DNA of 64,000 nucleotides from assembly GCA_016458225.1 (NCBI GenBank), contig JAEMGR010000013.1, positions 62,001 through 126,000 on the forward strand, written 5' to 3'. The notes below the pieces were generated by a model. That model was given only the letters and a program-made list of their open reading frames with translations. It had not been told where the DNA came from and searched no databases. This document shows, piece after piece, positions 1-64,000 of this stretch. Every line of letters starts with the position of its first letter. Within the stretch, counting starts at the first letter, position 1. Source of the DNA: Myxococcaceae bacterium JPH2. GTDB lineage: Bacteria; Myxococcota; Myxococcia; Myxococcales; Myxococcaceae. The position numbers were made by a program, and so were the translations under genes.

Positions 1-895
1 CTTCTTCGCCGAGCGACTGGGCCGCGAGCTCGAGCTGCCGACGCGCCACCGGATCCGTGCTGGCGCGAGCGCTGCGCTCCAATCCGTCCCGCTCCGCTTG
101 GAGCTCCGCCTGGGCGCGCTCCTCGAGCTGCGCCTCCACGCCCGCCCACTCGGAGGCCAGCTCCACCGCGCCGCGCGTGATGCGCGCCAGCGTGCGGGCC
201 AACTCCTCGCGGGCCGGCTCACGCGGGAGCTTCGCGAGGGACTCACCACACTGGCGATAGAGGCTCAGGGCGCGCTCGGCCAGCGTCCGGAAGTCTCCCG
301 CGAGCTGGGGCAGCAGCTCCTCGGCGCGCGCCTCGACAGGGTCGGCGGACAACCCGATATGCGCGGCGATGGCGCTCAAGCCCACGAACAGGCCGAGGAT
401 TCCACCCGTGAGGCTCGCGCTGAGCAGCGCGGGCGTGGCCACATCCGCGAGACGTGAGGCGAAGATGCTCGCGACCTCGGTGCCCGCCAGCGTGAGCCCC
501 GCGGCGAGCAACGCGCCGAGCGAGAAGTGCAGCAGGGTAGGGCGGGCCTCGGCCACCTGGCCCTCTTCGCCGCGCTCGTTGAGGCGCGCGCGCACCAGCA
601 GGGCGCCCGCCGCGGCGGCGCTGATGGCCAGCGTCCACCCTGGCGCCATGCCGAGCGCATAGGGCAGGGAAGTGAGCACGACCCCCAGGCCTGCCACGAG
701 CGCCCGGTCCCACTTGTCTCCCTGGGCACAGGCGAGCACCACCGCGACGGGGACCCACCACGACAGCGGCAGGGGCAGTCCCACCCGGCTGGTGGCGAAC
801 TGGAGCAGGCCCGCGCCAGCGCCCGCCGCGAGGGCGCGCGTCACGGTGCGTTCGAAGACTTCACGGTGATGGAACTGCAGCACGGTGGCACTCAT
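1..895 (-). CDS. Hypothetical membrane protein with coiled-coil tail (3' end outside window)
   Basis: The frame opens at an ATG (893-895) and stays open to the left edge, so the protein is cut off after about 298 residues. I do not recognise the family. The N-terminal half contains several hydrophobic stretches: about residues 20-35, 45-60, 65-85, 90-105, and two more around 130-185. It therefore looks like a polytopic membrane domain. From about residue 190 the sequence becomes charged and rich in Ala, Glu, Arg and Leu, as in a long helical or coiled-coil cytoplasmic region. It is divergent from the MDR oxidoreductase at 967, with 71 bases between them that must hold both promoters. The base composition is typical of the window. 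Confidence is good that it is a gene and low for any function. Confidence 0.75.
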   Translation of the reverse strand, partial: MSATVLQFHHREVFERTVTRALAAGAGAGLLQFATSRVGLPLPLSWWVPVAVVLACAQGDKWDRALVAGLGVVLTSLPYALGMAPGWTLAISAAAAGALLVRARLNERGEEGQVAEARPTLLHFSLGALLAAGLTLAGTEVASIFASRLADVATPALLSASLTGGILGLFVGLSAIAAHIGLSADPVEARAEELLPQLAGDFRTLAERALSLYRQCGESLAKLPREPAREELARTLARITRGAVELASEWAGVEAQLEERAQAELQAERDGLERSARASTDPVARRQLELAAQSLGEE

Positions 896-966
896 CGGTC
901 GCCCCTGGAACGGCGTCAGGCCAGGAATTCCACCTGGAACGCGTGGCCGAATTAAAAGGTCTGCCG

Positions 967-2001
967 ATGAGTGCTCCCCCCATCCCCCCGACGATGCGCG
1001 CCTTGGTGTTGACGGCTTACGACGGCCGCCCCGAGTCGCTGCGCGTCCAATCGCGTCCCGTCCCCAAGCCTGGACCGGGACAGGTGCTGGTGCGGCTGGC
1101 GGCCTCGCCCATCAACCCGTCCGACCTGATGTTCGTGCGAGGGCGCTACGGCGTGCGCAAGTCGCTGCCCGTGGTGCCAGGGTTCGAGGGCAGCGGGACG
1201 GTGGTGGCCGCGGGCGGCGTCGCGGGGCGCCTGCTCGTGGGACGTCGCGTCGCGTGCCTGGCGCCGTTGGACGGCGAAGGGCTGTGGGCGGAGTACGCGG
1301 TGGTGCCCCTGCCGCAGTGTCTGCCGCTGCGCGCGCGCATGAGCGACGAGCAGGGCTCCACGCTCTTCATCAATCCGCTGACGGCCTGGGCGCTGTTGGA
1401 GCGCGCACGACAGGAGGGCCATGGCGCGCTGGCGCAGACGGCCGCGGCGAGCGCGCTGGGGCGCATGCTGGCCACGCTGGCCCGTCGTCGCGGACTGCCC
1501 ATGGTGCACGTGGTGCGTCGGCCCGAGCAGGTGCAGGTGCTGCGCGCGCTCGGCGCCGAGCACGTGCTGAGCAGCGCGGAGCCCGAGTTCGACGAGCGTC
1601 TGCGTCTCCTGTTCCACGAGCTGCGCGTGACGCTGGCGTTCGATGCGGTGGGCGGCCACATGACGGGGCGCCTCTTGAGCGCGATGCCGGACGGCGCAAC
1701 GGTGACCGTCTACGGCGCGCTCGCGGAGCAGGAGTGCCGCATCGACCCGGGCGACTTCATCTTCCACGACAAGAAGGTGGACGGCTTCTGGCTGGCGCGT
1801 TGGGGCCGCGGCCGCTTCGGGCGCGAGCAGCTCCGGGCGCTCGTGGGCGCGGCGACGCTGATGGGCAAGGCCCTGGAGACACCCATTCGCGCGAGCCTGC
1901 CGCTGGAGTCCGCGGGCGAAGCGCTGCGCATCGCCTCATCGGACATGACGAGCGGCAAGGTGCTCTTCGCGCCGAGCCTCGACGGTGGCGCGCAGTCCTG
2001 A
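967..2001 (+). CDS. MDR-family zinc-type alcohol dehydrogenase/quinone oxidoreductase-like protein
   Basis: The 344-residue protein has the medium-chain dehydrogenase/reductase layout. An N-terminal GroES-like half contains the GxGQVLVRLAASPINPSD type segment, and a C-terminal Rossmann half follows. It lacks the structural-zinc cysteines and so resembles quinone oxidoreductase or enoyl reductase members, which transfer hydride from NADPH to activated double bonds. The nucleotide-binding glycine motif is degenerate (AQTAAASALG near residue 160, where AxGGVG is usual), so cofactor use is uncertain. An upstream in-frame GTG exists at 943, but I chose the ATG at 967 because an AAAAGG ribosome-binding site lies 8 bases before it. 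It is probably a single-gene unit, converging on the ybaK-type gene 7 bases downstream. Confidence 0.85.
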   Translation: MSAPPIPPTMRALVLTAYDGRPESLRVQSRPVPKPGPGQVLVRLAASPINPSDLMFVRGRYGVRKSLPVVPGFEGSGTVVAAGGVAGRLLVGRRVACLAPLDGEGLWAEYAVVPLPQCLPLRARMSDEQGSTLFINPLTAWALLERARQEGHGALAQTAAASALGRMLATLARRRGLPMVHVVRRPEQVQVLRALGAEHVLSSAEPEFDERLRLLFHELRVTLAFDAVGGHMTGRLLSAMPDGATVTVYGALAEQECRIDPGDFIFHDKKVDGFWLARWGRGRFGREQLRALVGAATLMGKALETPIRASLPLESAGEALRIASSDMTSGKVLFAPSLDGGAQS

Positions 2002-2008
2002 GCGAGGC

Positions 2009-2485
2009 CTACGCCTTGGGCCGAGAAATCGGCCCCGTGCGGCCCTTCGTCACACGCAGATAGTCCGCGGGAGCCAGCACGAGCTGCGTGCCGCGAATGC
2101 CCGCGGACACCGCGATGGTGTCGAACAGCTCCAGCGTCTCATCGACGAAGACGGGGTAGTCCTTCTTGCCGCCTATCGCGGTGCAGCCGCCGCGCACGTA
2201 GCCGGTGAGCGGCTGCAGCTCCTTGAGCGGAACCGTGTCCACCTTGCGGTCTCCGCTGAGCCGGGCGAGCGCCTTGAGGTCCAACTCGGCGTTGCCCGGC
2301 ACCACCGCCATCAGCACGCCGGTCCGGTCGCCGCGCGCCACGAGCGTCTTGAACACCTGCTCGGCGGGCATCCCCACCTTGCCGGCCACGGTCTCCGCGG
2401 ACAAGTCATCCGGGTCCACCTCGTAGTCGCGCAGCTCGTAGCGCACGCCGAGCGAGTCCAGCAGCCGGGCGGCATTCGTCTTCAT
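2009..2485 (-). CDS. ybaK: YbaK/EbsC-type aminoacyl-tRNA deacylase
   Basis: This 158-residue protein matches the YbaK/ProX editing-domain family, which hydrolyses mischarged Cys-tRNA(Pro) in the cytoplasm. The features seen are the KTLVARGD segment near residue 50, a VVPGNAELDLKAL segment, and the conserved YVRGGCTAIGGKK region around residues 95-108, which in the family contains the catalytic lysine loop. The length is that of a stand-alone YbaK. The frame extends upstream to 2605, but the extension is low-complexity and overlaps purK. The ATG at 2485 gives the standard N-terminus and lies 4 bases after the purK stop. It is therefore the third gene of a purE-purK-ybaK transcription unit, although no metabolic link is evident. 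Confidence 0.9.
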   Translation of the reverse strand: MKTNAARLLDSLGVRYELRDYEVDPDDLSAETVAGKVGMPAEQVFKTLVARGDRTGVLMAVVPGNAELDLKALARLSGDRKVDTVPLKELQPLTGYVRGGCTAIGGKKDYPVFVDETLELFDTIAVSAGIRGTQLVLAPADYLRVTKGRTGPISRPKA

Positions 2486-2489
2486 GGCG

Positions 2490-3632
2490 TCACATCCCCA
2501 GCGCGGTGGCGGCAGTCTTGACCCGAGCCAGTGCCTCCTCGGGGGTGGAGCCCACCGCGGAGAGGTGGCCCATCTTCCGGCCCTTGCGAGCGTCGCGCTT
2601 GCCATACAGATGCAGCCGCACGCCGGGCATGGCCAGCGCCTGGGCGAACCGCGGCCCGCCCTCGCGCAGCCACAGGTCGCCGAGCAGGTTGACGATGGCC
2701 GCCGGGCGCACCACCTCCACCGAGCCCAAGGGCAGGTTGCACACCGCGCGCACCGCCTGCTCGAACTGGCTGGTGAGGCACGCCACCTCGGTGGAGTGGA
2801 AGCTGTTGTGCGGACGCGGCGCCAGCTCGTTGACGAGCAGGCGGCCGTCTCTCAGCAGGAACATTTCCACGACGAGCAGTCCCTCAACCTGGAGCGCGTC
2901 GGTGATGGCGCGCGCCACCTCGGTGGCCTGCGCCGTGATGGCGGGCGGCAGTTGGCCTGGCAGGAGCGACCACGCGAGGATGCGCTGCTCGTGGTGATTG
3001 AACGCGGGCGGGTAGACGACGGCCTGCCCGTCCGGGCCGCGCGCCACCAGCACGGACAGCTCCGACTCCAGGTCGAGCGCGGCCTCCACCACCACCGAGC
3101 GCTCACCCAGCTCGCGCCACGCGGTGGGCGCCTCGTCGGCGCGGGAGACCTCGTACTGGCCGCGTCCGTCGTAGCCCCCCTCGCTGGACTTCACGAAGCA
3201 CCGGCCGCCCAGGGCCTCGATGGCCTGCGCCAGCTCGGCGGCGGAGTGCGCCTCGCGCCACGGACCCAGGGGGAAGCCTCCGCGCGCAAGCCAGCTCTTC
3301 TGCCGGCCGCGGTGCTGAATCACCTCCAGCACGCCCGCGCCGGGACGCATGGGCGTCTGACGGGCCACGGCGTTGAGCGTGGCGAGCGGAATCTTCTCGA
3401 TCTCCAGCGTGACGACGTCGCACGCGCGCGCCAGGTCGCTGGCCGCGTCGATGTCGGAGAACGCGGAGGTCAGGCAGCGGTCCACCACCGAGCGCGCGGG
3501 CGCGGTCGAGTCCGGATCCAACGCCTGCACCTGGTAGCCGAGCGTACGCGCGGCCAGGGCCATCATCCGCCCGAGCTGTCCCGCACCGAGGATGCCCAGC
3601 GTGCCGCCAGGGAGCACCGTGCGCGCCTTCAT
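2490..3632 (-). CDS. purK: N5-carboxyaminoimidazole ribonucleotide synthase PurK
   Basis: The 380-residue protein has the family length and begins with the Rossmann-like GGTLGILGAGQLGRM segment (residues 9-23). An ATP-grasp domain follows, with FVKSSEGGYDGRGQ around residues 145-158 and the metal-binding LVNELAPRPHNSFH segment near residue 270. PurK uses ATP and bicarbonate to carboxylate aminoimidazole ribonucleotide to N5-CAIR in de novo purine synthesis. PurE then rearranges this product. Its ATG overlaps the purE stop codon by four bases (ATGA), so the two are translationally coupled in one operon transcribed purE to purK. Nothing unusual is seen. Confidence 0.96.
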   Translation of the reverse strand: MKARTVLPGGTLGILGAGQLGRMMALAARTLGYQVQALDPDSTAPARSVVDRCLTSAFSDIDAASDLARACDVVTLEIEKIPLATLNAVARQTPMRPGAGVLEVIQHRGRQKSWLARGGFPLGPWREAHSAAELAQAIEALGGRCFVKSSEGGYDGRGQYEVSRADEAPTAWRELGERSVVVEAALDLESELSVLVARGPDGQAVVYPPAFNHHEQRILAWSLLPGQLPPAITAQATEVARAITDALQVEGLLVVEMFLLRDGRLLVNELAPRPHNSFHSTEVACLTSQFEQAVRAVCNLPLGSVEVVRPAAIVNLLGDLWLREGGPRFAQALAMPGVRLHLYGKRDARKGRKMGHLSAVGSTPEEALARVKTAATALGM

Positions 3633-4132
3633 CCCTCCACCTCGCGCTCGCGCAGCACTTCCTGCGTGCGGGCCGTGCGGTAGGCGGACAGCCGCTCACG
3701 CAGCTCGGGGTACTTCAGGCAGAGGATGGCGGCGGCATGCAGCGCGGCGTTCGCGGCGCCCGGCTTGCCAATGGCCTGCGTTCCCACCGGCACGCCCTTG
3801 GGCATCTGCACGATGGACAACAGCGCGTCAAAGCCGTTGAGCACCGTGGTGGGCATGGGCACGCCGAGCACCGGCAGCAGCGTCTTGCTGGACACCATGC
3901 CAGGCAGGTGGGCCGCGCCGCCCGCCGCCGCGATGATGACGGACAGGCCGCGAGCCTCCGCGGTGGAGGCGTACTCCATCATCCAGTCCGGAGTGCGGTG
4001 CGCGGACACGATGCGCACCTCGTGAGGGATGCCCAGCTCGTTGAGGATATCGATACCGGGCTTCAGGAACTCCAGATCGCTCCTGCCACCCATGATGACC
4101 CCGACCCACGGGGTGCTCGCCGCGCTCGCCAT
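3629..4132 (-). CDS. purE: N5-CAIR mutase PurE
   Basis: PurE converts N5-CAIR to CAIR, the sixth step of purine synthesis, usually as an octamer. The 167-residue protein contains the class I signatures VGVIMGGRSDLEFL near residue 10, VSAHRTPDWMMEYA around residue 43, and the AGGAAHLPGM loop near residue 70. The frame is open upstream to 4213. I chose the ATG at 4132 because GGGAGG lies 11 bases before it and the protein then starts just ahead of the first conserved strand. It is the first gene of purE-purK-ybaK. The 180 bases upstream hold the promoter and the end of the next gene. Confidence 0.95.
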   Translation of the reverse strand: MASAASTPWVGVIMGGRSDLEFLKPGIDILNELGIPHEVRIVSAHRTPDWMMEYASTAEARGLSVIIAAAGGAAHLPGMVSSKTLLPVLGVPMPTTVLNGFDALLSIVQMPKGVPVGTQAIGKPGAANAALHAAAILCLKYPELRERLSAYRTARTQEVLREREVEG

Positions 4133-4273
4133 GCTGTGAAGCGCCTCCCATGCGCTCTTCCGGCTGAAGCCCGGAGGAACGCGGAGATAGGGCGGCGTGA
4201 TTCCATCGGTCAACCGGGAATGTGCGCTCCGCGTCGTTGCAATGACTTCACAATGCCATGGCGCGAGCCGTGC

Positions 4274-4298
4274 CCCTCCCGACGGGCGGCCGGGAGGG
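4274..4298 (-). terminator. GC-rich hairpin after the alcohol dehydrogenase gene
   Basis: A perfect 8-bp stem (CCCTCCCG / CGGGAGGG) with a 9-base loop begins 16 bases beyond the dehydrogenase stop codon at 4315, read on the minus strand. No T-run follows, so it is either a weak intrinsic terminator or a 3'-end stabiliser. It also separates the dehydrogenase transcript from purE. Confidence 0.4.
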
Positions 4299-4314
4299 CG
4301 GTGGCCATGTGCGC

Positions 4315-5367
4315 CTACTTCTCTTGCAGGCTGGCGATGTCAATCACGAAGCGGTAGCGCACATCTCCACGGAGCATGCGCTCATACGCCTCGTTGATCT
4401 TCTGGATGGGGATGAGCTCGATGTCGGACGTCACGCCGTGCTGGGCGCAGAAGTCCAGCATCTCCTGCGTCTCGCGGATGCCACCGATGAGCGAGCCACC
4501 GAGCCGCCGCCGCCGCATGATGAGCGGGAAGGCAGACAGCGGGGTGGGCTCCTCGGGTGCGCCCACGAGGATCATCGTCCCGTCCACCTTCAAGAGGCTC
4601 AGGTACGTGTTGTAGTCGTGCGGCGCCGACACGGTGTCGAGGATGAAGTCGAAGCGCCCCGCCAGCCGCTGGAACGTCTCCGGCTGCGACGTGGCGGCGA
4701 AGTCGGTGGCGCCCAGGGCACGCGCGTCCTTCTCCTTGGAGGGCGAGGTGCTCAGCACCGTGACCTCGGCGCCCATGGCCCGCGCGAGCTTCACGCCCAT
4801 GTGGCCCAGGCCTCCGAGCCCCACCACGGCGATGCGGTCCCCCGCCTTGAGCCCGTAGTGCCGCAGCGGCGAGTAGGTCGTGATGCCGGCGCACAAGAGC
4901 GGCGCGGCCTTGTCCAGCGGCAGGCCCTCCGGGATGCGCAGCACGAAGTTCTCGTCCACCGTGATGCGCGTGGAGTAGCCGCCGTAGGTCACCGCGCCAC
5001 TGCCGCGCTCGCGGCTGTTGTAGGTGCCCACCATGCCTTTGTCGCAGTACTGCTCGTCACCGGCTTTGCACGGCGCGCACTCGCGACACGCGTCGACGAT
5101 GCAGCCCACGCCCACGGTGTCGCCCGCCTTGAAGCGGCGCACGGCACTGCCCACCTGGGACACGCGCCCGACGATTTCGTGACCGGGGACGAGGGGGAAG
5201 ATGGCGCCGCCCCACTCATCCTTGGCCTGATGCAGGTCCGAGTGGCACACGCCGCAGTAGAGGATGTCGATGAGCACGTCGTGGGCTTGGGGCTCTCGGC
5301 GCTCAATCGAGAAGGGGCCGAGGGGGGCCTTGGCACTCGGGGCGGCATAGGCGCGGGTCTTCAGCAT
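4315..5367 (-). CDS. Zinc-dependent alcohol dehydrogenase, cinnamyl-alcohol dehydrogenase type
   Basis: This 350-residue zinc MDR enzyme has all the expected metal ligands. The catalytic zinc site is CGVCHSDLH near residue 40 with GHE around residue 62. The structural-zinc site is the CRECAPC...C cluster at about residues 95-110. The Rossmann motif is [11 protein letters not shown] around residue 178. The TSPSKEKDA segment after the Rossmann strand fits NADP preference, as in YahK-type and CAD-type aldehyde reductases. The protein probably reduces aldehydes with NADPH in the cytoplasm. The frame begins at a TTG at 5382; I chose the ATG at 5367 because GGAGAG lies 6 bases upstream. The gene stands alone between hairpins on both sides. 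Confidence 0.92.
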
Positions 5368-5393
5368 GGAGGCTCTCCGCAAGTGTGGAAACG

Positions 5394-5424
5394 ACGCGGC
5401 CCCGGTGCATGACCGAGGCCGCGT
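5394..5424 (-). terminator. Hairpin terminator after the VWA-protein gene
   Basis: The arms ACGCGGCC / GGCCGCGT (8 bp) enclose a second CGGT / ACCG stem and a 5-base loop. On the minus strand the hairpin lies 65 bases past the VWA gene stop and is followed by a short TCGTTTCC tract. It ends 26 bases before the dehydrogenase start codon, so it would separate the two transcripts. Confidence 0.5.
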
Positions 5425-5489
5425 GGCGGGAGACTAGTGATGAAGGCGCGCGTCCGCCGAGGAAAGCGCCATCGGCTCGGCCCGGTCGC

Positions 5490-6914
5490 TCAGTAGGTGG
5501 TGCCCAGTCGGCCAAAGCTCTTGAGCGCTTGCACCTTGCTGTTCTTCACCGCGGCGCCCACCGCCGAGGGCGTGGCGGCCGACTCGTACTCGTCGAGGGC
5601 GGCCTTCTGCTGGGCCTGATCCTCGGCCACCGCCGCGGCGCCCGCCACGGCGGCGGTCTCGGTGAAGAGGGTCTGGTTGTCCTGCAGGTAGGCCTTGGCC
5701 TCTTCCTTACGGCCCTGGCTCATCGCCTCGGCGGCCTTCTGGAGGTTCTGGGCGCTGCGGGCACGGGCCGCATACACCGTGGCGTCCTTGTCCTGTCGCG
5801 CGAGGATCTCCTCGCGGCGATCCGTGACCTGCGCGCTCAGCGCGGCGGCGCTCTCCACGCCCTTGTTCTGGAGCAGGTCCGTGTACGCCAGCTTCAGCCC
5901 CGTGACTTGCACGGACTGACCCACGGCGTTGCCCTGGACGAGCAGCCGCACCACGACGCGCTCCACCTGGCCCGCGGAGAAGTCCGGCATGGCGACGCGC
6001 ACGACGTTGCCCGCCTGGTGCGCGGTGTAGCCCAGCACCTCGCCCAGCGTGACGCCGTCGGGCAACTCGAAGGACAGCTCCACGTTGCGCGCCACGGTGG
6101 TGGAGGCCTGCTGAAGGTCGCGCTGGAAGAGGGTGGCCAGCTTGCCCGCGTCCTCGAGGAAGCCGTAGGCACCGGCGCCGTACTCGGCGAAGGACTGCAT
6201 GAGGTCCTCGTTGAAGTCCGTGCCCACGCCAATGGCGCTCACCGTGACGCCCGCCGCGCGGATGTCGCGCACCTCCTGCTGCAGGCCGGCCGCGTCGCTG
6301 ATGCCCTCGGTGGGCTGGCCGTCGCTCATGAGGATGAGGCGGTTGACCCGGAAGTGCTCCATCCCGGAGGCGAGCTGGAAGCGCCCGGCGGACAGGCCCG
6401 CGCTGATGTTGGTGCCGCCGTCGTCCCAGATGCCCTCGATGAACTGCAGCATCCGCTCGCGGTTGGCGGGCGTGGCCGGCTGCGACGGAAGGCTCTTCAC
6501 GTCCGAGCCGTAGTGGATGATGGCGAGCCGGTCCTCATCCCGCAGCAATCCCACGAGGTGCCGCGCGGCCTGCTTCGCCTGCGCCAGCTTGTAGCCGCTC
6601 ATGGAGCCCGAGCGGTCGATGACCACCGCGAGGTTGACCGGGCTGCGCGTGGAGCCCGGCACCTGCGCGCCCGTCAGGTCCACCGTGGCGAACACCTCCG
6701 AGGCACCCTGCGGGATGTACGGATGCGACAGCCGGCCCGTCAGCGAGAGCGAGCCCAGCGACGTGGTGGCCGGTGGAGTGGGGGGGATGGGGGTCGCCAC
6801 GTGCGTCGCCGGGGGAGGCGGCTGCGGCGACCCACCGGCCCGCGGCAGCCCCAGCACCAGCGCGGTGAGAGCGAGGCCGCCGGCCAGGGCGAGGAAGAGG
6901 ACCGTTCGGTTCAT
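5490..6914 (-). CDS. Exported von Willebrand factor A domain protein
   Basis: The 474-residue protein begins with a hydrophobic segment (residues 5-23) that could be a signal peptide or membrane anchor. A Pro/Thr linker follows, then a VWA domain from about residue 92 to 270. The MIDAS metal motif DRSGSMS is at 100-106, with matching Thr and Asp positions in the GGTNISAGL and LMSDGQPT segments. The C-terminal region (about 370-474) is Ala/Gln-rich and helical. It resembles YfbK-type VWA proteins and not CglB, the known cysteine-rich gliding adhesin. It lies just downstream of gltK on the same strand, so a surface or envelope role is reasonable but not shown. A 5'-leader hairpin enclosing its ribosome-binding site is listed separately. 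Confidence 0.85.
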   Translation of the reverse strand: MNRTVLFLALAGGLALTALVLGLPRAGGSPQPPPPATHVATPIPPTPPATTSLGSLSLTGRLSHPYIPQGASEVFATVDLTGAQVPGSTRSPVNLAVVIDRSGSMSGYKLAQAKQAARHLVGLLRDEDRLAIIHYGSDVKSLPSQPATPANRERMLQFIEGIWDDGGTNISAGLSAGRFQLASGMEHFRVNRLILMSDGQPTEGISDAAGLQQEVRDIRAAGVTVSAIGVGTDFNEDLMQSFAEYGAGAYGFLEDAGKLATLFQRDLQQASTTVARNVELSFELPDGVTLGEVLGYTAHQAGNVVRVAMPDFSAGQVERVVVRLLVQGNAVGQSVQVTGLKLAYTDLLQNKGVESAAALSAQVTDRREEILARQDKDATVYAARARSAQNLQKAAEAMSQGRKEEAKAYLQDNQTLFTETAAVAGAAAVAEDQAQQKAALDEYESAATPSAVGAAVKNSKVQALKSFGRLGTTY

Positions 6915-6956
6915 GGCAGGGCTCCTGGGCGTCCTCGGAGGGGACGCCGCCCTGCC
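6915..6956 (-). promoter_or_regulatory. Leader hairpin with the ribosome-binding site in a bulge
   Basis: Directly before the VWA-gene ATG, two nested stems can be read: an outer GGCAGGGC / GCCCTGCC (8 bp) and an inner GGCGTCC / GGACGCC (7 bp). The AGGAG ribosome-binding site lies in the unpaired CAGGA bulge between them, and the outer stem ends at the start codon. Such a structure could limit ribosome access. It might also serve as the 3' end of the gltK transcript, though there is no T-run. Confidence 0.4.
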
Positions 6957-7004
6957 TTTACGAACGACGTGGGGAAATAGGTCTACGCCCCCACGCCGGA
7001 ACTG

Positions 7005-7502
7005 TCAGGGAGTCTGCGTTGCGGGCACCGTCGCCGCGCAGAAGAACGGCGACGTGTTCTCGCCGAAGATGCGCCGGTAGCCGGCCTCATCGGAGATGCG
7101 CAGTGCGTCCAGGGTGGCCTGATCCAGCATCATCGCCCGGCAGGTGAGGCGATCGCGCAGATCCTTCGACACGGCGGTGTCAGTCACCTCACAGCTCTTG
7201 GAGGAGCCCTCGACGCAGGCCTTGCTGCAGTAGCCCCCGGCCAGGGATTCCGGGTTGCCCGAGCCCGCCATGGAGGCGTCGCGCACGCAGACCAGATCCT
7301 CGCACTCCACTGCGCCAAAGGAGATGAAGTCCTGGTTGGGCTGCAGCTCCTTCTCCTTCATCAGCACGAACTTGGCCGTGGGGTCAGGGTCGCTCGCGTT
7401 CGGCTTGCGGACCAGGTTGCACGGCAGGCCCAGCTGGGTGGTCACATTACAGCCGCCCAGCAGGACGACAGCGCAAAGCAGGAGGGCGGATCTCGCGGAC
7501 AT
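7005..7502 (-). CDS. gltK: Outer-membrane lipoprotein, GltK/CglC-like gliding motility protein
   Basis: The 165-residue protein begins with a lipoprotein signal ending in LLGGC (lipid-modified Cys at residue 18), followed by a small Cys-rich domain. Internal cysteines at CEDLVC, YCSKAC and later positions could form disulfides in the periplasm. Its position divergent to two beta-barrel proteins and a TPR-like protein matches the Myxococcus xanthus gltK-gltB-gltA-gltC cluster (about MXAN_2538-2541), in which GltK (also called CglC, as I recall) is an outer-membrane lipoprotein needed for adventurous gliding. The frame is open upstream to 7730, but the ATG at 7502 starts exactly at the lipoprotein signal. 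The assignment rests on context plus lipoprotein features. Confidence 0.75.
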   Translation of the reverse strand: MSARSALLLCAVVLLGGCNVTTQLGLPCNLVRKPNASDPDPTAKFVLMKEKELQPNQDFISFGAVECEDLVCVRDASMAGSGNPESLAGGYCSKACVEGSSKSCEVTDTAVSKDLRDRLTCRAMMLDQATLDALRISDEAGYRRIFGENTSPFFCAATVPATQTP

Positions 7503-7578
7503 CGTCAGGAACCTCGGACGAAAGGGGGAGTGAGCGGCGGGGGCCGCTTGCAAACGAAGGGAGCCGCTTCGTGGGTCG

Positions 7579-7606
7579 AGGCTACCACACCGATTCGGCC
7601 TGCCAA
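7579..7606 (-). promoter_or_regulatory. Putative promoter for gltK
   Basis: On the minus strand TTGGCA, a 16-base spacer and TAGCCT can be read. The predicted start site would give a leader of about 70 bases before the gltK ATG. It lies in the 289-base region shared with the divergent gltB promoter. Confidence 0.45.
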
Positions 7607-7697
7607 CGCAAGCGCCCAGAGCAGGTGTTGTCCTGACGAGACTGGAATTGTGCAGAGATACCGAAGGGATACATCGCTTCCACGCACTGCGTGGCGG

Positions 7698-7726
7698 TTG
7701 ATGGTTCGAGACACGGCCGATAGGAT
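7698..7726 (+). promoter_or_regulatory. Putative promoter for gltB-gltA-gltC
   Basis: TTGATG, a 17-base spacer and TAGGAT form a good housekeeping-type promoter. The predicted start near 7733 leaves a leader of about 60 bases before the gltB TTG codon. No other clear feature is seen in the remaining bases between gltK and gltB. Confidence 0.55.
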
Positions 7727-7791
7727 GCACAAACCAGAGTCACGCTGAACCCCGGTGGCAGTACGCCCCCTCCCCCACGGAGCCCCCGGAC

Positions 7792-8622
7792 TTGAACCGC
7801 CCGACGCTGCTGCTCGCGCTGAGCCTGATGTGGCCCACGCTGGCCCTTGCCCAGAAGCCTCAAGAGGGCATGGGTCTCGACCTCACCGAGGACACCCAGG
7901 CCAAGCCTCAGGAAGACACCCCCGCCCCGCCTCCAGCTGAGGAGGCCCGACCCGCGACGACGCTCGCCAGCAGTACGACGGATGCGCCCGTGCCGGATGC
8001 TCCGCCGCCGCTCATCGACATCACCCAGGAGGACCGGGTGAAGAGCGTGCAGCGCAAGGTCTATCTGAAGAAGAACCGCTTCGAGCTTTCGCCGCTCGTG
8101 AGCATCTCCGTGAACGATCCGTTCTACTCCAAGGTGGGACTGTCGGTTCGCGGCGCGTGGTACCTGGCGGACACGCTGGCCTTGTCGGCGCGCGTCTCGC
8201 TCCTCCAAGTCGTTCCTTCCGATGACGTGCGCACCGCCAAGCGCACCTTCAACAGCAAGATCTACAACTCGGTGCCGGAGTGGTCTGGCATGGGAGACGT
8301 GGAGTGGGCGCCGCTGTACGGCAAGGTCGCCTTCCTCAACTCCATCCTCCACTTCGACGGGTACCTCCTGGGCGGCCTGGGCGTGGTGAAGACGGAGACG
8401 TCGTCGCTGCCGGGCCGGGGCCTCAACCCCGCGGCGGACCTGGGCCTGGGCATGCGGTTCGTGACCAAGGACTTCCTGGCCGTGAACGTGGCCCTCATCA
8501 ACACCGCCTACGTGGATCAGCCGCTGGGCAGCAGCAAGGGCGCCATCCAGAACGTCATGACCCTCAACGCCGGCATCTCGATCTTCCTGCCGCTGCACTC
8601 GACGGGGAGGGACTCGGAATGA
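7792..8622 (+). CDS. gltB: Outer-membrane beta-barrel gliding motility protein, GltB-like
   Basis: The 276-residue protein starts with a signal peptide (residues 1-20, cleaved after ALA). A Pro/Ala/Thr-rich linker of about 65 residues comes next, and from about residue 80 a series of alternating strands with aromatic ends typical of an outer-membrane barrel. The start is a TTG with GGAG about 9 bases upstream; no better ATG exists before the signal peptide. In M. xanthus GltA and GltB are barrels that form the outer-membrane part of the gliding focal-adhesion machine with GltC and GltK. The choice of B for this gene follows the remembered gene order and could be swapped with A. A GLGLDLT-type motif after the signal peptide recurs in GltC. 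The stop overlaps the next start by four bases. Confidence 0.78.
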   Translation: MNRPTLLLALSLMWPTLALAQKPQEGMGLDLTEDTQAKPQEDTPAPPPAEEARPATTLASSTTDAPVPDAPPPLIDITQEDRVKSVQRKVYLKKNRFELSPLVSISVNDPFYSKVGLSVRGAWYLADTLALSARVSLLQVVPSDDVRTAKRTFNSKIYNSVPEWSGMGDVEWAPLYGKVAFLNSILHFDGYLLGGLGVVKTETSSLPGRGLNPAADLGLGMRFVTKDFLAVNVALINTAYVDQPLGSSKGAIQNVMTLNAGISIFLPLHSTGRDSE

Positions 8623-9497
8623 AGTCCGCCCTCCGCCTGCTGTTGTCATTGTGTCTGGTGCTCCCAGCGCTCTCGCGCGCCGCCGAGCCCGCGCCCGCCG
8701 CCAAGTCCGAGGGCTCCGACGCCAAGCCGGTGCCGGCCGCCGCGCGGCCCCCGGCGCCCATCGCCAACTCCGAGGACGAGGCCGGAGACGTGTCCGAGGT
8801 GGACAAGGACGCGCTCGGCCCTCTGCGCGAGCGCATCCGCCCGGTGTCCGGCCACATGTTCCTGAAGAAGGGGCGCTTCGAGTTCAGCCCCTCGGCCACG
8901 GTCACCATCCGCGACGCGTTCTTCAAGAAGTACATCTTCGGCGCCACGCTGACCTACCACCCGTTGGAGACGCTCGGCGTGAGCCTGCGCGCTGGCTACG
9001 CGCTCAACTCCGTGGCGGGCTCGGCGCAGATCTGCTCCTTCACCGAGGGGGCGGATGGCTCGCAGCGCGGCTGCCGCGCCCCGAGCAAGAGCGAGCTGAA
9101 CGGGACAGCCCCCGGACAGCTCACGCTGATGGGCGGCGCGGACCTCCAGTGGGCCCCCATCTACGGCAAGCTGTCGCTGTTGGCGGAGAAGTTCGTCCAC
9201 TTCGACATGTACGGCATCGTCGGTGCCTCCGTGGTGCAGTACCAGGGGCCCTACTTCCGCACGGAGAACGACTCCACGCCCGTCGACGTCGTGAGCAAGT
9301 CGTACCTCACGGGCGGCGGCAACGTGGGCGTCGGCCTGCGCTTCTTCTTCAATCGCTGGATGACGCTGCGCACCGAGGTGCGTGACCTCATCTACGTGGA
9401 GAAGGGCCGCGAGCCCACGCCCCACTACCTGCGCAACCAGCTGATGTTCGAGCTGGGTGTGTCCTTCTTCTTCCCCACTGCCCATCCCGAGTCATGA
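8619..9497 (+). CDS. gltA: Outer-membrane beta-barrel gliding motility protein, GltA-like
   Basis: The 292-residue protein has a signal peptide (1-21, ending in SRAAEP), a disordered Ala/Pro/Glu linker, and then a barrel-like domain from about residue 70. The shared pattern GHMFLKKGRFEFSP resembles VYLKKNRFELSP in the preceding gene. Both also carry a WAPLYGK or WAPIYGK segment, so the two are paralogues. It ends in a Phe-rich strand (VSFFFP), the usual C-terminal signal for insertion by the BAM complex. The start is the ATG overlapping the gltB stop (ATGA) and its own stop overlaps gltC by four bases. The three genes are thus strongly coupled. Expected role: outer-membrane barrel of the gliding complex. 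Confidence 0.78.
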   Translation: MKSALRLLLSLCLVLPALSRAAEPAPAAKSEGSDAKPVPAAARPPAPIANSEDEAGDVSEVDKDALGPLRERIRPVSGHMFLKKGRFEFSPSATVTIRDAFFKKYIFGATLTYHPLETLGVSLRAGYALNSVAGSAQICSFTEGADGSQRGCRAPSKSELNGTAPGQLTLMGGADLQWAPIYGKLSLLAEKFVHFDMYGIVGASVVQYQGPYFRTENDSTPVDVVSKSYLTGGGNVGVGLRFFFNRWMTLRTEVRDLIYVEKGREPTPHYLRNQLMFELGVSFFFPTAHPES

Positions 9498-11566
9498 TGA
9501 GCATCCACCGGCTCCTCCGCATCGCCGTCCTCGGGCTCGCGCTCGTGTGGGCGGCCCCCAGCCACGCGCAGAGCTTCGAGGGTCTGGACCTCGCCGGTCA
9601 GACCAAGAAGAAGAAGAAGCGCGGCGGCTCCTCCACCACCACCAGCGCGTCCGCGAAGAAGAAGGCCCCGCGCAAGACGCGCACGGCCAAGGGCAAGGGC
9701 AAGGTCGCTCCTCCTGAGCCGGACACCGCCACCGCCGAGAGCGCCGCGCCCGCAGCGGCGACGCCCTCCATCGCGACGCCCTCCGCCACGCCGTCGCCGG
9801 TAGCCCCGGCCGCGCCCGTGGTGGCCAAGCCCGCGCCCGTGACGCCTCCGCCCGCCACCGCGTCCTCCGGCAGCGGGGGACTCGGCCTGGACTTGACGAA
9901 CGACACGCCCAAGCCCGCCGCGCCCACCATGACGTTCGATGCGGTGGACGTGTCCGGCAAGACGGCGGACCGCCAGCGCCTGGACGTGGCGGTGTCGCTC
10001 TTCAAGAACGACGAGTACGAGAAGTCCGCCATGGCGGCGCACGAGCTCTTGAAGGACCCCAAGCTCGCGGGCCTGCACACCGAGGCGCGCTACGTGCTCG
10101 CCAAGTCGCTCTACCGCATGGGGCTGTACCACTCGTCGCTCGGCGAGTTCTCGAAGATCCTCGCGGTGGGCCCGTCCACGCGGTTCTTCAAGTCGAGCCT
10201 GGAGTGGCTGTTCTTCATCAGCCGCAAGACGAAGAACGAGACGGTCATCCTGGATGAGATTGCCCGGTACGCGAACTACGAGTTCCCGGAGAAGTTCCGC
10301 AACGAGTTCCGCTACCTCTTGGCGCGCTACCACTTCGTGCGCGGACGCGCGCTGGACCAGGTGGGCCAGTACGCGGACGCGGACAAGAGCTTCGAGGAAG
10401 TGAAGCGGCTGGCCCTCACCATTCCGCGCACGGACACGTTCTTCGCGCGCGCCAAGTACCTGGAGGGCCTGGCGTACTTCCGCAACGGCGCGCGTTCCAA
10501 GGACGCCGCGGGCAAGCGCTCCAACAACGATGTGGTCGCGTCCGTGGAGGCGATGAAGGAGGTCGTTCGCCTCACCCGTCCGCAGGCGGGCCGCGTGGGC
10601 GAGCAGGCCAAGCTGGATCAGTCGCTGCGCGAGCTGGCCTTCATGCAGCTGGCGCGCACGCACTACGGCATGCAGCAGAACCGCTTCGCCATCTTCTATT
10701 TGAACAAGGTGGAGCGCGGGAACACGCAGTGGCTGGAGTCCCTCTTCGAGGCGAGCTGGGCCAACTACCGCATCGGCCAGTACGAGCAGGCGCTGGGCAA
10801 CCTCATCACGCTCTCGTCGCCGTTCTTCCGCGAGGAGTACTTCCCGGAGGCGCTCATCCTCAAGGCGGTCATCTATTACGAGAACTGCCGCTACCGGGAG
10901 TCCAACCTCATCCTCCAGGACTTCGAGCGCACGTACCTGCCGGTGCATGACCAGCTGGACTCGCTCGTGAAGAAGAACATGGACGCCAGCGAGTACTACA
11001 CGGTGCTCGCCGACGTGCAGAAGAAGAACAAGGACGGCCTGGAGAAGAACGGCACCGACGTCATCCTGGAGCGCATCCTCCGGCTGGCCCTCACGGACCA
11101 GGACCTGAAGAAGACGAACGACTCCATCCTCGAGCTGGAAGGTGAGATGGACCTGTTCTCCAACAAGGGCGACACCTTCAAGTACTCGGAGCTCACCAAG
11201 GAGCTGCTGGAGGGGCTGAAGGGGCAGCGCACGGGGCTCATCTCCAAGGCCGGCATCATGGCCAAGGGCAAGCTGGAGACGGAGCTGGGCTCGCTCAAGC
11301 AGTTGCTCGCCAACGGCCTGCGCATCAAGTTCGAGACGACGACGAAGGAGAAGGAGTTCCTGGAGGAGCAGCTCAAGGCCGGTGGCCGCACCGCCATCGT
11401 CAAGAAGTACAAGTTCTCGGTGGCCGTGGCGGACGATCAGCTCTACTGGCCGTACGAGGGTGAGTACTGGCGCGACGAGCTGGGCACGTACCAGTACACG
11501 CTCACCAAGGGCTGCATCGAGCGGGACACGGCCAACCGCAACATCCAGTCCGCCGAGGCGAACTAG
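9494..11566 (+). CDS. gltC: Periplasmic TPR-like gliding motility protein, GltC-like
   Basis: The 690-residue protein has a signal peptide (1-26, ending in SHAQ). A very basic Lys/Arg/Ser/Thr segment (about 37-72) and a Pro/Ala/Thr linker to about residue 135 precede a long helical region with repeated aromatic and Ala patterns. Examples are the AHELLKDPKLAGLHTEARY and AKYLEGLAYFRNGAR type segments, which look like tetratricopeptide repeats. In M. xanthus GltC is a soluble periplasmic component that contacts the GltA/GltB barrels. Two copies of a GLDL motif lie at residues 30-33 and 131-134. It is the last gene of the operon and is followed by a strong terminator. Several ATGs cluster at the start; the first gives the usual signal peptide. 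Confidence 0.8.
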   Translation: MMSIHRLLRIAVLGLALVWAAPSHAQSFEGLDLAGQTKKKKKRGGSSTTTSASAKKKAPRKTRTAKGKGKVAPPEPDTATAESAAPAAATPSIATPSATPSPVAPAAPVVAKPAPVTPPPATASSGSGGLGLDLTNDTPKPAAPTMTFDAVDVSGKTADRQRLDVAVSLFKNDEYEKSAMAAHELLKDPKLAGLHTEARYVLAKSLYRMGLYHSSLGEFSKILAVGPSTRFFKSSLEWLFFISRKTKNETVILDEIARYANYEFPEKFRNEFRYLLARYHFVRGRALDQVGQYADADKSFEEVKRLALTIPRTDTFFARAKYLEGLAYFRNGARSKDAAGKRSNNDVVASVEAMKEVVRLTRPQAGRVGEQAKLDQSLRELAFMQLARTHYGMQQNRFAIFYLNKVERGNTQWLESLFEASWANYRIGQYEQALGNLITLSSPFFREEYFPEALILKAVIYYENCRYRESNLILQDFERTYLPVHDQLDSLVKKNMDASEYYTVLADVQKKNKDGLEKNGTDVILERILRLALTDQDLKKTNDSILELEGEMDLFSNKGDTFKYSELTKELLEGLKGQRTGLISKAGIMAKGKLETELGSLKQLLANGLRIKFETTTKEKEFLEEQLKAGGRTAIVKKYKFSVAVADDQLYWPYEGEYWRDELGTYQYTLTKGCIERDTANRNIQSAEAN

Positions 11567-11596
11567 CGCCTCGGGGCGAAGGGATGTCCTTCCCAT

Positions 11597-11630
11597 CCGC
11601 CGGAGCGCCCGCGTGCGCTCCGGCGGTTTT
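11597..11630 (+). terminator. Rho-independent terminator after gltC
   Basis: A perfect 12-bp stem (CCGCCGGAGCGC / GCGCTCCGGCGG) with a 6-base loop is followed by TTTT and CGCTTTCT. It lies 31 bases after the gltC stop and is the clearest intrinsic terminator in the window. Confidence 0.88.
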
Positions 11631-11650
11631 CGCTTTCTGAAGGTCCGTGC

Positions 11651-12943
11651 GTGAAGGAGACGGTGGTGGCTCGGGTGGCGTCGTTGCGGGTGGTGTTCGG
11701 CATCGTGGCGCTGGACCTCATCGGGTTTGGCCTGCTGATTCCCCAGTTGGGGGTGTACGGGGTGAAGTACGGCGCCTCGCCCTTCACGGTGGGGTTGCTG
11801 GTCTCCGTCTACTCGCTGATGCAGCTGGTGGCGGCCCCGGTGCTGGGCCGGTGGTCGGACCGCTTCGGGCGGCGCCGCGTGCTGCTCTTGAGTCAGGTGG
11901 GCTCGCTCCTGGGCTACGTGCTGTTCGCCTTCGCGCACGCGCTTCCGCTCTTGTTCCTGTCGCGCGTCATCGACGGGTTGTCGGGCGGCAACATCTCCAC
12001 GGCGCAGGCGGTGGTGGCGGACATCACGCCGCCGCACGAGCGGGCGCGGGGCATGGGGCTCATCGGCGCGGGCTTCGGGCTGGGCTTCGTGCTGGGGCCG
12101 GCGCTGGGCGGATTCCTGGGCGCGTGGGGCGGCAACCTCGCCATCGGCCTGTTCGCGGCGGCGCTCACCGCCATCAACCTGGCCTGCACGTGGCGCTTCC
12201 TGCCCGAGACGCGGGTGCCCGGGGCTCCGGGCGTGCCGGTGCGCTCGGCGAAGGGCGCGGCGTTGGCGTTGCGGCTGCCCGTGGTGGGGCGGTGCCTGCT
12301 CCTGGTGCTGCTGTTCAACACGGCCTTCGCGCAGATGGAGGGGACGTTCTCGGTCTACCTGCTGACGCGCTTCCTGTCGTCCGGGCCGGTCGCCTTGGCG
12401 GGTGGGTGGCTGCTCCATCCGGTGATGCCGGACGCCGCGGTGCTGCGCGAGGCGAGCCTGCGCGCCGGGTGGCTGTTCGCGCTCGTGGGCGTGCTGTCTG
12501 CCCTGGTGCAGGGCGGGCTGGTGCGGCGGCTGGTGGGTGGCAAGAAGGGACAGGGAGGGCGGGAGGCCCCGGTGGCCGTGGTGGGCTTCGGCCTGACGGC
12601 CGCGGGGCTCGGGCTGCTGCCGATGGCGACCTCCTACGTCGGGTTGTTCCCCATCATGGGACTGTTGGCGGTGGGCTCGGCGCTGGTGAATCCCTGCCTG
12701 TCCGCGCTCGTTTCGCTCTACGCGCCGGAGGACCGGCAGGGCGCCGCGCTGGGGGCGTATCAGGCCTTCGGCTCACTGGGCCGCATTCTGGGGCCCGCGC
12801 TGGGCGGCCTGCTGTTCACCCGGCTGGGGCCCGCGGCGCCCTACGGCACGGCGGCGGCGATGGTGGCGGTGGGCGGGGTGGTGGGGCTGACCCTGATGGC
12901 TCAGGTGCGAATGACGGGGGCGGGGCAGAGGCAAAGCTCGTAA
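11651..12943 (+). CDS. MFS transporter, TetA-like drug:proton antiporter family
   Basis: The 430-residue protein has about 12 hydrophobic segments and the major facilitator motif A, GRWSDRFGRRRVLLL, in the loop after the second helix (about residues 68-82). The SGGNISTAQAVVADITPPHERARGMG stretch in the middle of the N-terminal half is also typical of the TetA/bicyclomycin branch. It probably exports a small molecule using the proton gradient; the substrate cannot be told. The listed start is GTG at 11651. A GTG at 11666 has AAGGAG 6 bases upstream and may be the true start. The stop is one base before plsX, so the two are probably cotranscribed. Confidence 0.88.
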   Translation: MKETVVARVASLRVVFGIVALDLIGFGLLIPQLGVYGVKYGASPFTVGLLVSVYSLMQLVAAPVLGRWSDRFGRRRVLLLSQVGSLLGYVLFAFAHALPLLFLSRVIDGLSGGNISTAQAVVADITPPHERARGMGLIGAGFGLGFVLGPALGGFLGAWGGNLAIGLFAAALTAINLACTWRFLPETRVPGAPGVPVRSAKGAALALRLPVVGRCLLLVLLFNTAFAQMEGTFSVYLLTRFLSSGPVALAGGWLLHPVMPDAAVLREASLRAGWLFALVGVLSALVQGGLVRRLVGGKKGQGGREAPVAVVGFGLTAAGLGLLPMATSYVGLFPIMGLLAVGSALVNPCLSALVSLYAPEDRQGAALGAYQAFGSLGRILGPALGGLLFTRLGPAAPYGTAAAMVAVGGVVGLTLMAQVRMTGAGQRQSS

Positions 12944-12944
12944 G

Positions 12945-13988
12945 ATGGGAGGCATGGTGGGCAAGCCGGAGCAGGTCACGATCGCATTCGACGTGATGGG
13001 GGGAGACTACGGGCCGACGGAGGTGGTGCGCGGTGCGGCCCAGCTCTCGCTGGAGTCGCCTCACATCCACACGCTGCTCGTGGGGGATCGCGCGCTCATC
13101 GATGAGGTGCTGGCGCAGACCAAGCACAACGGCGAGCGCCTCTCCATCCACCACGCCGCGGAGTACATCGGCATGGACGAAAAGCCGGGCGAGGCGCTGG
13201 CGCGCAAGCCCCAGGCCTCCGTGTCCGTGGCGGCGCGACTGGTGGCCGAGGGCGAGGCGCAGGCGCTGGTGTCCGCGGGCAACACGGGCGCGGGCGTGCT
13301 CGCGTGTGCCCGGCACTTCCAGCTCATCCCCGGCGTGCGGCGCGCGGCGCTGGCCACCGTGTACCCCACGCGGGGCGTGCGCGGTGAGAAGCAGGACCCG
13401 TTCAGCCTCATCCTCGACGTGGGCGCCACGGTGGAGGCCACCGCGGATGACCTGGTGGCGTTCGCGGTGATGGGCTCGGCCTACGCGCGCATCATCTCGC
13501 GCAACGAGCGGCCCAAGGTGGCGCTGCTCTCCAACGGCGTGGAGCCGCAGAAGGGCCCGCCCCGCGTGACGGAGGCGCATGCGAGGCTGCTCGCCATGCC
13601 CAACCTCAACTTCACGGGCAACGTGGAGGGCATCGACATTCCCAAGGGCACCGCGGACGTCATCGTCACCGACGGCTTCGTGGGCAACGTGTGCCTGAAG
13701 ATGCTCGAGGGCGTGCACGACACGGTGATGGAGCTGGCCCAGTACGCCTACAAGGAGAGCCTGCGCTGGCGCGCGGGCCTGGCCATGCTGTCCAGCGGCA
13801 TCCAGCGGCTCAAGGACATCACCGACTGGGAGCAGTACGGAGGCGCGCCCATCCTCGGGTTCGACCGCATCTTCATCAAGGCGCACGGCCGCTCGCGGGC
13901 GCGCGCCATCGCCAACGCGGGGAAGGTGGCGGCCAAGGCCGTGTCGCACGAACTGGGCACCGCCATCCGGGAGGGGCTCGAGCGGTGA
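12945..13988 (+). CDS. plsX: Phosphate acyltransferase PlsX
   Basis: PlsX converts acyl-ACP and phosphate to acyl-phosphate, the donor for PlsY in phospholipid synthesis, at the inner face of the membrane. The 347-residue protein contains the family landmarks IAFDVMGGDYGP near residue 12, ALVSAGNTGA around residue 108, ILDVGAT near residue 152, and the VIVTDGFVGNVCLKM segment near residue 238. Unlike many bacteria, it is not next to rpmF or fabH here; it follows an MFS transporter and overlaps a HAD-type gene by four bases. A second in-frame ATG at 12954 is an equally possible start. Confidence 0.95.
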   Translation: MGGMVGKPEQVTIAFDVMGGDYGPTEVVRGAAQLSLESPHIHTLLVGDRALIDEVLAQTKHNGERLSIHHAAEYIGMDEKPGEALARKPQASVSVAARLVAEGEAQALVSAGNTGAGVLACARHFQLIPGVRRAALATVYPTRGVRGEKQDPFSLILDVGATVEATADDLVAFAVMGSAYARIISRNERPKVALLSNGVEPQKGPPRVTEAHARLLAMPNLNFTGNVEGIDIPKGTADVIVTDGFVGNVCLKMLEGVHDTVMELAQYAYKESLRWRAGLAMLSSGIQRLKDITDWEQYGGAPILGFDRIFIKAHGRSRARAIANAGKVAAKAVSHELGTAIREGLER

Positions 13989-15028
13989 GCCTGCCGGACC
14001 GCATCGATCCCCGGCCCCCTCGGCGCATCTACCGGTGGGACCTGGACAAGACGTACCTCCAGACGGAGTTCGAGTCGCTCCGGGACCTGGTGCGCACGGC
14101 GTTCCAGAAGGCCCACGAGAAGACGGCCGTCCCGGGCGCCAGCGCGCTCATCCGCGAGCTGGCGGCCAACGGGGACTCGCGGCTGTGCATCGTCTCGGGA
14201 AGTCCCAAGCAGATGCGCGCCGTGCTGGAGGAGAAGCTCAAGCTGGACGGCGTGCAGTGGGATGAGTTCGTCCTCAAGGACAACGTGGGTAACCTGCTGC
14301 GCGGGCGCTTCCGGGCGCTGCGGGGACAGGTGGGCTACAAGCTGCCCGCGATTCTCGAGAGCCGCGTCAACGCGCCCGTGGAGGCCGAGGAGGTGCTCTT
14401 CGGCGACGACGCGGAGGCGGACGCGTTCATCTACTCGCTCTACGCGGACCTCATCGCGGGCCGCGTGGATGAGCGCGTGCTGTCGCAGGTTCTGGAGGCG
14501 GGCGGGGTGTACCCGGACGACGTCACGCGGGTGCACGCGGCCTGGAAGAAGATTCCCGTCGCGGATCCGGTGCGCCGCATCTTCATCCACCTGGACCGGC
14601 TGACGCCGCCCGCGCACTTCACGCCGTACGGGCCTCGCGTAGTGCCCGTGTTCAACTACTTCCAGGCCGCGCTGGTGCTCCTGGCGGACGGACACCTCAC
14701 GGCGCCCCAGGTGCTGAAGATCGCCGTGGAGATGGTGCAGACGGCGGGTCACAACATCATCACCCTGTCCAACTCGTTCCAGGACCTCCTACGCCGGGGC
14801 CTGCCCTTGCAGCAGGCGGCCATCGCGCTGTCGCAGGCGCTGGAGGGCCCCAACGCGCTGTTCAAGGCGATGCGGCCGGTGCCGGACATCCTCGCGGCCT
14901 TCAGCAAGCGGCTGGCCGCGCTGGGGACCCCTCCGCCGCCGCCGCCGGTCCAGGCCGTGGACTACGTGTCACTCATCTCCCACGCGCTGCCTCGCAACCA
15001 CAAGGCGCGCACCAAGCCGGCGACGTGA
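13985..15028 (+). CDS. HAD-type phosphatase domain protein
   Basis: The start is the GTG that overlaps the plsX stop (GTGA), giving 347 residues. The N-terminal half has HAD-fold hallmarks. Motif I is DLDKT at residues 19-23 (nucleophile Asp and DxDxT). Motif II is CIVSGSP near residue 72, and motif IV is FGDDAEAD near residue 138. The layout resembles App1-type or DUF2183-like phosphatidate phosphatases, which would fit its coupling to plsX in lipid synthesis, but that is an inference. The C-terminal 150 residues are helical and unassigned. A short poly-Pro run occurs near residue 316. Confidence 0.72.
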   Translation: MSLPDRIDPRPPRRIYRWDLDKTYLQTEFESLRDLVRTAFQKAHEKTAVPGASALIRELAANGDSRLCIVSGSPKQMRAVLEEKLKLDGVQWDEFVLKDNVGNLLRGRFRALRGQVGYKLPAILESRVNAPVEAEEVLFGDDAEADAFIYSLYADLIAGRVDERVLSQVLEAGGVYPDDVTRVHAAWKKIPVADPVRRIFIHLDRLTPPAHFTPYGPRVVPVFNYFQAALVLLADGHLTAPQVLKIAVEMVQTAGHNIITLSNSFQDLLRRGLPLQQAAIALSQALEGPNALFKAMRPVPDILAAFSKRLAALGTPPPPPPVQAVDYVSLISHALPRNHKARTKPAT

Positions 15029-15347
15029 CCTGACGGGGCGGATGGCCCGCTGGCTGCCCGCTCCCCGAACAGGCGGGCCTCGGGGCGCGGGGCCGGCTGC
15101 AGAACGTTTCGCGTCTGGGAGGCGTTCACCCTGGGATGACCCGGGTCCTTTCCGCAGCCCTGTCCCCGACGTCCGCTCCGCTCGGAGCGGACGGGAGGGG
15201 CCCGTCTTCCCGGTTACCTGGCAGGTGGGCGGAGGCGGCCGCGCGCCGGATGGCGGGCCCCGGTCAACAATGTCTTCCTGCGCTACTCCCTTCCCGGGAG
15301 GATGCGGTATAGACGGCTGCCCTTGTAGCGCCCCGTTCGGGGCGTCC
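15029..15347. other. Intergenic region before pcnB with a perfect inverted repeat
   Basis: The 319 bases between the HAD-type gene and pcnB contain no convincing gene, although the pcnB frame is open through them. A perfect 10-bp inverted repeat (GTCCGCTCCG / CGGAGCGGAC, loop CT) lies at 15171-15192 without a T-run. A TATAGA box near 15308 could be a -10 element for pcnB. A second small hairpin (CGCCCC / GGGGCG) lies at 15329-15344, just before the chosen pcnB start. Confidence 0.5.
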
Positions 15348-17162
15348 ATGGCAATGACGCGAGACCCGACCGACACGCCGACAGACGGCGAACTGCCGCC
15401 AACCGCGCCCGAGAACGCTGCGCGCGGGGATGCCTCCTCCGAGGCGGCGGCGCTCGGCTCAGCGCGCGAGGTTCTTTCTATGTCTTCCCCCCTAGAACTC
15501 ACGGGACACACGGAGTCGACCGAGGCGAGCGCGCCGACGGTCCCCGCGTCGCTCCCGGTCGAGAGTGAAACCCTGTCCTCCCATCCCCGAGACCCGGAAA
15601 CCTCTGAACCCTCCCTCGCCGCCGACGCGGCGGATTCTGGTGAGGCGTTCGATGACGACGACACCGATGACGGCGACGACTCGGACCTGTCCGAGGATGG
15701 CGACGACGTCCTGCTCGCCCTGGGCGCCGAAGAAGAAGTCGCCGAGGTGGAGGCCGAGCCGGTCCCCGAGCCCGAGCCGGAGCCCGTCTCCTTCGAGCCC
15801 GAGTTGCAGGCCCCCACCACGACGCGCACCGGAGAGCCCGCGGAGATCGACCCGGACTCGCTGGACCCCGACGCGCTGAAGGTGGTGCTGCGGCTGCACC
15901 AGCACGGCCATCAGGCCTATCTGGTCGGCGGGTGCGTGCGCGACCTCCTGCTGGGTCGCAAGCCCAAGGACTTCGACGTGGCCACCAGCGCTCATCCGGG
16001 CGAGGTGCGCGCCATCTTCCGCAACTGCCGGCTGATTGGTCGTCGCTTCCGGCTGGCGCACGTCTACTTCAAGGGCGGGAAGATCATCGAGGTCTCCACC
16101 TTCCGCGCCAACCCGCTGGAGATGGAGGCGCCCGCCGTCGAGGAGGACAGCGAGGCCTCGCCGTCGGAAGACGACCTGCTGATTACGCACGACAACGTCT
16201 TCGGCACGGCGCAGCAGGACGCGCGCCGCCGCGACTTCACCATCAACGGCCTGTTCTACGACGTCAGCGAGGGACGGGTCATCGACTACGTCCGCGGCCG
16301 GCGCGACCTGGACGAGCGCTTCATCCGCACCATCGGCGACCCGGAGATTCGCATGCGCGAGGATCCGGTGCGCATCCTCCGCGCGGTGCGGTTCGCGGCC
16401 AAGCTGGACCTGGACATCGAGTCGCGCACCTACGCGGCGATGGAGGGCGCGGTGGAGGACCTGCCGCGCTGCGCTCCCGCGCGGCTGCTCGAGGAGACCT
16501 TCCGCCTCATCCGTGGCGGCGTCGCGGCCCCGGCGCTCAAGCTGCTCTCCGCGCTGGATGCGCTGAAGCTGCTGCTGCCCCCGCTGGACGCGTACCTCAA
16601 GCAGTACGGCAAGGAGGGGGAGACGACCTTCTACGCCTTCGCGGGGGCGTTGGATCGCCGACTGGCGGCGGGTGAGCCGCTGGATGACGCCATCCTCCTG
16701 GCCACGCTCCTGGTACCCATCAGCCGCGCGCAGCCGCCGGAGGAGTCGCAGGACGCGGGCCGTCCCTCCGTGGCGCACGTCATCGAGGAGCTGCTCGCGG
16801 GCTTCGTGCAGTCCGCGCGCCTTCCGCGCCGCATCGCGGAGCGGTGCCGCATGCTGCTCCTGGTGCAGCGCACGCTCTCCGGCGAGCGCCGCAAGAAGCC
16901 GGCTGCCTTCCGTCGCCACCCGCTCTTCAACGAGGCACTCGCCGTCTTCGAGATGACGGTGGAGGCCACGGGAGAGGGACGGGCGCAACTGGACGCGTGG
17001 AAGGCCGGCGAGGTTCCGCCGCCTCGCGCCGATGCCTCCGCCGCGTCCGCGGAAGGCGATGGCGCGGGCCGCAAGCGTCGCCGCCGTCGTCGCCGTCGCT
17101 CGGGGAGTGGTTCGGGCAAGGGCTCGGGCCCCGTGTCCGGTTCCGACGCCGGCGAAGCCTGA
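15348..17162 (+). CDS. pcnB: Poly(A) polymerase / tRNA nucleotidyltransferase family protein PcnB
   Basis: The class II nucleotidyltransferase core is clear: GGCVRDLLLGR (about residue 194), the metal-binding DFD at about 208-210, RRDFTINGLFYD near residue 297, and MREDPVRILRAVRFAAKL near residue 337. These proteins add adenosines to RNA 3' ends; the RRDFTINGLFYD signature favours the PcnB/CCA-adding group. With this start (604 residues) the core is preceded by about 165 residues of low-complexity sequence. An extreme acidic run (DDDDTDDGDDSD) lies near residue 102, and the C-terminus is strongly basic (an eight-arginine run). The start is uncertain: ATG 15348, 15354 and 15480 are all in frame, and only the last has a fair GAGG site upstream. 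The function is confident, the N-terminus is not. Confidence 0.85.
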   Translation: MAMTRDPTDTPTDGELPPTAPENAARGDASSEAAALGSAREVLSMSSPLELTGHTESTEASAPTVPASLPVESETLSSHPRDPETSEPSLAADAADSGEAFDDDDTDDGDDSDLSEDGDDVLLALGAEEEVAEVEAEPVPEPEPEPVSFEPELQAPTTTRTGEPAEIDPDSLDPDALKVVLRLHQHGHQAYLVGGCVRDLLLGRKPKDFDVATSAHPGEVRAIFRNCRLIGRRFRLAHVYFKGGKIIEVSTFRANPLEMEAPAVEEDSEASPSEDDLLITHDNVFGTAQQDARRRDFTINGLFYDVSEGRVIDYVRGRRDLDERFIRTIGDPEIRMREDPVRILRAVRFAAKLDLDIESRTYAAMEGAVEDLPRCAPARLLEETFRLIRGGVAAPALKLLSALDALKLLLPPLDAYLKQYGKEGETTFYAFAGALDRRLAAGEPLDDAILLATLLVPISRAQPPEESQDAGRPSVAHVIEELLAGFVQSARLPRRIAERCRMLLLVQRTLSGERRKKPAAFRRHPLFNEALAVFEMTVEATGEGRAQLDAWKAGEVPPPRADASAASAEGDGAGRKRRRRRRRRSGSGSGKGSGPVSGSDAGEA

Positions 17163-17214
17163 GCTTCACCGCCGAGGCTCCCTTCCGCTCGGGGAGGGGC
17201 CTCGGTGCTCGTGC

Positions 17215-18417
17215 TCAGCGACGAGGCTTGTCCACCGGTCGCTCGGAGCGGTGGGCCCCGTCGTCCGAGGCATCCGCTCCAGCGATGTCCGCCGTGGTGA
17301 TGGCCTTGGTCCCGAAGCGGTCCGCGATGCGATCCAACACCGCGTTCAGCTTCGCGCTGCGCGGAGGCGCGGCGGGGAAGAGACCCAGCTGGGGCGGCTC
17401 CTCATCCAGCAGGACGCTCACGCCCGTGAGTCGCAGCGCGCGTCCTTCGTGCGAGCGCTCCAGGAGTTCCATCGCCGCGCGATAGAGGGCCTGACCGTCG
17501 TCGGTGGCCTCGCGCAGCGTGGTGCGCCGCGTGACGACCGTGAAGTCGCTGAACTTCAGCTTGAGCTGGATGACGCGCCCCTTCAGTCCCGCGCGACGCA
17601 ACCGCCGCCCCACGCGCAACGCTTGCGCATGCACGTGCGGACGGAGCGCCTCCTGGCCCGTGAGGTCTTCGTCGAAGGTGTCCTCGGCGCCCACGCTGCG
17701 CGCCGCGCGGTCCGGCACCACGTCGCGCGCGTCGATGCCGTGGGACAGCTCCCACAGGTGTCGCCCGCTGCTGCCGAACCGACTGTCCAACCAGGCCGAG
17801 TCCTTGAGGGCCACGTCCCCAATGGTCTCCAGGCCCTCCTTCTTCAGCGCCTCTTCTGTCTTCGGCCCCACGCCCCACAGGCGTGACACGGGCAGGCCCG
17901 CGAGGAAGGCCACGGTCTCCTCGGAGCGCACCTCGCGCTGCCCGTTGGGCTTGGCGAGATCCGAGGCAATCTTCGCCACGAACTTCGCGTTCGCGATGCC
18001 CGCCGACGCTGGCAACCCCAGCTCCGTGGCGATCTCCTTGCGGATCCGCCGCGCAATCTCCGCGGGCGAGCCGAACAGCCCCACCGAGGCCGTCACGTCC
18101 AGGAACGCCTCGTCCAGGGACAGGGGCTCGATGAGCGGCGTGTAGCGCTCGAAGATGTTGAAGACGGCCTCGCTGGCCTCCGCGTAGGCGGGGAAGCGCG
18201 GCTTGACGACGATGGCGTGGGGCGCCTGCTTCATGGCTCGGGCCATGGGCATGGCGCTGCGCACGCCGAAGGGCCTGACTTCGTAGGACGCGGCGACCAC
18301 CACCCCGCGCTGGGCATGTCCGCCGACGATGACGGGCTTGCCCCTCAGGGACGGGTTGTCCCGCTGCTCCACCGACGCATAGAACGCATCCATGTCCACG
18401 TGGATGATGGCTCGCAT
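17215..18417 (-). CDS. dinB: DNA polymerase IV (Y family), DinB
   Basis: This 400-residue lesion-bypass polymerase has both catalytic carboxylate motifs: DMDAFYA at residues 8-14 and SLDEAFLD at 100-107. The AKIASDLAKPNG segment and the helix-hairpin-helix segment LWGVGPKTEEAL in the thumb are also present. It copies damaged templates without proofreading. The frame is open upstream to 18753, but those residues are in a yjbQ shadow. The ATG at 18417 gives the canonical MRAIIHVDMDAFYA start. The C-terminus contains QLGLFP, which resembles the beta-clamp-binding motif (QL(S/D)LF), though it is about 55 residues from the end. It is divergent from the YjbQ-type gene, with 42 bases between them. 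Confidence 0.95.
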   Translation of the reverse strand: MRAIIHVDMDAFYASVEQRDNPSLRGKPVIVGGHAQRGVVVAASYEVRPFGVRSAMPMARAMKQAPHAIVVKPRFPAYAEASEAVFNIFERYTPLIEPLSLDEAFLDVTASVGLFGSPAEIARRIRKEIATELGLPASAGIANAKFVAKIASDLAKPNGQREVRSEETVAFLAGLPVSRLWGVGPKTEEALKKEGLETIGDVALKDSAWLDSRFGSSGRHLWELSHGIDARDVVPDRAARSVGAEDTFDEDLTGQEALRPHVHAQALRVGRRLRRAGLKGRVIQLKLKFSDFTVVTRRTTLREATDDGQALYRAAMELLERSHEGRALRLTGVSVLLDEEPPQLGLFPAAPPRSAKLNAVLDRIADRFGTKAITTADIAGADASDDGAHRSERPVDKPRR

Positions 18418-18459
18418 GACGTGGGTCACTGTAGCGGTCCCCTCTGACAGAGCGTCCTC

Positions 18460-18873
18460 ATGAAGACCCTCACCGAGTATCTCTGGTTCGAGACGAAAGC
18501 GAGGCGCGAGCTGGTGCGCCTGACGGACACGGTGACGTCGCTGGTGCGCAAGAGCGGCATCCAGGAGGGCATGGTGCTCGTGTCCGCCATGCACATCACC
18601 GCGGGCATCTTCGTCAACGACGACGAGTCCGGTCTCCACGAGGACATCTGGGAGTGGCTCCAACACCTCGCCCCCGCGGGTCCTGACTATCGCCACCACC
18701 GCACCGGGGAGGACAACGGCGACGCGCATCTCAAGTCGCTGCTCGTCCACCACCAGGTCATCCTGCCCGTCACCGCGGGGAAGCTCGACCTGGGGCCCTG
18801 GCAGCAGGTGTTCTACGCCGAGTTCGACGGACAGCGCCGCAAGCGCGTCGTCGTCAAGGTGATGGGCGAGTAG
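18460..18873 (+). CDS. YjbQ family (UPF0047) protein
   Basis: The 137-residue protein has the complete YjbQ fold signature: the [18 protein letters not shown] segment (residues 43-60), the [17 protein letters not shown] segment with conserved His and Asp, and the [15 protein letters not shown]-terminal segment. The family has weak thiamine-phosphate synthase activity in Escherichia coli; its true role is unknown. It is a single gene, divergent from dinB and convergent with the pseudouridine synthase 4 bases downstream. Confidence 0.92.
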
Positions 18874-18877
18874 CCCT

Positions 18878-19828
18878 TCAGGGGCGCGGCGTGGACTCGG
18901 GGAGCGTGAGGCCGTGGCGCTCCAGCTCCGCGCGCAGCTCGGCCGGCAGCGGGCTCTCCACGTTCAGCCGCTGCTGCGTCACCGGATGCGTCAGCTCGAG
19001 CGCGCGCGCGTGGAGGAAGAAGCGCGAGAGGCCCGGAGACTCACGACCGCCGTAGAGCGCGTCGCCGACGATGGGCGCGCCCACGCCCGCGAGGTGCGCG
19101 CGCACCTGGTGCAGCACGCCCGTGAGGATGCGCACCTCGACGAGGCTGTAGTCCCCCGAGCGCGCCAGCACGCGGAAGCGAGACAGGGCCTCGCGCGCGT
19201 CCTCGGCGCCGTGGGGCGCGGGCTCCACGCGGTCCGGATGGCGCGGGTGGTGGCGCAGCGGGACTTCAATCTCGCCCTCGTCCACCAGCGGGCCCGTCAC
19301 CAGCGCCAGGTAGCGCTTGTCCACGGCGCGCTCGCTGAAGGCCTCGCGCACCGTGGTCCAGGCCTCGCGCGTGCGCGCGGCCACCTGCACCCCGGAGGTC
19401 TCCACGTCCAGGCGGTGACAGAGGCCGCCCTCGCGCGGAGACAGCGACGCCTGGGCGCACTCGGGATAGCGCGCGATGAGCGCGTTGGCCACGGTGCCCG
19501 TCTCGCCGGGCTGGAGCGGATGCGAGGGCCGACCCGCGGGCTTGTCCACGAACACGAGCGTGGCGTCCTCGTGCAGGACGACCAGGGGGAAGCCCTCGTC
19601 GGGCACGGCCTCGGGGGCGTCGGGCTCCACCACGACGGACACCTGCTGGCCGGCCGTGATGGTGAGGCCCTTCTTCGCGGGGCGCCCGTTGACGCGCACC
19701 GCGCCTGAATCGAACAGGCGCTTGAGGCGCGCACGGGACAGCCCGAGCGCCTCACCGACAAAGAGGTCGACCCGCTGGCCCGCCTTCTCGGCGTCCACGG
19801 TGAGGGTGTGCGTGGTGGGGGTGCTCAC
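18878..19828 (-). CDS. RluA-family RNA pseudouridine synthase
   Basis: The 316-residue protein has an N-terminal S4 RNA-binding domain (about residues 10-70, with [19 protein letters not shown]). An RluA/RluD catalytic domain follows. The catalytic motif HRLDVETSG is at 138-146, with Asp141 as the nucleophile. It isomerises uridine to pseudouridine in rRNA or tRNA; the exact site cannot be told. The start is a GTG at 19828 that overlaps the stop of the upstream Ser/Thr kinase gene (GTGA). Expression of a signalling kinase and an RNA modifier is therefore coupled, which is unusual but may be no more than packing. Confidence 0.92.
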
Positions 19829-20943
19829 TCGGAGAGGGCCTCGTAGACTTCCTCGGCCGTCTGGAACCGATCGTCCGGCTCCTTGCGGATGAGGCGGTGG
19901 GCGACCCGCGCGAACTGAGGGTCCCCATGCAGGTTGAGCGCGAGCAGGGGTGGCGGCTCGGTCTCCAGGACCTGTCGCCACAGCTCGTGCGGTGTCTTGG
20001 CGTCGAACGGCGGACGCCCACCGAGCAGCTCGTACAGGATGACGCCCAGGCTGTACAGGTCCGCGCGACCATCCAGCGGCTCGCCGAGGATCTGCTCCGG
20101 CGCCATGTACCGGTAGGTGCCCACCAGCTTGCCGTCCGCGGTGATCTGCGCGTCGTCCGCGAGGAACTTCGCCAGGCCGAAGTCCATCAGTCGCACCTGG
20201 CGATCCTCATCCACCATGATGTTGGAGGGCTTGAGGTCGCGGTGCACCAGCCCGTGCCCGTGGATGTACGCGAGCGCCTCGCAGACCTGGAGCATGGCGT
20301 CCTTGAGGCGACCCAAGCGCTCGGGCCGGTTGAGGTCCTCCATGCGCGGCGCGGTGGGGACGGGGGCCTTCTTGGGCGCGGGCGCGGGACGCGGCGGATC
20401 CATCGAGTCATCGGAGTCCGACTCGGGGTGCGCGGCGTCGCCCTGGAAGCTGGCGAGGTCCTCGCTGGGAGACTCCTCCGCGAAGGCATCCAGGTTGAAG
20501 GTGCCCGGGAGGACGTCGTCGTCGGAGTCGTCGAAGGGCTCGCGATCGCTGTCGCTGCCGAAGTCGTCGTCGGCCGTGCGACGCACGGAGAGGGAGCGGC
20601 GGGGCGTGTGGCCGCTCGGTGGTGAGAGCAGCTCCGTGCCGCGCATCTCCAGGTAGGGCCGCAGCGTGAGGCCCTCGATGAGCTCCATGGCCAGGTACGG
20701 CCAGCCCTGATGGACGCCAGCGTCGAAGACCTTCACCACGTTGGGGTGGGAGAGGTCCGCGAGCGTCTCGAACTCGCGCGCCAGCCGTTGTGACGCGCGC
20801 GCGTCCAGCGCCGGGCCCGCTGACAACAGCTTCAGCGCGACCTCGTCGTTCGTGCGGCGGTCCAGGGCGCGATAGACGGTCCCGGCCCCGCCGCTGCCGA
20901 GCGTCTCCAGGACGTGGTAGGGGCCAATGGCCTTCGGGGGCAT
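19825..20943 (-). CDS. Ser/Thr protein kinase with a 110-residue acidic insert in the catalytic domain
   Basis: The 372-residue protein is a bacterial PknB-type kinase. It has a glycine loop GSGGAGTVY (16-24), the ATP-anchoring Lys in VALKLL (about 38), the catalytic HRDLKPSN (234-241), DFGLAKF (254-260) and APEQ. Between the hinge region (about residue 100) and the helix before the catalytic loop (about 211) lies an extra segment of roughly 110 residues. This segment is rich in Asp, Ser, Glu and Pro and is probably disordered. There is no transmembrane segment or extra C-terminal domain, so the kinase is likely cytosolic. It is divergent from the kinase at 21078 and coupled to the pseudouridine synthase gene downstream. 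Confidence 0.92.
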
Positions 20944-21077
20944 GGGGGGCAGGATCCTACGAACCCGGTCACGCCAGGGTCAAACACCCAGTGCGCCTGC
21001 GCCGGGGTGTGCTGGGTGGGACGCCCGGCAACCAAGAGGGTTTCCCTTTTCCGACAAACCGGAGAATCCTCCCGTCA

Positions 21078-23414
21078 ATGCAACTGGGGAAGTATCAGCT
21101 CATCCGCAAACTCGCCTCCGGAGGGATGGCGGAGGTGTTCCTCGCGAAGGCCGCGGGGCCCATGGGCTTCGAGAAGACGCTCGTGCTCAAGCGCATCCTC
21201 CCGCACCTGGCGGAGGACGAGGCGTTCGTCGAGATGTTCTTGGGGGAGGCGAAGCTGGCGGCGCAGCTCAACCACCCGAACATCGTGCAGATCTTCGACT
21301 TCGGTGAGGCGGAGGGCAGCTACTTCCTGGCCATGGAGTTCATCGATGGGCCGCACCTGCGGCGGCTCATCAAGCGCTCGGGGGAGCAGGGGCGCGAGCT
21401 GCCCGTGGGCATCTGCGCCAAGCTGGTGGCGTCGGCGGCGGAGGGGCTCGCGTTCGCGCACGAGCTGGTGGACCCGGAGACGGGCTCGGCGCTGGGTCTC
21501 ATCCACCGGGATGTGAGCCCGGAGAACGTGCTCGTCTCGCGGCAAGGCTCGGTGAAGGTGGTGGACTTCGGCATCGCGAAGGTAGCGGGGCAGGGGCACC
21601 GCACGCAGACGGGCGTGGTGAAGGGGAAGGTGGCGTACATGCCGCCCGAGCAGCTCCAGGGGCGGAACATGGACCGGCGCGTGGATGTGTATGCGCTGGG
21701 GGTCGTGCTCTACGAACTGCTGACCGGGCGGCGTCCCTTCGACGCGACGACCGAGGTCAGCATGATGCAGGCCATCCTGTTCGAGCCCTTCGTGCCCGCG
21801 GTCCAGCGGCGGCCGGGCTTGCCGGTCGCGATGCAGCGCATCCTGGATCGCGTGCTGGAGAAGGACCGGGAGGCGCGCTATCCGGACTGCCGCGCGCTGC
21901 AGTCGGATCTGGAGCGCTTCCTCCTGTCCGAGGGCGAGCCGGTGGGCGCGTATCAGATCGCCCAGTTCGTGGCACAGGTGACGGACTCGGAAGGGGGAGG
22001 TGGGGCGCTGCCTTCGCCCGTGACGCCTTCGCGTGAGGCCGCGGAGAAGGCCGCGCGAGCGGAGCCCAAGCCGAGTCCCGCCAAGCTGGGAGCGCCTGCC
22101 GAGAAGCGCGACCCCGATGATCGGACCGACCCCGCGACGCCCGCGGCGGGAGTGAAGGCCACTCCGCCGGGCGGGAAAGAGCGCGGCGGAGCGCCGACCG
22201 TGGATGCATCGCCTGGGGCGGGGGTTCGCGGGCGCGCTGCTTCGCCTTCGTCGGACGCGGTGCCCGCTTCTCCTGGAGCGGGGGCCGTCGTGGCTCCGGC
22301 GGGTGGACGCGGGCGCGCTGCTTCGCTGTCTTCAGATGCTGTGCCCGCGTCGCCTGCGGTGGGTGGTGCGGCGGTCCCCAACGGTGGGCGTGATCGCCTG
22401 GCCAAGCCATCCTCGCAGACGGTGCCCGTGTCCCGCGCCGGGGATGCGGAGGCGGGGGCCTTGGCGAAGGGGCGTTCGACCACGCCGCCCACGGACTCCG
22501 AGGGACCTCGACCGCCCAAGGCCATCGCGGGGCCGCGTAGGACTCCAGAGCGGCCCACTGTTCGCGTGGCGACTCCAGTCGATGCCGCCACCCTGGCCCC
22601 TCCCGAACAGTCCGTGCCTTCGTCCGGCGGCCGACGCGGAGTCCTCGTCGCGGCGGTGGTGGGCCTGCTCCTGATTGTCGGTGGGGTCGCCCTGACGCGC
22701 GGCTCAGGGCCGACGGAGGGCGACGCTGCGTTGCCGGGCTCCACCGCTGAGCCCCCATCACGTGAACCCGGAGTCGCGGGGAGTGGTGAGCCGTCTCTCG
22801 ATGCCAAGCCCGTGGCGCGCAACACGGCTCCAGAGGGCGCACCTTTGGCGGCTGCCGAAGAACGTGAGGGCGCATCGCCGCCCATCGCCGAGAAGGCCGC
22901 TCCATCAGGTGACGGCGCTCACCCTGCGGGCGGCGCCACGGCTCCAGACTCCCTCGGTACTGCTCCCGGGGAAGCGGGGCAGGGGAGCACGCTTCCCTCG
23001 GAGCCGATGGCCGCGGCGCAGTCTGTCGGCGCCTCGACGCCCACCGTGGCAGATGCAGGCAGCCGCGCGCAGGCACATCCCACTTCGCCGACCCCGGAGA
23101 TGCCCACGCCTCCACCCGCGCCCAAGGTCGCTCAGCGCGACGTGCGTCCATCCTCCCCGCCGTCCGTGCGTCGCGCGCCGCCTCCGCCGGCGCCCGTCCG
23201 CCGCGCCATGCTCGAGTTCCGGATCCGCCCGTACGCGACCGTGTTCCTCGATGGAAAGAACCTGGGGCAGACGCCCTTGGACCCCGTCGAGGTCACCGTG
23301 GGGATGCATGTCGTGCGGTTGGTCAACCGTGACCTCCAGAAAGAAGTCACCCGCCAGGTCGAGGTCAAACCCGGGGACCCCACGCTCTTCAAGCTCAACC
23401 TCCAGGCGGAGTGA
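21078..23414 (+). CDS. Transmembrane Ser/Thr protein kinase with PEGA domain
   Basis: The 778-residue protein has a kinase domain at about residues 1-290 with GGMAEVFLAK, Lys38 in VLKRIL, and the catalytic loop HRDVSPEN (143-150). The usual Lys of HRDxKxxN is Ser, as in many myxobacterial kinases of this group. A low-complexity Pro/Ala/Ser/Gly region of over 200 residues follows, then one transmembrane segment at about 520-540, another linker, and a C-terminal PEGA domain (about 710-778). PEGA domains are extracytoplasmic, so the kinase may respond to the envelope. The frame is open upstream to 20790. The ATG at 21078 matches the standard LGKYQLIRKLASGGM kinase start. Confidence 0.93.
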   Translation: MQLGKYQLIRKLASGGMAEVFLAKAAGPMGFEKTLVLKRILPHLAEDEAFVEMFLGEAKLAAQLNHPNIVQIFDFGEAEGSYFLAMEFIDGPHLRRLIKRSGEQGRELPVGICAKLVASAAEGLAFAHELVDPETGSALGLIHRDVSPENVLVSRQGSVKVVDFGIAKVAGQGHRTQTGVVKGKVAYMPPEQLQGRNMDRRVDVYALGVVLYELLTGRRPFDATTEVSMMQAILFEPFVPAVQRRPGLPVAMQRILDRVLEKDREARYPDCRALQSDLERFLLSEGEPVGAYQIAQFVAQVTDSEGGGGALPSPVTPSREAAEKAARAEPKPSPAKLGAPAEKRDPDDRTDPATPAAGVKATPPGGKERGGAPTVDASPGAGVRGRAASPSSDAVPASPGAGAVVAPAGGRGRAASLSSDAVPASPAVGGAAVPNGGRDRLAKPSSQTVPVSRAGDAEAGALAKGRSTTPPTDSEGPRPPKAIAGPRRTPERPTVRVATPVDAATLAPPEQSVPSSGGRRGVLVAAVVGLLLIVGGVALTRGSGPTEGDAALPGSTAEPPSREPGVAGSGEPSLDAKPVARNTAPEGAPLAAAEEREGASPPIAEKAAPSGDGAHPAGGATAPDSLGTAPGEAGQGSTLPSEPMAAAQSVGASTPTVADAGSRAQAHPTSPTPEMPTPPPAPKVAQRDVRPSSPPSVRRAPPPPAPVRRAMLEFRIRPYATVFLDGKNLGQTPLDPVEVTVGMHVVRLVNRDLQKEVTRQVEVKPGDPTLFKLNLQAE

Positions 23415-23532
23415 GCCTACATTGGCGCACCTCCTCCAGGCCCAGGCGCCGCTCGCGCGGCGGTCGCGACCGTCCAGCGCTGCGGGGGGACGGCTGGGTC
23501 ACGCGCCCGTGGACGCGACGCGGCGCCACCGC

Positions 23533-23538
23533 TAGGGT
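23533..23538 (+). promoter_or_regulatory. Putative -10 element of uppS (leaderless)
   Basis: The box TAGGGT ends 10 bases before the uppS ATG. A transcript started at the usual distance would begin at or very near the start codon, and no ribosome-binding site is present. The -35 box 17 bases upstream is poor (TGGACG). Confidence 0.4.
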
Positions 23539-23548
23539 GCGCGGCTTC

Positions 23549-24340
23549 ATGGAACGCCCCCCCGTACCCAGCGCCCTCGAACTGCAGGTCAAGGCCCGGC
23601 CCCTGCCGCGCCACGTGGGCATCATCATGGACGGCAATGGGCGCTGGGCTGAGTCCCGAGGTCTGCCTCGGCTGGAAGGCCACCGCGAGGGCAGCGTGAG
23701 TGTGCGCGAGGTCACCCGCGCCGCGCGCCGGCTCGGCATCCCGGCGATTACCCTGTACGCCTTCTCGTCGCAGAACTGGGCCCGCCCCGCTGAGGAGGTC
23801 GCGGGGCTGATGGAGCTGCTGCGCGAGTACCTGGAGTCGGAGCGGTCGGAGATCCTCGACAACAGCATCCGCCTCAACGCCATTGGCGAGGTGGACAAGC
23901 TTCCCCGGTACGTGCGCGAGCCGCTGGAGCGGCTCATCGCCGACTCGGCGCACAACACGGGCATGGTCCTGTCCCTGGCGCTGTCCTACGGCGGCCGCGA
24001 GGAGATCCTCCGGGCCGCGCGCGGGCTGGCAGAGGCGGCGGCGCGGGGTGAGTTGGACCCGGCTCGGCTGGAGGAGACAGACCTGGAGTCGCGTCTGTGG
24101 ACGCAGGGCCTGCCTCCGGTGGACCTGGTGGTGCGAACCAGTGGCGAGCAGCGCGTCTCCAACTTCCTGCTCTGGCAGCTCGCGTACGCGGAGCTGTGCT
24201 TCACGGACGCGCTCTGGCCGGACTTCAGGACCGATGAGTTCCTGCGCTGCCTGTCCCAGTATCAGGGCCGGGAGCGGCGCTTCGGTCTGACTTCCGCGCA
24301 GGTGCAGCGGGAGGACACTCCCCAGCGGGCCAAGGCGTGA
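23549..24340 (+). CDS. uppS: Isoprenyl transferase (undecaprenyl diphosphate synthase) UppS
   Basis: UppS condenses isopentenyl diphosphate onto farnesyl diphosphate to make the C55 lipid carrier for peptidoglycan and other wall polymers. The 263-residue protein has the cis-prenyltransferase signatures GIIMDGNGRWA (catalytic Asp28) and AFSSQNWARP near residue 72. The C-terminal pair is LVVRTSGEQRVSNFLLWQ near residue 193 and the FTDALWPDF segment. The frame is open upstream to 23411, but the ATG at 23549 gives the family's normal N-terminus and follows a -10 box. Its stop overlaps cdsA by four bases. Confidence 0.96.
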   Translation: MERPPVPSALELQVKARPLPRHVGIIMDGNGRWAESRGLPRLEGHREGSVSVREVTRAARRLGIPAITLYAFSSQNWARPAEEVAGLMELLREYLESERSEILDNSIRLNAIGEVDKLPRYVREPLERLIADSAHNTGMVLSLALSYGGREEILRAARGLAEAAARGELDPARLEETDLESRLWTQGLPPVDLVVRTSGEQRVSNFLLWQLAYAELCFTDALWPDFRTDEFLRCLSQYQGRERRFGLTSAQVQREDTPQRAKA

Positions 24341-25167
24341 ACGAGAAGAATAAAAACCTCATCATCCGCGCCGTCACGGCGGTGACCCTCCTGCCGCTCG
24401 TGCTGTTCCTGCTCTTCAAGGGCGGGGTGCTCAGCGCGGGCCTCCTCGGCGCCGCCGCGGCGGCATGTGCCGGCGAGTACTACTTCATCACCCAGAAGCG
24501 CCTGGGCGTGGCCGCCTGGGTCGGAATGGCCGCCGCCGCCCTGCTGCCCTTCCTGCCGCTGCGAGACGCCGCGCGCACGGGCGAGACGGCCTTCTGGGTC
24601 ACGGCCGTCTTCTTCTTCTTCGCGTGGATCTACCACCTGTTCCACGGCCCCCTGGCCGAGGCGCCCTCGCGCGCGGCGCACCTCGTCACGGGCTTCCTCT
24701 ACAGCGGCATTGGGCTCACGGCGCTGTCCGCCCTGCGCCTGCTGCCCCAGGACGGGCTGGCGTGGGTCATCTGCGCGCTGACCATCACCTGGGCCAATGA
24801 CACGCTGGCCTACTTCGCGGGTCGCTTCCTCGGAAAGCACAAGCTCTACCCGGCGGTGAGCCCCAACAAGACGTGGGAGGGCTTCTTCGGCGGCATGGTG
24901 GGCTCGGTGCTGGGAATGTTCATCGCCCGGGGATTCTTCTTCCCTGTCTTCACCGCGTGGGACTGCGTGCTGCTCGGCATCGCCGGCGGAGTGCTCGGGC
25001 CCATTGGCGACCTGTGCGAGTCCATGCTCAAGCGGGCCTATTCGGTGAAGGACTCGGGGTCGCTCATCCCGGGACATGGCGGCGTGCTGGACCGCATCGA
25101 CGCGCTGCTCTTCAACGCGCCGCTGGTGTTCGTCTACGTGCAGTTCGTGCGGGGCCTGTTGCCGTAA
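24337..25167 (+). CDS. cdsA: Phosphatidate cytidylyltransferase CdsA
   Basis: CdsA makes CDP-diacylglycerol from phosphatidate and CTP at the inner membrane. The 276-residue protein is mostly hydrophobic, with about eight membrane segments. It ends with the family signature around residue 240, SVKDSGSLIPGHGGVLDRID, which includes the metal-binding Asp residues. The start is a GTG in a GTGA overlap with uppS. In many genomes dxr lies between cdsA and rseP; here rseP follows directly. Confidence 0.95.
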   Translation: MNEKNKNLIIRAVTAVTLLPLVLFLLFKGGVLSAGLLGAAAAACAGEYYFITQKRLGVAAWVGMAAAALLPFLPLRDAARTGETAFWVTAVFFFFAWIYHLFHGPLAEAPSRAAHLVTGFLYSGIGLTALSALRLLPQDGLAWVICALTITWANDTLAYFAGRFLGKHKLYPAVSPNKTWEGFFGGMVGSVLGMFIARGFFFPVFTAWDCVLLGIAGGVLGPIGDLCESMLKRAYSVKDSGSLIPGHGGVLDRIDALLFNAPLVFVYVQFVRGLLP

Positions 25168-25215
25168 GTGGCTGTTTTCGCGCCTGCCCGTCTGGTGCCC
25201 GGGGTCGGATGCGCG

Positions 25216-25244
25216 TTGTCCGTCCTGGCACCCGCGATTACTCT
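25216..25244 (+). promoter_or_regulatory. Putative promoter for rseP (leaderless)
   Basis: TTGTCC, a 17-base spacer and TACTCT can be read between cdsA and the chosen rseP start. The -10 box ends 7 bases before the ATG at 25252, and no ribosome-binding site is seen, which supports that start over the upstream GTG at 25168. Confidence 0.5.
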
Positions 25245-25251
25245 TGCGCCC

Positions 25252-26883
25252 ATGCTCCACAACTCCGGGTACTTCGTCCTGCTGCTGGGCGTGCTCGTCA
25301 CGGTGCACGAGTTTGGTCACTTCATCGTGGCCAAAGCCTGTGGGGTGAAGGTCCTCAAGTTCTCCATCGGCTTCGGGCCGAAGCTCATCGGCTTCACCAA
25401 GGGTGAGACGGAGTACCAGATCGCCCTGCTCCCCTTGGGGGGCTACGTGAAGATGGCGGGCGACCTTCCCCACGAGGAACTCAGCCCGGAAGAAGCCAGC
25501 CGAGGCTTCCTGGCCCAGCCGCCGTGGAAGCGCGCGCTCATCGTGATCGCCGGGCCAGCGTTCAACCTGCTGTTCCCCATCCTGGTCTACTTCTTCGTCT
25601 TCGTCGGGCCGCACCAGGCCACGTCCACGCTGGTGGGCGGCGTGGAGCCCGGGATGCCCGCGGCCGTCGCCGGCATCCGTCCCGGCGACCGCGTGACGGC
25701 GGTGGATGGCGAGCAGGTCCGCACGTTCGACGACATGCGCGACGCCTTCATCGGGCGTTTCGAGCGGCCCATCCCCATCACGCTGGTGCGCGATGGCCAG
25801 TCGCGCGTGGTGCAGGTGACGCCGCAGAAGAACTCCGAGTCGACGGCCCTCGAGTCCGTGGATCGCGGCATCATCGGCGTGGCCCCGGCGAAGACGCCCT
25901 TGCTGGGCGTGCCGGTCGGATCCGCCGCGGCGCAGGCGGGCCTGCGCACGTTCGATCGCATCATCGCCATCAACGGCGAGGGCGTGCAGGACGAGGCGGC
26001 CCTCTACCGCGTGCTGGACAAGCACCCGGTGGGCGACACGCTGAAGGTGGTCGTGCGCCGCCTGTCCCCCGTGATGGCGGGCGCGGTGATGGGGCGGGTG
26101 ACCCAGGTGGTGGAGGTCTCCGTGCCGCGCCAGACGGGCGATGGGCCCGCGGCCCTGGGCGCCGAGGCGGCGGACCTCTACGTGGCCTCGGTGGCGCCCG
26201 GCAGCGTGGCGGCCAAGGCGGGCCTCGCGACGGGGGACCGGCTGGTGTCAATGGATGGCCAGCCGCTCAACTCGTTCATGGCCCTGGCGGTGCGGCTCAA
26301 CGCGCTGAAGGAGACGCCCTTCACCCTGACGTGGCGTGGCGCTGACGGCGAGAAGACGCAGACGCTCGCGCAGGCGCCGCTGGCGGTGGAGGACGAGCTG
26401 GGCCGGCCCAGCAAGGTTCCGGTGCTGGGCGTGCGCAACTGGGCGCTCTCCGCCGCTGACGCGACCCCGGTGGACGAAGTCACCGTGCACATGGGAGCGG
26501 GCGCCGCGCTGAAGGAGGCGGTGCTCATCGTCCCGCGCATCGTCGTGCAGATGGTGAAGGTGCTCTACGGCCTGGCGACGTTCCAGGTGTCGAGCCGCAC
26601 CATCGGCGGGCCCATCATGATGTACCAGCTGGCCGCGAAGAGCGCCGAGCAGGGCCTGGACAGCTTCCTGAACTTGATGGCGATCATCTCCATCAACCTG
26701 GGCGTGATGAACCTGCTGCCCATCCCCGTGCTGGATGGCTTCCACCTGCTGTCCGCGGTGTGGGAGGGCATTCGCCGCCGCCCCATTCCCATCCGCGTCC
26801 GCGAGGTGGCCAACGTCGTGGGACTGGCGCTGCTCATCCTGCTGATGCTGCTGGCCGTCACCAACGACGTGACGCGCCACTAG
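25252..26883 (+). CDS. rseP: RseP-type site-2 metalloprotease with three PDZ domains
   Basis: The 543-residue M50 protease has the zinc motif HEFGH at 19-23 in the first membrane helix and the third ligand segment NLLPIPVLDGF near residue 487. RseP cuts membrane-bound anti-sigma factors and remnant signal peptides inside the bilayer. Between the membrane halves I count three PDZ-like repeats, beginning near residues 120, 222 and 305, against two in E. coli RseP; the protein is about 90 residues longer. The frame is open from a GTG at 25168. I prefer the ATG at 25252 because a promoter lies in between and the first helix then begins at once. It follows uppS-cdsA. Confidence 0.92.
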   Translation: MLHNSGYFVLLLGVLVTVHEFGHFIVAKACGVKVLKFSIGFGPKLIGFTKGETEYQIALLPLGGYVKMAGDLPHEELSPEEASRGFLAQPPWKRALIVIAGPAFNLLFPILVYFFVFVGPHQATSTLVGGVEPGMPAAVAGIRPGDRVTAVDGEQVRTFDDMRDAFIGRFERPIPITLVRDGQSRVVQVTPQKNSESTALESVDRGIIGVAPAKTPLLGVPVGSAAAQAGLRTFDRIIAINGEGVQDEAALYRVLDKHPVGDTLKVVVRRLSPVMAGAVMGRVTQVVEVSVPRQTGDGPAALGAEAADLYVASVAPGSVAAKAGLATGDRLVSMDGQPLNSFMALAVRLNALKETPFTLTWRGADGEKTQTLAQAPLAVEDELGRPSKVPVLGVRNWALSAADATPVDEVTVHMGAGAALKEAVLIVPRIVVQMVKVLYGLATFQVSSRTIGGPIMMYQLAAKSAEQGLDSFLNLMAIISINLGVMNLLPIPVLDGFHLLSAVWEGIRRRPIPIRVREVANVVGLALLILLMLLAVTNDVTRH

Positions 26884-26887
26884 CGCC

Positions 26888-27355
26888 ATGCGAGGCGCGG
26901 TGGTGTTGGCGGTGGTGTGCGGGCTGCTCGCGGGCTGTGCCTCGCGGGTGGCTCGGCCCACGCCGTCCGAAGACGCGTCCGAGGGGCGCGTGACGACGCG
27001 GGAGAAGATGCCGCGCACGTACCTGGGCGAGGGACTGGCCTCGTTCTACGGCCCGGGACTCCACGGGCAGCGCACCGCGAGCGGCGAGCGGTTCGACCAG
27101 CAAGCCCTGTCCGCGGCCCACCGCACCGAGCGCTTCGGCGCCTGCGTGAAGGTGGTGAACATGGAGAACGGGCGCTCGGTCGAGGTGCGGATCAACGACC
27201 GGGGTCCGTTCGTGGAGGGGCGCATCATCGACGTGTCGCGCGCGGCGGCGAAGGCGCTGGGCATGCTCGACAAAGGACTGGCGCGCGTGCGGCTGTACCG
27301 ATGTGGTACTCGCGTGTCCGAGTTGTTGGCGCCCCCTGGGGCGTCTCCTTCCTGA
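26888..27355 (+). CDS. rlpA: RlpA-like double-psi beta-barrel lipoprotein
   Basis: The 155-residue protein begins with a lipoprotein signal ending in LLAGC (Cys at about residue 17). A single DPBB domain follows with the RlpA motifs: ASFYGPGLHGQRTASGERF around residue 51, ALSAAHRT, and VRINDRGPF near residue 100 with the catalytic-type Asp. RlpA proteins cleave glycan strands that lack stem peptides or act in septal peptidoglycan. No SPOR domain is present, so septal targeting by that route is not expected. The start codon lies 4 bases after the rseP stop and tsaB begins 14 bases downstream. Confidence 0.9.
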   Translation: MRGAVVLAVVCGLLAGCASRVARPTPSEDASEGRVTTREKMPRTYLGEGLASFYGPGLHGQRTASGERFDQQALSAAHRTERFGACVKVVNMENGRSVEVRINDRGPFVEGRIIDVSRAAAKALGMLDKGLARVRLYRCGTRVSELLAPPGASPS

Positions 27356-27369
27356 CGATAGGGATTGCC

Positions 27370-28104
27370 GTGCTGCTCGCGCTGGATACCTCCACGCTGA
27401 CGTTGTCGCTGGCCCTGGTGGAGCGCGAGGGCGAGGCCCTGCGCGTCGTGGAGCACGCGGTGGTGGGCCCGCCCCAGAAGCAGAGCGAGGTCCTTCCCGG
27501 CATCATCGGGGAGCTGCTCGCGCGTCATGGCGTGGCGCTCGCGAGCCTGGAGGGACTGGTGGTGGGCCTGGGGCCGGGCTCCTTCACGGGGTTGAGAATC
27601 GGGCTGGCCACCTTCAAGGCGCTGGCGTACGCGACGGGGCTGAAGGTCGCTGGCGCGTCGTCGCTGGCGGCGGTGGCGCTGGAGGGCCCGGAGGGCGTGC
27701 CGTTGTATTGCCTGGCCGTGGCGCGCAAGGACGACCTGTACCTGGGCGCGTACGTGCGGCGCGGCCAGTCCGTGGAGGCGCTCGCCCCGGAGACGGCCAT
27801 GTCTCCCGAGGAGGTGGCCGCGAAGCTCGCCGCCGAGCCTGGGGCGGTGGCGCTGGGGCCGGCGCTCGTCGACTACCGAGCGGCGCTGGTGTCGCATGGC
27901 GTGGCGCCGGAGCGCTTGTTGGAGGGCCCCACGTTCCCGTCGGCGGTGTCGCTGGCGCGGCTGGCGCGCATCCCCGCGTCCCAGACGCTGGATGCGCTCT
28001 TCGCGCTGGAGCCCCACTACGTGCGGGCCTCCGAGCCGGAGCGCAACCCGAAGTTCCCTCCGCTGCCCGGGCCCGCGCCCACGGCGCGGTTGAAGGAAGA
28101 CTGA
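27370..28104 (+). CDS. tsaB: tRNA threonylcarbamoyladenosine synthesis protein TsaB
   Basis: TsaB is the scaffold partner of TsaD in making t6A37 in ANN-decoding tRNAs. The 244-residue protein has the ASKHA-fold landmarks LLALDTST at the N-terminus, GLGPGSFTGLRIGLATFKALA around residue 68, and the SSLAAVAL segment. The frame is open upstream to 26917 through the rlpA gene. The GTG at 27370 gives the standard MLLALDTS start and follows the rlpA stop by 14 bases. The GKS-like ATP site of TsaD is absent, as expected. Confidence 0.93.
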   Translation: MLLALDTSTLTLSLALVEREGEALRVVEHAVVGPPQKQSEVLPGIIGELLARHGVALASLEGLVVGLGPGSFTGLRIGLATFKALAYATGLKVAGASSLAAVALEGPEGVPLYCLAVARKDDLYLGAYVRRGQSVEALAPETAMSPEEVAAKLAAEPGAVALGPALVDYRAALVSHGVAPERLLEGPTFPSAVSLARLARIPASQTLDALFALEPHYVRASEPERNPKFPPLPGPAPTARLKED

Positions 28105-28156
28105 AGCGCCGCGAGGTGCTCGCGCCGTGGCGGCCGGTGGCGTAAAGGGACCCGCC

Positions 28157-29188
28157 ATGAGAGACGACCTGAAGATCGCCGTGGTGGGCGCCACCGGAGT
28201 GGTGGGCCGCGAGGTGCTGGCCGCGCTGTACGCGCGCGACATCCCGGCCGAGCGGGTGCGGGCGTTCGGCTCCGAGCGCTCCCAGGGCCTCGAGGTGGAG
28301 TACGGCGAGGACACCCTGGAGGTGGAGCGGGCGACGCCGGAGGCGTTCCGAGGCGTGGGGCTCGCGCTCCTGGCCACTCCGGCCGAGGCCTCCCGTGTTC
28401 TCGCCCCGGCCGCGCAGGCCGCGGGCGCCTGGGTGGTGGACGCCAGCTCCGCCTTTCGGAGCGACGGCAACGTCCCCCTGGTGCTGCCGGGCTTCAACCT
28501 GGAGGCGCTGGGGCCGCAGTTCACCTTCAAGGGCCGCGTGGTGGCGCTGCCCGGCGTGGTGTCCGCCTCGGTGATTCACATCCTGGAGCCGCTGCGCCGA
28601 GCCTTCGGCGTGGTGCGCGCGCAGGTGACGGCGCTCATGTCCGTGTCCGGCGCGGGCGTGCGCGGCGTGGCCGAGCTGGAGAAGCAGACGGCGGATCTGC
28701 TCTCGGGGCGTGAGCCGGAGCCCCAGGCCTTTCCGCACCGCGTGGGCTTCAACCTCGTGCCCCAGGTGGGCGGCTTCATGGTGAACTCGCCCTGGACCGA
28801 GGAGGAGGGTTCCTGGACGCTGGAGGCCGCGCGCCTCTTCGCGGCCCGGGGCGAGGTGCCCGTCATCGCCGGCACCGCCGTTCAGGTCCCCACGTTCCAT
28901 GGCCACGGGCTGACGGTGAACGTTCAGCTCAAGACGCCGGGGCCGGTGGACCAGGTGCGGGCCGCGCTCAAGACGTCGCCCTCGCTCAAGGTGCTCGATG
29001 CGCCCGGCGAGCGCATCTACCCCATGCCCATGCTCATCGTCTCGGACCCCGCCATCCAGGTGGGGCGCGTGCGCGCCTTTCCGCAGGCGCCGGAGTGGGT
29101 GTCGCTGTTCGCTGCCGTGGACAACGCGGGTCGGGCCGCGCAGCACCTCGTCGAGGCCGGCCTCAAGCTGGCGGAACGGCCTTCCTGA
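28157..29188 (+). CDS. Aspartate-semialdehyde dehydrogenase homologue lacking the catalytic cysteine (USG-1-like)
   Basis: The 343-residue protein has the whole Asd fold: an N-terminal NADP-binding GATGVVGREVL motif (11-21) and the DASSAFR segment (95-101). It also has the GTAVQVPTFHGHGLTVNVQL segment that holds the active-site His. At the place where Asd enzymes have PNCSTIQ, this protein reads PGVVSASV (132-139), so the nucleophilic Cys is replaced by Val134 with the flanking spacing kept. It therefore cannot work by the Asd thioacyl mechanism and resembles the USG-1 paralogue of E. coli, whose role is unknown. The ATG at 28157 has AAAGGGA 6 bases upstream. It follows tsaB by 52 bases. Confidence 0.85.
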   Translation: MRDDLKIAVVGATGVVGREVLAALYARDIPAERVRAFGSERSQGLEVEYGEDTLEVERATPEAFRGVGLALLATPAEASRVLAPAAQAAGAWVVDASSAFRSDGNVPLVLPGFNLEALGPQFTFKGRVVALPGVVSASVIHILEPLRRAFGVVRAQVTALMSVSGAGVRGVAELEKQTADLLSGREPEPQAFPHRVGFNLVPQVGGFMVNSPWTEEEGSWTLEAARLFAARGEVPVIAGTAVQVPTFHGHGLTVNVQLKTPGPVDQVRAALKTSPSLKVLDAPGERIYPMPMLIVSDPAIQVGRVRAFPQAPEWVSLFAAVDNAGRAAQHLVEAGLKLAERPS

Positions 29189-29275
29189 CATTTTGGCAAT
29201 CCCCCTCATCCCGCCGTGTCTGTTTGACGCGGTGGGGTGGGCGAACCGAAGAATTTCCGACGGAGCACGCGGGGC

Positions 29276-29303
29276 TTGTGAGTGGCCTCACGCTTGCTAG
29301 CGT
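29276..29303 (+). promoter_or_regulatory. Putative promoter of the MXAN_2561-like gene (leaderless)
   Basis: TTGTGA, a 16-base spacer and TAGCGT can be read. The -10 box ends 10 bases before the ATG at 29314, and there is no ribosome-binding site. Confidence 0.5.
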
Positions 29304-29313
29304 CCGCCTACCC

Positions 29314-30348
29314 ATGCGCCTTCTACTCGTCGGCTTCATGCTTTGCGCGTCGACGGCTCTCGCCCAGAGCGTCACGTTCTCGGTGACGTCCACCACCGGC
29401 ACGGACTTGCTCGTGTCCAAGGACAACTGCGAGACCAGCCGTCAGGTGACCTTTTCCCGCTCGGGGGGGAGCTGCGACGTCATCACCCTCTGGGTGGCGT
29501 CAGGCGGCTCGTGCTCGTCGAACAGCTCGCAGCCAGGTACCAATGACTTGATCCTCAAGGAGATCCCCACCAGCGACACGACCACGGTGTCGGGGACCCT
29601 GAACTTCAGCGTGTCGCAGGTGCTGGCGAAGCTGGCCGTGCCCACGGACGGTGCTCCCACCATCTCGTGCAGCAATGACCAGGGCATCGAGCGCAACTTC
29701 AAGATCTGCGCGACGACGCGCAAGTTCTCCACGTCCGGGGTGGGCACGTCGACGTGTGACACGGTCTTCACGTCCGTCGGCAACTCCATCAACGTGAAGT
29801 ATGACCCTCAGGCGCCGGATGCGCCGGTCATCACGGGTGTCACGCCTCGGGACTCCGCGCTCGCGGTGTCGGTCTCCGCTGAGACGGACTCCACCATCAC
29901 CGTGACGGCGGTGCCGCAGGAGGCCCAGCCGGTGCAGGACTCGGGCACGGCGGACGCGGGCACGACGGATGCCGGCCAGACGGACGGTGGGGATGCGGGA
30001 CAGTCGGGCGCGGGCGCGCAGCCGCGCATCGTGACGGCGCAAATCGTCACCGCGATGCAGCGCTCTGGCACGAAGGTCGAGGGCGAGGGCGCCGTCATCA
30101 TCGACGGACTGAAGAACGACGTGACCTATGTCCTCACGGCGACCACGACCGACCGCGCTGGCAACAAGAGCCCGGACTCGGCGACGGCGCTGGGTACGCC
30201 GGTGGGGAGCCTGGGTATCTCGGATGCGTACGCGTCCGCGGGCGGGCATGAGACGGGGGGCTGTGCTGCCACGGGTGGGGGCCTCGCGGGTGGCGCGGTG
30301 CTGGCCGCCCTGGGCTTCTGGTTGTCGTCCCGGAGGAAGGTGTCATGA
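29314..30348 (+). CDS. MYXO-CTERM-anchored protein, MXAN_2561 family
   Basis: The 344-residue protein has a signal peptide (1-18, ending in ALAQ), a Cys-containing beta-rich domain, and a fibronectin-III-like domain from about residue 168. An Asp/Ala/Gly/Thr-rich linker interrupts that domain near residue 215. The C-terminus has the MYXO-CTERM layout: GGCAATGGG, a hydrophobic helix, then SSRRK. Proteins with this tail are taken to be processed at the Cys and surface-anchored in myxobacteria. I recognise the pair with the next gene as MXAN_2561/MXAN_2562. The ATG at 29314 follows a promoter; the longer upstream frame lies in the asd-like gene. The stop overlaps the next start (ATGA). Confidence 0.85.
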   Translation: MRLLLVGFMLCASTALAQSVTFSVTSTTGTDLLVSKDNCETSRQVTFSRSGGSCDVITLWVASGGSCSSNSSQPGTNDLILKEIPTSDTTTVSGTLNFSVSQVLAKLAVPTDGAPTISCSNDQGIERNFKICATTRKFSTSGVGTSTCDTVFTSVGNSINVKYDPQAPDAPVITGVTPRDSALAVSVSAETDSTITVTAVPQEAQPVQDSGTADAGTTDAGQTDGGDAGQSGAGAQPRIVTAQIVTAMQRSGTKVEGEGAVIIDGLKNDVTYVLTATTTDRAGNKSPDSATALGTPVGSLGISDAYASAGGHETGGCAATGGGLAGGAVLAALGFWLSSRRKVS

Positions 30349-31061
30349 GGCGGGTCCTGGGGTTGGGAATCGCGGCGCTGCTGTTCGCGCTGCCGGCGAT
30401 GGCGCAGGACATCACGGCGCCGCCCATGCGCTCGCCGCGTCACGGCGCCGTCATCTTCCGCGGTGGCGGCTACATGCCGCGCATCGACACGGAGAAGGGG
30501 CTCACGAAGAAGCCCTACAAAGAGACGTTCAACGACGCGTCGCTGCTCGTCATCGAACTGGAGCTGCAGCGGTTCTTCTACCAGGGCATCGGCACCGCGG
30601 GCATGGGCCTCTCCGTCGGATACGGAGAGAAGTACGCGCCCGCGAAGCTCGACTCGGGTGAGGCCGCGGCGGAGAAGACGGCCCTCAAGCTCGTGCCGCT
30701 TCAGCTCAACGCCTTCTACAAGTTCGACTACGCCGCGTTCGAGTGGGGCATCCCGCTCATTCCCTACGGAAAGCTGGGCCTTGTCTACACGCCGTGGTGG
30801 ATGACCAAGGGCTCCGGCACGGGCCTCATCAATGGCAACAAGGCCTCGGGCGGCAAGTGGGGCTGGGCGGCCACGGGTGGCGTGGCGTTCCTGCTGGATG
30901 TGCTGGAGCCGCGCTTCGCGCGCGACTTCGACTCGGACCTGGGCGTGAACCACACGTTCCTGTTCGCTGAGTACTCGCACGTGGAAGTGAACAACTTCGG
31001 CGAGGCTGGACTCGTCCTGTCCAGTCGGCGCTGGATGTTCGGACTGGGGCTGGATTACTAA
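30345..31061 (+). CDS. Outer-membrane beta-barrel protein, MXAN_2562 family
   Basis: The 238-residue protein has a signal peptide (1-20, ending in AMAQ) followed by alternating amphipathic strands rich in Tyr, Phe and Gly. It ends with a RRWMFGLGLDY strand with a terminal aromatic residue, as in small outer-membrane barrels. It is translationally coupled to the MYXO-CTERM gene upstream, which suggests that the barrel and the surface protein work together, for example as exporter or receptor and partner. No function is known to me. The next gene starts 9 bases downstream. Confidence 0.82.
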   Translation: MRRVLGLGIAALLFALPAMAQDITAPPMRSPRHGAVIFRGGGYMPRIDTEKGLTKKPYKETFNDASLLVIELELQRFFYQGIGTAGMGLSVGYGEKYAPAKLDSGEAAAEKTALKLVPLQLNAFYKFDYAAFEWGIPLIPYGKLGLVYTPWWMTKGSGTGLINGNKASGGKWGWAATGGVAFLLDVLEPRFARDFDSDLGVNHTFLFAEYSHVEVNNFGEAGLVLSSRRWMFGLGLDY

Positions 31062-31070
31062 CGGGCGGAT

Positions 31071-32873
31071 ATGCCGCCTCCGTTGGGTTCCGCTTCCAAG
31101 CCTCTGCCGCTCCTGTTGTGTCTGGCCGCCGTGGGACTCGCATCCTCCGGCTGCCACGCGGTGCGGCCCGAGGTGGGCCAGGCGCGAACGCTGGAGGCGG
31201 GGGTGCCGGAGTCCTTCGGCTCCGCGTCTCCGAAGGCCCCGGTCGTCACGTGGGACTTCGGGGACGGCACGCCGCACCAGTCCGCCGCTCAGGTGCATCA
31301 TGCGTTCGCGCGCGCAGGCACGTACACCGTGCGCGCGCTGAGCGCGGACACCGAGGCGGCTCGAGTCCAACTCACCGTGGTGCCGCGTCCGTTGCTGCGC
31401 GCGGTGCCTCCGGATGCGCAGACGGTGCTGTGGCTGCCGCGCCTGCATGGCGGCGTGGAGCCACTCGTCGACTTCTACGAGCGGCTGGTCGGCGCGGAGA
31501 ACGCGCGCGCGACGCTGGAGGAAGCGCCGCTCGTGCCGCTCGTCCTGCGGAGCCTCGTCGGCGGGCCCAGCGTCGTGGATCCGGAGGAGGGGCTTGGCTT
31601 CTTCCTCGTGCCGGACTTCGAGGGCGTGGTGGCGCTGCTGGGGGTGACGGAGACGCCCGCGGCGATGGATGCGGTATCCAAGGAGCTGCGCGGCGCGGGC
31701 CACCAGGTGCTCCCGCAGGCGGACGGCACGGTGCGCGTGGTGCCGCAGGACGGTGGCCACGCGATGCTGCTCTTCGCGGACCGCGGCTACGTGTACCTGG
31801 CGGTGCCGGACGCGGCCGACACGCCTCCCGAGGGCACTCCGGTGCAGGCGCTCGCGGACGTGCCCGCGGACTTGTCCACGCTGCGCGCGAAGGTGGAGCG
31901 CTCGCCCCCGGCTGGCATGTCCGAGTCGCCGCTGCTCAGTGAGCTGCGCGAGCGCGTGGCGCCGGGGGATGTGTTCCTCTTCGCGTCTCCGCCCAAGCAG
32001 GTGCCGGAAGAGGCAGGCACGGTGCGTGGCTTCCTGGGCTCGTTGGCGGTGAAGGCCACCGAGATGTCGCTGGATGGTTTCCTGAGCACGTCCGCGCCGC
32101 TGCTCGAAGGGGAGCGAGGACCGGCCGCCGCGGTGCTGTCTCGCAGTGTGTTGGGGCCGGTCGCCGTCGCGCAGTTGTCGGTGCCTCCCGAGGAACTGGC
32201 GCGGTTGACCTTCGGCGCGCCGGGCTCGGCGCGGCGCGAGAGGGTGCTGGAGCGCTGGAAGGCGCAGGGCGTGGACGCGGAGGCGTTGCTCAAGGCCCTG
32301 CGCGGCGACGTGGCGATGCTCGTCTACTTCGACGCGGCGGCCTTCTATCGCGACTTCATTCGCGCGCGGCAGCCGTCGCCCAAGGGCACGGTGGTGATGG
32401 AGGCGGGACTCACCTCGGCGGATCCGGTGCTGAAGCTGCTGACGCGACAGCTCGAGGAGAGCGGCCTGCGCTACGACCTCCAGCGACTCAATGACGGCAT
32501 GCGCTTCCGGACCCGGTTGCTGGAGCAGCCCGTGGAGCTGACGGTCACCTCGCGCGCCGCGACGTTGCTCGCGGGCGAGACGCTGGCGGGGCAAGCGACG
32601 GGGGACGTGGGCGCGCGGCTTCGCGAGCGGTTCGGCGCGGAGGCGTTCGGTCCGGGACACCTGTCGCTGATGGTGGACGTGGGGCGGCTGCGCGAGGAAC
32701 TCCAGGCGCGGCGCGAGGTGGCCGGGGTGCCGCAGGGGCAGCTCATCGCGGCGCAGGCCTTCGTGGGCGCGCTGTTGGATCAGCTCACGCCCCTGGACCA
32801 CGGCTTCTTGGACTTCACGCCCACCGAAGGGGGAGGGCGGCTCAAGGGCCGCGTCGTCCTGCGCGAGCACTGA
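31071..32873 (+). CDS. PKD-domain lipoprotein, large, unknown function
   Basis: The 600-residue protein starts with a lipoprotein signal ending in ASSGC (Cys at about residue 28). A PKD domain lies at about residues 57-104, with the hallmark VVTWDFGDG. The remaining 490 residues form a large domain of alternating helices and strands with no motif that I know. PKD domains mediate binding at cell surfaces, so it probably sits at the outer membrane. It follows the MXAN_2562-type barrel by 9 bases and precedes the MoaD-MoaE gene by 5 bases, so the four genes from 29314 are likely one transcript. The start ATG has no strong ribosome-binding site. Confidence 0.8.
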   Translation: MPPPLGSASKPLPLLLCLAAVGLASSGCHAVRPEVGQARTLEAGVPESFGSASPKAPVVTWDFGDGTPHQSAAQVHHAFARAGTYTVRALSADTEAARVQLTVVPRPLLRAVPPDAQTVLWLPRLHGGVEPLVDFYERLVGAENARATLEEAPLVPLVLRSLVGGPSVVDPEEGLGFFLVPDFEGVVALLGVTETPAAMDAVSKELRGAGHQVLPQADGTVRVVPQDGGHAMLLFADRGYVYLAVPDAADTPPEGTPVQALADVPADLSTLRAKVERSPPAGMSESPLLSELRERVAPGDVFLFASPPKQVPEEAGTVRGFLGSLAVKATEMSLDGFLSTSAPLLEGERGPAAAVLSRSVLGPVAVAQLSVPPEELARLTFGAPGSARRERVLERWKAQGVDAEALLKALRGDVAMLVYFDAAAFYRDFIRARQPSPKGTVVMEAGLTSADPVLKLLTRQLEESGLRYDLQRLNDGMRFRTRLLEQPVELTVTSRAATLLAGETLAGQATGDVGARLRERFGAEAFGPGHLSLMVDVGRLREELQARREVAGVPQGQLIAAQAFVGALLDQLTPLDHGFLDFTPTEGGGRLKGRVVLREH

Positions 32874-32878
32874 GGACG

Positions 32879-33547
32879 ATGCCCATGGCTCTGACCGTCC
32901 TGTATTTCGCCGCGGCGCGGGAGCGCGCTGGGACATCCCGCGAGTCGCTCGAGGTGCCGGAGTCGGCGAGCGTGGCAGAGGTGCTGCGACTCTTGACGGA
33001 GCGGCACCCCGCGCTTGGGCCGTTGCTGCCGCATCTTCGCGTGGCGGTGAACCAGCAGTTCGTGGGGTTGGATGCGCCGGTGCCCGCGGGCGCGGAGGTG
33101 GCGCTGATTCCGCCGGTCGCGGGAGGCGCGCCGCGGCTCTTCTCCGTGGTGGCGCGCCCCCTGCGGCTGGAGGAAGTGGTGGACGCGGTCGCCGGTGAAT
33201 CCGCCGGAGGGCTGGTGACGTTCTCGGGCGCGGTGCGGAACCAGACGCGCGGCCGGCGGGTGTTGCGGCTGGAATACGAGGCCTACGCGCCGATGGCCGA
33301 GCAGAAGCTGGCGGAGATTGGAGACGAGGTGGCCGTCCGCTGGCCTGGGACTCGGCTGGCCATTGTCCATCGCGTGGGCACGCTGGTGCCCGGCGAACTG
33401 GCGGTTGTCATCGCGGCGGCGGCGGCGCATCGCGCGGAGGCGTTCCGCGGTTGCGAGCACGCCATCGAGCGGCTCAAGCAGGATGTGCCCATCTGGAAGA
33501 AGGAGTTCTTCGAGGATGGGGAGGTCTGGGTGGGGCTGGGGCCGTAG
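32879..33547 (+). CDS. MoaD-MoaE fusion, molybdopterin synthase
   Basis: The 222-residue protein joins both subunits of molybdopterin synthase. Residues 1-83 are MoaD-like, ending at IPPVAGG with Gly82-Gly83. Residues from about 87 are MoaE, with VTFSGAVRNQTRG, the HRVGTLVPGE segment and the catalytic-type DVPIWKKEFFEDG near the end. MoaD needs a free C-terminal Gly-Gly to carry the thiocarboxylate sulfur. Here the Gly-Gly is internal, so cleavage after it is expected if the protein is active. ATG 32879 and 32885 are both possible starts. A MoeB-type activating enzyme occurs about 26 kb away at 59966. Confidence 0.93.
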   Translation: MPMALTVLYFAAARERAGTSRESLEVPESASVAEVLRLLTERHPALGPLLPHLRVAVNQQFVGLDAPVPAGAEVALIPPVAGGAPRLFSVVARPLRLEEVVDAVAGESAGGLVTFSGAVRNQTRGRRVLRLEYEAYAPMAEQKLAEIGDEVAVRWPGTRLAIVHRVGTLVPGELAVVIAAAAAHRAEAFRGCEHAIERLKQDVPIWKKEFFEDGEVWVGLGP

Positions 33548-33559
33548 GCGGACGCTGTC

Positions 33560-34237
33560 CTAACGGACGCCGAAGCTGGCGGGCACTCGGATGCGGGTGC
33601 CCGCGTCCTGGGCGTCGGCCTGTTCCTGCTCCGTCATCGGACGCGCGGGCTTGTCCAGGCCTTGGGCCTTGCGGCGCTCGGCTTCCTGGGCGCGGGCCTG
33701 CTGGAGCACGCGCGCGTTGGTCTCGGCGAGGCGCGCGGGATCTGGCGCCATGGTGAGGAAGGCGATGGGGGCGCTGAGGAAGAACAGGACGGCGAGGACG
33801 AGCCGGACCACGTCCTGGGTTTCAAAGCGGCGAGGCGCGTCCTTCACGACGGAGGGGGCCACGACGAGCCGCAGCTCGCCCTCGCTGATCCGCAGGCTCA
33901 TGCCCTCGCGCAGCTCGATGGAGTCCTGGCCGGAGCCGTCAGTGAGGGTGTCGCTGGACAGCGGGGCGAAGGCGGCGCCCGATTGGCTGTACTCGACGCG
34001 CGCGGCGGGAGGCACATGGATGCGCCAGCCCTGGCCGGTTCGCTCCGCGAGCAGGAAGGGCTCGTGGGGCAGGGTGAAGCCGTAGAGGGGAAGGGGGGCT
34101 TTCTCGTCCGGTGCTGCGTGGATGTTCACCTGGTCGGGGCCGTAGCTCCACGCCTCCGACAGGGTCGTGCCCCAATACAGCTCGCAGAAGAGGCCGCCCT
34201 TCGCGGGGGCGCGGGTGCTCGGAGTGCGGGTGTCCAT
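33560..34237 (-). CDS. Single-pass membrane protein with an AgmX-like N-terminal domain
   Basis: With the ATG at 34237 the protein has 225 residues. The N-terminal 120 residues are beta-rich and begin with ELYWGTTLSEAW. This resembles the small domain seen at the front of several myxobacterial AgmX/PglI-type proteins, but the match is by eye and weak. A hydrophobic helix follows at about residues 145-165, then a charged Arg/Gln/Glu-rich tail that looks coiled-coil. The frame opens further upstream (34306). I chose 34237 because a TATGCT box ends 10 bases before it, the same leaderless spacing seen elsewhere in this window. It is convergent with the MoaD-MoaE gene (12 bases apart). Confidence 0.65.
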   Translation of the reverse strand: MDTRTPSTRAPAKGGLFCELYWGTTLSEAWSYGPDQVNIHAAPDEKAPLPLYGFTLPHEPFLLAERTGQGWRIHVPPAARVEYSQSGAAFAPLSSDTLTDGSGQDSIELREGMSLRISEGELRLVVAPSVVKDAPRRFETQDVVRLVLAVLFFLSAPIAFLTMAPDPARLAETNARVLQQARAQEAERRKAQGLDKPARPMTEQEQADAQDAGTRIRVPASFGVR

Positions 34238-34342
34238 CGTTCGCGCCAGCATAGGCGTTCTGTCCCGGTGGGCCCACTCACGCGCGCAGGCCCGTTGCGT
34301 CGCCAACGGCAGGGCCTGCCCGCTTGCTCCACGTCCGACGCG

Positions 34343-36052
34343 TCACGGAGGCGCGGGCTGCGCCACCTGTCTCGTGTCCGCACGGCCAGCATCGGGACGC
34401 GGATCCGCCGCGACACGCGCTCCAACATTCGCGCTCCCTGCATCGGCGCGCGCCGCGGATGCGGCCAGCGGCTCCGCGAGGGGGCTGCTCGCGTTCATGC
34501 GAGCCGTTGAGGTGCTCCCCGCATCCGCGCGAGGTGGTGACGTGGCGAGCGTTGCGGTGCCTGCATCCGCGCGCGGTGCTGTCGTGGCTGTGCCTGCGCT
34601 GCCCGGATCCGCGAGAGGGGGGGCCGTGACGAGCGACGGTGCGCCCGCGCTCCCCGCGTCCGTGAGGCGCCCGGAAGTGGCAAGCGTGGACGGGCCCGCG
34701 ATGCCTGCATCCGTGAGCGGCGTTGCTGTCGCGAGCGTCGGAGTGCTCGTGCTGCCAGCATCCGCCGGTTGAGGCGCTGTCGCGGCGAGGCTCCCCGCGT
34801 CGGTGGTGCCCCCATCCCAATGTGGAGTCATTGCGGCCAGGGCACCCGCGTCCGCGCTGCCCGCATCGAGATGGGCCGCCGACGCGGCGAGGGTCCCTCC
34901 ATCCACGCTCGTCACGGCTCCACTGTCGCTGTCCGCATGGAGCGCGGCGAGACCCGGAGCACTCATCCCCGCGTCCACCGAGGCCGTGGCTCCTCCGTCA
35001 CTCACGGCGCTCGCGAACATCGGGAATCGCACGCTCGGGAGGGCACGGCGGATCTCCGCTCCCGCCACGAGCACGATGGCGGAGGCGAGCGCCAGGAACC
35101 CGAGCGTCTGCGCCAGCGTCTCCACTCGCGTGGGCAGCCGTCGGCCGCTCACCGCCTCGATGAGCAGCAGCAGCACCCGTCCCCCGTCCAATCCCGGCAC
35201 GGGGATCAACGTCAACAAGGCCAGCGCCACCGACGCCGCCACCAAGGCGCGCAACAGCGCATCCACGTCCGACGTCGCCACGTCCGTGGACTCCTGCCGC
35301 ATCAGTGCCCCCGGGCCGCCCGGGCCCGCGTCATGGCCCTGGAGCAGCTCGGTCATCGTCGCGAGGCCCTCGGCCGCCACGTTCGCCGTGTGCACGAGCG
35401 CCTGTTTCAGCGCCTCGCCGGGGGCATGCGTGCGATAGACGTACTGCTGACTCACGCCGATGCGGCCCTGGCCTCGCTCGTCGGCGCGGGGGCGCACCGT
35501 CACCTCGCGCGCCTCGCCGTGCCGGTCCACCCCGAGCGTCAACGCGCGGCCTGTCCCCTGCGCCATGCGCTCCACGAACTCCGACCAGCTCGACAGCGCC
35601 TTGCCGTCCACGTGGACGATGCGGTCTCCCGGAAGCAACTGCGCGCGCGCCGCCTCGGAGCCCGGCAGCACCGTGCCCACCGTCAACGGCACCACCACGT
35701 GCGTTCCGGACAGGTACAGCCCCAGCAGGATTCCCACCGCCACCACGTAGTTGGCCAGCGGCCCCGCCACGATGATGAGCAGTCGCCTCCAGGGACGGCG
35801 CCGGTCGAAGGCGGTCTCCTCGGCCGCGTCCGCGCGATGCGGATTCATCCCCTGCAGATGTGCCGCCGCGCCCAGCGGCACCGCCCCCACGATGAACCGC
35901 GTGCCCCCCACGCTGAACGACAGCACGGGCGGCCCGAAGCCGAACGTGAACCTCGGCACCGGCACGCCGAGCAAGCGCGCGGCGATGAGGTGCCCCAGCT
36001 CGTGCACGACGAGCAGCGCCTCGAGGGCGAGGAGGACGAAGAGGTAGTGCAT
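34343..36052 (-). CDS. M50 site-2 protease with PDZ domain and a 230-residue repetitive tail
   Basis: The 569-residue protein is a second intramembrane metalloprotease in this window. HELGH (17-21) is in the first helix, and a single PDZ-like domain lies at about 120-205. The third ligand motif is LIPVPGLDGGRV near residue 290, followed by a last membrane helix to about residue 335. From residue 340 to the end the sequence is low-complexity, with 16 D-x-G motifs mostly 17 residues apart. Site-2 proteases cut membrane substrates such as anti-sigma factors; the target here is unknown. The start follows the NUDIX gene stop by 12 bases, so the two share a transcript. Confidence 0.88.
   Translation of the reverse strand: MHYLFVLLALEALLVVHELGHLIAARLLGVPVPRFTFGFGPPVLSFSVGGTRFIVGAVPLGAAAHLQGMNPHRADAAEETAFDRRRPWRRLLIIVAGPLANYVVAVGILLGLYLSGTHVVVPLTVGTVLPGSEAARAQLLPGDRIVHVDGKALSSWSEFVERMAQGTGRALTLGVDRHGEAREVTVRPRADERGQGRIGVSQQYVYRTHAPGEALKQALVHTANVAAEGLATMTELLQGHDAGPGGPGALMRQESTDVATSDVDALLRALVAASVALALLTLIPVPGLDGGRVLLLLIEAVSGRRLPTRVETLAQTLGFLALASAIVLVAGAEIRRALPSVRFPMFASAVSDGGATASVDAGMSAPGLAALHADSDSGAVTSVDGGTLAASAAHLDAGSADAGALAAMTPHWDGGTTDAGSLAATAPQPADAGSTSTPTLATATPLTDAGIAGPSTLATSGRLTDAGSAGAPSLVTAPPLADPGSAGTATTAPRADAGTATLATSPPRADAGSTSTARMNASSPLAEPLAASAARADAGSANVGARVAADPRPDAGRADTRQVAQPAPP
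34346..35035 (-). repeat. 51-bp imperfect tandem repeats coding for 17-residue D-A-G units
   Basis: The 3' part of the M50 protease gene encodes units of the form DAGSxGxxxLATxxxLT. The D-x-G motifs fall at tail positions 13, 21, 37, 45, 57, 62, 74, 79, 92, 109, 126, 143, 157, 171, 198 and 215. Spacing of 17 residues is found in the run 92-109-126-143 and in 45-62-79, 57-74 and 198-215. The repeats are degenerate at the DNA level. Confidence 0.75.
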
Positions 36053-36064
36053 CCGTGGCGCGGG

Positions 36065-36487
36065 CTACAGCTTCCGGCGCTTCCCCGTCCGCTTGTAGGT
36101 CAGGTAGTCCGAGAGGATGGTGCCGTGGTCGAAGCACAGGTCCTGCGGCAGCGCGCTCACCGGAAAGGCCCGAGCCTCGGCGGCGTCATCCGCGCCGTGC
36201 GGCTCGCCCTGCGCCCTGCCGATGAACACCGTGGAGATGGTGTGCAGCCGCGGGTCGCGCTTGGGGTCCGAGTACGTGAAGAACTGCTCCTCCAGGGTGA
36301 CCTCCAGCTCCGTCTCCTCCCGGGCCTCGCGGACGGCCGCCTTGTCCAACGGCTCGCCCTCGTCCACGAAGCCGCCGGGCAGGGCCCATCCCACAGGCGG
36401 ATTGGCGCGCCGGATGAGCACGATGCGGTCCCCTGGCAGCTCGATGATGCAGTCCACGGTGGGTTTGGGGTTGCGGTATTCGGGCAT
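36065..36487 (-). CDS. NUDIX hydrolase
   Basis: The 140-residue protein carries a complete Nudix box at residues 38-60, [20 protein letters not shown] followed by ETEL, with the metal-binding REAREE helix intact. The substrate is not evident. Small stand-alone Nudix enzymes of this type hydrolyse ADP-ribose or nucleoside diphosphate derivatives in the cytoplasm. The ATG at 36487 starts a normal-length protein; the frame is open upstream only through a shadow of the divergent lipoprotein gene. It is the first gene of a two-gene unit with the M50 protease. Confidence 0.92.
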
Positions 36488-36559
36488 GGGGACGCACTCT
36501 ACCCCCTGCCGCCGCGGACGCACCGCGCCGCGTGCATCCCGTGGGGTATGGTGAGAGCC

Positions 36560-37045
36560 GTGTCCACCCTCCGACGCTTCGTGCTTGCGCTCCTCGTCTG
36601 TTCCGCTCTCACGCAGACGGCCTGTCTGCCGTTCGCTCAGCGCGAAGGCGAGTACAACATCACGCCCACCGAGGTGCTGCGCGACGACTGCGAGCTGCTC
36701 AGGGAGACGCAGGCGGATCTCCACCTCGCGCTCCAAATCACCGGCCGCGTGGTCCGCATCGACTTCGGCGTGCAGAACATGCAGCTCATCGGCTTCTTCC
36801 TCGAGGAGGGAGAGTCCTTCACCGCCGACGGCAGCGTGGCCAACGTCAGCACCAACACCAACGGGCTGGAGTGCCTCCTGGACGATGTGAGCGTCCACAT
36901 GGAGGGCACGACGCAGTGCGCGACGCAGTTCGATGGCGTCCTGCGGGTCATCTACCAGTCCAACCGCCTGGAGCGCTGCTCGTGCGAGCTGTGGATCCGC
37001 TACCAGGCCGTTCAGGATGACAAACGGTGCGTGCCGGAGTCTTGA
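36560..37045 (+). CDS. Small Cys-containing lipoprotein, unknown
   Basis: With the GTG at 36560 the protein has 161 residues and begins [19 protein letters not shown], a lipoprotein signal ending in TQTAC. The mature part is beta-rich with six further cysteines, three of them close together near the C-terminus (RCSCELW and CVPES). No family is recognised. The upstream ATG at 36548 is in frame. I prefer the GTG because a TATGGT box at 36547-36552 ends 7 bases before it, and that box covers the ATG itself. A lipoprotein secreted to the periplasm or outer membrane is likely. Confidence 0.7.
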
Positions 37046-37070
37046 GTTGAGTGCCCGGGGTTCCTAGAAC
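37042..37070 (+). promoter_or_regulatory. Putative promoter for acs
   Basis: TTGAGT, a 17-base spacer and TAGAAC can be read. The -35 box overlaps the stop codon of the preceding lipoprotein gene. The leader is about 28 bases and includes a strong GGAGGGGAG ribosome-binding site. Confidence 0.45.
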
Positions 37071-37104
37071 GGGGGGCGTTGCCACCTGTCTGGAGGGGAG
37101 CCCC

Positions 37105-39060
37105 ATGGCTGACACACCGCAGGAGATCCACTCGGTCCTGACCGAGGCTCGCGTCTTCCCGCCGCCCGAGGCGTTCGCGCGGCGAGCCCACATCCGAGGC
37201 ATGCAGGACTATCAGCGGCTGTGGGACGAGGCCGCGAAGGATCCGGAGAAGTACTGGGGCGACCGGGCCCGCGAGGAGTTGTACTGGAAGGAGCCCTTCC
37301 AGACCGTGCTCGACTGGAAGCCGCCCCACGCGCGCTGGTTCGTCGAGGGCCGCACCAACCTTGCGTACAACTGCTTGGATCGGCACCTGCCGGCGCTCAA
37401 GGACAAGCCCGCCATCCTCTTCGAGGGTGAGCCCGGGGACCGGCGCCGCATCACCTACGGCGAGCTCTCCGCGGAGGTGAACCGACTGGCCAACGGCCTC
37501 AAGTCGCTGGGCGTCCGCAAGGGCGACCGCGTGGGCATCTACCTGCCCATGGTGCCCGAGGCCGCGGTGGCCATGCTGGCGTGCGCGCGCATCGGCGCGG
37601 TGCACTCCGTGGTGTTCGGTGGCTTCTCCGCCGAGGCGCTGCAGGAGCGCATGAACGACGCGGGCGCGCGCGTGCTCCTCACGGCGGACGGCGGCTGGCG
37701 CAAGGGCGCGGTGGTGCCGCTGCTCAAGAACGTGACGGCGGCGCTCGCGAACACGCCGAGCCTGGAGAAGGTCGTCGTGCTGAAGCGCACGGCGGACGTG
37801 GAGAGCCCCTCGGGCCCCAAGTGGGTGGCGTGGGATGCGCTGGTGAAGGGCCAGTCCGACGTGTGCGAGCCGGAGTGGGTGGAGAGCGAGCACCCGCTGT
37901 TCATCCTCTACACCTCCGGCTCCACGGGGAAGCCCAAGGGCGTGCTGCACACCACGGCGGGCTACGCGCTGGGCGCCTCGCTCACCACGCGCTGGGTGTT
38001 CGACCTGCGCGACGACGACGTCTACTGGTGCACGGCCGACGTGGGCTGGGTGACGGGGCACAGCTACGTCGTCTACGGCCCGCTGATGAACGGCGTCTCC
38101 ACCGTCATGTACGAGGGCGCGCCGGTCCACCCAGGACCGGATCGCTTCTGGGAGATCATCGCGCGCTACAAGGCCACCATCCTCTACACCGCGCCCACCG
38201 CCATCCGCGCCTTCATGCGCCTGGGTGAGGAGCACCCGCGCAAGCACGACCTGTCCTCGCTGCGCCTGCTGGGCAGCGTGGGCGAGCCCATCAACCCCGA
38301 GGCGTGGATGTGGTACCGCGACGTCATCGGCGGCGGGCGCTGCCCGGTGGTGGACACGTGGTGGCAGACGGAGACGGGCAGCATCATGATCTCCCCCTTG
38401 CCCGGGGCCACGCCCACCAAGCCGGGCTCGGCAACCTTCCCGCTGCCCGGCATCCACGCCGAGATTCTCGACCGCTCGGGCAAGCCGGTGCCGCGCGGGC
38501 AGGGCGGACTGCTCTTCATCACCAAGCCGTGGCCGTCCATGCTGCGCAGCGTGTACGGCGACCCCGAGCGCTACGTGCGCACGTACTTCAGCGAGCTGCC
38601 GGGTCGTTACTTCACCGGCGATGGCGCGCGCACGGACCAGGACGGCTACTTCTGGTTGATGGGGCGCGTGGACGACGTGGTGAACGTGGCCGGCCACCGG
38701 TTGGGTACCGCCGAGGTGGAGAGCGCGCTCGTGGCGCACGCGAAGGTCTCCGAGTCCGCCGTGGTGGGCCGCCCAGATGACCTCAAGGGCACCGCGCTCG
38801 TTGCCTTCGTCACGCTGAAGGCGGGCATCCGCCCGTCGCCGGAGCTGAAGAAGGAGCTGGCGGCGCACGTGTCCAAGGAGATTGGCGCCATCGCGCGGCC
38901 GGATGAGATTCGCTTCGCCGAGGGCCTGCCGAAGACGCGCTCCGGGAAGATCATGCGCCGGCTCTTGCGCGACGTGGCCGCGGGCAAGCAGGCCACGGGC
39001 GACACCACCACGTTGGAGGACCTCAACGTGCTCGCGGCCCTCAGCCAGAACGACGAATAG
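37105..39060 (+). CDS. acs: Acetyl-CoA synthetase (AMP-forming)
   Basis: The 651-residue enzyme activates acetate to acetyl-CoA through acetyl-AMP. The family motifs are all present: the P-loop-like [11 protein letters not shown] near residue 272, [10 protein letters not shown] near residue 418 (acetyl-AMP binding), and the [15 protein letters not shown] hinge near residue 520. Near the C-terminus is [14 protein letters not shown], whose Lys is the acetylation site that shuts the enzyme off in other bacteria. The length equals that of canonical Acs. The ATG at 37105 has a strong GGAGGGGAG site 4 bases upstream, so I chose it over the open frame from 37051. Confidence 0.96.
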
Positions 39061-39069
39061 CCACGCCAC

Positions 39070-39098
39070 GGGCCCCGCGTCGACCGCACGCGGGGCCC
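39070..39098. terminator. Bidirectional hairpin between acs and the protease gene
   Basis: A perfect 11-bp stem (GGGCCCCGCGT / ACGCGGGGCCC) with a 7-base loop lies 9 bases after the acs stop and 10 bases after the convergent protease stop. It lacks a T-run on either strand, but its position is that of a shared terminator. Confidence 0.6.
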
Positions 39099-39108
39099 GA
39101 GTTCGTCG

Positions 39109-41667
39109 TCAACGAACCATCACGAGGTCCCCCGGAAGTCCCAGGGCGAAGGCTCCGTACGCGCTGTCGTACCAGGTGCCCGTCGCCGCGCGGTAGACAA
39201 GGTACTCGTCGGTGCCGTCGCCGTTGAGGTCGCCGAAGCGCGGCACGTCTCCTGGGATGCCATAAGCGAAGGTGCTGGTGCCTCCGCCGTGGATGTTGCG
39301 CGTGGTGAAGGTGCTGTCGCTCGGGCGCCACATGGCCAGGTTCCACTGGTTGCCGGACTTGTAGGGCACGGGGACCTCCGTCCATGCGCCGAAGGTGTAC
39401 GTGGTGATGGCGCCGCTGATGGCGCGGATCATCCACTGGCCCGTGGAGGGGCGGTACAGCGTCATGTCGTCGTAGCCGTCGCCATCGAAGTCCCGCGCGA
39501 GCGGAACATCGCCCGCGGCGCCCCAGTTGACGGTGGCGCTCGTTCCGTTGGCGTAGCGAATCAGCCACTGCCCGCTGCTGCCGTTCCCCGTGAGGTAGGG
39601 CGGGCGATAGACGACCATCTCGGCCTTGTGGTCCCCCGTGAGGTCCATGGGCACGGGGATGTCACCGCGCGCGCCCCACTGGATGGCGATCGAGGTGTTG
39701 TCCGAGTTGAGCACGTACCAGTAGCCGGTGTCGGCTCGCCACACGGCCAGCTCCGCGCGGGCGTCGCCGGTGTAGTCACCCGGCACGGGGACATCTCCCG
39801 GTGCGCCCCACCCGGTGAACGTGGTGGCACCCGTGGCGGACGCCCGGATGATCCACGCCCCCGAGTCGGGCCTCCACACGGCGAGGTCGCTTCGCCCATC
39901 GCCATCGAAGTCGGTGGAGTGCGGGTTGGGGTAGCGGTTCTGCATGTGGGCGATCTGCTTGCGCAGGTCCGGGCGCGGCCCCACGTGTCCGCCTGCCCCT
40001 TGAGGCGTGCCGTCGCGCCGCAGCACGTCTCGCAACTCTCGTGGGGCGTAGATGGATCCGTAGCGCAGGTACATGACGGAGGAGAGCGCCACCGCGGCGC
40101 CCGTGACGATGGGCGACGCGCCGGACGTGCCCGCGAACATTCGGGTATAGGAGAGGTTCTCTCCCTCGGCGTTGTACAGGTCGCCGTAGCCCGTGGTGAC
40201 GATGTGCCAGTCCCCCTCGGACTGCGTGTCCACGCGGCTGCCGTAGGTGGAGAAGCTGGCCTTGTTGCCCGTGAACTTCTCCGCCGCGCCCACGATGATG
40301 GCGCCCGAGTCCATCGCGGGATCCACCGCGCTGAAGTAGCCATTGAACGCGGGCAGGTCGAGGTTGCAGTTCCCGTTGCCGGCGGCCTCCACGACGATGC
40401 GGCCGTTGGCCGTGGCGACCTTGATGGCATCACGCACGGCGGGCACTACCTCGGAGGGGACGAGGTCGTTCGCGTCGAGCAGCCTGTCGCCGTTGCAGTC
40501 GAAGGTGTTGTACGCCTGCATCTCCAGGAGGATGACGGCGCCCGGCCAGAACTGGTTCGCCGCCGCATAGATGGCGGAGGGCCGGTCCTGTCCCGTGGTG
40601 GGGAACTCCGTGGACAGGCGCACGGCCGCGCTCGTCACCAGTCCCGTGGTGCCAAAGGCATTCAGGTCGCTGCTGAGCAGGCCTGTCACGGCGCTGCCGT
40701 GGTCGCGAGTGGACAGGAGGTTCGCGCTGGCGTGCGTCGTTCCATTGACGAGCACCGCGCCCGCCAGCTTCGTGATGTCTTGATGCGAGCGATTCCAGGC
40801 GTACTCGACATCGGTGTAGCCCCAGCCATCGCCATAGGCGTTCCAGTAGTGCGAGCGCAGCCAGTCCGTGTCGATGCCCACGGGCGCGGCCTCGCCGTAG
40901 TCCTGATCCGCCGTGTAGCTGGCCGTGAGTGACCACCCCGCGCCCGTGTTCGGAGCGGGCGACGTGAGGGCGCGCGGTAGTGGTGGGGCCTCGGCCAAGG
41001 TCGCGTCCTGGCCTCGCTCCCACTCACGAACATGCTCGGGCGTGGGCCAGTCCAGGCGGGGCTGCTCACGCCACGGGGCTTCGAACGCCGCCGCGCTCGC
41101 TCGGTCCATGCTCGGAGGCGCGACGGGAAGCGGCGAGGGATAGGCCACCTCCACCCCGTCCAAGGCGTTGAGCGCGGTGAGCGTGTCCGCGACCACCTGG
41201 TCCGACGCGGCATCGAGGTAGAGGTAGAACCACAGGTTCGGATCCGGCAACGGCTGTCCGGACAGCCGCTCGCCCTCGGCCTTGAGCTGTTGGGCGACGG
41301 ACTCGGTGAAGGGATGCATCTTCATCGCCACGGAGCGCCGCACGCCGCCGAGCACGGCGCGGACCTGCTCCCACTCCACCCGGGCCGCGGTGTCGCGTGC
41401 CTGGCTCGTGTCGAGGACCAGTGCGCCTTCTCGGGCGCGCAGCGCGCGGCCCTCGCGGAACTTCACCTCGATGCGATTGCGGAAGCTGTTGCGCAGGTCG
41501 TCCGCCACATAGGTGCGCTTGAGGCCCGCATAGGTCGCGCGCGCGTCCGTCCTGGACTGCATGTCATGAGGCGAGTTCGAGATGCCGCGCGTCCCCGCCG
41601 CGCTCGTCGTGGTGCAAGTCAACAGCGTCGCCAGCAGCATGGCTGGCCGGGTGTTTCGACGTGTCAT
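39109..41667 (-). CDS. Secreted subtilisin-family (S8) serine protease with C-terminal FG-GAP/VCBS-like repeats
   Basis: The 852-residue protein has a signal peptide (about 1-24, ending in TSAAG), a propeptide-like region of about 220 residues, and an S8 domain. The triad candidates are Asp in GYTDVEYAW (about 286), His in TRDHGSAVTG (about 322) and Ser in FAGTSGASP (about 514), with the oxyanion Asn in AAGNGNCN (about 430). The last 250 residues hold about six repeats of the DFDGDGRSDLAVWRP type, which form a Ca-binding propeller-like domain. The protein is probably an exported predatory or nutritional protease. The ATG at 41667 has GGAG 8 bases upstream; I rejected the longer frame to 41775. 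Confidence 0.9.
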   Translation of the reverse strand: MTRRNTRPAMLLATLLTCTTTSAAGTRGISNSPHDMQSRTDARATYAGLKRTYVADDLRNSFRNRIEVKFREGRALRAREGALVLDTSQARDTAARVEWEQVRAVLGGVRRSVAMKMHPFTESVAQQLKAEGERLSGQPLPDPNLWFYLYLDAASDQVVADTLTALNALDGVEVAYPSPLPVAPPSMDRASAAAFEAPWREQPRLDWPTPEHVREWERGQDATLAEAPPLPRALTSPAPNTGAGWSLTASYTADQDYGEAAPVGIDTDWLRSHYWNAYGDGWGYTDVEYAWNRSHQDITKLAGAVLVNGTTHASANLLSTRDHGSAVTGLLSSDLNAFGTTGLVTSAAVRLSTEFPTTGQDRPSAIYAAANQFWPGAVILLEMQAYNTFDCNGDRLLDANDLVPSEVVPAVRDAIKVATANGRIVVEAAGNGNCNLDLPAFNGYFSAVDPAMDSGAIIVGAAEKFTGNKASFSTYGSRVDTQSEGDWHIVTTGYGDLYNAEGENLSYTRMFAGTSGASPIVTGAAVALSSVMYLRYGSIYAPRELRDVLRRDGTPQGAGGHVGPRPDLRKQIAHMQNRYPNPHSTDFDGDGRSDLAVWRPDSGAWIIRASATGATTFTGWGAPGDVPVPGDYTGDARAELAVWRADTGYWYVLNSDNTSIAIQWGARGDIPVPMDLTGDHKAEMVVYRPPYLTGNGSSGQWLIRYANGTSATVNWGAAGDVPLARDFDGDGYDDMTLYRPSTGQWMIRAISGAITTYTFGAWTEVPVPYKSGNQWNLAMWRPSDSTFTTRNIHGGGTSTFAYGIPGDVPRFGDLNGDGTDEYLVYRAATGTWYDSAYGAFALGLPGDLVMVR

Positions 41668-41908
41668 CGACCGCTCCTTGTCATCGCCCTGTTCGCAGGA
41701 CGAACCCTGGAGTCTCGTGCACGCGTTGCACGCCGGCACCTGAGTCGCGTGCTCGCGGCCCGAGTCGCTGTCCACCCGGCGCCATGGCGACGCGATGCAC
41801 GTGCAAGCTGCGAGGAAATCTCCGCTGGCGCGGTGAGGCGCGTGAGGAATTCGCCATGCGAGTGGGCGCGCGGACGTGCGTGGCGAAAGCGCGCGCTATG
41901 CTCGATGC

Positions 41909-42334
41909 ATGTCAGCGCTCCTTCCGTATCTACCTGGGCAAGCCGCGACCTGGGCGAGGCGTGACGACGAGGGCCAGGAGCCCGTGACGATGGATCTGCC
42001 GGGCTGGACGATGACGGTCCAGGGCACCGAGGCGGGTGGCCCGCCCAACCTCCGCTGCTGGTCCTTCGAGCGCGGGAACGCATGCGTGCGCATGACGCGC
42101 CATTGGGATCAACCGCTGTCGCCGGGCTACCCCATGGTGGTGGCCTCGCGGCGCGTGGTGCGCACGGGCGCGGGCATGCTGGAGCTGGTCACCACCCGCG
42201 TGTTCGAGGGGCAGGAGGCGCGCGTGGACGTCGCCTTCATCCAAGGCGCGGACTGGCTGGTGCGCATCGTCTTCGAGAACTGCGACGCGCCCACGGTCGA
42301 CGCGGCGATGGGCCGGCTGTCCGTTCGCGAGTGA
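41909..42334 (+). CDS. Hypothetical protein, 141 residues
   Basis: I do not recognise a family. The protein is mostly beta-strand with little charge bias (for example the MVVASRRVVRTGAGMLELVTTRVF stretch in the middle, here described only as beta-rich) and has no signal peptide or membrane segment. It could be a small DcrB-like or MOG1-type beta domain, but that is speculative. The ATG at 41909 follows a TATGCT box that ends 6 bases before it, another leaderless arrangement. The upstream frame from 41876 is rejected for that reason. It is convergent with the next gene (10 bases apart). Confidence 0.6.
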   Translation: MSALLPYLPGQAATWARRDDEGQEPVTMDLPGWTMTVQGTEAGGPPNLRCWSFERGNACVRMTRHWDQPLSPGYPMVVASRRVVRTGAGMLELVTTRVFEGQEARVDVAFIQGADWLVRIVFENCDAPTVDAAMGRLSVRE

Positions 42335-42344
42335 GCCCGCGTGG

Positions 42345-42761
42345 CTAGGGTGAGGCGAGCACCCATTCGATGAAGTGCAGGTCCTCGCGCGTGTACACGA
42401 AGGACACGCTGGTGGGCGTCCACTCCACGCGGTCCACCAGTCCAATCGCGTCGGTGAAGACTTCGTCGAGCTTGCGCCCGTGCGCGTCGCGCAGCCGCAC
42501 GTAGCCGGGGCTGTACGTGTCGCCCCCGTCACCGGGCATCGTCATGCGCAGGAACTTGGGCGGGAAGCTCCAGAGCACGGCGCGCTCCAGCTGGAAGTTC
42601 CCATCCGGGCTCACCTGGACGGAGATGACGGTACCCTCGTGGTACGTCACCCCGAGGGCTCCGCCTGCCACCAGCGCGCTGCCCGCCAGCAGCGCCCACG
42701 CGAGAGGCCGGGCTCGCCGGACGCCAAGGCGCTCGGCCTGTCGCGTGGGGGGGGCCGCCAT
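42345..42761 (-). CDS. Hypothetical membrane-anchored protein, 138 residues
   Basis: The protein has a basic N-terminus, one hydrophobic helix (about 20-38) and a beta-rich domain outside or inside the membrane. No family is recognised. Its start overlaps the stop of the glycosyltransferase gene by one base (TGATG), so the two are coupled and it may serve the same envelope process. Confidence 0.65.
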   Translation of the reverse strand: MAAPPTRQAERLGVRRARPLAWALLAGSALVAGGALGVTYHEGTVISVQVSPDGNFQLERAVLWSFPPKFLRMTMPGDGGDTYSPGYVRLRDAHGRKLDEVFTDAIGLVDRVEWTPTSVSFVYTREDLHFIEWVLASP

Positions 42762-45061
42762 CAGACCGCGCGGATGTTGCGCACGTCGGGCGCGGACGCG
42801 GGCTCAGGAGAGGCGGGGCGCGCGGGCCGCTCGGACGCGAGCAGCTTCTTGCCGCGCATGAAGGCCGCGGCGTTGACCACCATGCGCTTGGCCTTGCCGC
42901 GCAGCGTGGCCGAGGCCACCACGTCCCGCCGCAGCAGCAGCCACGGCGCGGTGTTCCGCAGCAGCGTCACCGGCGAGTACAGCACGCCCAGGAACAGGTA
43001 CTCGGTGGACAGGTGGTTGACCCGCTTGCGCAGCGACATGCTGACGCGGTTCTCGCAGCCGCCCTGCGCCGACTCGAAGTGGTAGAGCACCGCGTCCGGC
43101 GCGTACACCAGGTGCTCGCCGTGGCGGAACAGCTCCGAGCAGAAGAGCGTCTCGTCGCGGAAGGCGGAGGGCGCCATGCGCTCGTCGAACCACGCGTGCC
43201 CGAAGAGGGCGGTGGTGGGCGCGCGCTTGAAGCTCATGTTCGCGCCCATGGGCGTGTGCGGCACCAGCACCGCCGAGCGCTCCACCGAGTCGAAGTTCGC
43301 CTCCACGAAGCCCGACATGCGGATCTGCCCGACGGCGCGCTCCTTCGTGGTGCGGTCGGCGTCCAGTCGCGAGCGGATCCGCCCCGCCACGCCGATGGCG
43401 CCCGGGTTGTCCTGCGCCGCGCGCACGTGCGCCATGACGAAGCCCGGCGCGAGCACCACGTCGTCATCCACGAAGATGACCAGGTCCCCGTGCGACGAGG
43501 CCACGCCCACGTTGCGCGCGCGCGTCAGCCCGGCCGGCTGGGACGGCACGAAGCGCAGCGCGGGCTCGTCGCGCCAGTCCGGCCGCATCTCGTAGACGCG
43601 CTCGGGCATGCCCTCGTTCTGGTACACGACGATGACCTGCGCCTGGATGCCCGCCTCGCGCGCCGCCGTCGCCTCGCGCAGCAGCGAGGGCAGCGAGATG
43701 GTCAGCTCCTCGAAGCGGTTGTACGAGCAGCAGACGATGTCCACGCTGTTCACGGGCAGCTCGCGCAGGCGCGCGGTGCGCGTGCGCTCCAGCGTGGCGT
43801 CCGGCATCTGCGGCGCCACCTGCGTGCGCACGAAGTCCAGGTAGGCGCGGTCGTTCTCCGCGTAGAGCTGCTGGAGCACGGCGCGGTTGCGGGGCGCGCC
43901 GGCCTCGTACGCCGAGATCCGCTCGGGCAGCTCCGCGAAGACGCGCGTCAGCTCCTGCGCCTTCTTGAACAACCCCAGGTAGCGGATGCCGCGGCGCTCC
44001 AGCTCGCGGGCCGCGCCCACCTCGGCCGCGATGACCGGCAGGTCCGCCGCCAGCAGCTCCACCAGGTTGAACCCGAACGACTCGGACGTGGACGCCATGA
44101 GGCCGCCGTCCGCGTTCGCCATGATGCGGGCCAGCTCCGCGTCGGACACGCTCCCCATCCACTCGAAGGCCGTGTCCGCGATGCCCGGGAAGCGCTCCTC
44201 GAGCATCTTCTGGTAGCTGCCGAACGGGCCCATGGGGACGTCGCGGCCCACCGCCTGGATGCGCACGCGGCGGCGCTGCTCCGGCGTCAGCCCCGCCAGC
44301 GCCGAGCACACCAGGTCAAAGCCCTTGCGGTGCTCGATGCGCCCCACCATCACCAGCCGGAACACGTTGTCCGACGGCGCGCGGGCGCGCTTGGTCCGCG
44401 GCGTGATGCGGGCGAAGTTGAACGGCAGGAGGAAGTCGTGCTCGCGCGCGCGGCTCACCCCGAGCAGGGACGTGCGCACGCGGTCCTTGAAGTACCCGGC
44501 ATAGTCCGGGTTGGAGTACAGCCGGTGCTTGAGCAGGAGCTGCTGGATGGTCTCCGAGTGCAGATGCACCTGCACGCCCAGGTCGCCGCGGTCGAGCCCG
44601 TTCTGCTGAACGACCTCTTCGTACGGCGTGACGATGCGCACCACGGTGCGCTCGTTGAGCCAGGGCACGAAGTGGAAGAAGAGCGTCTCGGCGCGCCAGT
44701 TGGTCGTCTCCACCCAGAGGATGTCGCGACCCCAGAGCTGCGTGAGTTCGAACGTCTTTTCCAGGACGCGGGCCGCGAAGGCCACGTTGCCGAAGTGCAG
44801 CTTGCGGCCCAGCACGGGCACGGCCTTCTGCAGGGCCTTGGACAGATAGGAGCGCGACCCGGTGACGCGGTGGACGAGGTTTCCCGCCGCGTCGAGGTGC
44901 ATGAACTCCTCGTCCGTATCGGACTCGGCGATGACCTCGACTTCGAAGCCTTCGCGCTGGAGCTGCACGGCGAGGTGCTGGGCGAGATACGCGGCACCGC
45001 CCCAGGCGGTGTAGGGAGGGTATTCGCCGAACACGAGGAGGACGACTGGCTTGCGATTCAT
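42761..45061 (-). CDS. Two-domain glycosyltransferase (GT4-like plus GT2-like)
   Basis: The 766-residue protein has two catalytic modules. Residues 1-410 look like a GT-B family 4 enzyme, with GEYPPYTAWGGAAYLA at the N-terminus, FRLVMVGRIEHRKGFDLV near residue 240 and ASTSESFGFNLVELLAA near residue 328 (the EX7E-type motif). Residues 450-700 look like a GT-A family 2 enzyme, with VDIVCCSYNRFEEL, the SRARNVGV-like LTRARNVGVASS and the metal-binding DDD in VIFVDDDVV. The whole probably makes a surface polysaccharide from two nucleotide sugars in sequence. The ATG at 45061 has GGGGAG 4 bases upstream. A CCCAGGC hairpin lies 20 bases before it. Confidence 0.85.
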   Translation of the reverse strand: MNRKPVVLLVFGEYPPYTAWGGAAYLAQHLAVQLQREGFEVEVIAESDTDEEFMHLDAAGNLVHRVTGSRSYLSKALQKAVPVLGRKLHFGNVAFAARVLEKTFELTQLWGRDILWVETTNWRAETLFFHFVPWLNERTVVRIVTPYEEVVQQNGLDRGDLGVQVHLHSETIQQLLLKHRLYSNPDYAGYFKDRVRTSLLGVSRAREHDFLLPFNFARITPRTKRARAPSDNVFRLVMVGRIEHRKGFDLVCSALAGLTPEQRRRVRIQAVGRDVPMGPFGSYQKMLEERFPGIADTAFEWMGSVSDAELARIMANADGGLMASTSESFGFNLVELLAADLPVIAAEVGAARELERRGIRYLGLFKKAQELTRVFAELPERISAYEAGAPRNRAVLQQLYAENDRAYLDFVRTQVAPQMPDATLERTRTARLRELPVNSVDIVCCSYNRFEELTISLPSLLREATAAREAGIQAQVIVVYQNEGMPERVYEMRPDWRDEPALRFVPSQPAGLTRARNVGVASSHGDLVIFVDDDVVLAPGFVMAHVRAAQDNPGAIGVAGRIRSRLDADRTTKERAVGQIRMSGFVEANFDSVERSAVLVPHTPMGANMSFKRAPTTALFGHAWFDERMAPSAFRDETLFCSELFRHGEHLVYAPDAVLYHFESAQGGCENRVSMSLRKRVNHLSTEYLFLGVLYSPVTLLRNTAPWLLLRRDVVASATLRGKAKRMVVNAAAFMRGKKLLASERPARPASPEPASAPDVRNIRAV

Positions 45062-45231
45062 GGAACTCCCCATCCCGGCCCGACCCAGGCGGGGGCCTGG
45101 GGTCTGGAGGACGGAGAGAATGCCATCCGCCCTCGTGGGAACCAACACCGGATGATGGATGAAACAGAGCGAAAAATGAGCGGACGCCACGTCTTGTGGT
45201 GCACGTCAACACCCGCGGGTTTCATGGCGGA

Positions 45232-45867
45232 CTACGGGCCTCGCTGAAGGTGGATGATGGCCTCGTCCAACAGCGCGGCCACGCCTCGACGTACCACGTG
45301 AACAACCTTGTGGTGGTGGATCGTCGACCCGTGCGTGTAGTGACCGCTGACCTTGTGGTGCAGCTCGGTCGCACCCCAGACGAGCACCAGGTCTCCCCAC
45401 TCGAGGTCGCTCTTCGCCCGGTCGGCCGTGCGCCGCTCCGTCCCATCCACCATCCGCAGCGCGATGTGCTCGCCGAGCTTGGCCTCCAACTCCTCGCGAA
45501 CCGCAGGAGAGCCGCCCACCACCACCACCCGGTGGACGCCATGGCGCCGGCACGCTTCCAGGAAGGCCACCTCGGCGCGGTGATTGGCCGAGCCTCCGCA
45601 TCGGGCGCAGTGGCTGCGAGGCTCCACGCGCAGGGGCTCGCGCCCGCTTGCTCGCGCCACCTGGAGGCAGGCGGGATCCGCGCAGACGGGGAAGAAGCGC
45701 TCGGAGAGCAGCTCGGCGGCCCGCAGCAGCTTGGGCTCACTCATGCGCGCCTTGCCCTGGCGGGTGAGGCCCGCGCCCTCCAGCACCTCGCGGGCGCGCG
45801 CGCGCGTCTCGGTGAGGCTGAGCCCGCGCTCCGCCAGCCATCCGTCGATGTCCCGGTCCGCGCTCAT
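45232..45867 (-). CDS. Hypothetical protein with two Cys pairs, coupled to rnhB
   Basis: The 211-residue protein starts at the ATG overlapping the rnhB stop (ATGA). An N-terminal helical part is followed by two Cys pairs at about residues 71-76 (CADPAC) and 96-99 (CARC) that could bind zinc. A Rossmann-like segment [18 protein letters not shown] comes next, and the C-terminus is rich in His. The end faintly resembles DUF2325 proteins, but I am not sure. It may be a nucleic-acid-related partner of RNase HII, since the pair is translationally coupled. Confidence 0.65.
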
Positions 45868-46733
45868 GGCGAGCCCGCCGGCCTGGCGCGAGGGGCGAAC
45901 AGGTCCGTCTGCACGGGGCCGGGCGCATCCAGCCCGAGCGCCTCGCGCACCGGCGCGAAGGACCGACGGTGGATGGGCAGCACGCCGCGCTCGCGCAGCG
46001 CCTGGAAGTGTTGCGCGGTGGGGTAGCCCTTGTGGGCCGCCAGCCCGTAGCCCGGATAGCGCGCGTCCAGCTCGCCCATGAGTCGGTCGCGCGTCGTCTT
46101 CGCGAGGATGGAGGCGGCGGCGATGCTCAGCGACAGGGCGTCGCCGTGGATGATGCCTCGCTGGGGAGCGGGGCACTCCGGGATGGTGCGTGCGTCCACC
46201 AGCACATAGTCGGGCCGGTGCGAGAGCCCCTCGACGGCCCGGCGCATCGCGAGGAGGCCCGCGTGGTAGATGTTGAGGCGGTCGATCTCCTCGACCTCCG
46301 CCTGGCCTATCGCCCACGCCACCGCGTCGCGCTTGATGGCCACGGCGAGCGCCTCGCGCTTGTCCGCGTCGAGGACCTTCTTCGAGTCATCCAGCCCCTT
46401 GAGCTTGAAGCCCTTGGGGAGGATGGCGGCGGCGGCGACCACGGGGCCGGCCAGCGGCGCCATGCCCGCCTCGTCCACCCCCGCGACCTTCATCAACCCC
46501 TGCTCCCACAGCTCGGTCTCGAAGCGCAGGAGGTGGCGCAGCCGCTGCCCCTCGGCGCGGTTCTTCTCCTGCCGGGAGCGGATGCGGCGAGCGAGGGTGC
46601 GCGCGCCCTGACGGGCATCTGCCTCCAGGGCCTGGAGCAGCCCCTGGGGCACGGCTTGCGCCTGGGTGACGTAGCGCTCGGTCAGCTCGGAGAGCGAGCA
46701 CTGGAGAAGCGATTCCACGCTGTCGACGGACAT
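45864..46733 (-). CDS. rnhB: RNase HII with an altered GRG motif and an N-terminal extension
   Basis: RNase HII removes ribonucleotides from DNA. The 289-residue protein has the catalytic acidic pair in [14 protein letters not shown] (Asp87, Glu88), the third acid in VLVDARTIP, and the [13 protein letters not shown]-terminal segment. Two points are odd. About 80 residues of charged helix precede the catalytic domain. And the normally invariant Gly-Arg-Gly/Cys after the DExG start is Gly-Met-Ala (90-92), which removes the arginine of the ribonucleotide-recognition motif. The rest of the fold looks intact. The next gene overlaps its stop. Confidence 0.9.
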
Positions 46734-47003
46734 GACGGGGCCTGCGAAGGGCTATGCCCTAGAGGTATCCGGGGGAACGACCTGCTGGACACTGCCAACA
46801 CGCGCGGTCCCACAACATGCCCGGTCCTTGTCCGCCCGAGTGCACCGCTGTCCCGCCACCAGGAAGGGGAGGGAGGCCGGGCATCGGACAGCCGCGAGGA
46901 CGTGACGCATGGCGCAAGCCGTACCCCAGGCGATGGGGTCGGCACAACCGCCAGAGGAGGGCTTCGAGTGGATTTCACCGGGACGCCAGGAACGCCCGGG
47001 CCG

Positions 47004-47417
47004 TCATTCGCTCAGCTGAAGGCGGAGGGCCGTGGGGACTGGCGCGCAGTGGCACGGGTCGCACGTCCACTCCACGCGCACCGCGGAGGACGTCTTCGAG
47101 CCCGCCGTCGCCACCACGTGCAGCGGGCCTGGGGAGAGCACCTCGTCGATGGCGGTGGTGACCCCCTGGTCATTGGTGAGGGCGGTGATGCTGACATTGG
47201 AGTCCAGGTTGGTGGCGACCACCGTCGCGCCCCGCACGAGCGCGCCGTCGGCCGCGACGACCTCCACGTGCAGTGCCAGCGGATCCGGTTGACAGGTGGA
47301 CTCTGTCCGCGTGCCGCGAGGGGCGTCGTCGCACCCCGCCAGCAGCAGCAGCCCGAGGATTCCCGAGCGCCATGACCCGTGCCTCCGCTTCGCCCCCGTC
47401 CCACCCACCCGCGCCAT
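47004..47417 (-). CDS. Small lipoprotein, carboxypeptidase-regulatory-like fold
   Basis: With the ATG at 47417 the protein has 137 residues and a lipoprotein signal ending in LLAGC. The mature region has the pattern LHVEVVAADGALVRGATVVAT and TNDQGV, which resembles the beta-sandwich carboxypeptidase-regulatory-like or Big domains. A CDPCHC cluster lies near the end. It is the second-last feature before the M61 gene and separated from it by 83 bases. The 270 bases on its other side, up to rnhB (46734-47003), show no clear gene. Confidence 0.65.
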   Translation of the reverse strand: MARVGGTGAKRRHGSWRSGILGLLLLAGCDDAPRGTRTESTCQPDPLALHVEVVAADGALVRGATVVATNLDSNVSITALTNDQGVTTAIDEVLSPGPLHVVATAGSKTSSAVRVEWTCDPCHCAPVPTALRLQLSE

Positions 47418-47500
47418 GGAGGAGAAGGTGGGGCGGGGAGGTGTCGCTGGCAACGCGACTGTCGCGCGGAAGTCGCTCCTGTCGCGCCGGGCGTCCGGTG

Positions 47501-49279
47501 TTAGCTGGGCCCGGTGGCCTCGTCCCACGGCGCGCCGAGCCAGGCCTGGAACGCGGCCTTCTGCGCGTCGGTGGGCTTGTCCACCCGCACCAGGTACGCG
47601 GCCTCGGCGGGCTTCTGTCCCAGCACCACCGGCACGGTCAGCAACCGGTCGCGGCGGTAGAGCGTCACGCGCACCGTGTCGCCCGGGCGCTTGTCCTCGC
47701 AGCGCCCCACCAGCGCGGCGCCGTCCGCGCGCCAGCCGTCCAGCGCGACGATTTCATCCTCGGGATAGAGGCCGGCCTCCATCGCGGGCGAGCCCTCCAG
47801 CACCGAGGCGAGCGTGGCCTGTCCCTTCGTCGTCACGCCCAGCCAGCCCTTGGGCTTCTGCTCACTGGCCTTCACGCGGGGCGCGCTGCCGCCCTTGTCG
47901 CTCGCGGACTCGCGCGGGCGCAGGCGCAGCTCCAGACCCACGTGCGAGAACAGCGAGTAGTCCAGCTCCTCGGTGGAGCGCACCGCCCGGTCGAAGAAGG
48001 GCGTGAGGTCCGTGCCCGCCACCTCGCTGGCCAGCGCCTCCACGCCGTCCTCGGGCACCCCCGAGCCGTCGCCGTAGCGCTGCCACAGCCCGCGCATCAC
48101 GTCGTCCAGGCCGCGCGTGTCCTGGGTCGCGCGGCGCAGCTCCAGGTCCAGCAGCGCGGAGACGACCTCGCCCTTGAGATAGTAGGAGATGGCGCTGTTG
48201 AGCGAGTTCTCGTCCGGGCGGTAGTGCTTCACCCAGCTCACCAGCGATGCCTCGGCCAGTGTCTGTGTCTTGCGGCCCGGCGTGGACTGGAGCGCGGTCA
48301 AAGTCTCGCCCAACCGCTGGAGGTAGCGCGCGGCGGACATGAGCCCCGCGCGGCGCACGAGCAGGTTGTCGTAGTACGCCGTGGCGCCCTCGAAGGCCCA
48401 CAAGAGCGTGGTGTAGTTCTCCTGCGCGTAGTCGAACGGCACGAGCGCGCGTGGCTTCACCCGCTTGATGTTCCACAGGTGGAAGTACTCGTGCGCCGCC
48501 AGGGTGAGGAAGTCCTCCCAGCCGCGGTGCGAGCCCAGCCCGAGCCGGGGGAAGACGAGGACGGTCGACGCCTGGTGCTCCAGTCCGCCCCGGCCCTTGT
48601 CCGAGAGGTAGACGAGGAACAGGTAGCGCTTCATCGGGAGCGAGCCGCCGTACATCCGCGCCTGCGTCTCGCACACCCGCTGGAGGTCCGCGCAGAGCTT
48701 CTCCGCGTCCGGAACGCTGTCGCCCCACACCACGACGTCATGGGGCACGCCCGCGGCGGTGAAGGTCAGCGGCGTGTGTGGCCCCACCTCGAAGGGGCTG
48801 TCGATGAGCGTGTCCAGGTCCTCGGCCACGAAGGCGCCGTCCTGCTGCTCCAGCGCGCAGAAGGCTCGCCAGCCCTCGGGCGCCACCACGGTGACGTGAT
48901 GCGCGAGGCGCCGCGTGGCCTCCGTGTAGAGGAAGACGGTGGCGCCGTTGAAGTAGCCGTGGCTGCCATCCAGGTGGCTGGTGCGCACCGTCAGCTCATT
49001 CGCGTAGACGCGGTAGCGCAGGGTGACGGCCTGCCCACCGGCCTGCACGCGCCACGTGCGCTTGTCCACGCGCGACACCGGCAGCGGGCGGCCTTGCGCG
49101 TCCTGCGCGGACACGTCCTGCACGTGCCGCGCGAACTCGCGCACCAGATAGCTGCCCGGCGTCCACACCGGCATCAGGGCCTCGAGCACGTCCGGGCCCG
49201 AGGGGAAGCGGGCCTCGACCTCGAAGAGGTGCGCGTGCGGCCGAGGCATGGAGACGCGATAGTGGACCGCTTCCGGCAT
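47501..49279 (-). CDS. M61 family metallopeptidase (glycyl aminopeptidase-like) with PDZ
   Basis: The 592-residue protein has the M61 layout: an N-terminal beta domain and a zinc HEYFH motif near residue 263. A second-ligand segment WAFEGATAYYDNLL follows about 30 residues later, and a PDZ-like domain at about residues 490-560 has LEGSPAMEAGLYPEDEIVALDG. These are exo- and endopeptidases that act on Gly- or Ala-containing substrates. There is no signal peptide, so a cytosolic location is likely. The gene is preceded by the RsmB-type methyltransferase, 24 bases apart. Confidence 0.9.
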   Translation of the reverse strand: MPEAVHYRVSMPRPHAHLFEVEARFPSGPDVLEALMPVWTPGSYLVREFARHVQDVSAQDAQGRPLPVSRVDKRTWRVQAGGQAVTLRYRVYANELTVRTSHLDGSHGYFNGATVFLYTEATRRLAHHVTVVAPEGWRAFCALEQQDGAFVAEDLDTLIDSPFEVGPHTPLTFTAAGVPHDVVVWGDSVPDAEKLCADLQRVCETQARMYGGSLPMKRYLFLVYLSDKGRGGLEHQASTVLVFPRLGLGSHRGWEDFLTLAAHEYFHLWNIKRVKPRALVPFDYAQENYTTLLWAFEGATAYYDNLLVRRAGLMSAARYLQRLGETLTALQSTPGRKTQTLAEASLVSWVKHYRPDENSLNSAISYYLKGEVVSALLDLELRRATQDTRGLDDVMRGLWQRYGDGSGVPEDGVEALASEVAGTDLTPFFDRAVRSTEELDYSLFSHVGLELRLRPRESASDKGGSAPRVKASEQKPKGWLGVTTKGQATLASVLEGSPAMEAGLYPEDEIVALDGWRADGAALVGRCEDKRPGDTVRVTLYRRDRLLTVPVVLGQKPAEAAYLVRVDKPTDAQKAAFQAWLGAPWDEATGPS

Positions 49280-49303
49280 GGACTTGTCCCTCGTGCGGAT
49301 GTC

Positions 49304-50755
49304 CTACGGGCGCTTGGCCCGGACGAGCACGGCGCCGAAGAAGCCATCCGTGCCATGGGTGTGCGGAGCCAGTCGCAGGTACGGCCCAGGGCCCACCTTC
49401 GCGCCCAGCTCGGCGCCGAGCACCTCGGCCACCGGGCGCACCGTGAACTCCGGGTGGTGGGCGAGGAAGTGCTCGATGACCTGCTCGTTCTCCTCACGCA
49501 GCACGCTGCACGTGCCGTAGATGAGCCGGCCGCCTGGCTTCACGAGCTGGGCGAAGCGCGCGAGCAGCGTCTTCTGCCGCGCCACGTGCATGGCCAGGTC
49601 GTCGGGCGTCAGGCGGTAGCGCGCGTCCGGCTTGCGGCGGAAGGTGCCCGTGCCGCTGCACGGCGCGTCCACCAGCACGCGGTCCGCCTTGTCCTTCAAG
49701 GGCTCGAGCGCCGCGTCCACCTCAGGGCCTTCCGGCGGGATGAGCAGCGTGCGCACGTTGTGTACGCCCGCGCGGCGCGCGCGCTTCTTGAGTTCTTCCA
49801 TCCGGCGCGTGTCGATGTCCAACGCGTGAAGGTCGCCGCGGTTCTTCATCTGCGCGGCGAGCTGGAGCGTCTTGCCACCCGCGCCCGCGCACGCGTCCAC
49901 CACTCGGGTCGGGGGCGCATCGACGAGCATGCCCAGCAACTGGCTGCCCTCGTCCTGGATCTCCAGCCCGCCCTCGCGGAACGACTCCAGCGAGAAGATG
50001 TTGAGCCGCGTCTCCAGCACGAGCCCGAACGGCGACAGCGGCGTGGGCGTGGACTGCACCTCCTCGGCCTGGAGGCGGGCCTGGAGCGCGGTGCGGTCGC
50101 CCTGGATGGGATTGGCCCGGGCGGTGAGCGGCGCGCGCTCGTTCATCGCCTCGGCGGCGCGGGCGGCATCCTTGCCGAAGACGTCGCGGAAGCGCTCGGC
50201 GAGGAAGTCCGGCAGCGACGCTGCGATGGCGAAGCGCTCGGCCTCGGGCAGGGCCTCCAGCGCGGCGGCGGCGCTCGGCAGCGCCTCCAACACGGCGGCC
50301 TCCGCGGGGCTCAGCGCGCTGGTGCGAGCCACCATCGACGGGGACTCGCCGTACAGCACGCGCGAGGCGGCCAGCCGCATCACGTCCTGGCGCGTGGTGT
50401 CCAGCGAGTCGAAGCGCTTGTGGGCGCGGCCGAGGAGGAAGTCCACCGTGCGCTGGCGGCGCAGGAGCGCGTAGACCCGCTCGGCCACGGCGCGGCGCTC
50501 GGACGAATAGAGGTTCGTCTTGCGGCGCAGCACGAAGTCCAGGGCCCGGTCGGACAGGCGGCCCTCGTGGCGAACCAGCCCGTATGCCTCCAGGCTCGCC
50601 TGGAGCACCAGGTCCTCGCGCATGGGCCGGGTGGCGCTCTCGGCGGCGGTCGGCTTGGGCCGCTTGCCGGGGCGCTCGCCGGGCGCGCGCGACGAAGAGG
50701 GCGAGGATGCGGAGGCGTGCCGGCGGGACTGCCCGGACTTTCGTTTCATGGCCAT
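49304..50755 (-). CDS. RsmB/NOP family RNA (cytosine-5)-methyltransferase
   Basis: The 483-residue protein has a basic, Ser/Arg-rich first 45 residues and a NusB-like helical domain (about 46-190). The SAM-dependent domain carries VVDACAGAGGKTLQLAAQM and the two catalytic cysteines in VDAPCSGTGT and YGTCSVLREEN. These are the signatures of class I 5-methylcytosine rRNA methylases such as RsmB (16S C967). ATG 50755 and 50749 are both possible starts. Its N-terminus overlaps the small ORF that ends the VTC operon by 10 bases on the same strand. Confidence 0.92.
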   Translation of the reverse strand: MAMKRKSGQSRRHASASSPSSSRAPGERPGKRPKPTAAESATRPMREDLVLQASLEAYGLVRHEGRLSDRALDFVLRRKTNLYSSERRAVAERVYALLRRQRTVDFLLGRAHKRFDSLDTTRQDVMRLAASRVLYGESPSMVARTSALSPAEAAVLEALPSAAAALEALPEAERFAIAASLPDFLAERFRDVFGKDAARAAEAMNERAPLTARANPIQGDRTALQARLQAEEVQSTPTPLSPFGLVLETRLNIFSLESFREGGLEIQDEGSQLLGMLVDAPPTRVVDACAGAGGKTLQLAAQMKNRGDLHALDIDTRRMEELKKRARRAGVHNVRTLLIPPEGPEVDAALEPLKDKADRVLVDAPCSGTGTFRRKPDARYRLTPDDLAMHVARQKTLLARFAQLVKPGGRLIYGTCSVLREENEQVIEHFLAHHPEFTVRPVAEVLGAELGAKVGPGPYLRLAPHTHGTDGFFGAVLVRAKRP

Positions 50756-51102
50756 GGAGGACTGGGGCCATCGCACCCCCAGGGCCGGGTTGACAAGCGC
50801 TGATGTGCGGGAGGCCCTTGGGGACCTTGAGTTTCCCGGAAACCCCGAAGGCAGACATGTCGGCCTGGGAGGACGTCCCACGTTGGGCCCGAGGGGGCCG
50901 GGGGAGGGGCCAGGGGCTCGTTCAGGACGAAGCCATCCTCCAGGGCCACGCAGTCCGTGGACCGGCGGAAGGCCACAGGAGCCTGGGGCGGCGCCACATT
51001 GGGGAGGCAGGGCTGACAGGTCGGCACGGGCGCGGCGTGGGCCTGCATGAGCCAGGGGCGCACCCCGAGGAGCCACCCGATGCGCATGGGGACCACGGCC
51101 AT
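50746..51102 (-). CDS. Small hypothetical ORF at the end of the VTC operon
   Basis: A 118-residue frame follows the lipoprotein gene by 17 bases. It has coding-like G/C third positions for its first 90 codons, four cysteines, an N-terminal hydrophobic stretch and a Pro-rich middle. Coding bias fades towards its end, which overlaps the methyltransferase start. A second in-frame ATG occurs at 51087. It may be a real small secreted protein or a remnant. Confidence 0.35.
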   Translation of the reverse strand: MAVVPMRIGWLLGVRPWLMQAHAAPVPTCQPCLPNVAPPQAPVAFRRSTDCVALEDGFVLNEPLAPPPAPSGPTWDVLPGRHVCLRGFRETQGPQGPPAHQRLSTRPWGCDGPSPPWP

Positions 51103-51119
51103 CCCTTCCGCGCGCGACG

Positions 51120-51911
51120 CTAGGGCGCCTTCACGTCGTAGGCGCTCAGTTCCTCGGTGCGCTCGCCTTCCTCGCGGACCTTGCCCACACCGGGCACCAG
51201 CCAGTAGGTGCGCCGCTTCCCGTCTTTCGCCTGTCCCGCGCCGTCGAGCTTGTCGCGCTGCACCTCGATGGCGTCATGGAACGTGCCCGCGGGCGTGACG
51301 ACCGTCTCTCCCACCGCCACCACCTTCCACGCATAGGTCGTGGCCTTGGTGGTGGCGGTGCCATTCGGCGCGGTGACGGTTTCACGCACCACGTCCCGCT
51401 GTTCCCATGGCAGTGCCGCGGGCACCTGGGCCACGGCCTTCATCGTCGCGGGGGCCCAGGTGGTGACGCGCACGCGCGTGCCGTTCTCGAAGTCCTCTTC
51501 GCGCAGCCGCACCACCACACCCTGGGCCAGCTCGAGCTGGAACGAGTCCTCCGCGTACACGTCCCCCGTCGTCCGGGAGCGGTCCTGCACGCTGTGCACG
51601 CGCACCGCTGTCGTGCTCGTGCCCTCGACACGCTCCGGGCCCTGCACCGTCACGGTCTTCCGGAAGGTGCCCTGGACGGGGTCGGTGATCCGATACGTCC
51701 AGGTGGAGCCCGTGGTCAGCGGCCACAGGCCGTGTGGCGACGCGGGCACGGGTGTTCCGGTGGCGCCGTCGTCGGGAGCGTTGGGGTCCACGGGGGTGCC
51801 GGGCACGTCCACCGGCGCATTCCCGGGAGTCGGCTCGGTGGGGAGGCTGCCGCCGCCACAGGCCATCAGCGCTCCACTGGCCACGAGCGCGGCCGTCCAT
51901 CCGAGCCTCAT
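51120..51911 (-). CDS. Lipoprotein of the VTC operon
   Basis: The 263-residue protein has a lipoprotein signal ending in ALMAC (Cys about 18). A Pro/Thr/Asp-rich linker follows to about residue 60, then a beta-rich domain with WPLTTGSTWTYRITDPVQG and a closing YWLVPGVGKVREEGER motif. This motif pair is common in periplasmic proteins of unknown role that are often annotated only as hypothetical. Its ATG overlaps the DUF4956 stop by four bases, so it is coupled to the operon. It probably sits at the outer or inner membrane and serves the same process. Confidence 0.8.
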   Translation of the reverse strand: MRLGWTAALVASGALMACGGGSLPTEPTPGNAPVDVPGTPVDPNAPDDGATGTPVPASPHGLWPLTTGSTWTYRITDPVQGTFRKTVTVQGPERVEGTSTTAVRVHSVQDRSRTTGDVYAEDSFQLELAQGVVVRLREEDFENGTRVRVTTWAPATMKAVAQVPAALPWEQRDVVRETVTAPNGTATTKATTYAWKVVAVGETVVTPAGTFHDAIEVQRDKLDGAGQAKDGKRRTYWLVPGVGKVREEGERTEELSAYDVKAP

Positions 51912-52612
51912 GCCGGGTCCTCCTTGGCGCTCTTGGGCGCCATCGCTGTCCAGCGCAGCCCCCGGAGGGGCGCTCCCACCGTGCGGCCCATGGCCGCGGC
52001 CAGCATTCCCGGCTCGGACTCCTCGACCTCCAACTCCAGCCGACGGCTGTCGAAGTCGAGGGCGCAGCTCTTCACCAGCACGTTGCGGTCGCCCAGGGCC
52101 TTGCGCAGCGCGGCCTCGGCGCCGACGAGGTCATCGGACTGCGCGCTCAGCAACAGCCGCTGCCGGGCCACCGTCTTCGCGGGCCGATTGAACAGGTCCA
52201 GGACGAACAGCAACACGGTGGTGAAGGCCGTGCCCACGGCCGCCAGCACGAGGTTCCCGTGCCCGCACGCCATGCCGAAGCCGATGACAAGGAAGAGGAT
52301 GGCCGCGTCGCGCGGATCCTTCAGTCCCGAGCGGAAGCGCACGAAGCCGCCCAGCCCCACCAAGCCGAACGCCTTGGCCACGCTGTTGCCGATGACGGTC
52401 GTGATGACCGCCGCCGCGGCGCACAGCAGCACCTGGGCCTGCACCATCTCCGCGCGGGGCAGGGGATGTCCGAGCAAGGGCCGCCAGGGCCTCAGCGACA
52501 GCAGCGTCCCGATGAGCACCGCGGCCAACATGCGCGGAAGAATGGACGCCAGGGAGAAGGCGTGAAGCTCGGTCTGAACCTCTTGCATGAGGGGCGCGAA
52601 CGCGGTGTCCAT
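51908..52612 (-). CDS. DUF4956-like inner membrane protein
   Basis: The 234-residue protein has about four hydrophobic helices in its first 150 residues. The TTVIGNSVAKAFGLVGLGGFVRFRSGL segment contains the GxGxxVRFRS core typical of DUF4956 and of related MgtC-like proteins. A soluble domain of about 80 residues follows. In other bacteria DUF4956 genes are frequently next to VTC-domain polyphosphate-polymerase-like genes, as here. It is a candidate membrane anchor or channel of the system. The gap to the upstream kinase gene is 12 bases. Confidence 0.78.
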   Translation of the reverse strand: MDTAFAPLMQEVQTELHAFSLASILPRMLAAVLIGTLLSLRPWRPLLGHPLPRAEMVQAQVLLCAAAAVITTVIGNSVAKAFGLVGLGGFVRFRSGLKDPRDAAILFLVIGFGMACGHGNLVLAAVGTAFTTVLLFVLDLFNRPAKTVARQRLLLSAQSDDLVGAEAALRKALGDRNVLVKSCALDFDSRRLELEVEESEPGMLAAAMGRTVGAPLRGLRWTAMAPKSAKEDPA

Positions 52613-52624
52613 GTCGGCGGCCTC

Positions 52625-54331
52625 CTAGGATTCGAGTTGAACCGTGGGGCTCGGCTGAGTCCCGGAGCGAGGAACACGGCCCGAGCGCGCTGCTTCGCGC
52701 GCCGTGGCCACCACGGCGTAGGCATTGCGCAGCACCGGCAGGCTGCCCGGATGGGACTCCAGCGCGCGCTCCAGCAACACGCGGGCTTCGGGCCCCAGCA
52801 GCAGTCCGCGCAGCGAGGACACCACCGTGCAGGTCCACTGCCGTGCGTGGCGCGCGCGCAATCGCCAGGCGCGCGGATCATCCAAGCCATCCAGTGAGTC
52901 GATGGCCTCCTTCGTGCGTGTCGCGCCGCGCTCGCGCAGGGCCCACGCGTCGTCCGTGGTGAGCCCCGTCACGGAGCGGAGCACGAGCTTCAGTGCCTTG
53001 CCCTCGAGTTGGGCCCGAAGGGTCCGTGCCACCGGCGTGTCCAAGCCGGTGGTGCTGCGCAGCACCGCCAACCGGTCGTGTGACACCAGCTCCTGGCGCA
53101 CGGCCTCGGCGCGCGGGGAGTCCAGTCCCGCGAGGCTGCGCGCGACCGCGGGATACAGCTCGCGTCGCATGCCTGCCTCGCGAACCTCCCAGGATTCTTC
53201 TCCATCCACGCCCCCCAGGCCCGCGAGCACGTCTGCAAGTCGTCCGTCGCGCAGGCCGCGCTCGCGCAGGGCCCAGGCCTCGGGTGAGGCATGGTGTGAC
53301 AGGCTGGCCAGGACCTCGGACGCGGCCTGGGGATACAGCCTCATTCGCAAGGCATCCGCGCGCGGTGACGTGAGCGCCTCCAGCCCGCTCGCCACGCTCG
53401 TGGGCGTCGTCGCCGCGAGCGCCTCGCGCAAGTCCCACGCCGCTTCGTCGTCCAGTCCGAGCAGCCCGCCCGCGATGAGGGCAGGGTAGCGCTCGGCCAG
53501 GGCGAGGCGCCGCTGATGCGCGGGCAGTCCCGGAATGCGGCCCAACATCCATGCGGCCAGATGCGGCTCGCGAGGCTCCAGCGCATCCATCGCGAGGAAG
53601 AAGCGCGACTCCACATCGGCCACGGATGCCGTGCCCGGCTGCGGTGCCGGGGGCGCGGGCACGAGCCGCTGCACGGGCAGCTCGCGCTGCTCCAGCCGCG
53701 CCACCACGGCCTCCACCAGCCGCTGCTCCAACACCCACAGGGGCTGCTCGTTGTTCTCCAGGATGAGCCAGTGATGCGGATCCTTCCGGGCCATGGCGAG
53801 GAAGGACTCGCGCACGCGCACGGACAGGCCCGCGCCCGACAGGCCCTTGCGGCTGTCGGCGTCTTGCGCGCGTCCTCCCTGGACCTTGCCCAGGCGCTTG
53901 CGCAGCCGCGCCAGCTCGGGATCCACATCCACCAGGATGACCAGGTCGGGCCACAGCCCCTGGGCGGCCAGCTCGCAAGCGCCCTGCAGGGAGTCCATGG
54001 GCAGGCCCCGGCCACCGCTGCTCAGCGCGAGCTGCGAGTGCAGGTACCGGTCCGTGATGCACACCTCGCCGCGAGCCAGCGCGGGCGCCACCACCTCTTC
54101 CAGTTGCTGCGCATCGCGCGCCAGGTTGAGGAAGAACTCGGCGCGGGAGGTCATCTCCAGCAGGCGCGAGTCGCGTGTCAGCTCCCGGATGCGCCGCGCG
54201 GTGGGCGACTGCAGCTCGCCGCCCTCGCGCGCGTGCACCACCTTGTACCCGAGCCGCTTGAGCCGCGCGGCCAGCAGGTTGGACAGCGTCGTCTTGCCGC
54301 TGCCGTCGATACCTTCAAAGTCGATGAACAC
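52625..54331 (-). CDS. dTMP kinase-like domain fused to about nine 28-residue repeats
   Basis: Residues 1-210 are a thymidylate kinase-like P-loop domain. It has GIDGSGKT at 7-14, DRYLHSQLALSSGGRG from 94 (the DRY motif of TMPK and its GRG end), and a LID-like segment with several Arg and Lys near 150-165. From about residue 282 to 540 there are about nine repeats of the form LxGLDDxxAWxLRExxxx with a following Leu-rich helix. These probably form an alpha-solenoid, HEAT-like. The protein is 568 residues long, against about 210 for Tmk, so the repeat half is an addition. Its place in the VTC operon suggests a phosphotransfer role other than DNA precursor synthesis, but a normal Tmk activity is possible. 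Confidence 0.85.
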   Translation of the reverse strand: MFIDFEGIDGSGKTTLSNLLAARLKRLGYKVVHAREGGELQSPTARRIRELTRDSRLLEMTSRAEFFLNLARDAQQLEEVVAPALARGEVCITDRYLHSQLALSSGGRGLPMDSLQGACELAAQGLWPDLVILVDVDPELARLRKRLGKVQGGRAQDADSRKGLSGAGLSVRVRESFLAMARKDPHHWLILENNEQPLWVLEQRLVEAVVARLEQRELPVQRLVPAPPAPQPGTASVADVESRFFLAMDALEPREPHLAAWMLGRIPGLPAHQRRLALAERYPALIAGGLLGLDDEAAWDLREALAATTPTSVASGLEALTSPRADALRMRLYPQAASEVLASLSHHASPEAWALRERGLRDGRLADVLAGLGGVDGEESWEVREAGMRRELYPAVARSLAGLDSPRAEAVRQELVSHDRLAVLRSTTGLDTPVARTLRAQLEGKALKLVLRSVTGLTTDDAWALRERGATRTKEAIDSLDGLDDPRAWRLRARHARQWTCTVVSSLRGLLLGPEARVLLERALESHPGSLPVLRNAYAVVATAREAARSGRVPRSGTQPSPTVQLES

Positions 54332-54337
54332 GGTGCC

Positions 54338-55051
54338 CTATCCCCCCGTCGCCCCGGCCGCGGTGAAGGCGTGGACGCGTGCCATGCCTTCCGCGAACTT
54401 GCTGTAGGCCGGCGCGCCCCCCACTTGCAGCGCCGCCAGCCACCCGGGCAGCTCCCGCCCCAGGTGCTTCACCTCGACCACCACGCGCGAATCCCTCGCC
54501 ACGGGCGCGCCCAATCGCTCGAACGTCAGCGCCGTGTCGCCCAGGGCCACCTCGGGGGTGATGGCGTGGAAGCCGATGCTCCGGTCCACCGTCACTCGCC
54601 AGGTCTCTTCCGCCTGGTACACGTGCCGCTGATACGTCACCGCCAACACGGGCCGCAGGCTGCCGCCCGCGATGAGGGGCAGCAGCCGCGCGCCCCCGCG
54701 CACCGCCTGACCGAGCCGAGCGCGTGGCACCCACAGGCGCCGCTTCTGCGTCACGCCGCCACGCTCCCGCTTGACCTCCAGCACCACGCGCTCCTGGCCT
54801 CCTGCTCCCAGGTCCGGCGCGTACTCCTTCGTGCGGACCTTGAGGCAGTCCTCGGGCGTGCGCAGCGCGCGCAGTGCCAGGGGACAGCCCGGCTTGTCGA
54901 AGTAGACCGACACGATGCGGGTGGGCGGGCTCGATGTGCCCTGCATCTCCTGGGACAGACGGTCGTGGAGCGCCGCGACCTGGCTCTCCTCGAGCACGAG
55001 CTTGAACTCACGGCGCAGCCGCGTGACCTCGCCTTCGGCGAACGAGCGCAT
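54338..55051 (-). CDS. VTC-domain protein (polyphosphate polymerase-like, TTM fold)
   Basis: The 237-residue protein has the triphosphate tunnel fold features of the VTC domain. These are an N-terminal EFK segment (15-17), YFD (50-52), KVRTKEY (71-77), a basic-acidic VVLEVKRER strand (89-97) and a late VVVEVKHL strand. In yeast Vtc4 the same fold makes polyphosphate from ATP on a ring of basic and acidic residues. Without SPX or transmembrane domains it is soluble, so it may act with the DUF4956 membrane protein. The gap to the porin gene is 13 bases. The exact product is not proven by sequence alone. Confidence 0.88.
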   Translation of the reverse strand: MRSFAEGEVTRLRREFKLVLEESQVAALHDRLSQEMQGTSSPPTRIVSVYFDKPGCPLALRALRTPEDCLKVRTKEYAPDLGAGGQERVVLEVKRERGGVTQKRRLWVPRARLGQAVRGGARLLPLIAGGSLRPVLAVTYQRHVYQAEETWRVTVDRSIGFHAITPEVALGDTALTFERLGAPVARDSRVVVEVKHLGRELPGWLAALQVGGAPAYSKFAEGMARVHAFTAAGATGG

Positions 55052-55064
55052 GGTGGACTCCGAC

Positions 55065-56225
55065 TCACTGGAAGCGGGTGGCGAGTTGCAGCGACAGCTC
55101 CAGCGCGGCCGCCGGATCTCCGGGCCTTAGGGCGCGCTCCACCTGGAGCTGGACCTTGAACAGGTCGGCCAGCAACAGGTTGAGTCCCCCCACCAGCGCG
55201 TGGCCCGTCTTCGTCACCGCGTCGACGCGAAGCTGGAGCGCTTCCGCGCCGAGCACCGGTTGGAGCGCCCAGCCATGCTGCCCCAGGCCCACCAGCCACG
55301 ACGCCAGGAAGAGCTGTGCGGTGAAGGGCCCCAGGGCCACTCTCCCGGCGACGCCCTCGGCGGTGAGCAGCAGCGCGCCCACCTGGAGCTGTGCGTCGGT
55401 GGAGAGCGCGTACTGGCGCGTGCCGTCGAAGACCTGCGTGAGATAGGTGCTGGCCCCCACCGTGAGGCGCTTGAGCGGCTGCACGCTGACGCGCACCGCG
55501 CCGTCCTCACTGAGGCGCTCGCCCGCGTCATCCTCCGCGCCCTGGAAGAGTCCCGCGGACACCTTGAGGCCCCAGGCTTCCTTCCACCGCGCCTCACCCA
55601 TCACGCCCAGCCGACGTCCTCCCAGGTCATTCGTGTCGACGAGGTAGTCCGTCACGAGGCCGCGGCCCTGCAATGGCAGCGTCCACGAGGAGTCCAGCTC
55701 GCGCTGGAGGAAGGGCGCCTTGAACCGGCCGCCGTACAAGCGAAGCCGCTTCGAGTCGTTCGACAGTCGCACGAACGCGTCCTTCAGGATGGACTTGGAG
55801 GCGAGGTCGGCGCTCAGCTCCGCGTCCACGTTGGGGAAGGACGCCTCCACGCCCACGCGCGCGGAAGGGATGCTGAGCGAACGCGCGTAGTTCGCCCGCT
55901 CATCCGCCCGCGCTTGCGCGAAGACCCGTCCAAACAGTCGCAGCGTGTGGACGGGAGCGTCCGCGTCCTGAGCCGCGTCGTCGACCTTGTCCGCACCCGC
56001 CGGGTCCTCACCCAGCGAGTCCGCGGGCTTCACCTTGCGAGGTGCCGCCTTGTCCTTCGCGCCACCCGACGCACGCGGCGGGGGCTTGGACTGAGTAACC
56101 GACTCGCTGGGGTCCGGCGGAGGCCCGCCCTCATCCCGCTCCGCCCCCGCCACCGCCGGAATCCCCAGGAGGACTGCGGCGAGAAGTCCCCGCCACTCCT
56201 GTTCAGCCAACCGCCACCCCACCAT
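55065..56225 (-). CDS. Phosphate-selective porin (OprO/OprP)-like outer-membrane protein
   Basis: With the ATG at 56225 the protein has 386 residues and a signal-like N-terminus (about 1-28, ending in VAGAE). A Pro/Lys/Asp-rich linker and a barrel region from about residue 95 follow. The VFAQARADERANYARSLSI and GRFKAPFLQRELDSSW type segments are like those of Pfam phosphate-selective porins O and P. It ends in a Phe-containing strand (LATRFQ). GGGAGG lies 9 bases before the ATG. The longer frame from 56252 is also open. It is the first gene of the VTC operon. Confidence 0.8.
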   Translation of the reverse strand: MVGWRLAEQEWRGLLAAVLLGIPAVAGAERDEGGPPPDPSESVTQSKPPPRASGGAKDKAAPRKVKPADSLGEDPAGADKVDDAAQDADAPVHTLRLFGRVFAQARADERANYARSLSIPSARVGVEASFPNVDAELSADLASKSILKDAFVRLSNDSKRLRLYGGRFKAPFLQRELDSSWTLPLQGRGLVTDYLVDTNDLGGRRLGVMGEARWKEAWGLKVSAGLFQGAEDDAGERLSEDGAVRVSVQPLKRLTVGASTYLTQVFDGTRQYALSTDAQLQVGALLLTAEGVAGRVALGPFTAQLFLASWLVGLGQHGWALQPVLGAEALQLRVDAVTKTGHALVGGLNLLLADLFKVQLQVERALRPGDPAAALELSLQLATRFQ

Positions 56226-56436
56226 TCCCCTCGCCTCCCGCCGCAGTCGCATGCCCCTGGTGCAACCAGGGTGCCTAGGGGGAGGCCTTCATGGCGGTGT
56301 GTGATGGTCGACGCGCGCACGGGCCCCGCGTCGTGATTCGGCCGTCCTCAGAGGAATGGGCGCGCCTCGGCCTGGGAAGGTTTTTTCCCTCGGAGAGCGA
56401 GGGAGCCTGTAACGGCCCCCTGTAAGAAGTGGCGCG

Positions 56437-57291
56437 TTACTGCCCGTTGCCGCGGTCCGGCGAGGTCTCCACCGGCGCTCCCGCCGAGGACTCCTGGGGC
56501 GCCGGGCCGGAACCTTCAGGCTTCGGAGCGGACTCGGTGGGCGCTGACGCGACCTGCTCCATCATGACGGTGGACTCCTGGGAGTCCGCGGCGGCCGTGG
56601 GAGGGGTCTCGGAGGAGACGGAGTTGACCGGCGCGGGCGCGTCGGAGGCACCCGCGGCATGGGACTCGGTGGGCACCGCGCTGCCCGCCTCGGGCACTCC
56701 GGTGGGAGCCACCTGGGTCACGGCGACAGCACGCTGGGTCTCATCCACCCGGGGCTCCGGTTCGCCTTCGCGCTTCAGGAGGTTGCGCGCACCCAGCACC
56801 AGCGCCACCACGACGCCCGCGCCGAGCAGCGCCCAGGCAAGCTCCTTGGGCGGAGGGCCGGACGCGACGGTGAAATGGGTGTGCAGCACCTTGAGCCGCG
56901 TGGTGCGGAAGCGCACGTCGACCTGCCAGGTCCCAGTCGTGGGCGGGGTGAACTCCGTGCGCCAGCTCTTGCCGTCCCGCTGCAGCGTGACGGTCTGCTG
57001 AGACAGCGCGCCCTCCTGTTGGAAGGTGACGGTGACGGGGCCCTCGAAGGAAGGGCCCTCGAAGCTGTTCACCCTCAAGGTGAGCTGGACGGGTGAGTCA
57101 GGCCGAGGATTGAGGGGGGTGATGGAGCCTTGGATCCGGTCCTCGGCGTCTTGCCAGGACAGCTCCAGCATGCCTGCGCGCCGCTCCACGGCGAGCTGAT
57201 CCGTCGCTGGCGCGGCGGCTGCCTGCATGGCCCACAGCCAGACCCACAAGAGGGGTGTCCAGGAAAACCTTCTCAGACACCTTTGCCTCAT
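56437..57291 (-). CDS. FixH-like exported/membrane protein
   Basis: The 284-residue protein has a signal sequence (1-26, ending in AAAAP) and a beta-sandwich domain at about 45-145. The TLRVNSFEG segment and TPPTTGTWQVDVRFRTTRLK follow the pattern of FixH/YtkA domains. A membrane helix comes next at about 155-175, then a Pro/Ala/Ser/Glu-rich tail of over 100 residues. The fold assignment is by eye. It is divergent from the Ser/Thr kinase at 57364. Its start codon sits next to the kinase promoter's -35 box, so expression of the two may be linked. Two CCTGTAA direct repeats (56406 and 56419) lie just past its stop. Confidence 0.75.
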   Translation of the reverse strand: MRQRCLRRFSWTPLLWVWLWAMQAAAAPATDQLAVERRAGMLELSWQDAEDRIQGSITPLNPRPDSPVQLTLRVNSFEGPSFEGPVTVTFQQEGALSQQTVTLQRDGKSWRTEFTPPTTGTWQVDVRFRTTRLKVLHTHFTVASGPPPKELAWALLGAGVVVALVLGARNLLKREGEPEPRVDETQRAVAVTQVAPTGVPEAGSAVPTESHAAGASDAPAPVNSVSSETPPTAAADSQESTVMMEQVASAPTESAPKPEGSGPAPQESSAGAPVETSPDRGNGQ

Positions 57292-57311
57292 CGCGGTGTG
57301 TCGCCTAGGAT
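57283..57311 (+). promoter_or_regulatory. Putative promoter for the Ser/Thr kinase gene
   Basis: TTGCCT, a 17-base spacer and TAGGAT form a good housekeeping-type promoter. The -35 box lies inside the first codons of the divergent FixH-like gene. The palindromic CCTAGG at the -10 also gives a TAGGCG box for the other strand 10 bases before that gene's ATG. Confidence 0.55.
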
Positions 57312-57363
57312 GCGCTGCTTTGACGCCTTCCACCGAGTTCGCTCCCCCCGGCGAGACCCCGGG

Positions 57364-59613
57364 ATGAACCCTCAATCTTTCGGGAAATACCAGCTCCTTA
57401 AGAAGCTCGCCACCGGTGGCATGGCCGAGGTCTGGCTTGCGCGCCAGATGGGCATCGAGGGCTTCCAGAAGAACCTGGTAGTCAAGCGCATCCTCCCGCA
57501 TCTCGCGGAAGACCGCGAATTCGTGGAGATGTTCCGCAACGAAGCGTTGATTGCGGCGCGCTTCAACCATCCGAACATCGCGCAGGTCTACGAGTTCGGC
57601 GAAGCCAACGGCACCTACTACATCGCCATGGAGTTCATCCACGGCGAGGACCTGGGCCGTGTGATGCGCAAGGCGTACAGCTCGAACCAGTGGATCGCGC
57701 GTCCGCTGGCCATCCGCATCGTCGCCTCGGCCTGCGAGGGCCTGTACTACGCGCACACGCGCATGGATGACGCGGGACGTCCCCTGAAGGTGGTGCACCG
57801 GGACATCTCACCGCAGAACATCCTCATCAGCTTCGACGGCTCGGTGAAGCTGGTGGACTTCGGCATCGCGAAGGCGGCGGATCAGGCCTCGCTGACCAAG
57901 TCCGGCGCCATCAAGGGCAAGTTCGCGTACATGGCGCCCGAGCAGGCCGCGGGCCGGCCACTGGACGCGCGCGCGGACATCTTCGCCATCGGCCTGGTGC
58001 TGTACGAGCTGCTCACCGGGCATCGGCCGCTCAAGCGGGACTCGGAGCTGGCCACGCTCCAGGCCGCCATGGAGTGCGCCATCCAGGTGCCCTCCGCCGT
58101 GGCGGACGTGCCGGAGGACATGGACGCGGTGGTGATGCGGGCGCTGGCGAAGAACGCCGACGACCGCTACCGCGAGGCCCGCCAGTTCCAGACGGCGCTG
58201 GAGGAGCTGCTCGTCAGCCAGCGTTGGGTGGCCGGCTCGGTGCAGATCTCCGAGCTGATGGAGACGCTGTTCGCGGACCGGCTGGAGGAGGAGCGCAAGC
58301 AGGGCCAGTTCGTGCCGGTGGATGAAGAGGCGAGCAGCTCGGGCTCGAGCCCTCCCGCCGCGCCAGACCGGGGCCGCAACCGCCCGGCCACCATGGACAT
58401 GAGCTGGGAGGCTCCTCCGGGTGAGTCGTCCCCGCGCGATCGCTCGAGGGCCTCGTCTCCGTCGCGCACGGCGGTTCCGCGCCGCAGCAGCGTGGCCCCG
58501 GCCGTCCAGCCCGAGGAGCCCAACGAGTGGGAGGCCCCCTCGGGCACGGGTGTCGAGGTGCCGCCTCGGCGCCGCACCAACGTGGCGGAGCCCGCGGCTC
58601 GCCGGGGCACGTCCACGTCCAATCCCAACGCCACCCAGGTGGCGCGCACCAGCTCGCGCTCGGACCTGAGCCGCGCGGGGGGCGCGGAGCCTTCGTCTCC
58701 GCCCCGGCGCACGCAGTCGCGCGTCGCGCCCGCGGCCGAGGAGTCACCACCGCCGCGCTCACGCTCGGGCGTGCATCCGATGGACGAGGAGGCGGACGAC
58801 GAGCGCACGATGTTGCCGCCGCCGGAGCCGCCGCCGCGCCGCCGCACGGGCATGGTGCAGGCCGCCGCCGAGTCGGAGCCGCCTCGGCGCCGCACGTCCA
58901 GCCGCGTGGATCAAGTCGCGGCCGCGCCGCGCGCCCGCCCCGCGCCCCGCGACGAGGATGCCGAGGAGTCCGCGCGCCGTCCCGAGCGCGTCATCGCCGC
59001 CGACGACCGGAAGATGCGCCGAGGCATCGAGTTCCGGAACGTCGCGATGATTGGCTTCATCGTGGGCCTGCTCGGCGTGCTCGGGGTGTTCCACAAGCCC
59101 ATCCTCAAGGTGCTCAACTCGACCGCCTCGGACGGGCAGGGTGTGTGGCTCACGGTGAACACCAACGAGAAGGTCAAGGTGTCCGTGAAGCACTCCGAGC
59201 GCTGCAGCGCGGCCGAGCCCGTGACGGTGCTGGGCTTCGCGCCATTCACGCGCAAGGACGGGGCGCACCTGCAGGACACGCTCATCCTGGAGAACGAGGA
59301 CCGGGGCATCTACGTCGAGGATCCGGACGTGCTCGCCTTCGGTGAGCCCGGCGACGTGAAGGTCCTGGACCGCACGTTCAAGGATGGCAACCTCCGCTTG
59401 AAGATCACCCCCAAGGGCCTCACGGGGTTGGTCATCATGCGCGACAATCAGCGCGTGGGCCTCCCCGGCAGCCAGCTGTCGCTGATGGAGGGCAAGCAGA
59501 AGCTCGAGCTGCGCGGTCCCAAGTTCAAGGACCCCGTCTTCTTCGAGGCCATCATCAAGCCGGGGGAGACGACCGAGGTCACCCTGGACGTCACCTCCGC
59601 CCTGGGTCAGTAG
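57364..59613 (+). CDS. Transmembrane Ser/Thr protein kinase
   Basis: The 749-residue protein has a kinase domain (1-290) with ATGGMAEVWLARQ, Lys41, HRDISPQN (145-152; Ser in place of the catalytic-loop Lys), DFGIAKA and APEQ. A low-complexity Pro/Arg/Ser/Glu region of about 250 residues follows with several RRRT repeats. One membrane helix (about 560-576) and a C-terminal extracytoplasmic domain of about 165 residues come next. The kinase half is closely similar to the one at 21078, so they are paralogues. The ATG at 57364 gives the standard FGKYQLLKKLATGGM start. It ends 7 bases inside the convergent rhodanese gene. Confidence 0.93.
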   Translation: MNPQSFGKYQLLKKLATGGMAEVWLARQMGIEGFQKNLVVKRILPHLAEDREFVEMFRNEALIAARFNHPNIAQVYEFGEANGTYYIAMEFIHGEDLGRVMRKAYSSNQWIARPLAIRIVASACEGLYYAHTRMDDAGRPLKVVHRDISPQNILISFDGSVKLVDFGIAKAADQASLTKSGAIKGKFAYMAPEQAAGRPLDARADIFAIGLVLYELLTGHRPLKRDSELATLQAAMECAIQVPSAVADVPEDMDAVVMRALAKNADDRYREARQFQTALEELLVSQRWVAGSVQISELMETLFADRLEEERKQGQFVPVDEEASSSGSSPPAAPDRGRNRPATMDMSWEAPPGESSPRDRSRASSPSRTAVPRRSSVAPAVQPEEPNEWEAPSGTGVEVPPRRRTNVAEPAARRGTSTSNPNATQVARTSSRSDLSRAGGAEPSSPPRRTQSRVAPAAEESPPPRSRSGVHPMDEEADDERTMLPPPEPPPRRRTGMVQAAAESEPPRRRTSSRVDQVAAAPRARPAPRDEDAEESARRPERVIAADDRKMRRGIEFRNVAMIGFIVGLLGVLGVFHKPILKVLNSTASDGQGVWLTVNTNEKVKVSVKHSERCSAAEPVTVLGFAPFTRKDGAHLQDTLILENEDRGIYVEDPDVLAFGEPGDVKVLDRTFKDGNLRLKITPKGLTGLVIMRDNQRVGLPGSQLSLMEGKQKLELRGPKFKDPVFFEAIIKPGETTEVTLDVTSALGQ

Positions 59614-59939
59614 CGGGGCAGGGCGGGGTCGACCGTCCGCGCATACAGGTCGATTCCGCCGCGCAGCGACACCGCCTCCAGCCCGCGTGACAGCAGGTAC
59701 GCGGTGCCGTCCAGGCTGCGCACGCCGTGGTGGCAGTAGACCACCACGGGCCGGCCTCGGAGGGCGTCCAGCTCGTCGTCTCGCTCGGCCAGCTCCGGCA
59801 GGGGAATCAGCACGGAGTCGGGCAGCGCCACCATCTCGTGCTCCTCGGGGAACCGCACGTCGAGCAGCGCGGGGCGCGACTCGACGGGGCCCGCGAGCAG
59901 GCGCGCGAGGTCGACGGGCATGATTTCGGGGATGGGCAT
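59607..59939 (-). CDS. Single-domain rhodanese-like protein
   Basis: The 110-residue protein has a rhodanese fold with LLDVRFPEEHEM near residue 25 and the active-site loop VYCHHGVRSLDGTAYLL near residue 68, with Cys as the sulfur carrier. Such proteins transfer sulfane sulfur to thiophilic acceptors. It lies 26 bases after the rhodanese-MoeB gene stop and overlaps the end of the convergent kinase gene. With its neighbours it forms a sulfur-transfer group. Confidence 0.9.
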   Translation of the reverse strand: MPIPEIMPVDLARLLAGPVESRPALLDVRFPEEHEMVALPDSVLIPLPELAERDDELDALRGRPVVVYCHHGVRSLDGTAYLLSRGLEAVSLRGGIDLYARTVDPALPRY

Positions 59940-59965
59940 GGACAGCGTCCTCGGGCGCGCGGGCG

Positions 59966-61126
59966 TTACCCGCCGGTGGAGCAGAAGCGTTCGGTGTCGA
60001 CCAGGTCGATGCGGGCGCCGGGCGCGCAGGTCGGGCAGTTCGGATCCCTCCGCGAGCGCAGCTCCAGGAAGCGTGAGCCGAGCGCGTCGAAGGTGAGCAG
60101 CCGGCCCACGAGCGGCTCGCCCTGGCCGAGGATGAGCTTGATGGCCTCGGTCGCCTGCAGCAGCCCGATGACGCCGGGGAGCACGCCGAGCACGCCCGCT
60201 TCGGCACACGAGGGCGCCAGCTCCGGCGGCGGCGGGGCGGGGTAGAGGCAGCGGTAGCAGGGGCCCTGCCCGGGGAGGAACGTGGTGACCTGCCCCTCGA
60301 AGCGGAAGATGGAGCCGTGGATGTTGGGCTTGCCCGTGAGGACGCAGGCGTCGTTGAGCAGGTAGCGCGTGGGGAAGTTGTCGCCCCCGTCGAGCACCAG
60401 GTCGAACCCCTCCAGGATGCGCAGCGTGTTGGCCGCGGTGAGCCGCTCCTGGATGGGCACCACCTTCACGTCCGGGTTGAGGGCCTCCACGGCGGCGCGC
60501 GCGCTCGCGACCTTGGGCTGCCCCAGGCGCTCCTGCGTGTGAATCACCTGCCGCTGCAGGTTGCTCAGGTCCACCACGTCCGAGTCGACGATGCCCAGCG
60601 TGCCCACGCCCGCGGCGGCCAGGTACAGCGCGGCGGGAGAGCCGAGCCCCCCCGCGCCCAGGAGCAGCACGCGCGCGCCGAGCAGCCGCGCCTGCCCTTC
60701 CTCGCCCACCTCGGGGAGCATGAGGTGGCGGCGGTAGCGCTCCTTCTGCTGGGCGCTCAGGACAACGGGCTTCTCCACCGGCAGGGCCGCGTCGCTCCAC
60801 CGGTTGAACCCACCCGCCAGGGAGGCGACGTTGACGTAGCCCATGTCCCGCAGCGTCTTGACCGCGAGCGCCGAGCGCGTGCCGCCCGCGCAGTACACGA
60901 CGAGCGACTCGTCCCGCTGGGCACGCTCCTCGATGCGCAGCTCCAGGAATCCTCGGGGGATGTGCTGGGCGCCGGGCAGCCGTCCCCCCGCGTACTCGTC
61001 CGCCTCCCGCACATCCACCAGCTTCACGGGCGTCCGAGCGTCCAGGAGCTGGCGCAGCTCCTCCACGGAGACCTCGCGAATCTCCAACTTCACTGCCGCC
61101 AGGAGCTCTCGGAAGGTGGGCGCCAT
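59966..61126 (-). CDS. moeB: Rhodanese-MoeB/ThiF fusion (sulfur-carrier adenylyltransferase)
   Basis: The 386-residue protein has an N-terminal rhodanese domain with Cys79 in YCAGGTRS, and then a MoeB/ThiF-type E1-like domain from about residue 125. The ATP-binding LLLGAGGLGSPAALYLAAAG is near residue 156. DGGDNFPTRYLLNDAC and the zinc-binding CYRC and CPTC pairs follow. Such proteins adenylate the C-terminal Gly of MoaD or ThiS and can pass sulfur to it. The rhodanese is at the front, opposite to eukaryotic MOCS3. A TATACC box ends 8 bases before the ATG. Confidence 0.93.
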   Translation of the reverse strand: MAPTFRELLAAVKLEIREVSVEELRQLLDARTPVKLVDVREADEYAGGRLPGAQHIPRGFLELRIEERAQRDESLVVYCAGGTRSALAVKTLRDMGYVNVASLAGGFNRWSDAALPVEKPVVLSAQQKERYRRHLMLPEVGEEGQARLLGARVLLLGAGGLGSPAALYLAAAGVGTLGIVDSDVVDLSNLQRQVIHTQERLGQPKVASARAAVEALNPDVKVVPIQERLTAANTLRILEGFDLVLDGGDNFPTRYLLNDACVLTGKPNIHGSIFRFEGQVTTFLPGQGPCYRCLYPAPPPPELAPSCAEAGVLGVLPGVIGLLQATEAIKLILGQGEPLVGRLLTFDALGSRFLELRSRRDPNCPTCAPGARIDLVDTERFCSTGG

Positions 61127-61254
61127 GTCCGCCGGGTATAACCCGGGGCTCGGGGGGCGTCCTCCTGTTGAAGAAGGGGGCGCTCCGGCGTGCGGCCGCT
61201 GGTTTTCAGCGGGCCAGGGCGTTATGAGGCTTTTTTCAGAGGAGACTCAAGGAC

Positions 61255-61638
61255 ATGGATACCACCGCTTCCACGCCCACCACCGCGCCGGCTTTCCAGC
61301 CCAGCCCCGAGGTTCCGGTTCGCCTGTCGAGCGCCGCCATCGCCCAGGTGAAGTCCGTCATCCAGGCCCAGGGCTTCGAGGGCTACTACTTCTCCATCCG
61401 CGTCGTCCCCGCCGGCTGCAGCGGCCTGGGCTACGACCTGAACCTGGTGAAGGAGTGCAAGGCCGGCGACTCCATGTGGGAGCAGGACGGCGTGAAGATC
61501 GCCACGGACGCGCTGAGCGCCAACTACCTGCTGGGCACGGAGATTGACTACGTCTCCGCCATCACTGGCGCGGGCTTCAAGTTCACCAACCCGAACGCGA
61601 AGTCCTCCTGCGGCTGCGGCACGTCGTTCACGACCTGA
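61255..61638 (+). CDS. A-type iron-sulfur carrier (IscA/HesB family)
   Basis: The 127-residue protein has the three conserved cysteines of A-type carriers: Cys55 in AGCSGLGYDL and Cys119 and Cys121 in SSCGCGTSF. These proteins hold and deliver [2Fe-2S] or [4Fe-4S] clusters. The N-terminal 20 residues are Thr/Pro/Ala-rich and not part of the family. AAGGA lies 1 base before the ATG and a TATGAG box occurs 30 bases upstream. It is divergent from the rhodanese-MoeB gene. Confidence 0.93.
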   Translation: MDTTASTPTTAPAFQPSPEVPVRLSSAAIAQVKSVIQAQGFEGYYFSIRVVPAGCSGLGYDLNLVKECKAGDSMWEQDGVKIATDALSANYLLGTEIDYVSAITGAGFKFTNPNAKSSCGCGTSFTT

Positions 61639-61712
61639 GCCGCGCCGTCTCACGATGACAACTCGCGGGCCGGAAGCGGGTGCCAATGGCGCCCCTCCCG
61701 GCCCGTGGTGTT

Positions 61713-62222
61713 TCAGGCTCCCGCGAACGGGGGCATCACCTTCAGCCAGGACTGGCTTTCCTTCTGGCGCGCGATGCGCTGGGCACGCCGGGCCTCGGCC
61801 TCGGCGAAGGCGGCCCGCTCGGAGTCCGTCTCCAGGATGAGCCCGGGCACAGGCACGCGCTGGCCCGCGCTGTCCAACGCCACGAAGGTGAGCAGGGCGC
61901 TGGTGGTGAGGTGCCGCTCGCCCGTCAGCGGATTCTCCGCGTGCACGGTGACGCCCACTTCCATGGACGTGCGGAACGTGGCCAACACGCGCGAGTGCAG
62001 CAGCGCAATCCACCCCACGCGGATGGGGGCGTGGAAGTGCAGGTCATCCATGGACGCCGTGACGACGACTTCGCGGCAGTGGCGCTGGGCCGCGATGGCG
62101 CCGCAGATGTCGATCCACTGCATCACCTTTCCACCGAACGCGGCATCCAGATTGTTGGCGTCGGGCGGAAGGATGAGCTGGGTCATCACCACTTCCGAGT
62201 CGCGGGACTTCTTGGGCGTCAT
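61713..62222 (-). CDS. Acyl-CoA thioesterase (hotdog fold)
   Basis: The 169-residue protein has the hotdog thioesterase pattern NNLDAAFGGKVMQWIDICGAIAAQRH. The TASMDDLHFHAPIRVGWIALLHSRV segment and the terminal MEVGVTVHAENPLTGERHLT segment of the YciA/BfiT branch follow. It hydrolyses acyl-CoA esters; the chain length is not clear. I chose the ATG at 62222. A GTG 9 bases further up (62231) is also in frame. Confidence 0.9.
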   Translation of the reverse strand: MTPKKSRDSEVVMTQLILPPDANNLDAAFGGKVMQWIDICGAIAAQRHCREVVVTASMDDLHFHAPIRVGWIALLHSRVLATFRTSMEVGVTVHAENPLTGERHLTTSALLTFVALDSAGQRVPVPGLILETDSERAAFAEAEARRAQRIARQKESQSWLKVMPPFAGA

Positions 62223-62265
62223 CGAATGCACGGGTACACCTGTGATGCGGCGTGACGGAGGCCCG

Positions 62266-63039
62266 TCAGGCCAGGAAGGAAGACACGCGGTCGAGGAACT
62301 CCTCGCGGCCGCGGCCTCGGCGAATGTCTTGCTGGGACACGTCCAGCACCAGGCAGTCCACGCCGTACTTCTCCTGGAGCACCTGGGGAAAGCTCGTGTA
62401 GTAGCCGTTGAGCCCGCGAAGGAAGTCGCGCCCGATTCCCTTCTCCTCCTCGCGCCCGCGCGTGCGGATGCGGTCCAGGAGGATGTCCACGGAGCCCACC
62501 TCGAAGCAGATGACCTTGTCGGGCCGGACGATGTTGCGCGACAGCCGCTGGAAGTACTCGTAGTACAGGTCCAGCTCCGAGTCCGTCAGGTGCCCCAGTC
62601 CGTGCAGGTACTTGGCGAAGATTTCGGGGTCCTCGTAGAGCGTCCGGTCCTGCACGCAGCTCTTGCGCACCGAGTGGATGAGCTCGTGATGCTCCACGCG
62701 CCGGATGAGGAACTCCAACTGGAGCGTGAACGACCACCGCTTCATGTCGGTGTAGTAGTCACGGAGGAAGCGGTTGTCGATGACGGGCTCGTCGAACAGC
62801 TCGAAGCCGAAGGACTGGCTGAGCATCTTCGCGGCCGTCGTCTTGCCCGCGCCGATGTTCCCCGCGAGCGCCAGGAAGCGCCGGGACAGCGGCGCCTTGG
62901 TGCGCACCGTGTTGCGCGGCTTGCGCGCGGGAGTCTCGGGCGGGGCGGGGGACGGAGTCGGCTCCGGAGTGGCAGCGGGAGCCGGCGGGGGAGGGGACGC
63001 GACCGAACGCGGGCGCTTGCGTGCGCTGGGACGGGGCAT
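62266..63039 (-). CDS. Deoxynucleoside kinase family protein
   Basis: The 257-residue protein has about 50 residues of basic, Pro-rich sequence and then a deoxynucleoside kinase domain. The P-loop GNIGAGKT is at 60-67, and the conserved Asp-Arg of the lid motif is in VQDRTLYEDPEIFAKYL near residue 130. It probably salvages a deoxynucleoside using ATP. The N-terminal extension looks disordered. It is followed by the thioesterase gene (43 bases) and preceded by the GDPD gene (14 bases). Confidence 0.9.
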   Translation of the reverse strand: MPRPSARKRPRSVASPPPPAPAATPEPTPSPAPPETPARKPRNTVRTKAPLSRRFLALAGNIGAGKTTAAKMLSQSFGFELFDEPVIDNRFLRDYYTDMKRWSFTLQLEFLIRRVEHHELIHSVRKSCVQDRTLYEDPEIFAKYLHGLGHLTDSELDLYYEYFQRLSRNIVRPDKVICFEVGSVDILLDRIRTRGREEEKGIGRDFLRGLNGYYTSFPQVLQEKYGVDCLVLDVSQQDIRRGRGREEFLDRVSSFLA

Positions 63040-63053
63040 AGGGGCCCTGGGGC

Positions 63054-63872
63054 TTAACCCGGCTTGCTGAAGGCGTCCATTCGTTGGCGCAGCAGGTCGG
63101 GTCGGTCGGTCATGACTCCACCCACTCCCTCCCGGAGCAACAGGTCCATCTGCTCCGGGTCATCCACCGTCCACACGTTGATCCACTTGCCCCTCGAAGC
63201 CACCCAGGCGAGCAGCTCCGCGTCCACCAGCCGCACGTCGCCGAAGAACAGCGGCATGTCGAGCACGTGGTAGCGAGTGTCGTCGGGCGGCACCTCGCCT
63301 GCCTTCAAGCTGAGCACGGCGGCGGCCAGGGCATCGCGCGGGTAGAAGTGGCACGCCTCAGGAAGGGCGTGGACGAGCCGCTCGCCCACCGCGTCCAGCT
63401 CACTGCCCATGCAGACCCTGTCCACCGCGCCCTCTTCGCGCAGGAGCGCCGCGAACACGTGCTCGATGCCCGGCGTGTCCGGCTTCACCTCGACGTTGAG
63501 GCGCAGCGCGGGGAAGGCGCGCAACACCTCGCGCAGCGTGGGCAGCCGCACGCCCTGACCTCGGAAGGGGAAGTGGGCGCCGTCATCGGGTGTGAAGCCG
63601 TGCCCCGCGTCCAGGCGCTGAAGCTCGGCCAGCGTCAGCGCGGCCAGCGGCCCCTTGCCGTCCGTGCAGCGCTCCAGCGTCTCGTCGTGCGCCACCACCA
63701 GCTCGCCGTCGCGCGACAGGTGGACATCCAGCTCCAGCATGTCCGTGTGGTCGCGCTCCACGGCCTGGCGGAAGGCCACCAGGGTGTTCTCCGGCGCGAG
63801 CAGTGCGCCGCCTCGGTGGGCGATGTGCAGCGTGGGCTTCAGTCCGTGGAGGAAGGCGGGGCGAGACGTCAT
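63054..63872 (-). CDS. Glycerophosphodiester phosphodiesterase
   Basis: The 272-residue protein has the GDPD signatures IAHRGGALLAPENTLVAF near residue 17, ELDVHLSRDGELVVAHDE near residue 47 and LNVEVKPD near residue 125. These hold the His, Glu and Asp metal ligands. It hydrolyses glycerophosphodiesters to glycerol-3-phosphate and an alcohol. No signal peptide is seen, so it should be cytosolic. The start codon overlaps the stop of the next gene upstream by two bases. Confidence 0.95.
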   Translation of the reverse strand: MTSRPAFLHGLKPTLHIAHRGGALLAPENTLVAFRQAVERDHTDMLELDVHLSRDGELVVAHDETLERCTDGKGPLAALTLAELQRLDAGHGFTPDDGAHFPFRGQGVRLPTLREVLRAFPALRLNVEVKPDTPGIEHVFAALLREEGAVDRVCMGSELDAVGERLVHALPEACHFYPRDALAAAVLSLKAGEVPPDDTRYHVLDMPLFFGDVRLVDAELLAWVASRGKWINVWTVDDPEQMDLLLREGVGGVMTDRPDLLRQRMDAFSKPG

Positions 63873-64000
63873 GGGATGAGGACGATGTTGCCGAACTGCG
63901 AGCGGTCTTTCAGCAATCGATGCGCGTGTGCGGCATCGGCCAGCGGGAGTGTCCGGTCCAACACGGGCCGCAGCTTCTTGTCCTGCACCAGCTTGAGCAC
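63869..64000 (-). CDS. C-terminal end of an MDR/quinone oxidoreductase-like protein (5' end outside window)
   Basis: Only the last 43 codons lie in the window. The sequence ends in LADAAHAHRLLKDRSQFG and NIVLIP. This is the usual C-terminus of zinc-type alcohol dehydrogenase/quinone oxidoreductase proteins, where a helix with AAxAH and a GKxVL strand close the domain. The upstream part cannot be seen. Confidence 0.8.
   Translation of the reverse strand: MLKLVQDKKLRPVLDRTLPLADAAHAHRLLKDRSQFGNIVLIP

Follow-up and report, generated by a model that had tools for sequence, protein, structure and literature searches.

Genes of the locus

Within the window, the 64,000-nucleotide stretch of Myxococcaceae bacterium JPH2 DNA analyzed here, five open reading frames follow one another on the minus strand. 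They encode a porin-like protein (55065-56225), a VTC-domain protein of the triphosphate tunnel metalloenzyme (TTM) type (54338-55051), a P-loop kinase derived from thymidylate kinase (TMK) and fused to an alpha-helical solenoid (52625-54331, with a GTG start), a DUF4956 membrane protein (51908-52612) and a DUF3108-like lipoprotein (51120-51911). The ORF coordinates give gaps of 13, 6 and 12 bases and a 4-base overlap, in exact agreement with the sequence-only reading of this DNA. An alternative upstream ATG, at 56252, is possible for the porin-like ORF. A scan of the locus found no sigma-70 promoters or terminators; judged by spacing, co-orientation and conservation, the genes form a real and conserved operon-like unit.

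A further minus-strand ORF (50746-51102) had been proposed as a possible sixth gene. Instead, blastn against the locus of a sister genome (L035) and protein comparison identify it as the remnant of a purple-acid-phosphatase-like gene. Two blastn blocks (51161-50936 and 50938-50651) show that the remnant retains the beginning and the end of the gene and lacks the middle, which spans 966 bp in the sister genome. The sister's intact gene matches Metallophos (2.1e-17). Homologues occur in 16 of the 25 loci of this kind (type I) that were read, the query's included, plus one partial, and number 0-4 per genome across 21 genomes. The frequent linkage of this secreted-phosphatase gene strengthens the phosphate theme suggested earlier for the locus.

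Conservation in Myxococcota and paralogous loci

We searched 195 Myxococcota genomes for close orthologues of the VTC protein (E 1e-40 or better; n=73), excluding from the synteny count the 8 matches, out of 81, that were weaker than 1e-40 and either distant or partial. The check on synteny in related genomes, proposed with the sequence-only reading, held: the kinase-repeat gene lies directly downstream and the porin gene directly upstream of the VTC gene in 73/73 loci, so the five-gene arrangement is not due to chance. The DUF4956 gene is present in 72 and the lipoprotein gene in 65 of these 73 loci. As far as gene order tells, the set is not local and is strictly conserved in soil myxobacteria. 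The sister genome lacks the lipoprotein gene, and the phosphatase gene is broken in the window; thus, neither is essential to the core.

Paralogous (type II) loci have the order CotH-VTC-porin-kinase-DUF4956 in 20 of 23 cases, a count that leaves out two halves of type I loci lying on broken contigs (G139:C163 and G077:C169). The pair of VTC and kinase fusion genes also occurs in two planctomycete MAGs, and the VTC protein had no match in the plasmids collection. A Pfam scan of ten window proteins showed no CotH, and the four CotH places of this genome are on other contigs.

The VTC protein and its membrane and envelope partners

The VTC protein matches PF09359 well above the cut-off (E 1.1e-18; 68.2 bits versus 23), and a VTC profile matches yeast Vtc4 (5e-5). 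The protein is a putative polyphosphate polymerase. The check on tunnel residues proposed with the sequence-only reading held when made by alignment: the ExK, KxRxKxY, ExK, KxR, YxR, R(V/I)T.D, ExK and SK motifs are all kept in the window protein. The yeast Arg264/Arg266 pair corresponds here to Lys71/Arg73, placed by motif position outside the stretch aligned with Vtc4. No bacterial VTC-domain protein whose biochemistry had been tested turned up in our literature search. The homologous polymerase domain, its tunnel motifs and a neighboring membrane partner are all features in common with the yeast VTC complex (Vtc4). In yeast, however, the membrane partner is a Vtc1-type domain, whereas here it is the DUF4956/MgtC-like protein, and no SPX domain was matched.

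The DUF4956 protein exceeds the cut-off of PF16316 (E 1.1e-10; 42 bits versus 30.6). It consists of a helical half, presumed to be transmembrane, and a C-terminal ACT-like domain resembling MgtC. The MgtC profile PF02308 matches below its cut-off (E 4.1e-4; 21.1 bits versus 31.4). Only the C-terminal domain of the structure model was used, as the model is weak (pLDDT 69.4, pTM 0.47) and its membrane half poor; the nearest structure to this domain in Foldseek is the MgtC C-terminus (7qa5), with which other ACT/ferredoxin-like folds tie. The domain is missing in some orthologues (L049, L050, L051 and L059).

The window porin has a low-complexity N-terminus and, by eye, a signal-peptide-like start. 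It has no significant Pfam match by itself; Porin_O_P is matched by 6 of 15 aligned porin sequences (E up to 0.1, best 2.1e-4) and, above the cut-off, by the porin of a paralogous locus (L082, 1.7e-10). These matches suggest a distant kinship with OprO/OprP-type porins. Profile searches of the PDB with the porin and the DUF4956 protein returned nothing useful. The lipoprotein carries a lipobox (LMAC, read by eye), and 12 of 15 aligned lipoprotein sequences match DUF3108_like weakly (best 4.5e-6).

A thymidylate-kinase-derived kinase on a solenoid

The kinase domain of the fusion (residues 1-216; 53684-54331) matches Thymidylate_kin (PF02223, E 1.9e-26) and exceeds the cut-off of the dTMP kinase family TIGR00041. 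The AF2 model of the fusion (pLDDT 88.3, pTM 0.86) matches the TMK fold with Z 26.3 and an rmsd of 1.8 over 202 residues. The secondary structure of the model places an alpha-solenoid at residues 237-550 (52682-53623), built from roughly ten helix pairs that each span some 27 residues, and the alignment shows it to be conserved.

The fusion kinase shares with TMKs the fold, the Walker A/P-loop, the DR motif and the acceptor-phosphate arginines, and differs from them in having lost the thymine-reading residues, gained basic residues and acquired a solenoid and a rewritten LID (RKGLxG). Of 9 S. aureus TMK residues listed as contacting a thymine-based inhibitor (PMC10610096), 7 are changed; the equivalents of Phe66, Arg70 and Gln101 are N69, D73 and S104 in the window kinase. 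Both Arg73 and Gln104 occur in 65/65 canonical TMKs and in 0/25 fusion or paralogue sequences. Tyr at position 69 is found in all five paralogue/planctomycete sequences, and also in 19 of 65 canonical TMKs. An earlier suggestion that this kinase-like arm had either lost or kept nucleotide use can now be divided: the ATP-binding residues are kept and those that read thymine are lost.

Basic residues were gained at seven sequence positions (53, 72, 142, 145, 146, 149 and 162) in 25/25 fusion sequences, which are related (mean identity 63%). For a divergent quintet we counted 8 gained basic positions; 2000 canonical quintets with about the same identity averaged 0.06, and one of them reached 7. 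In canonical neighborhoods the count rose as high as 6 for 8 sequences and 5 for 15, and neighborhoods of 25 gave none. The net charge of the kinase domain is +2.65 (n=20) and +5.8 (n=5) in the fusions versus -4.75 (n=65) in canonical TMKs. Residue patterns of this kind suggest that a thymidylate kinase has had its thymidine pocket remodeled, perhaps for handling phosphate chains.

Polyphosphate kinases of the PPK2 type offer a comparison. According to a review (PMC8776046), PPK2s and thymidylate kinases descend from a common P-loop ancestor, and PPK2s bind polyphosphate through Lys and Arg residues clustered between the core and the lid. Given this common ancestry, the fusion kinase, which gained basic residues in its core and lid segments, may represent a second recruitment towards a polyanion. 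The PPK2 profile PF03976 is absent from its Pfam matches up to E 1, and the genome has a separate PPK2.

Other origins and roles for the fusion were considered. PADLOC matches to the anti-phage systems VakA (5.2e-9) and PDC-M51B (3.8e-7) cover the kinase domain only and are far weaker than those to TMK, and PHROGs matches for the three proteins scanned are to TMK families only; both an anti-phage function and a phage origin were rejected. A separate TMK with thymine-pocket motifs is encoded elsewhere in the genome (G000:C10). In this housekeeping enzyme, Thr replaces the P-loop Lys in 42/42 genomes read, 11 of which have no fusion at E 1e-40, indicating that the unusual TMK manages without it. 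Replacement of a weakened housekeeping TMK by the fusion was set aside, given these 11 genomes and the missing thymine pocket of the fusion. Judged on copy number alone, a role in dTMP metabolism is still conceivable.

Genomic background and regulation

Genes for PPK1 and PPK2 are present elsewhere in the genome; polyphosphate synthesis is thus already covered, and the locus is not the cell's sole polyphosphate machinery. Across 23 upstream stretches we found no conserved PhoB-like site or Pho box on comparison with the PhoB consensus. A TTACAGG direct repeat was considered as an operator and rejected, as among the same stretches it occurs in the window and its sister only.

Relation to described systems

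The adjacency of VTC, DUF4956 and CotH genes is already in print. One study (PMC7112168) describes VTC-domain genes adjoining DUF4956 genes in streptococci, clostridia and bifidobacteria, and places genes for CotH, a poly-phosphate polymerase and DUF4956 immediately beside pel operons of Gram-positive bacteria; another (PMC2879425) describes a C. perfringens locus with VTC, CotH, HEAT-repeat and chitin-synthase-like genes. The VTC and DUF4956 families are neighbors here as well, and CotH is found in the paralogous myxobacterial locus; the type I locus adds the porin, the TMK-solenoid fusion and the DUF3108-like lipoprotein. The literature searched yielded neither a description nor a functional test of this five-gene set.

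Possible functions

We favor, tentatively and as a reading that falls just short of an even chance, a conserved envelope-spanning phosphate-polymer system, whose activity, direction and substrate we infer. In this reading, an MgtC-like membrane protein would link a polyphosphate synthase and kinase unit to an OprO/P-like porin, and the whole would probably serve a pool in the envelope. Docked on the DUF4956 membrane protein, the VTC protein would use ATP to build polyphosphate on the cytoplasmic side. The kinase derived from TMK, with the solenoid as its scaffold, would no longer phosphorylate dTMP and would move phosphate between ATP and polyphosphate or another polyanionic acceptor, as PPK2 does on the same fold, in priming, chain-end transfer or recovery. 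With the polymerase-coupled translocation of yeast as the model, the product could cross the inner membrane by way of DUF4956 or next to it, a channel there being conjecture. It would then reach or leave the periplasm via the porin, with the lipoprotein helping, and the phosphatase would return orthophosphate. Points against this reading are the Lys at the yeast Arg264 position, the PPK1 and PPK2 that the genome already has, and the search for a conserved Pho box, which found none.

The published gene sets suggest a different role. The Gram-positive VTC-DUF4956-CotH genes adjoin exopolysaccharide genes in the pel study cited above, pointing to surface-polymer biogenesis, and both the C. perfringens locus and the CotH gene of the paralogous myxobacterial locus fit this. 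VTC-DUF4956, often with CotH, would then phosphorylate, and thereby modify or regulate, a surface protein or a polysaccharide that is exported; the TMK-derived kinase would phosphorylate a precursor, the porin would export the polymer, and polyphosphate would not be the product. We consider this doubtful, since the Pfam scan of ten window proteins showed neither a glycosyltransferase nor CotH, and what is linked instead is a porin of phosphate type and a phosphatase. The same porin and phosphatase, with the VTC domain, could also serve uptake and storage, as proposed in the sequence-only reading. Phosphate or polyphosphate would then enter by the porin, the phosphatase would free phosphate and VTC would trap it inside as polyphosphate. 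However, the five genes include no known inner-membrane phosphate transporter, the upstream stretches hold no conserved Pho-box-like site and PPK1 is already available, making such a route unlikely. Synthesis towards the envelope is favored over uptake because both enzymes lack an export signal by eye and no known energy-driven importer is among the five genes.

The ACT-like C-terminal domain of DUF4956 and the large solenoid scaffold would also suit a phosphate or nucleotide sensing complex, with the TMK-derived domain as a sensor of ATP and a polyanion, DUF4956 as an MgtC-like signaling membrane protein and a VTC protein that hydrolyses or binds rather than polymerises; TTM enzymes include phosphatases. 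Yet none of the five genes encodes an output domain (protein kinase, regulator or DNA binding), and both enzymes keep catalytic-motif residues that a pure sensor would not need. A sensing role is therefore the most improbable of these proposals.

The phosphate-polymer reading that we favor has a bolder form, which we regard as unlikely: a dedicated Gram-negative machine for polyphosphate synthesis and export, with a TMK paralogue re-evolved independently of PPK2. Its parts would be a cytoplasmic VTC polymerase, a polyphosphate-handling kinase on a solenoid, an MgtC-like membrane conduit, the outer-membrane porin, the lipoprotein and recycling by an extracellular phosphatase. If true, it would be the phosphate-polymer counterpart of synthase-dependent exopolysaccharide systems. 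Myxobacteria have established genetics, and the locus is a compact, strictly conserved set in which the function of a bacterial VTC protein can be tested. Its kinase is a natural case for testing how such an enzyme may go from thymidylate kinase to one that has lost its base pocket and gained a polyanion site, along a path related to that of PPK2.

Results

Gene set and conservation

Five genes on the minus strand of the window encode a porin-like protein (55065-56225), a VTC-domain protein (54338-55051), a kinase-solenoid fusion (52625-54331), a DUF4956 membrane protein (51908-52612) and a lipoprotein (51120-51911). They lie as the sequence-only reading described them: by ORF coordinates, 13, 6 and 12 bases separate the first four, and the last two overlap by 4 bases. 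In this 9.0 Mb genome, genes 2, 3 and 4 match VTC, Thymidylate_kin and DUF4956, respectively, above the Pfam cut-offs. The porin and the lipoprotein are putative assignments made mainly via relatives, with Porin_O_P matched in 6 and DUF3108_like in 12 of 15 aligned sequences (E up to 0.1 for each).

The window VTC protein is matched in 80 of 195 Myxococcota genomes (E 1e-3). Synteny was counted over 73 VTC matches with E 1e-40 or better, set against searches with the other four proteins. The porin gene is directly upstream and the kinase fusion gene directly downstream of VTC in 73 of 73, DUF4956 follows downstream in 72 (the exception, in G139, lies at a contig end), and the lipoprotein gene is present at 65 of the 73 loci. 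In L049, L050, L051 and L059, which come from different families of this order, the core gene order is kept, and the stretches read yielded none of the genes that flank it in the window. The proposed gene set is real and strongly conserved. Divergent from the operon, with a small hypothetical gene between, is a Ser/Thr protein kinase gene (57130-59613, plus strand); of 34 loci read, 17 have such a gene next to the operon, the first 330 residues being 75-99% identical.

A profile of 20 VTC orthologues matches yeast Vtc4 in the PDB (5e-5). The tunnel motifs expected of a VTC enzyme are largely kept across type I (window-like), type II (paralogous), planctomycete and general bacterial VTC proteins (20 sequences aligned), the exception being a degenerate second match in G103 (L048). 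Arg264 and Arg266 are required by yeast Vtc4 (PMC8749416, in excerpt); by motif position, we place their equivalents in the window protein at Lys71 and Arg73. The DUF4956 protein matches MgtC weakly (Pfam, 4.1e-4, below cut-off). Its C-terminal domain, absent from four orthologues, has MgtC (7qa5) as top Foldseek match (E 2.3e-3), with other ACT-like folds scoring equally, and its membrane half gave a poor structure model.

A search of titles and abstract openings in the open-access literature returned no paper describing VTC together with DUF4956, porin and thymidylate kinase (TMK) fusion, and no biochemical study of a bacterial VTC protein. An excerpt of PMC10503014 touches briefly on a VTC domain protein, and the term occurs once in PMC5817204.

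Sixth ORF and linked phosphatase

The small ORF behind the lipoprotein gene (50746-51102, minus strand), a possible sixth gene in the sequence-only reading, is instead a deletion remnant of a phosphatase gene, because the start and end of that gene match and its middle is missing. In G073, the nearest relative of the window genome among these searches, a 441-aa metallophosphatase (Metallophos, 2.1e-17; L035) occupies this site. Window positions 51161-50936 align with the start region of its gene and 50938-50651 with the end region; the 966 bases between are absent from the window, and protein comparison returns the same two blocks. The lipoprotein gene had no match in G073 beyond short flanking pieces.

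Of 25 type I loci read, 16 contain a phosphatase homologue (counting L043, the locus of the query itself), and one more has a partial match at a stretch end; many of these stretches reach only ~3 kb downstream. In L050 and L051 the homologue is upstream and divergent. The number of homologues per genome ranges from 0 to 4 across 21 genomes and is 0 in the window genome at E 1e-10. The linked phosphatase of L043 (10135-11790, plus strand) has PKD domains and a C-terminal stretch weakly matching MYXO-CTERM/myxosortase-dependent protein models, which suggests anchoring at the surface.

A diverged thymidylate kinase

The AF2 model of the kinase fusion is confident (pLDDT 88.3, pTM 0.86). Residues 1-216 superpose on Pseudomonas aeruginosa TMK 4edh (Z 26.3, rmsd 1.8 over 202 residues), and residues 237-550 form a two-helix-repeat solenoid. 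We compared 20 type I and five paralogue/planctomycete fusions with 65 single-domain TMKs (64 from the wider search, limited to its best 80 loci, plus the window genome's own, L002), with numbering linked to Staphylococcus aureus TMK via the 2ccj alignment. The fusions keep the P-loop, Arg35, Arg49, Arg95, Arg144 and Arg161 and have lost Pro37, Arg73, Asp98, Tyr103, Gln104 and the LID Glu163; Arg73 and Gln104 are each present in 65/65 single-domain enzymes versus 0/25 fusions. An excerpted docking paper (PMC10610096) tabulates nine residues that contact 0Y5, a thymine-based inhibitor present in the co-crystal. In the window protein Arg48 and Arg92 are kept, and Pro38, Leu52, Phe66, Arg70, Ser97, Tyr100 and Gln101 are changed.

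Relative to single-domain TMKs, all 25 fusions have gained basic residues at positions 53, 72, 142, 145, 146, 149 and 162, that at 53 sitting where the pocket leucine was. A divergent quintet of fusions shares eight gained basic positions, whereas 2000 single-domain quintets of similar identity average 0.06 (one reaches 7); however, small single-domain clusters attain 5 or 6 by shared descent. PPK2 and thymidylate kinases have a common P-loop ancestor, and in PPK2 a group of Lys and Arg residues lying between the core and the lid grips polyphosphate (PMC8776046, in excerpt). The changes in the fusion run in PPK2's direction and would have arisen inside the TMK family, since the Pfam PPK2 profile finds no match in it. 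From this we infer that the most likely substrate would be polyphosphate or another polyanionic acceptor.

The window genome encodes a separate, presumably functional TMK (G000:C10:381679-382245, 144 bits), which has the thymine-pocket motifs but carries Thr where the P-loop Lys would be. A weak third PF02223 match lies at G000:C26:80963-81463 (L004, L069; 29 bits). The P-loop reads GxGTTT, not GxGK(T/S), in 42 of 42 family genomes with a TMK found and read (L002, L197-L239). Because the kinase fusion is not matched at E 1e-40 in 11 of these, the two oddities are, judged by their distribution, unlinked.

Paralogous and wider loci

Twenty-three further kinase fusions (40-44% identical), from 23 of the 195 genomes, mark the type II locus (L177-L196, L167 and L168, ~10-17 kb each), of which the window genome yielded no kinase. 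The order CotH-VTC-porin-kinase fusion-DUF4956 holds in 20 of 23; in L186 no VTC or porin was detected, in L196 no CotH or VTC, and the remaining one, L164, has just the kinase. L082 combines a clear Porin_O_P porin (1.7e-10) with a strong CotH match (8.3e-60). Downstream of one type II locus (L167:4359-6380, minus strand; one genome) are genes for a protein with PPDK_N, the phosphate-dikinase ATP-binding domain, and for a lipoprotein resembling DUF3108.

Among the best 80 loci of the wider search for fusion relatives, two planctomycete MAGs (L084 and L085) have a lamin-tail/dockerin protein upstream, an unnamed 529-547 aa protein, VTC and an adjoining TMK fusion, with DUF4956 not detected in the stretch read. 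Other Myxococcota families (L161, L162 and L166) have CotH, porin, VTC and DUF4956 clusters of varying order, in which no kinase fusion was detected. The lone fusion of L164 (G157:C32) sits in a 15 kb stretch in which searches detected neither VTC nor porin nor DUF4956. A porin-DUF4956-lipoprotein trio in L159 (G018:C54, 7485-9888), where the sequence read showed neither a VTC nor a kinase gene, may be a minimal form. On this evidence, the kinase fusion counts as a subunit added to a broader VTC-DUF4956 system.

Discussion

The window genome encodes both PPK1 and PPK2, and an additional putative polymerase with envelope partners suggests that the set serves a polyphosphate pool at a particular place rather than bulk storage. 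We favor a mechanism in which polyphosphate would be synthesized at the cytoplasmic face and then delivered to the envelope. Its main rivals are uptake of phosphate or polyphosphate and modification of a surface polymer. The best argument for the latter comes from gene neighborhoods in two excerpted papers: CotH, poly-phosphate polymerase and DUF4956 genes lie beside Gram-positive pel genes (PMC7112168), and Clostridium perfringens has a VTC-CotH locus (PMC2879425), where the protein named a tubulin-like GTPase by the authors may, at a guess, be DUF4956.

The set is a new variant of the already known VTC-DUF4956 association, and its one unexpected component, the kinase fusion, leads to specific, testable predictions.
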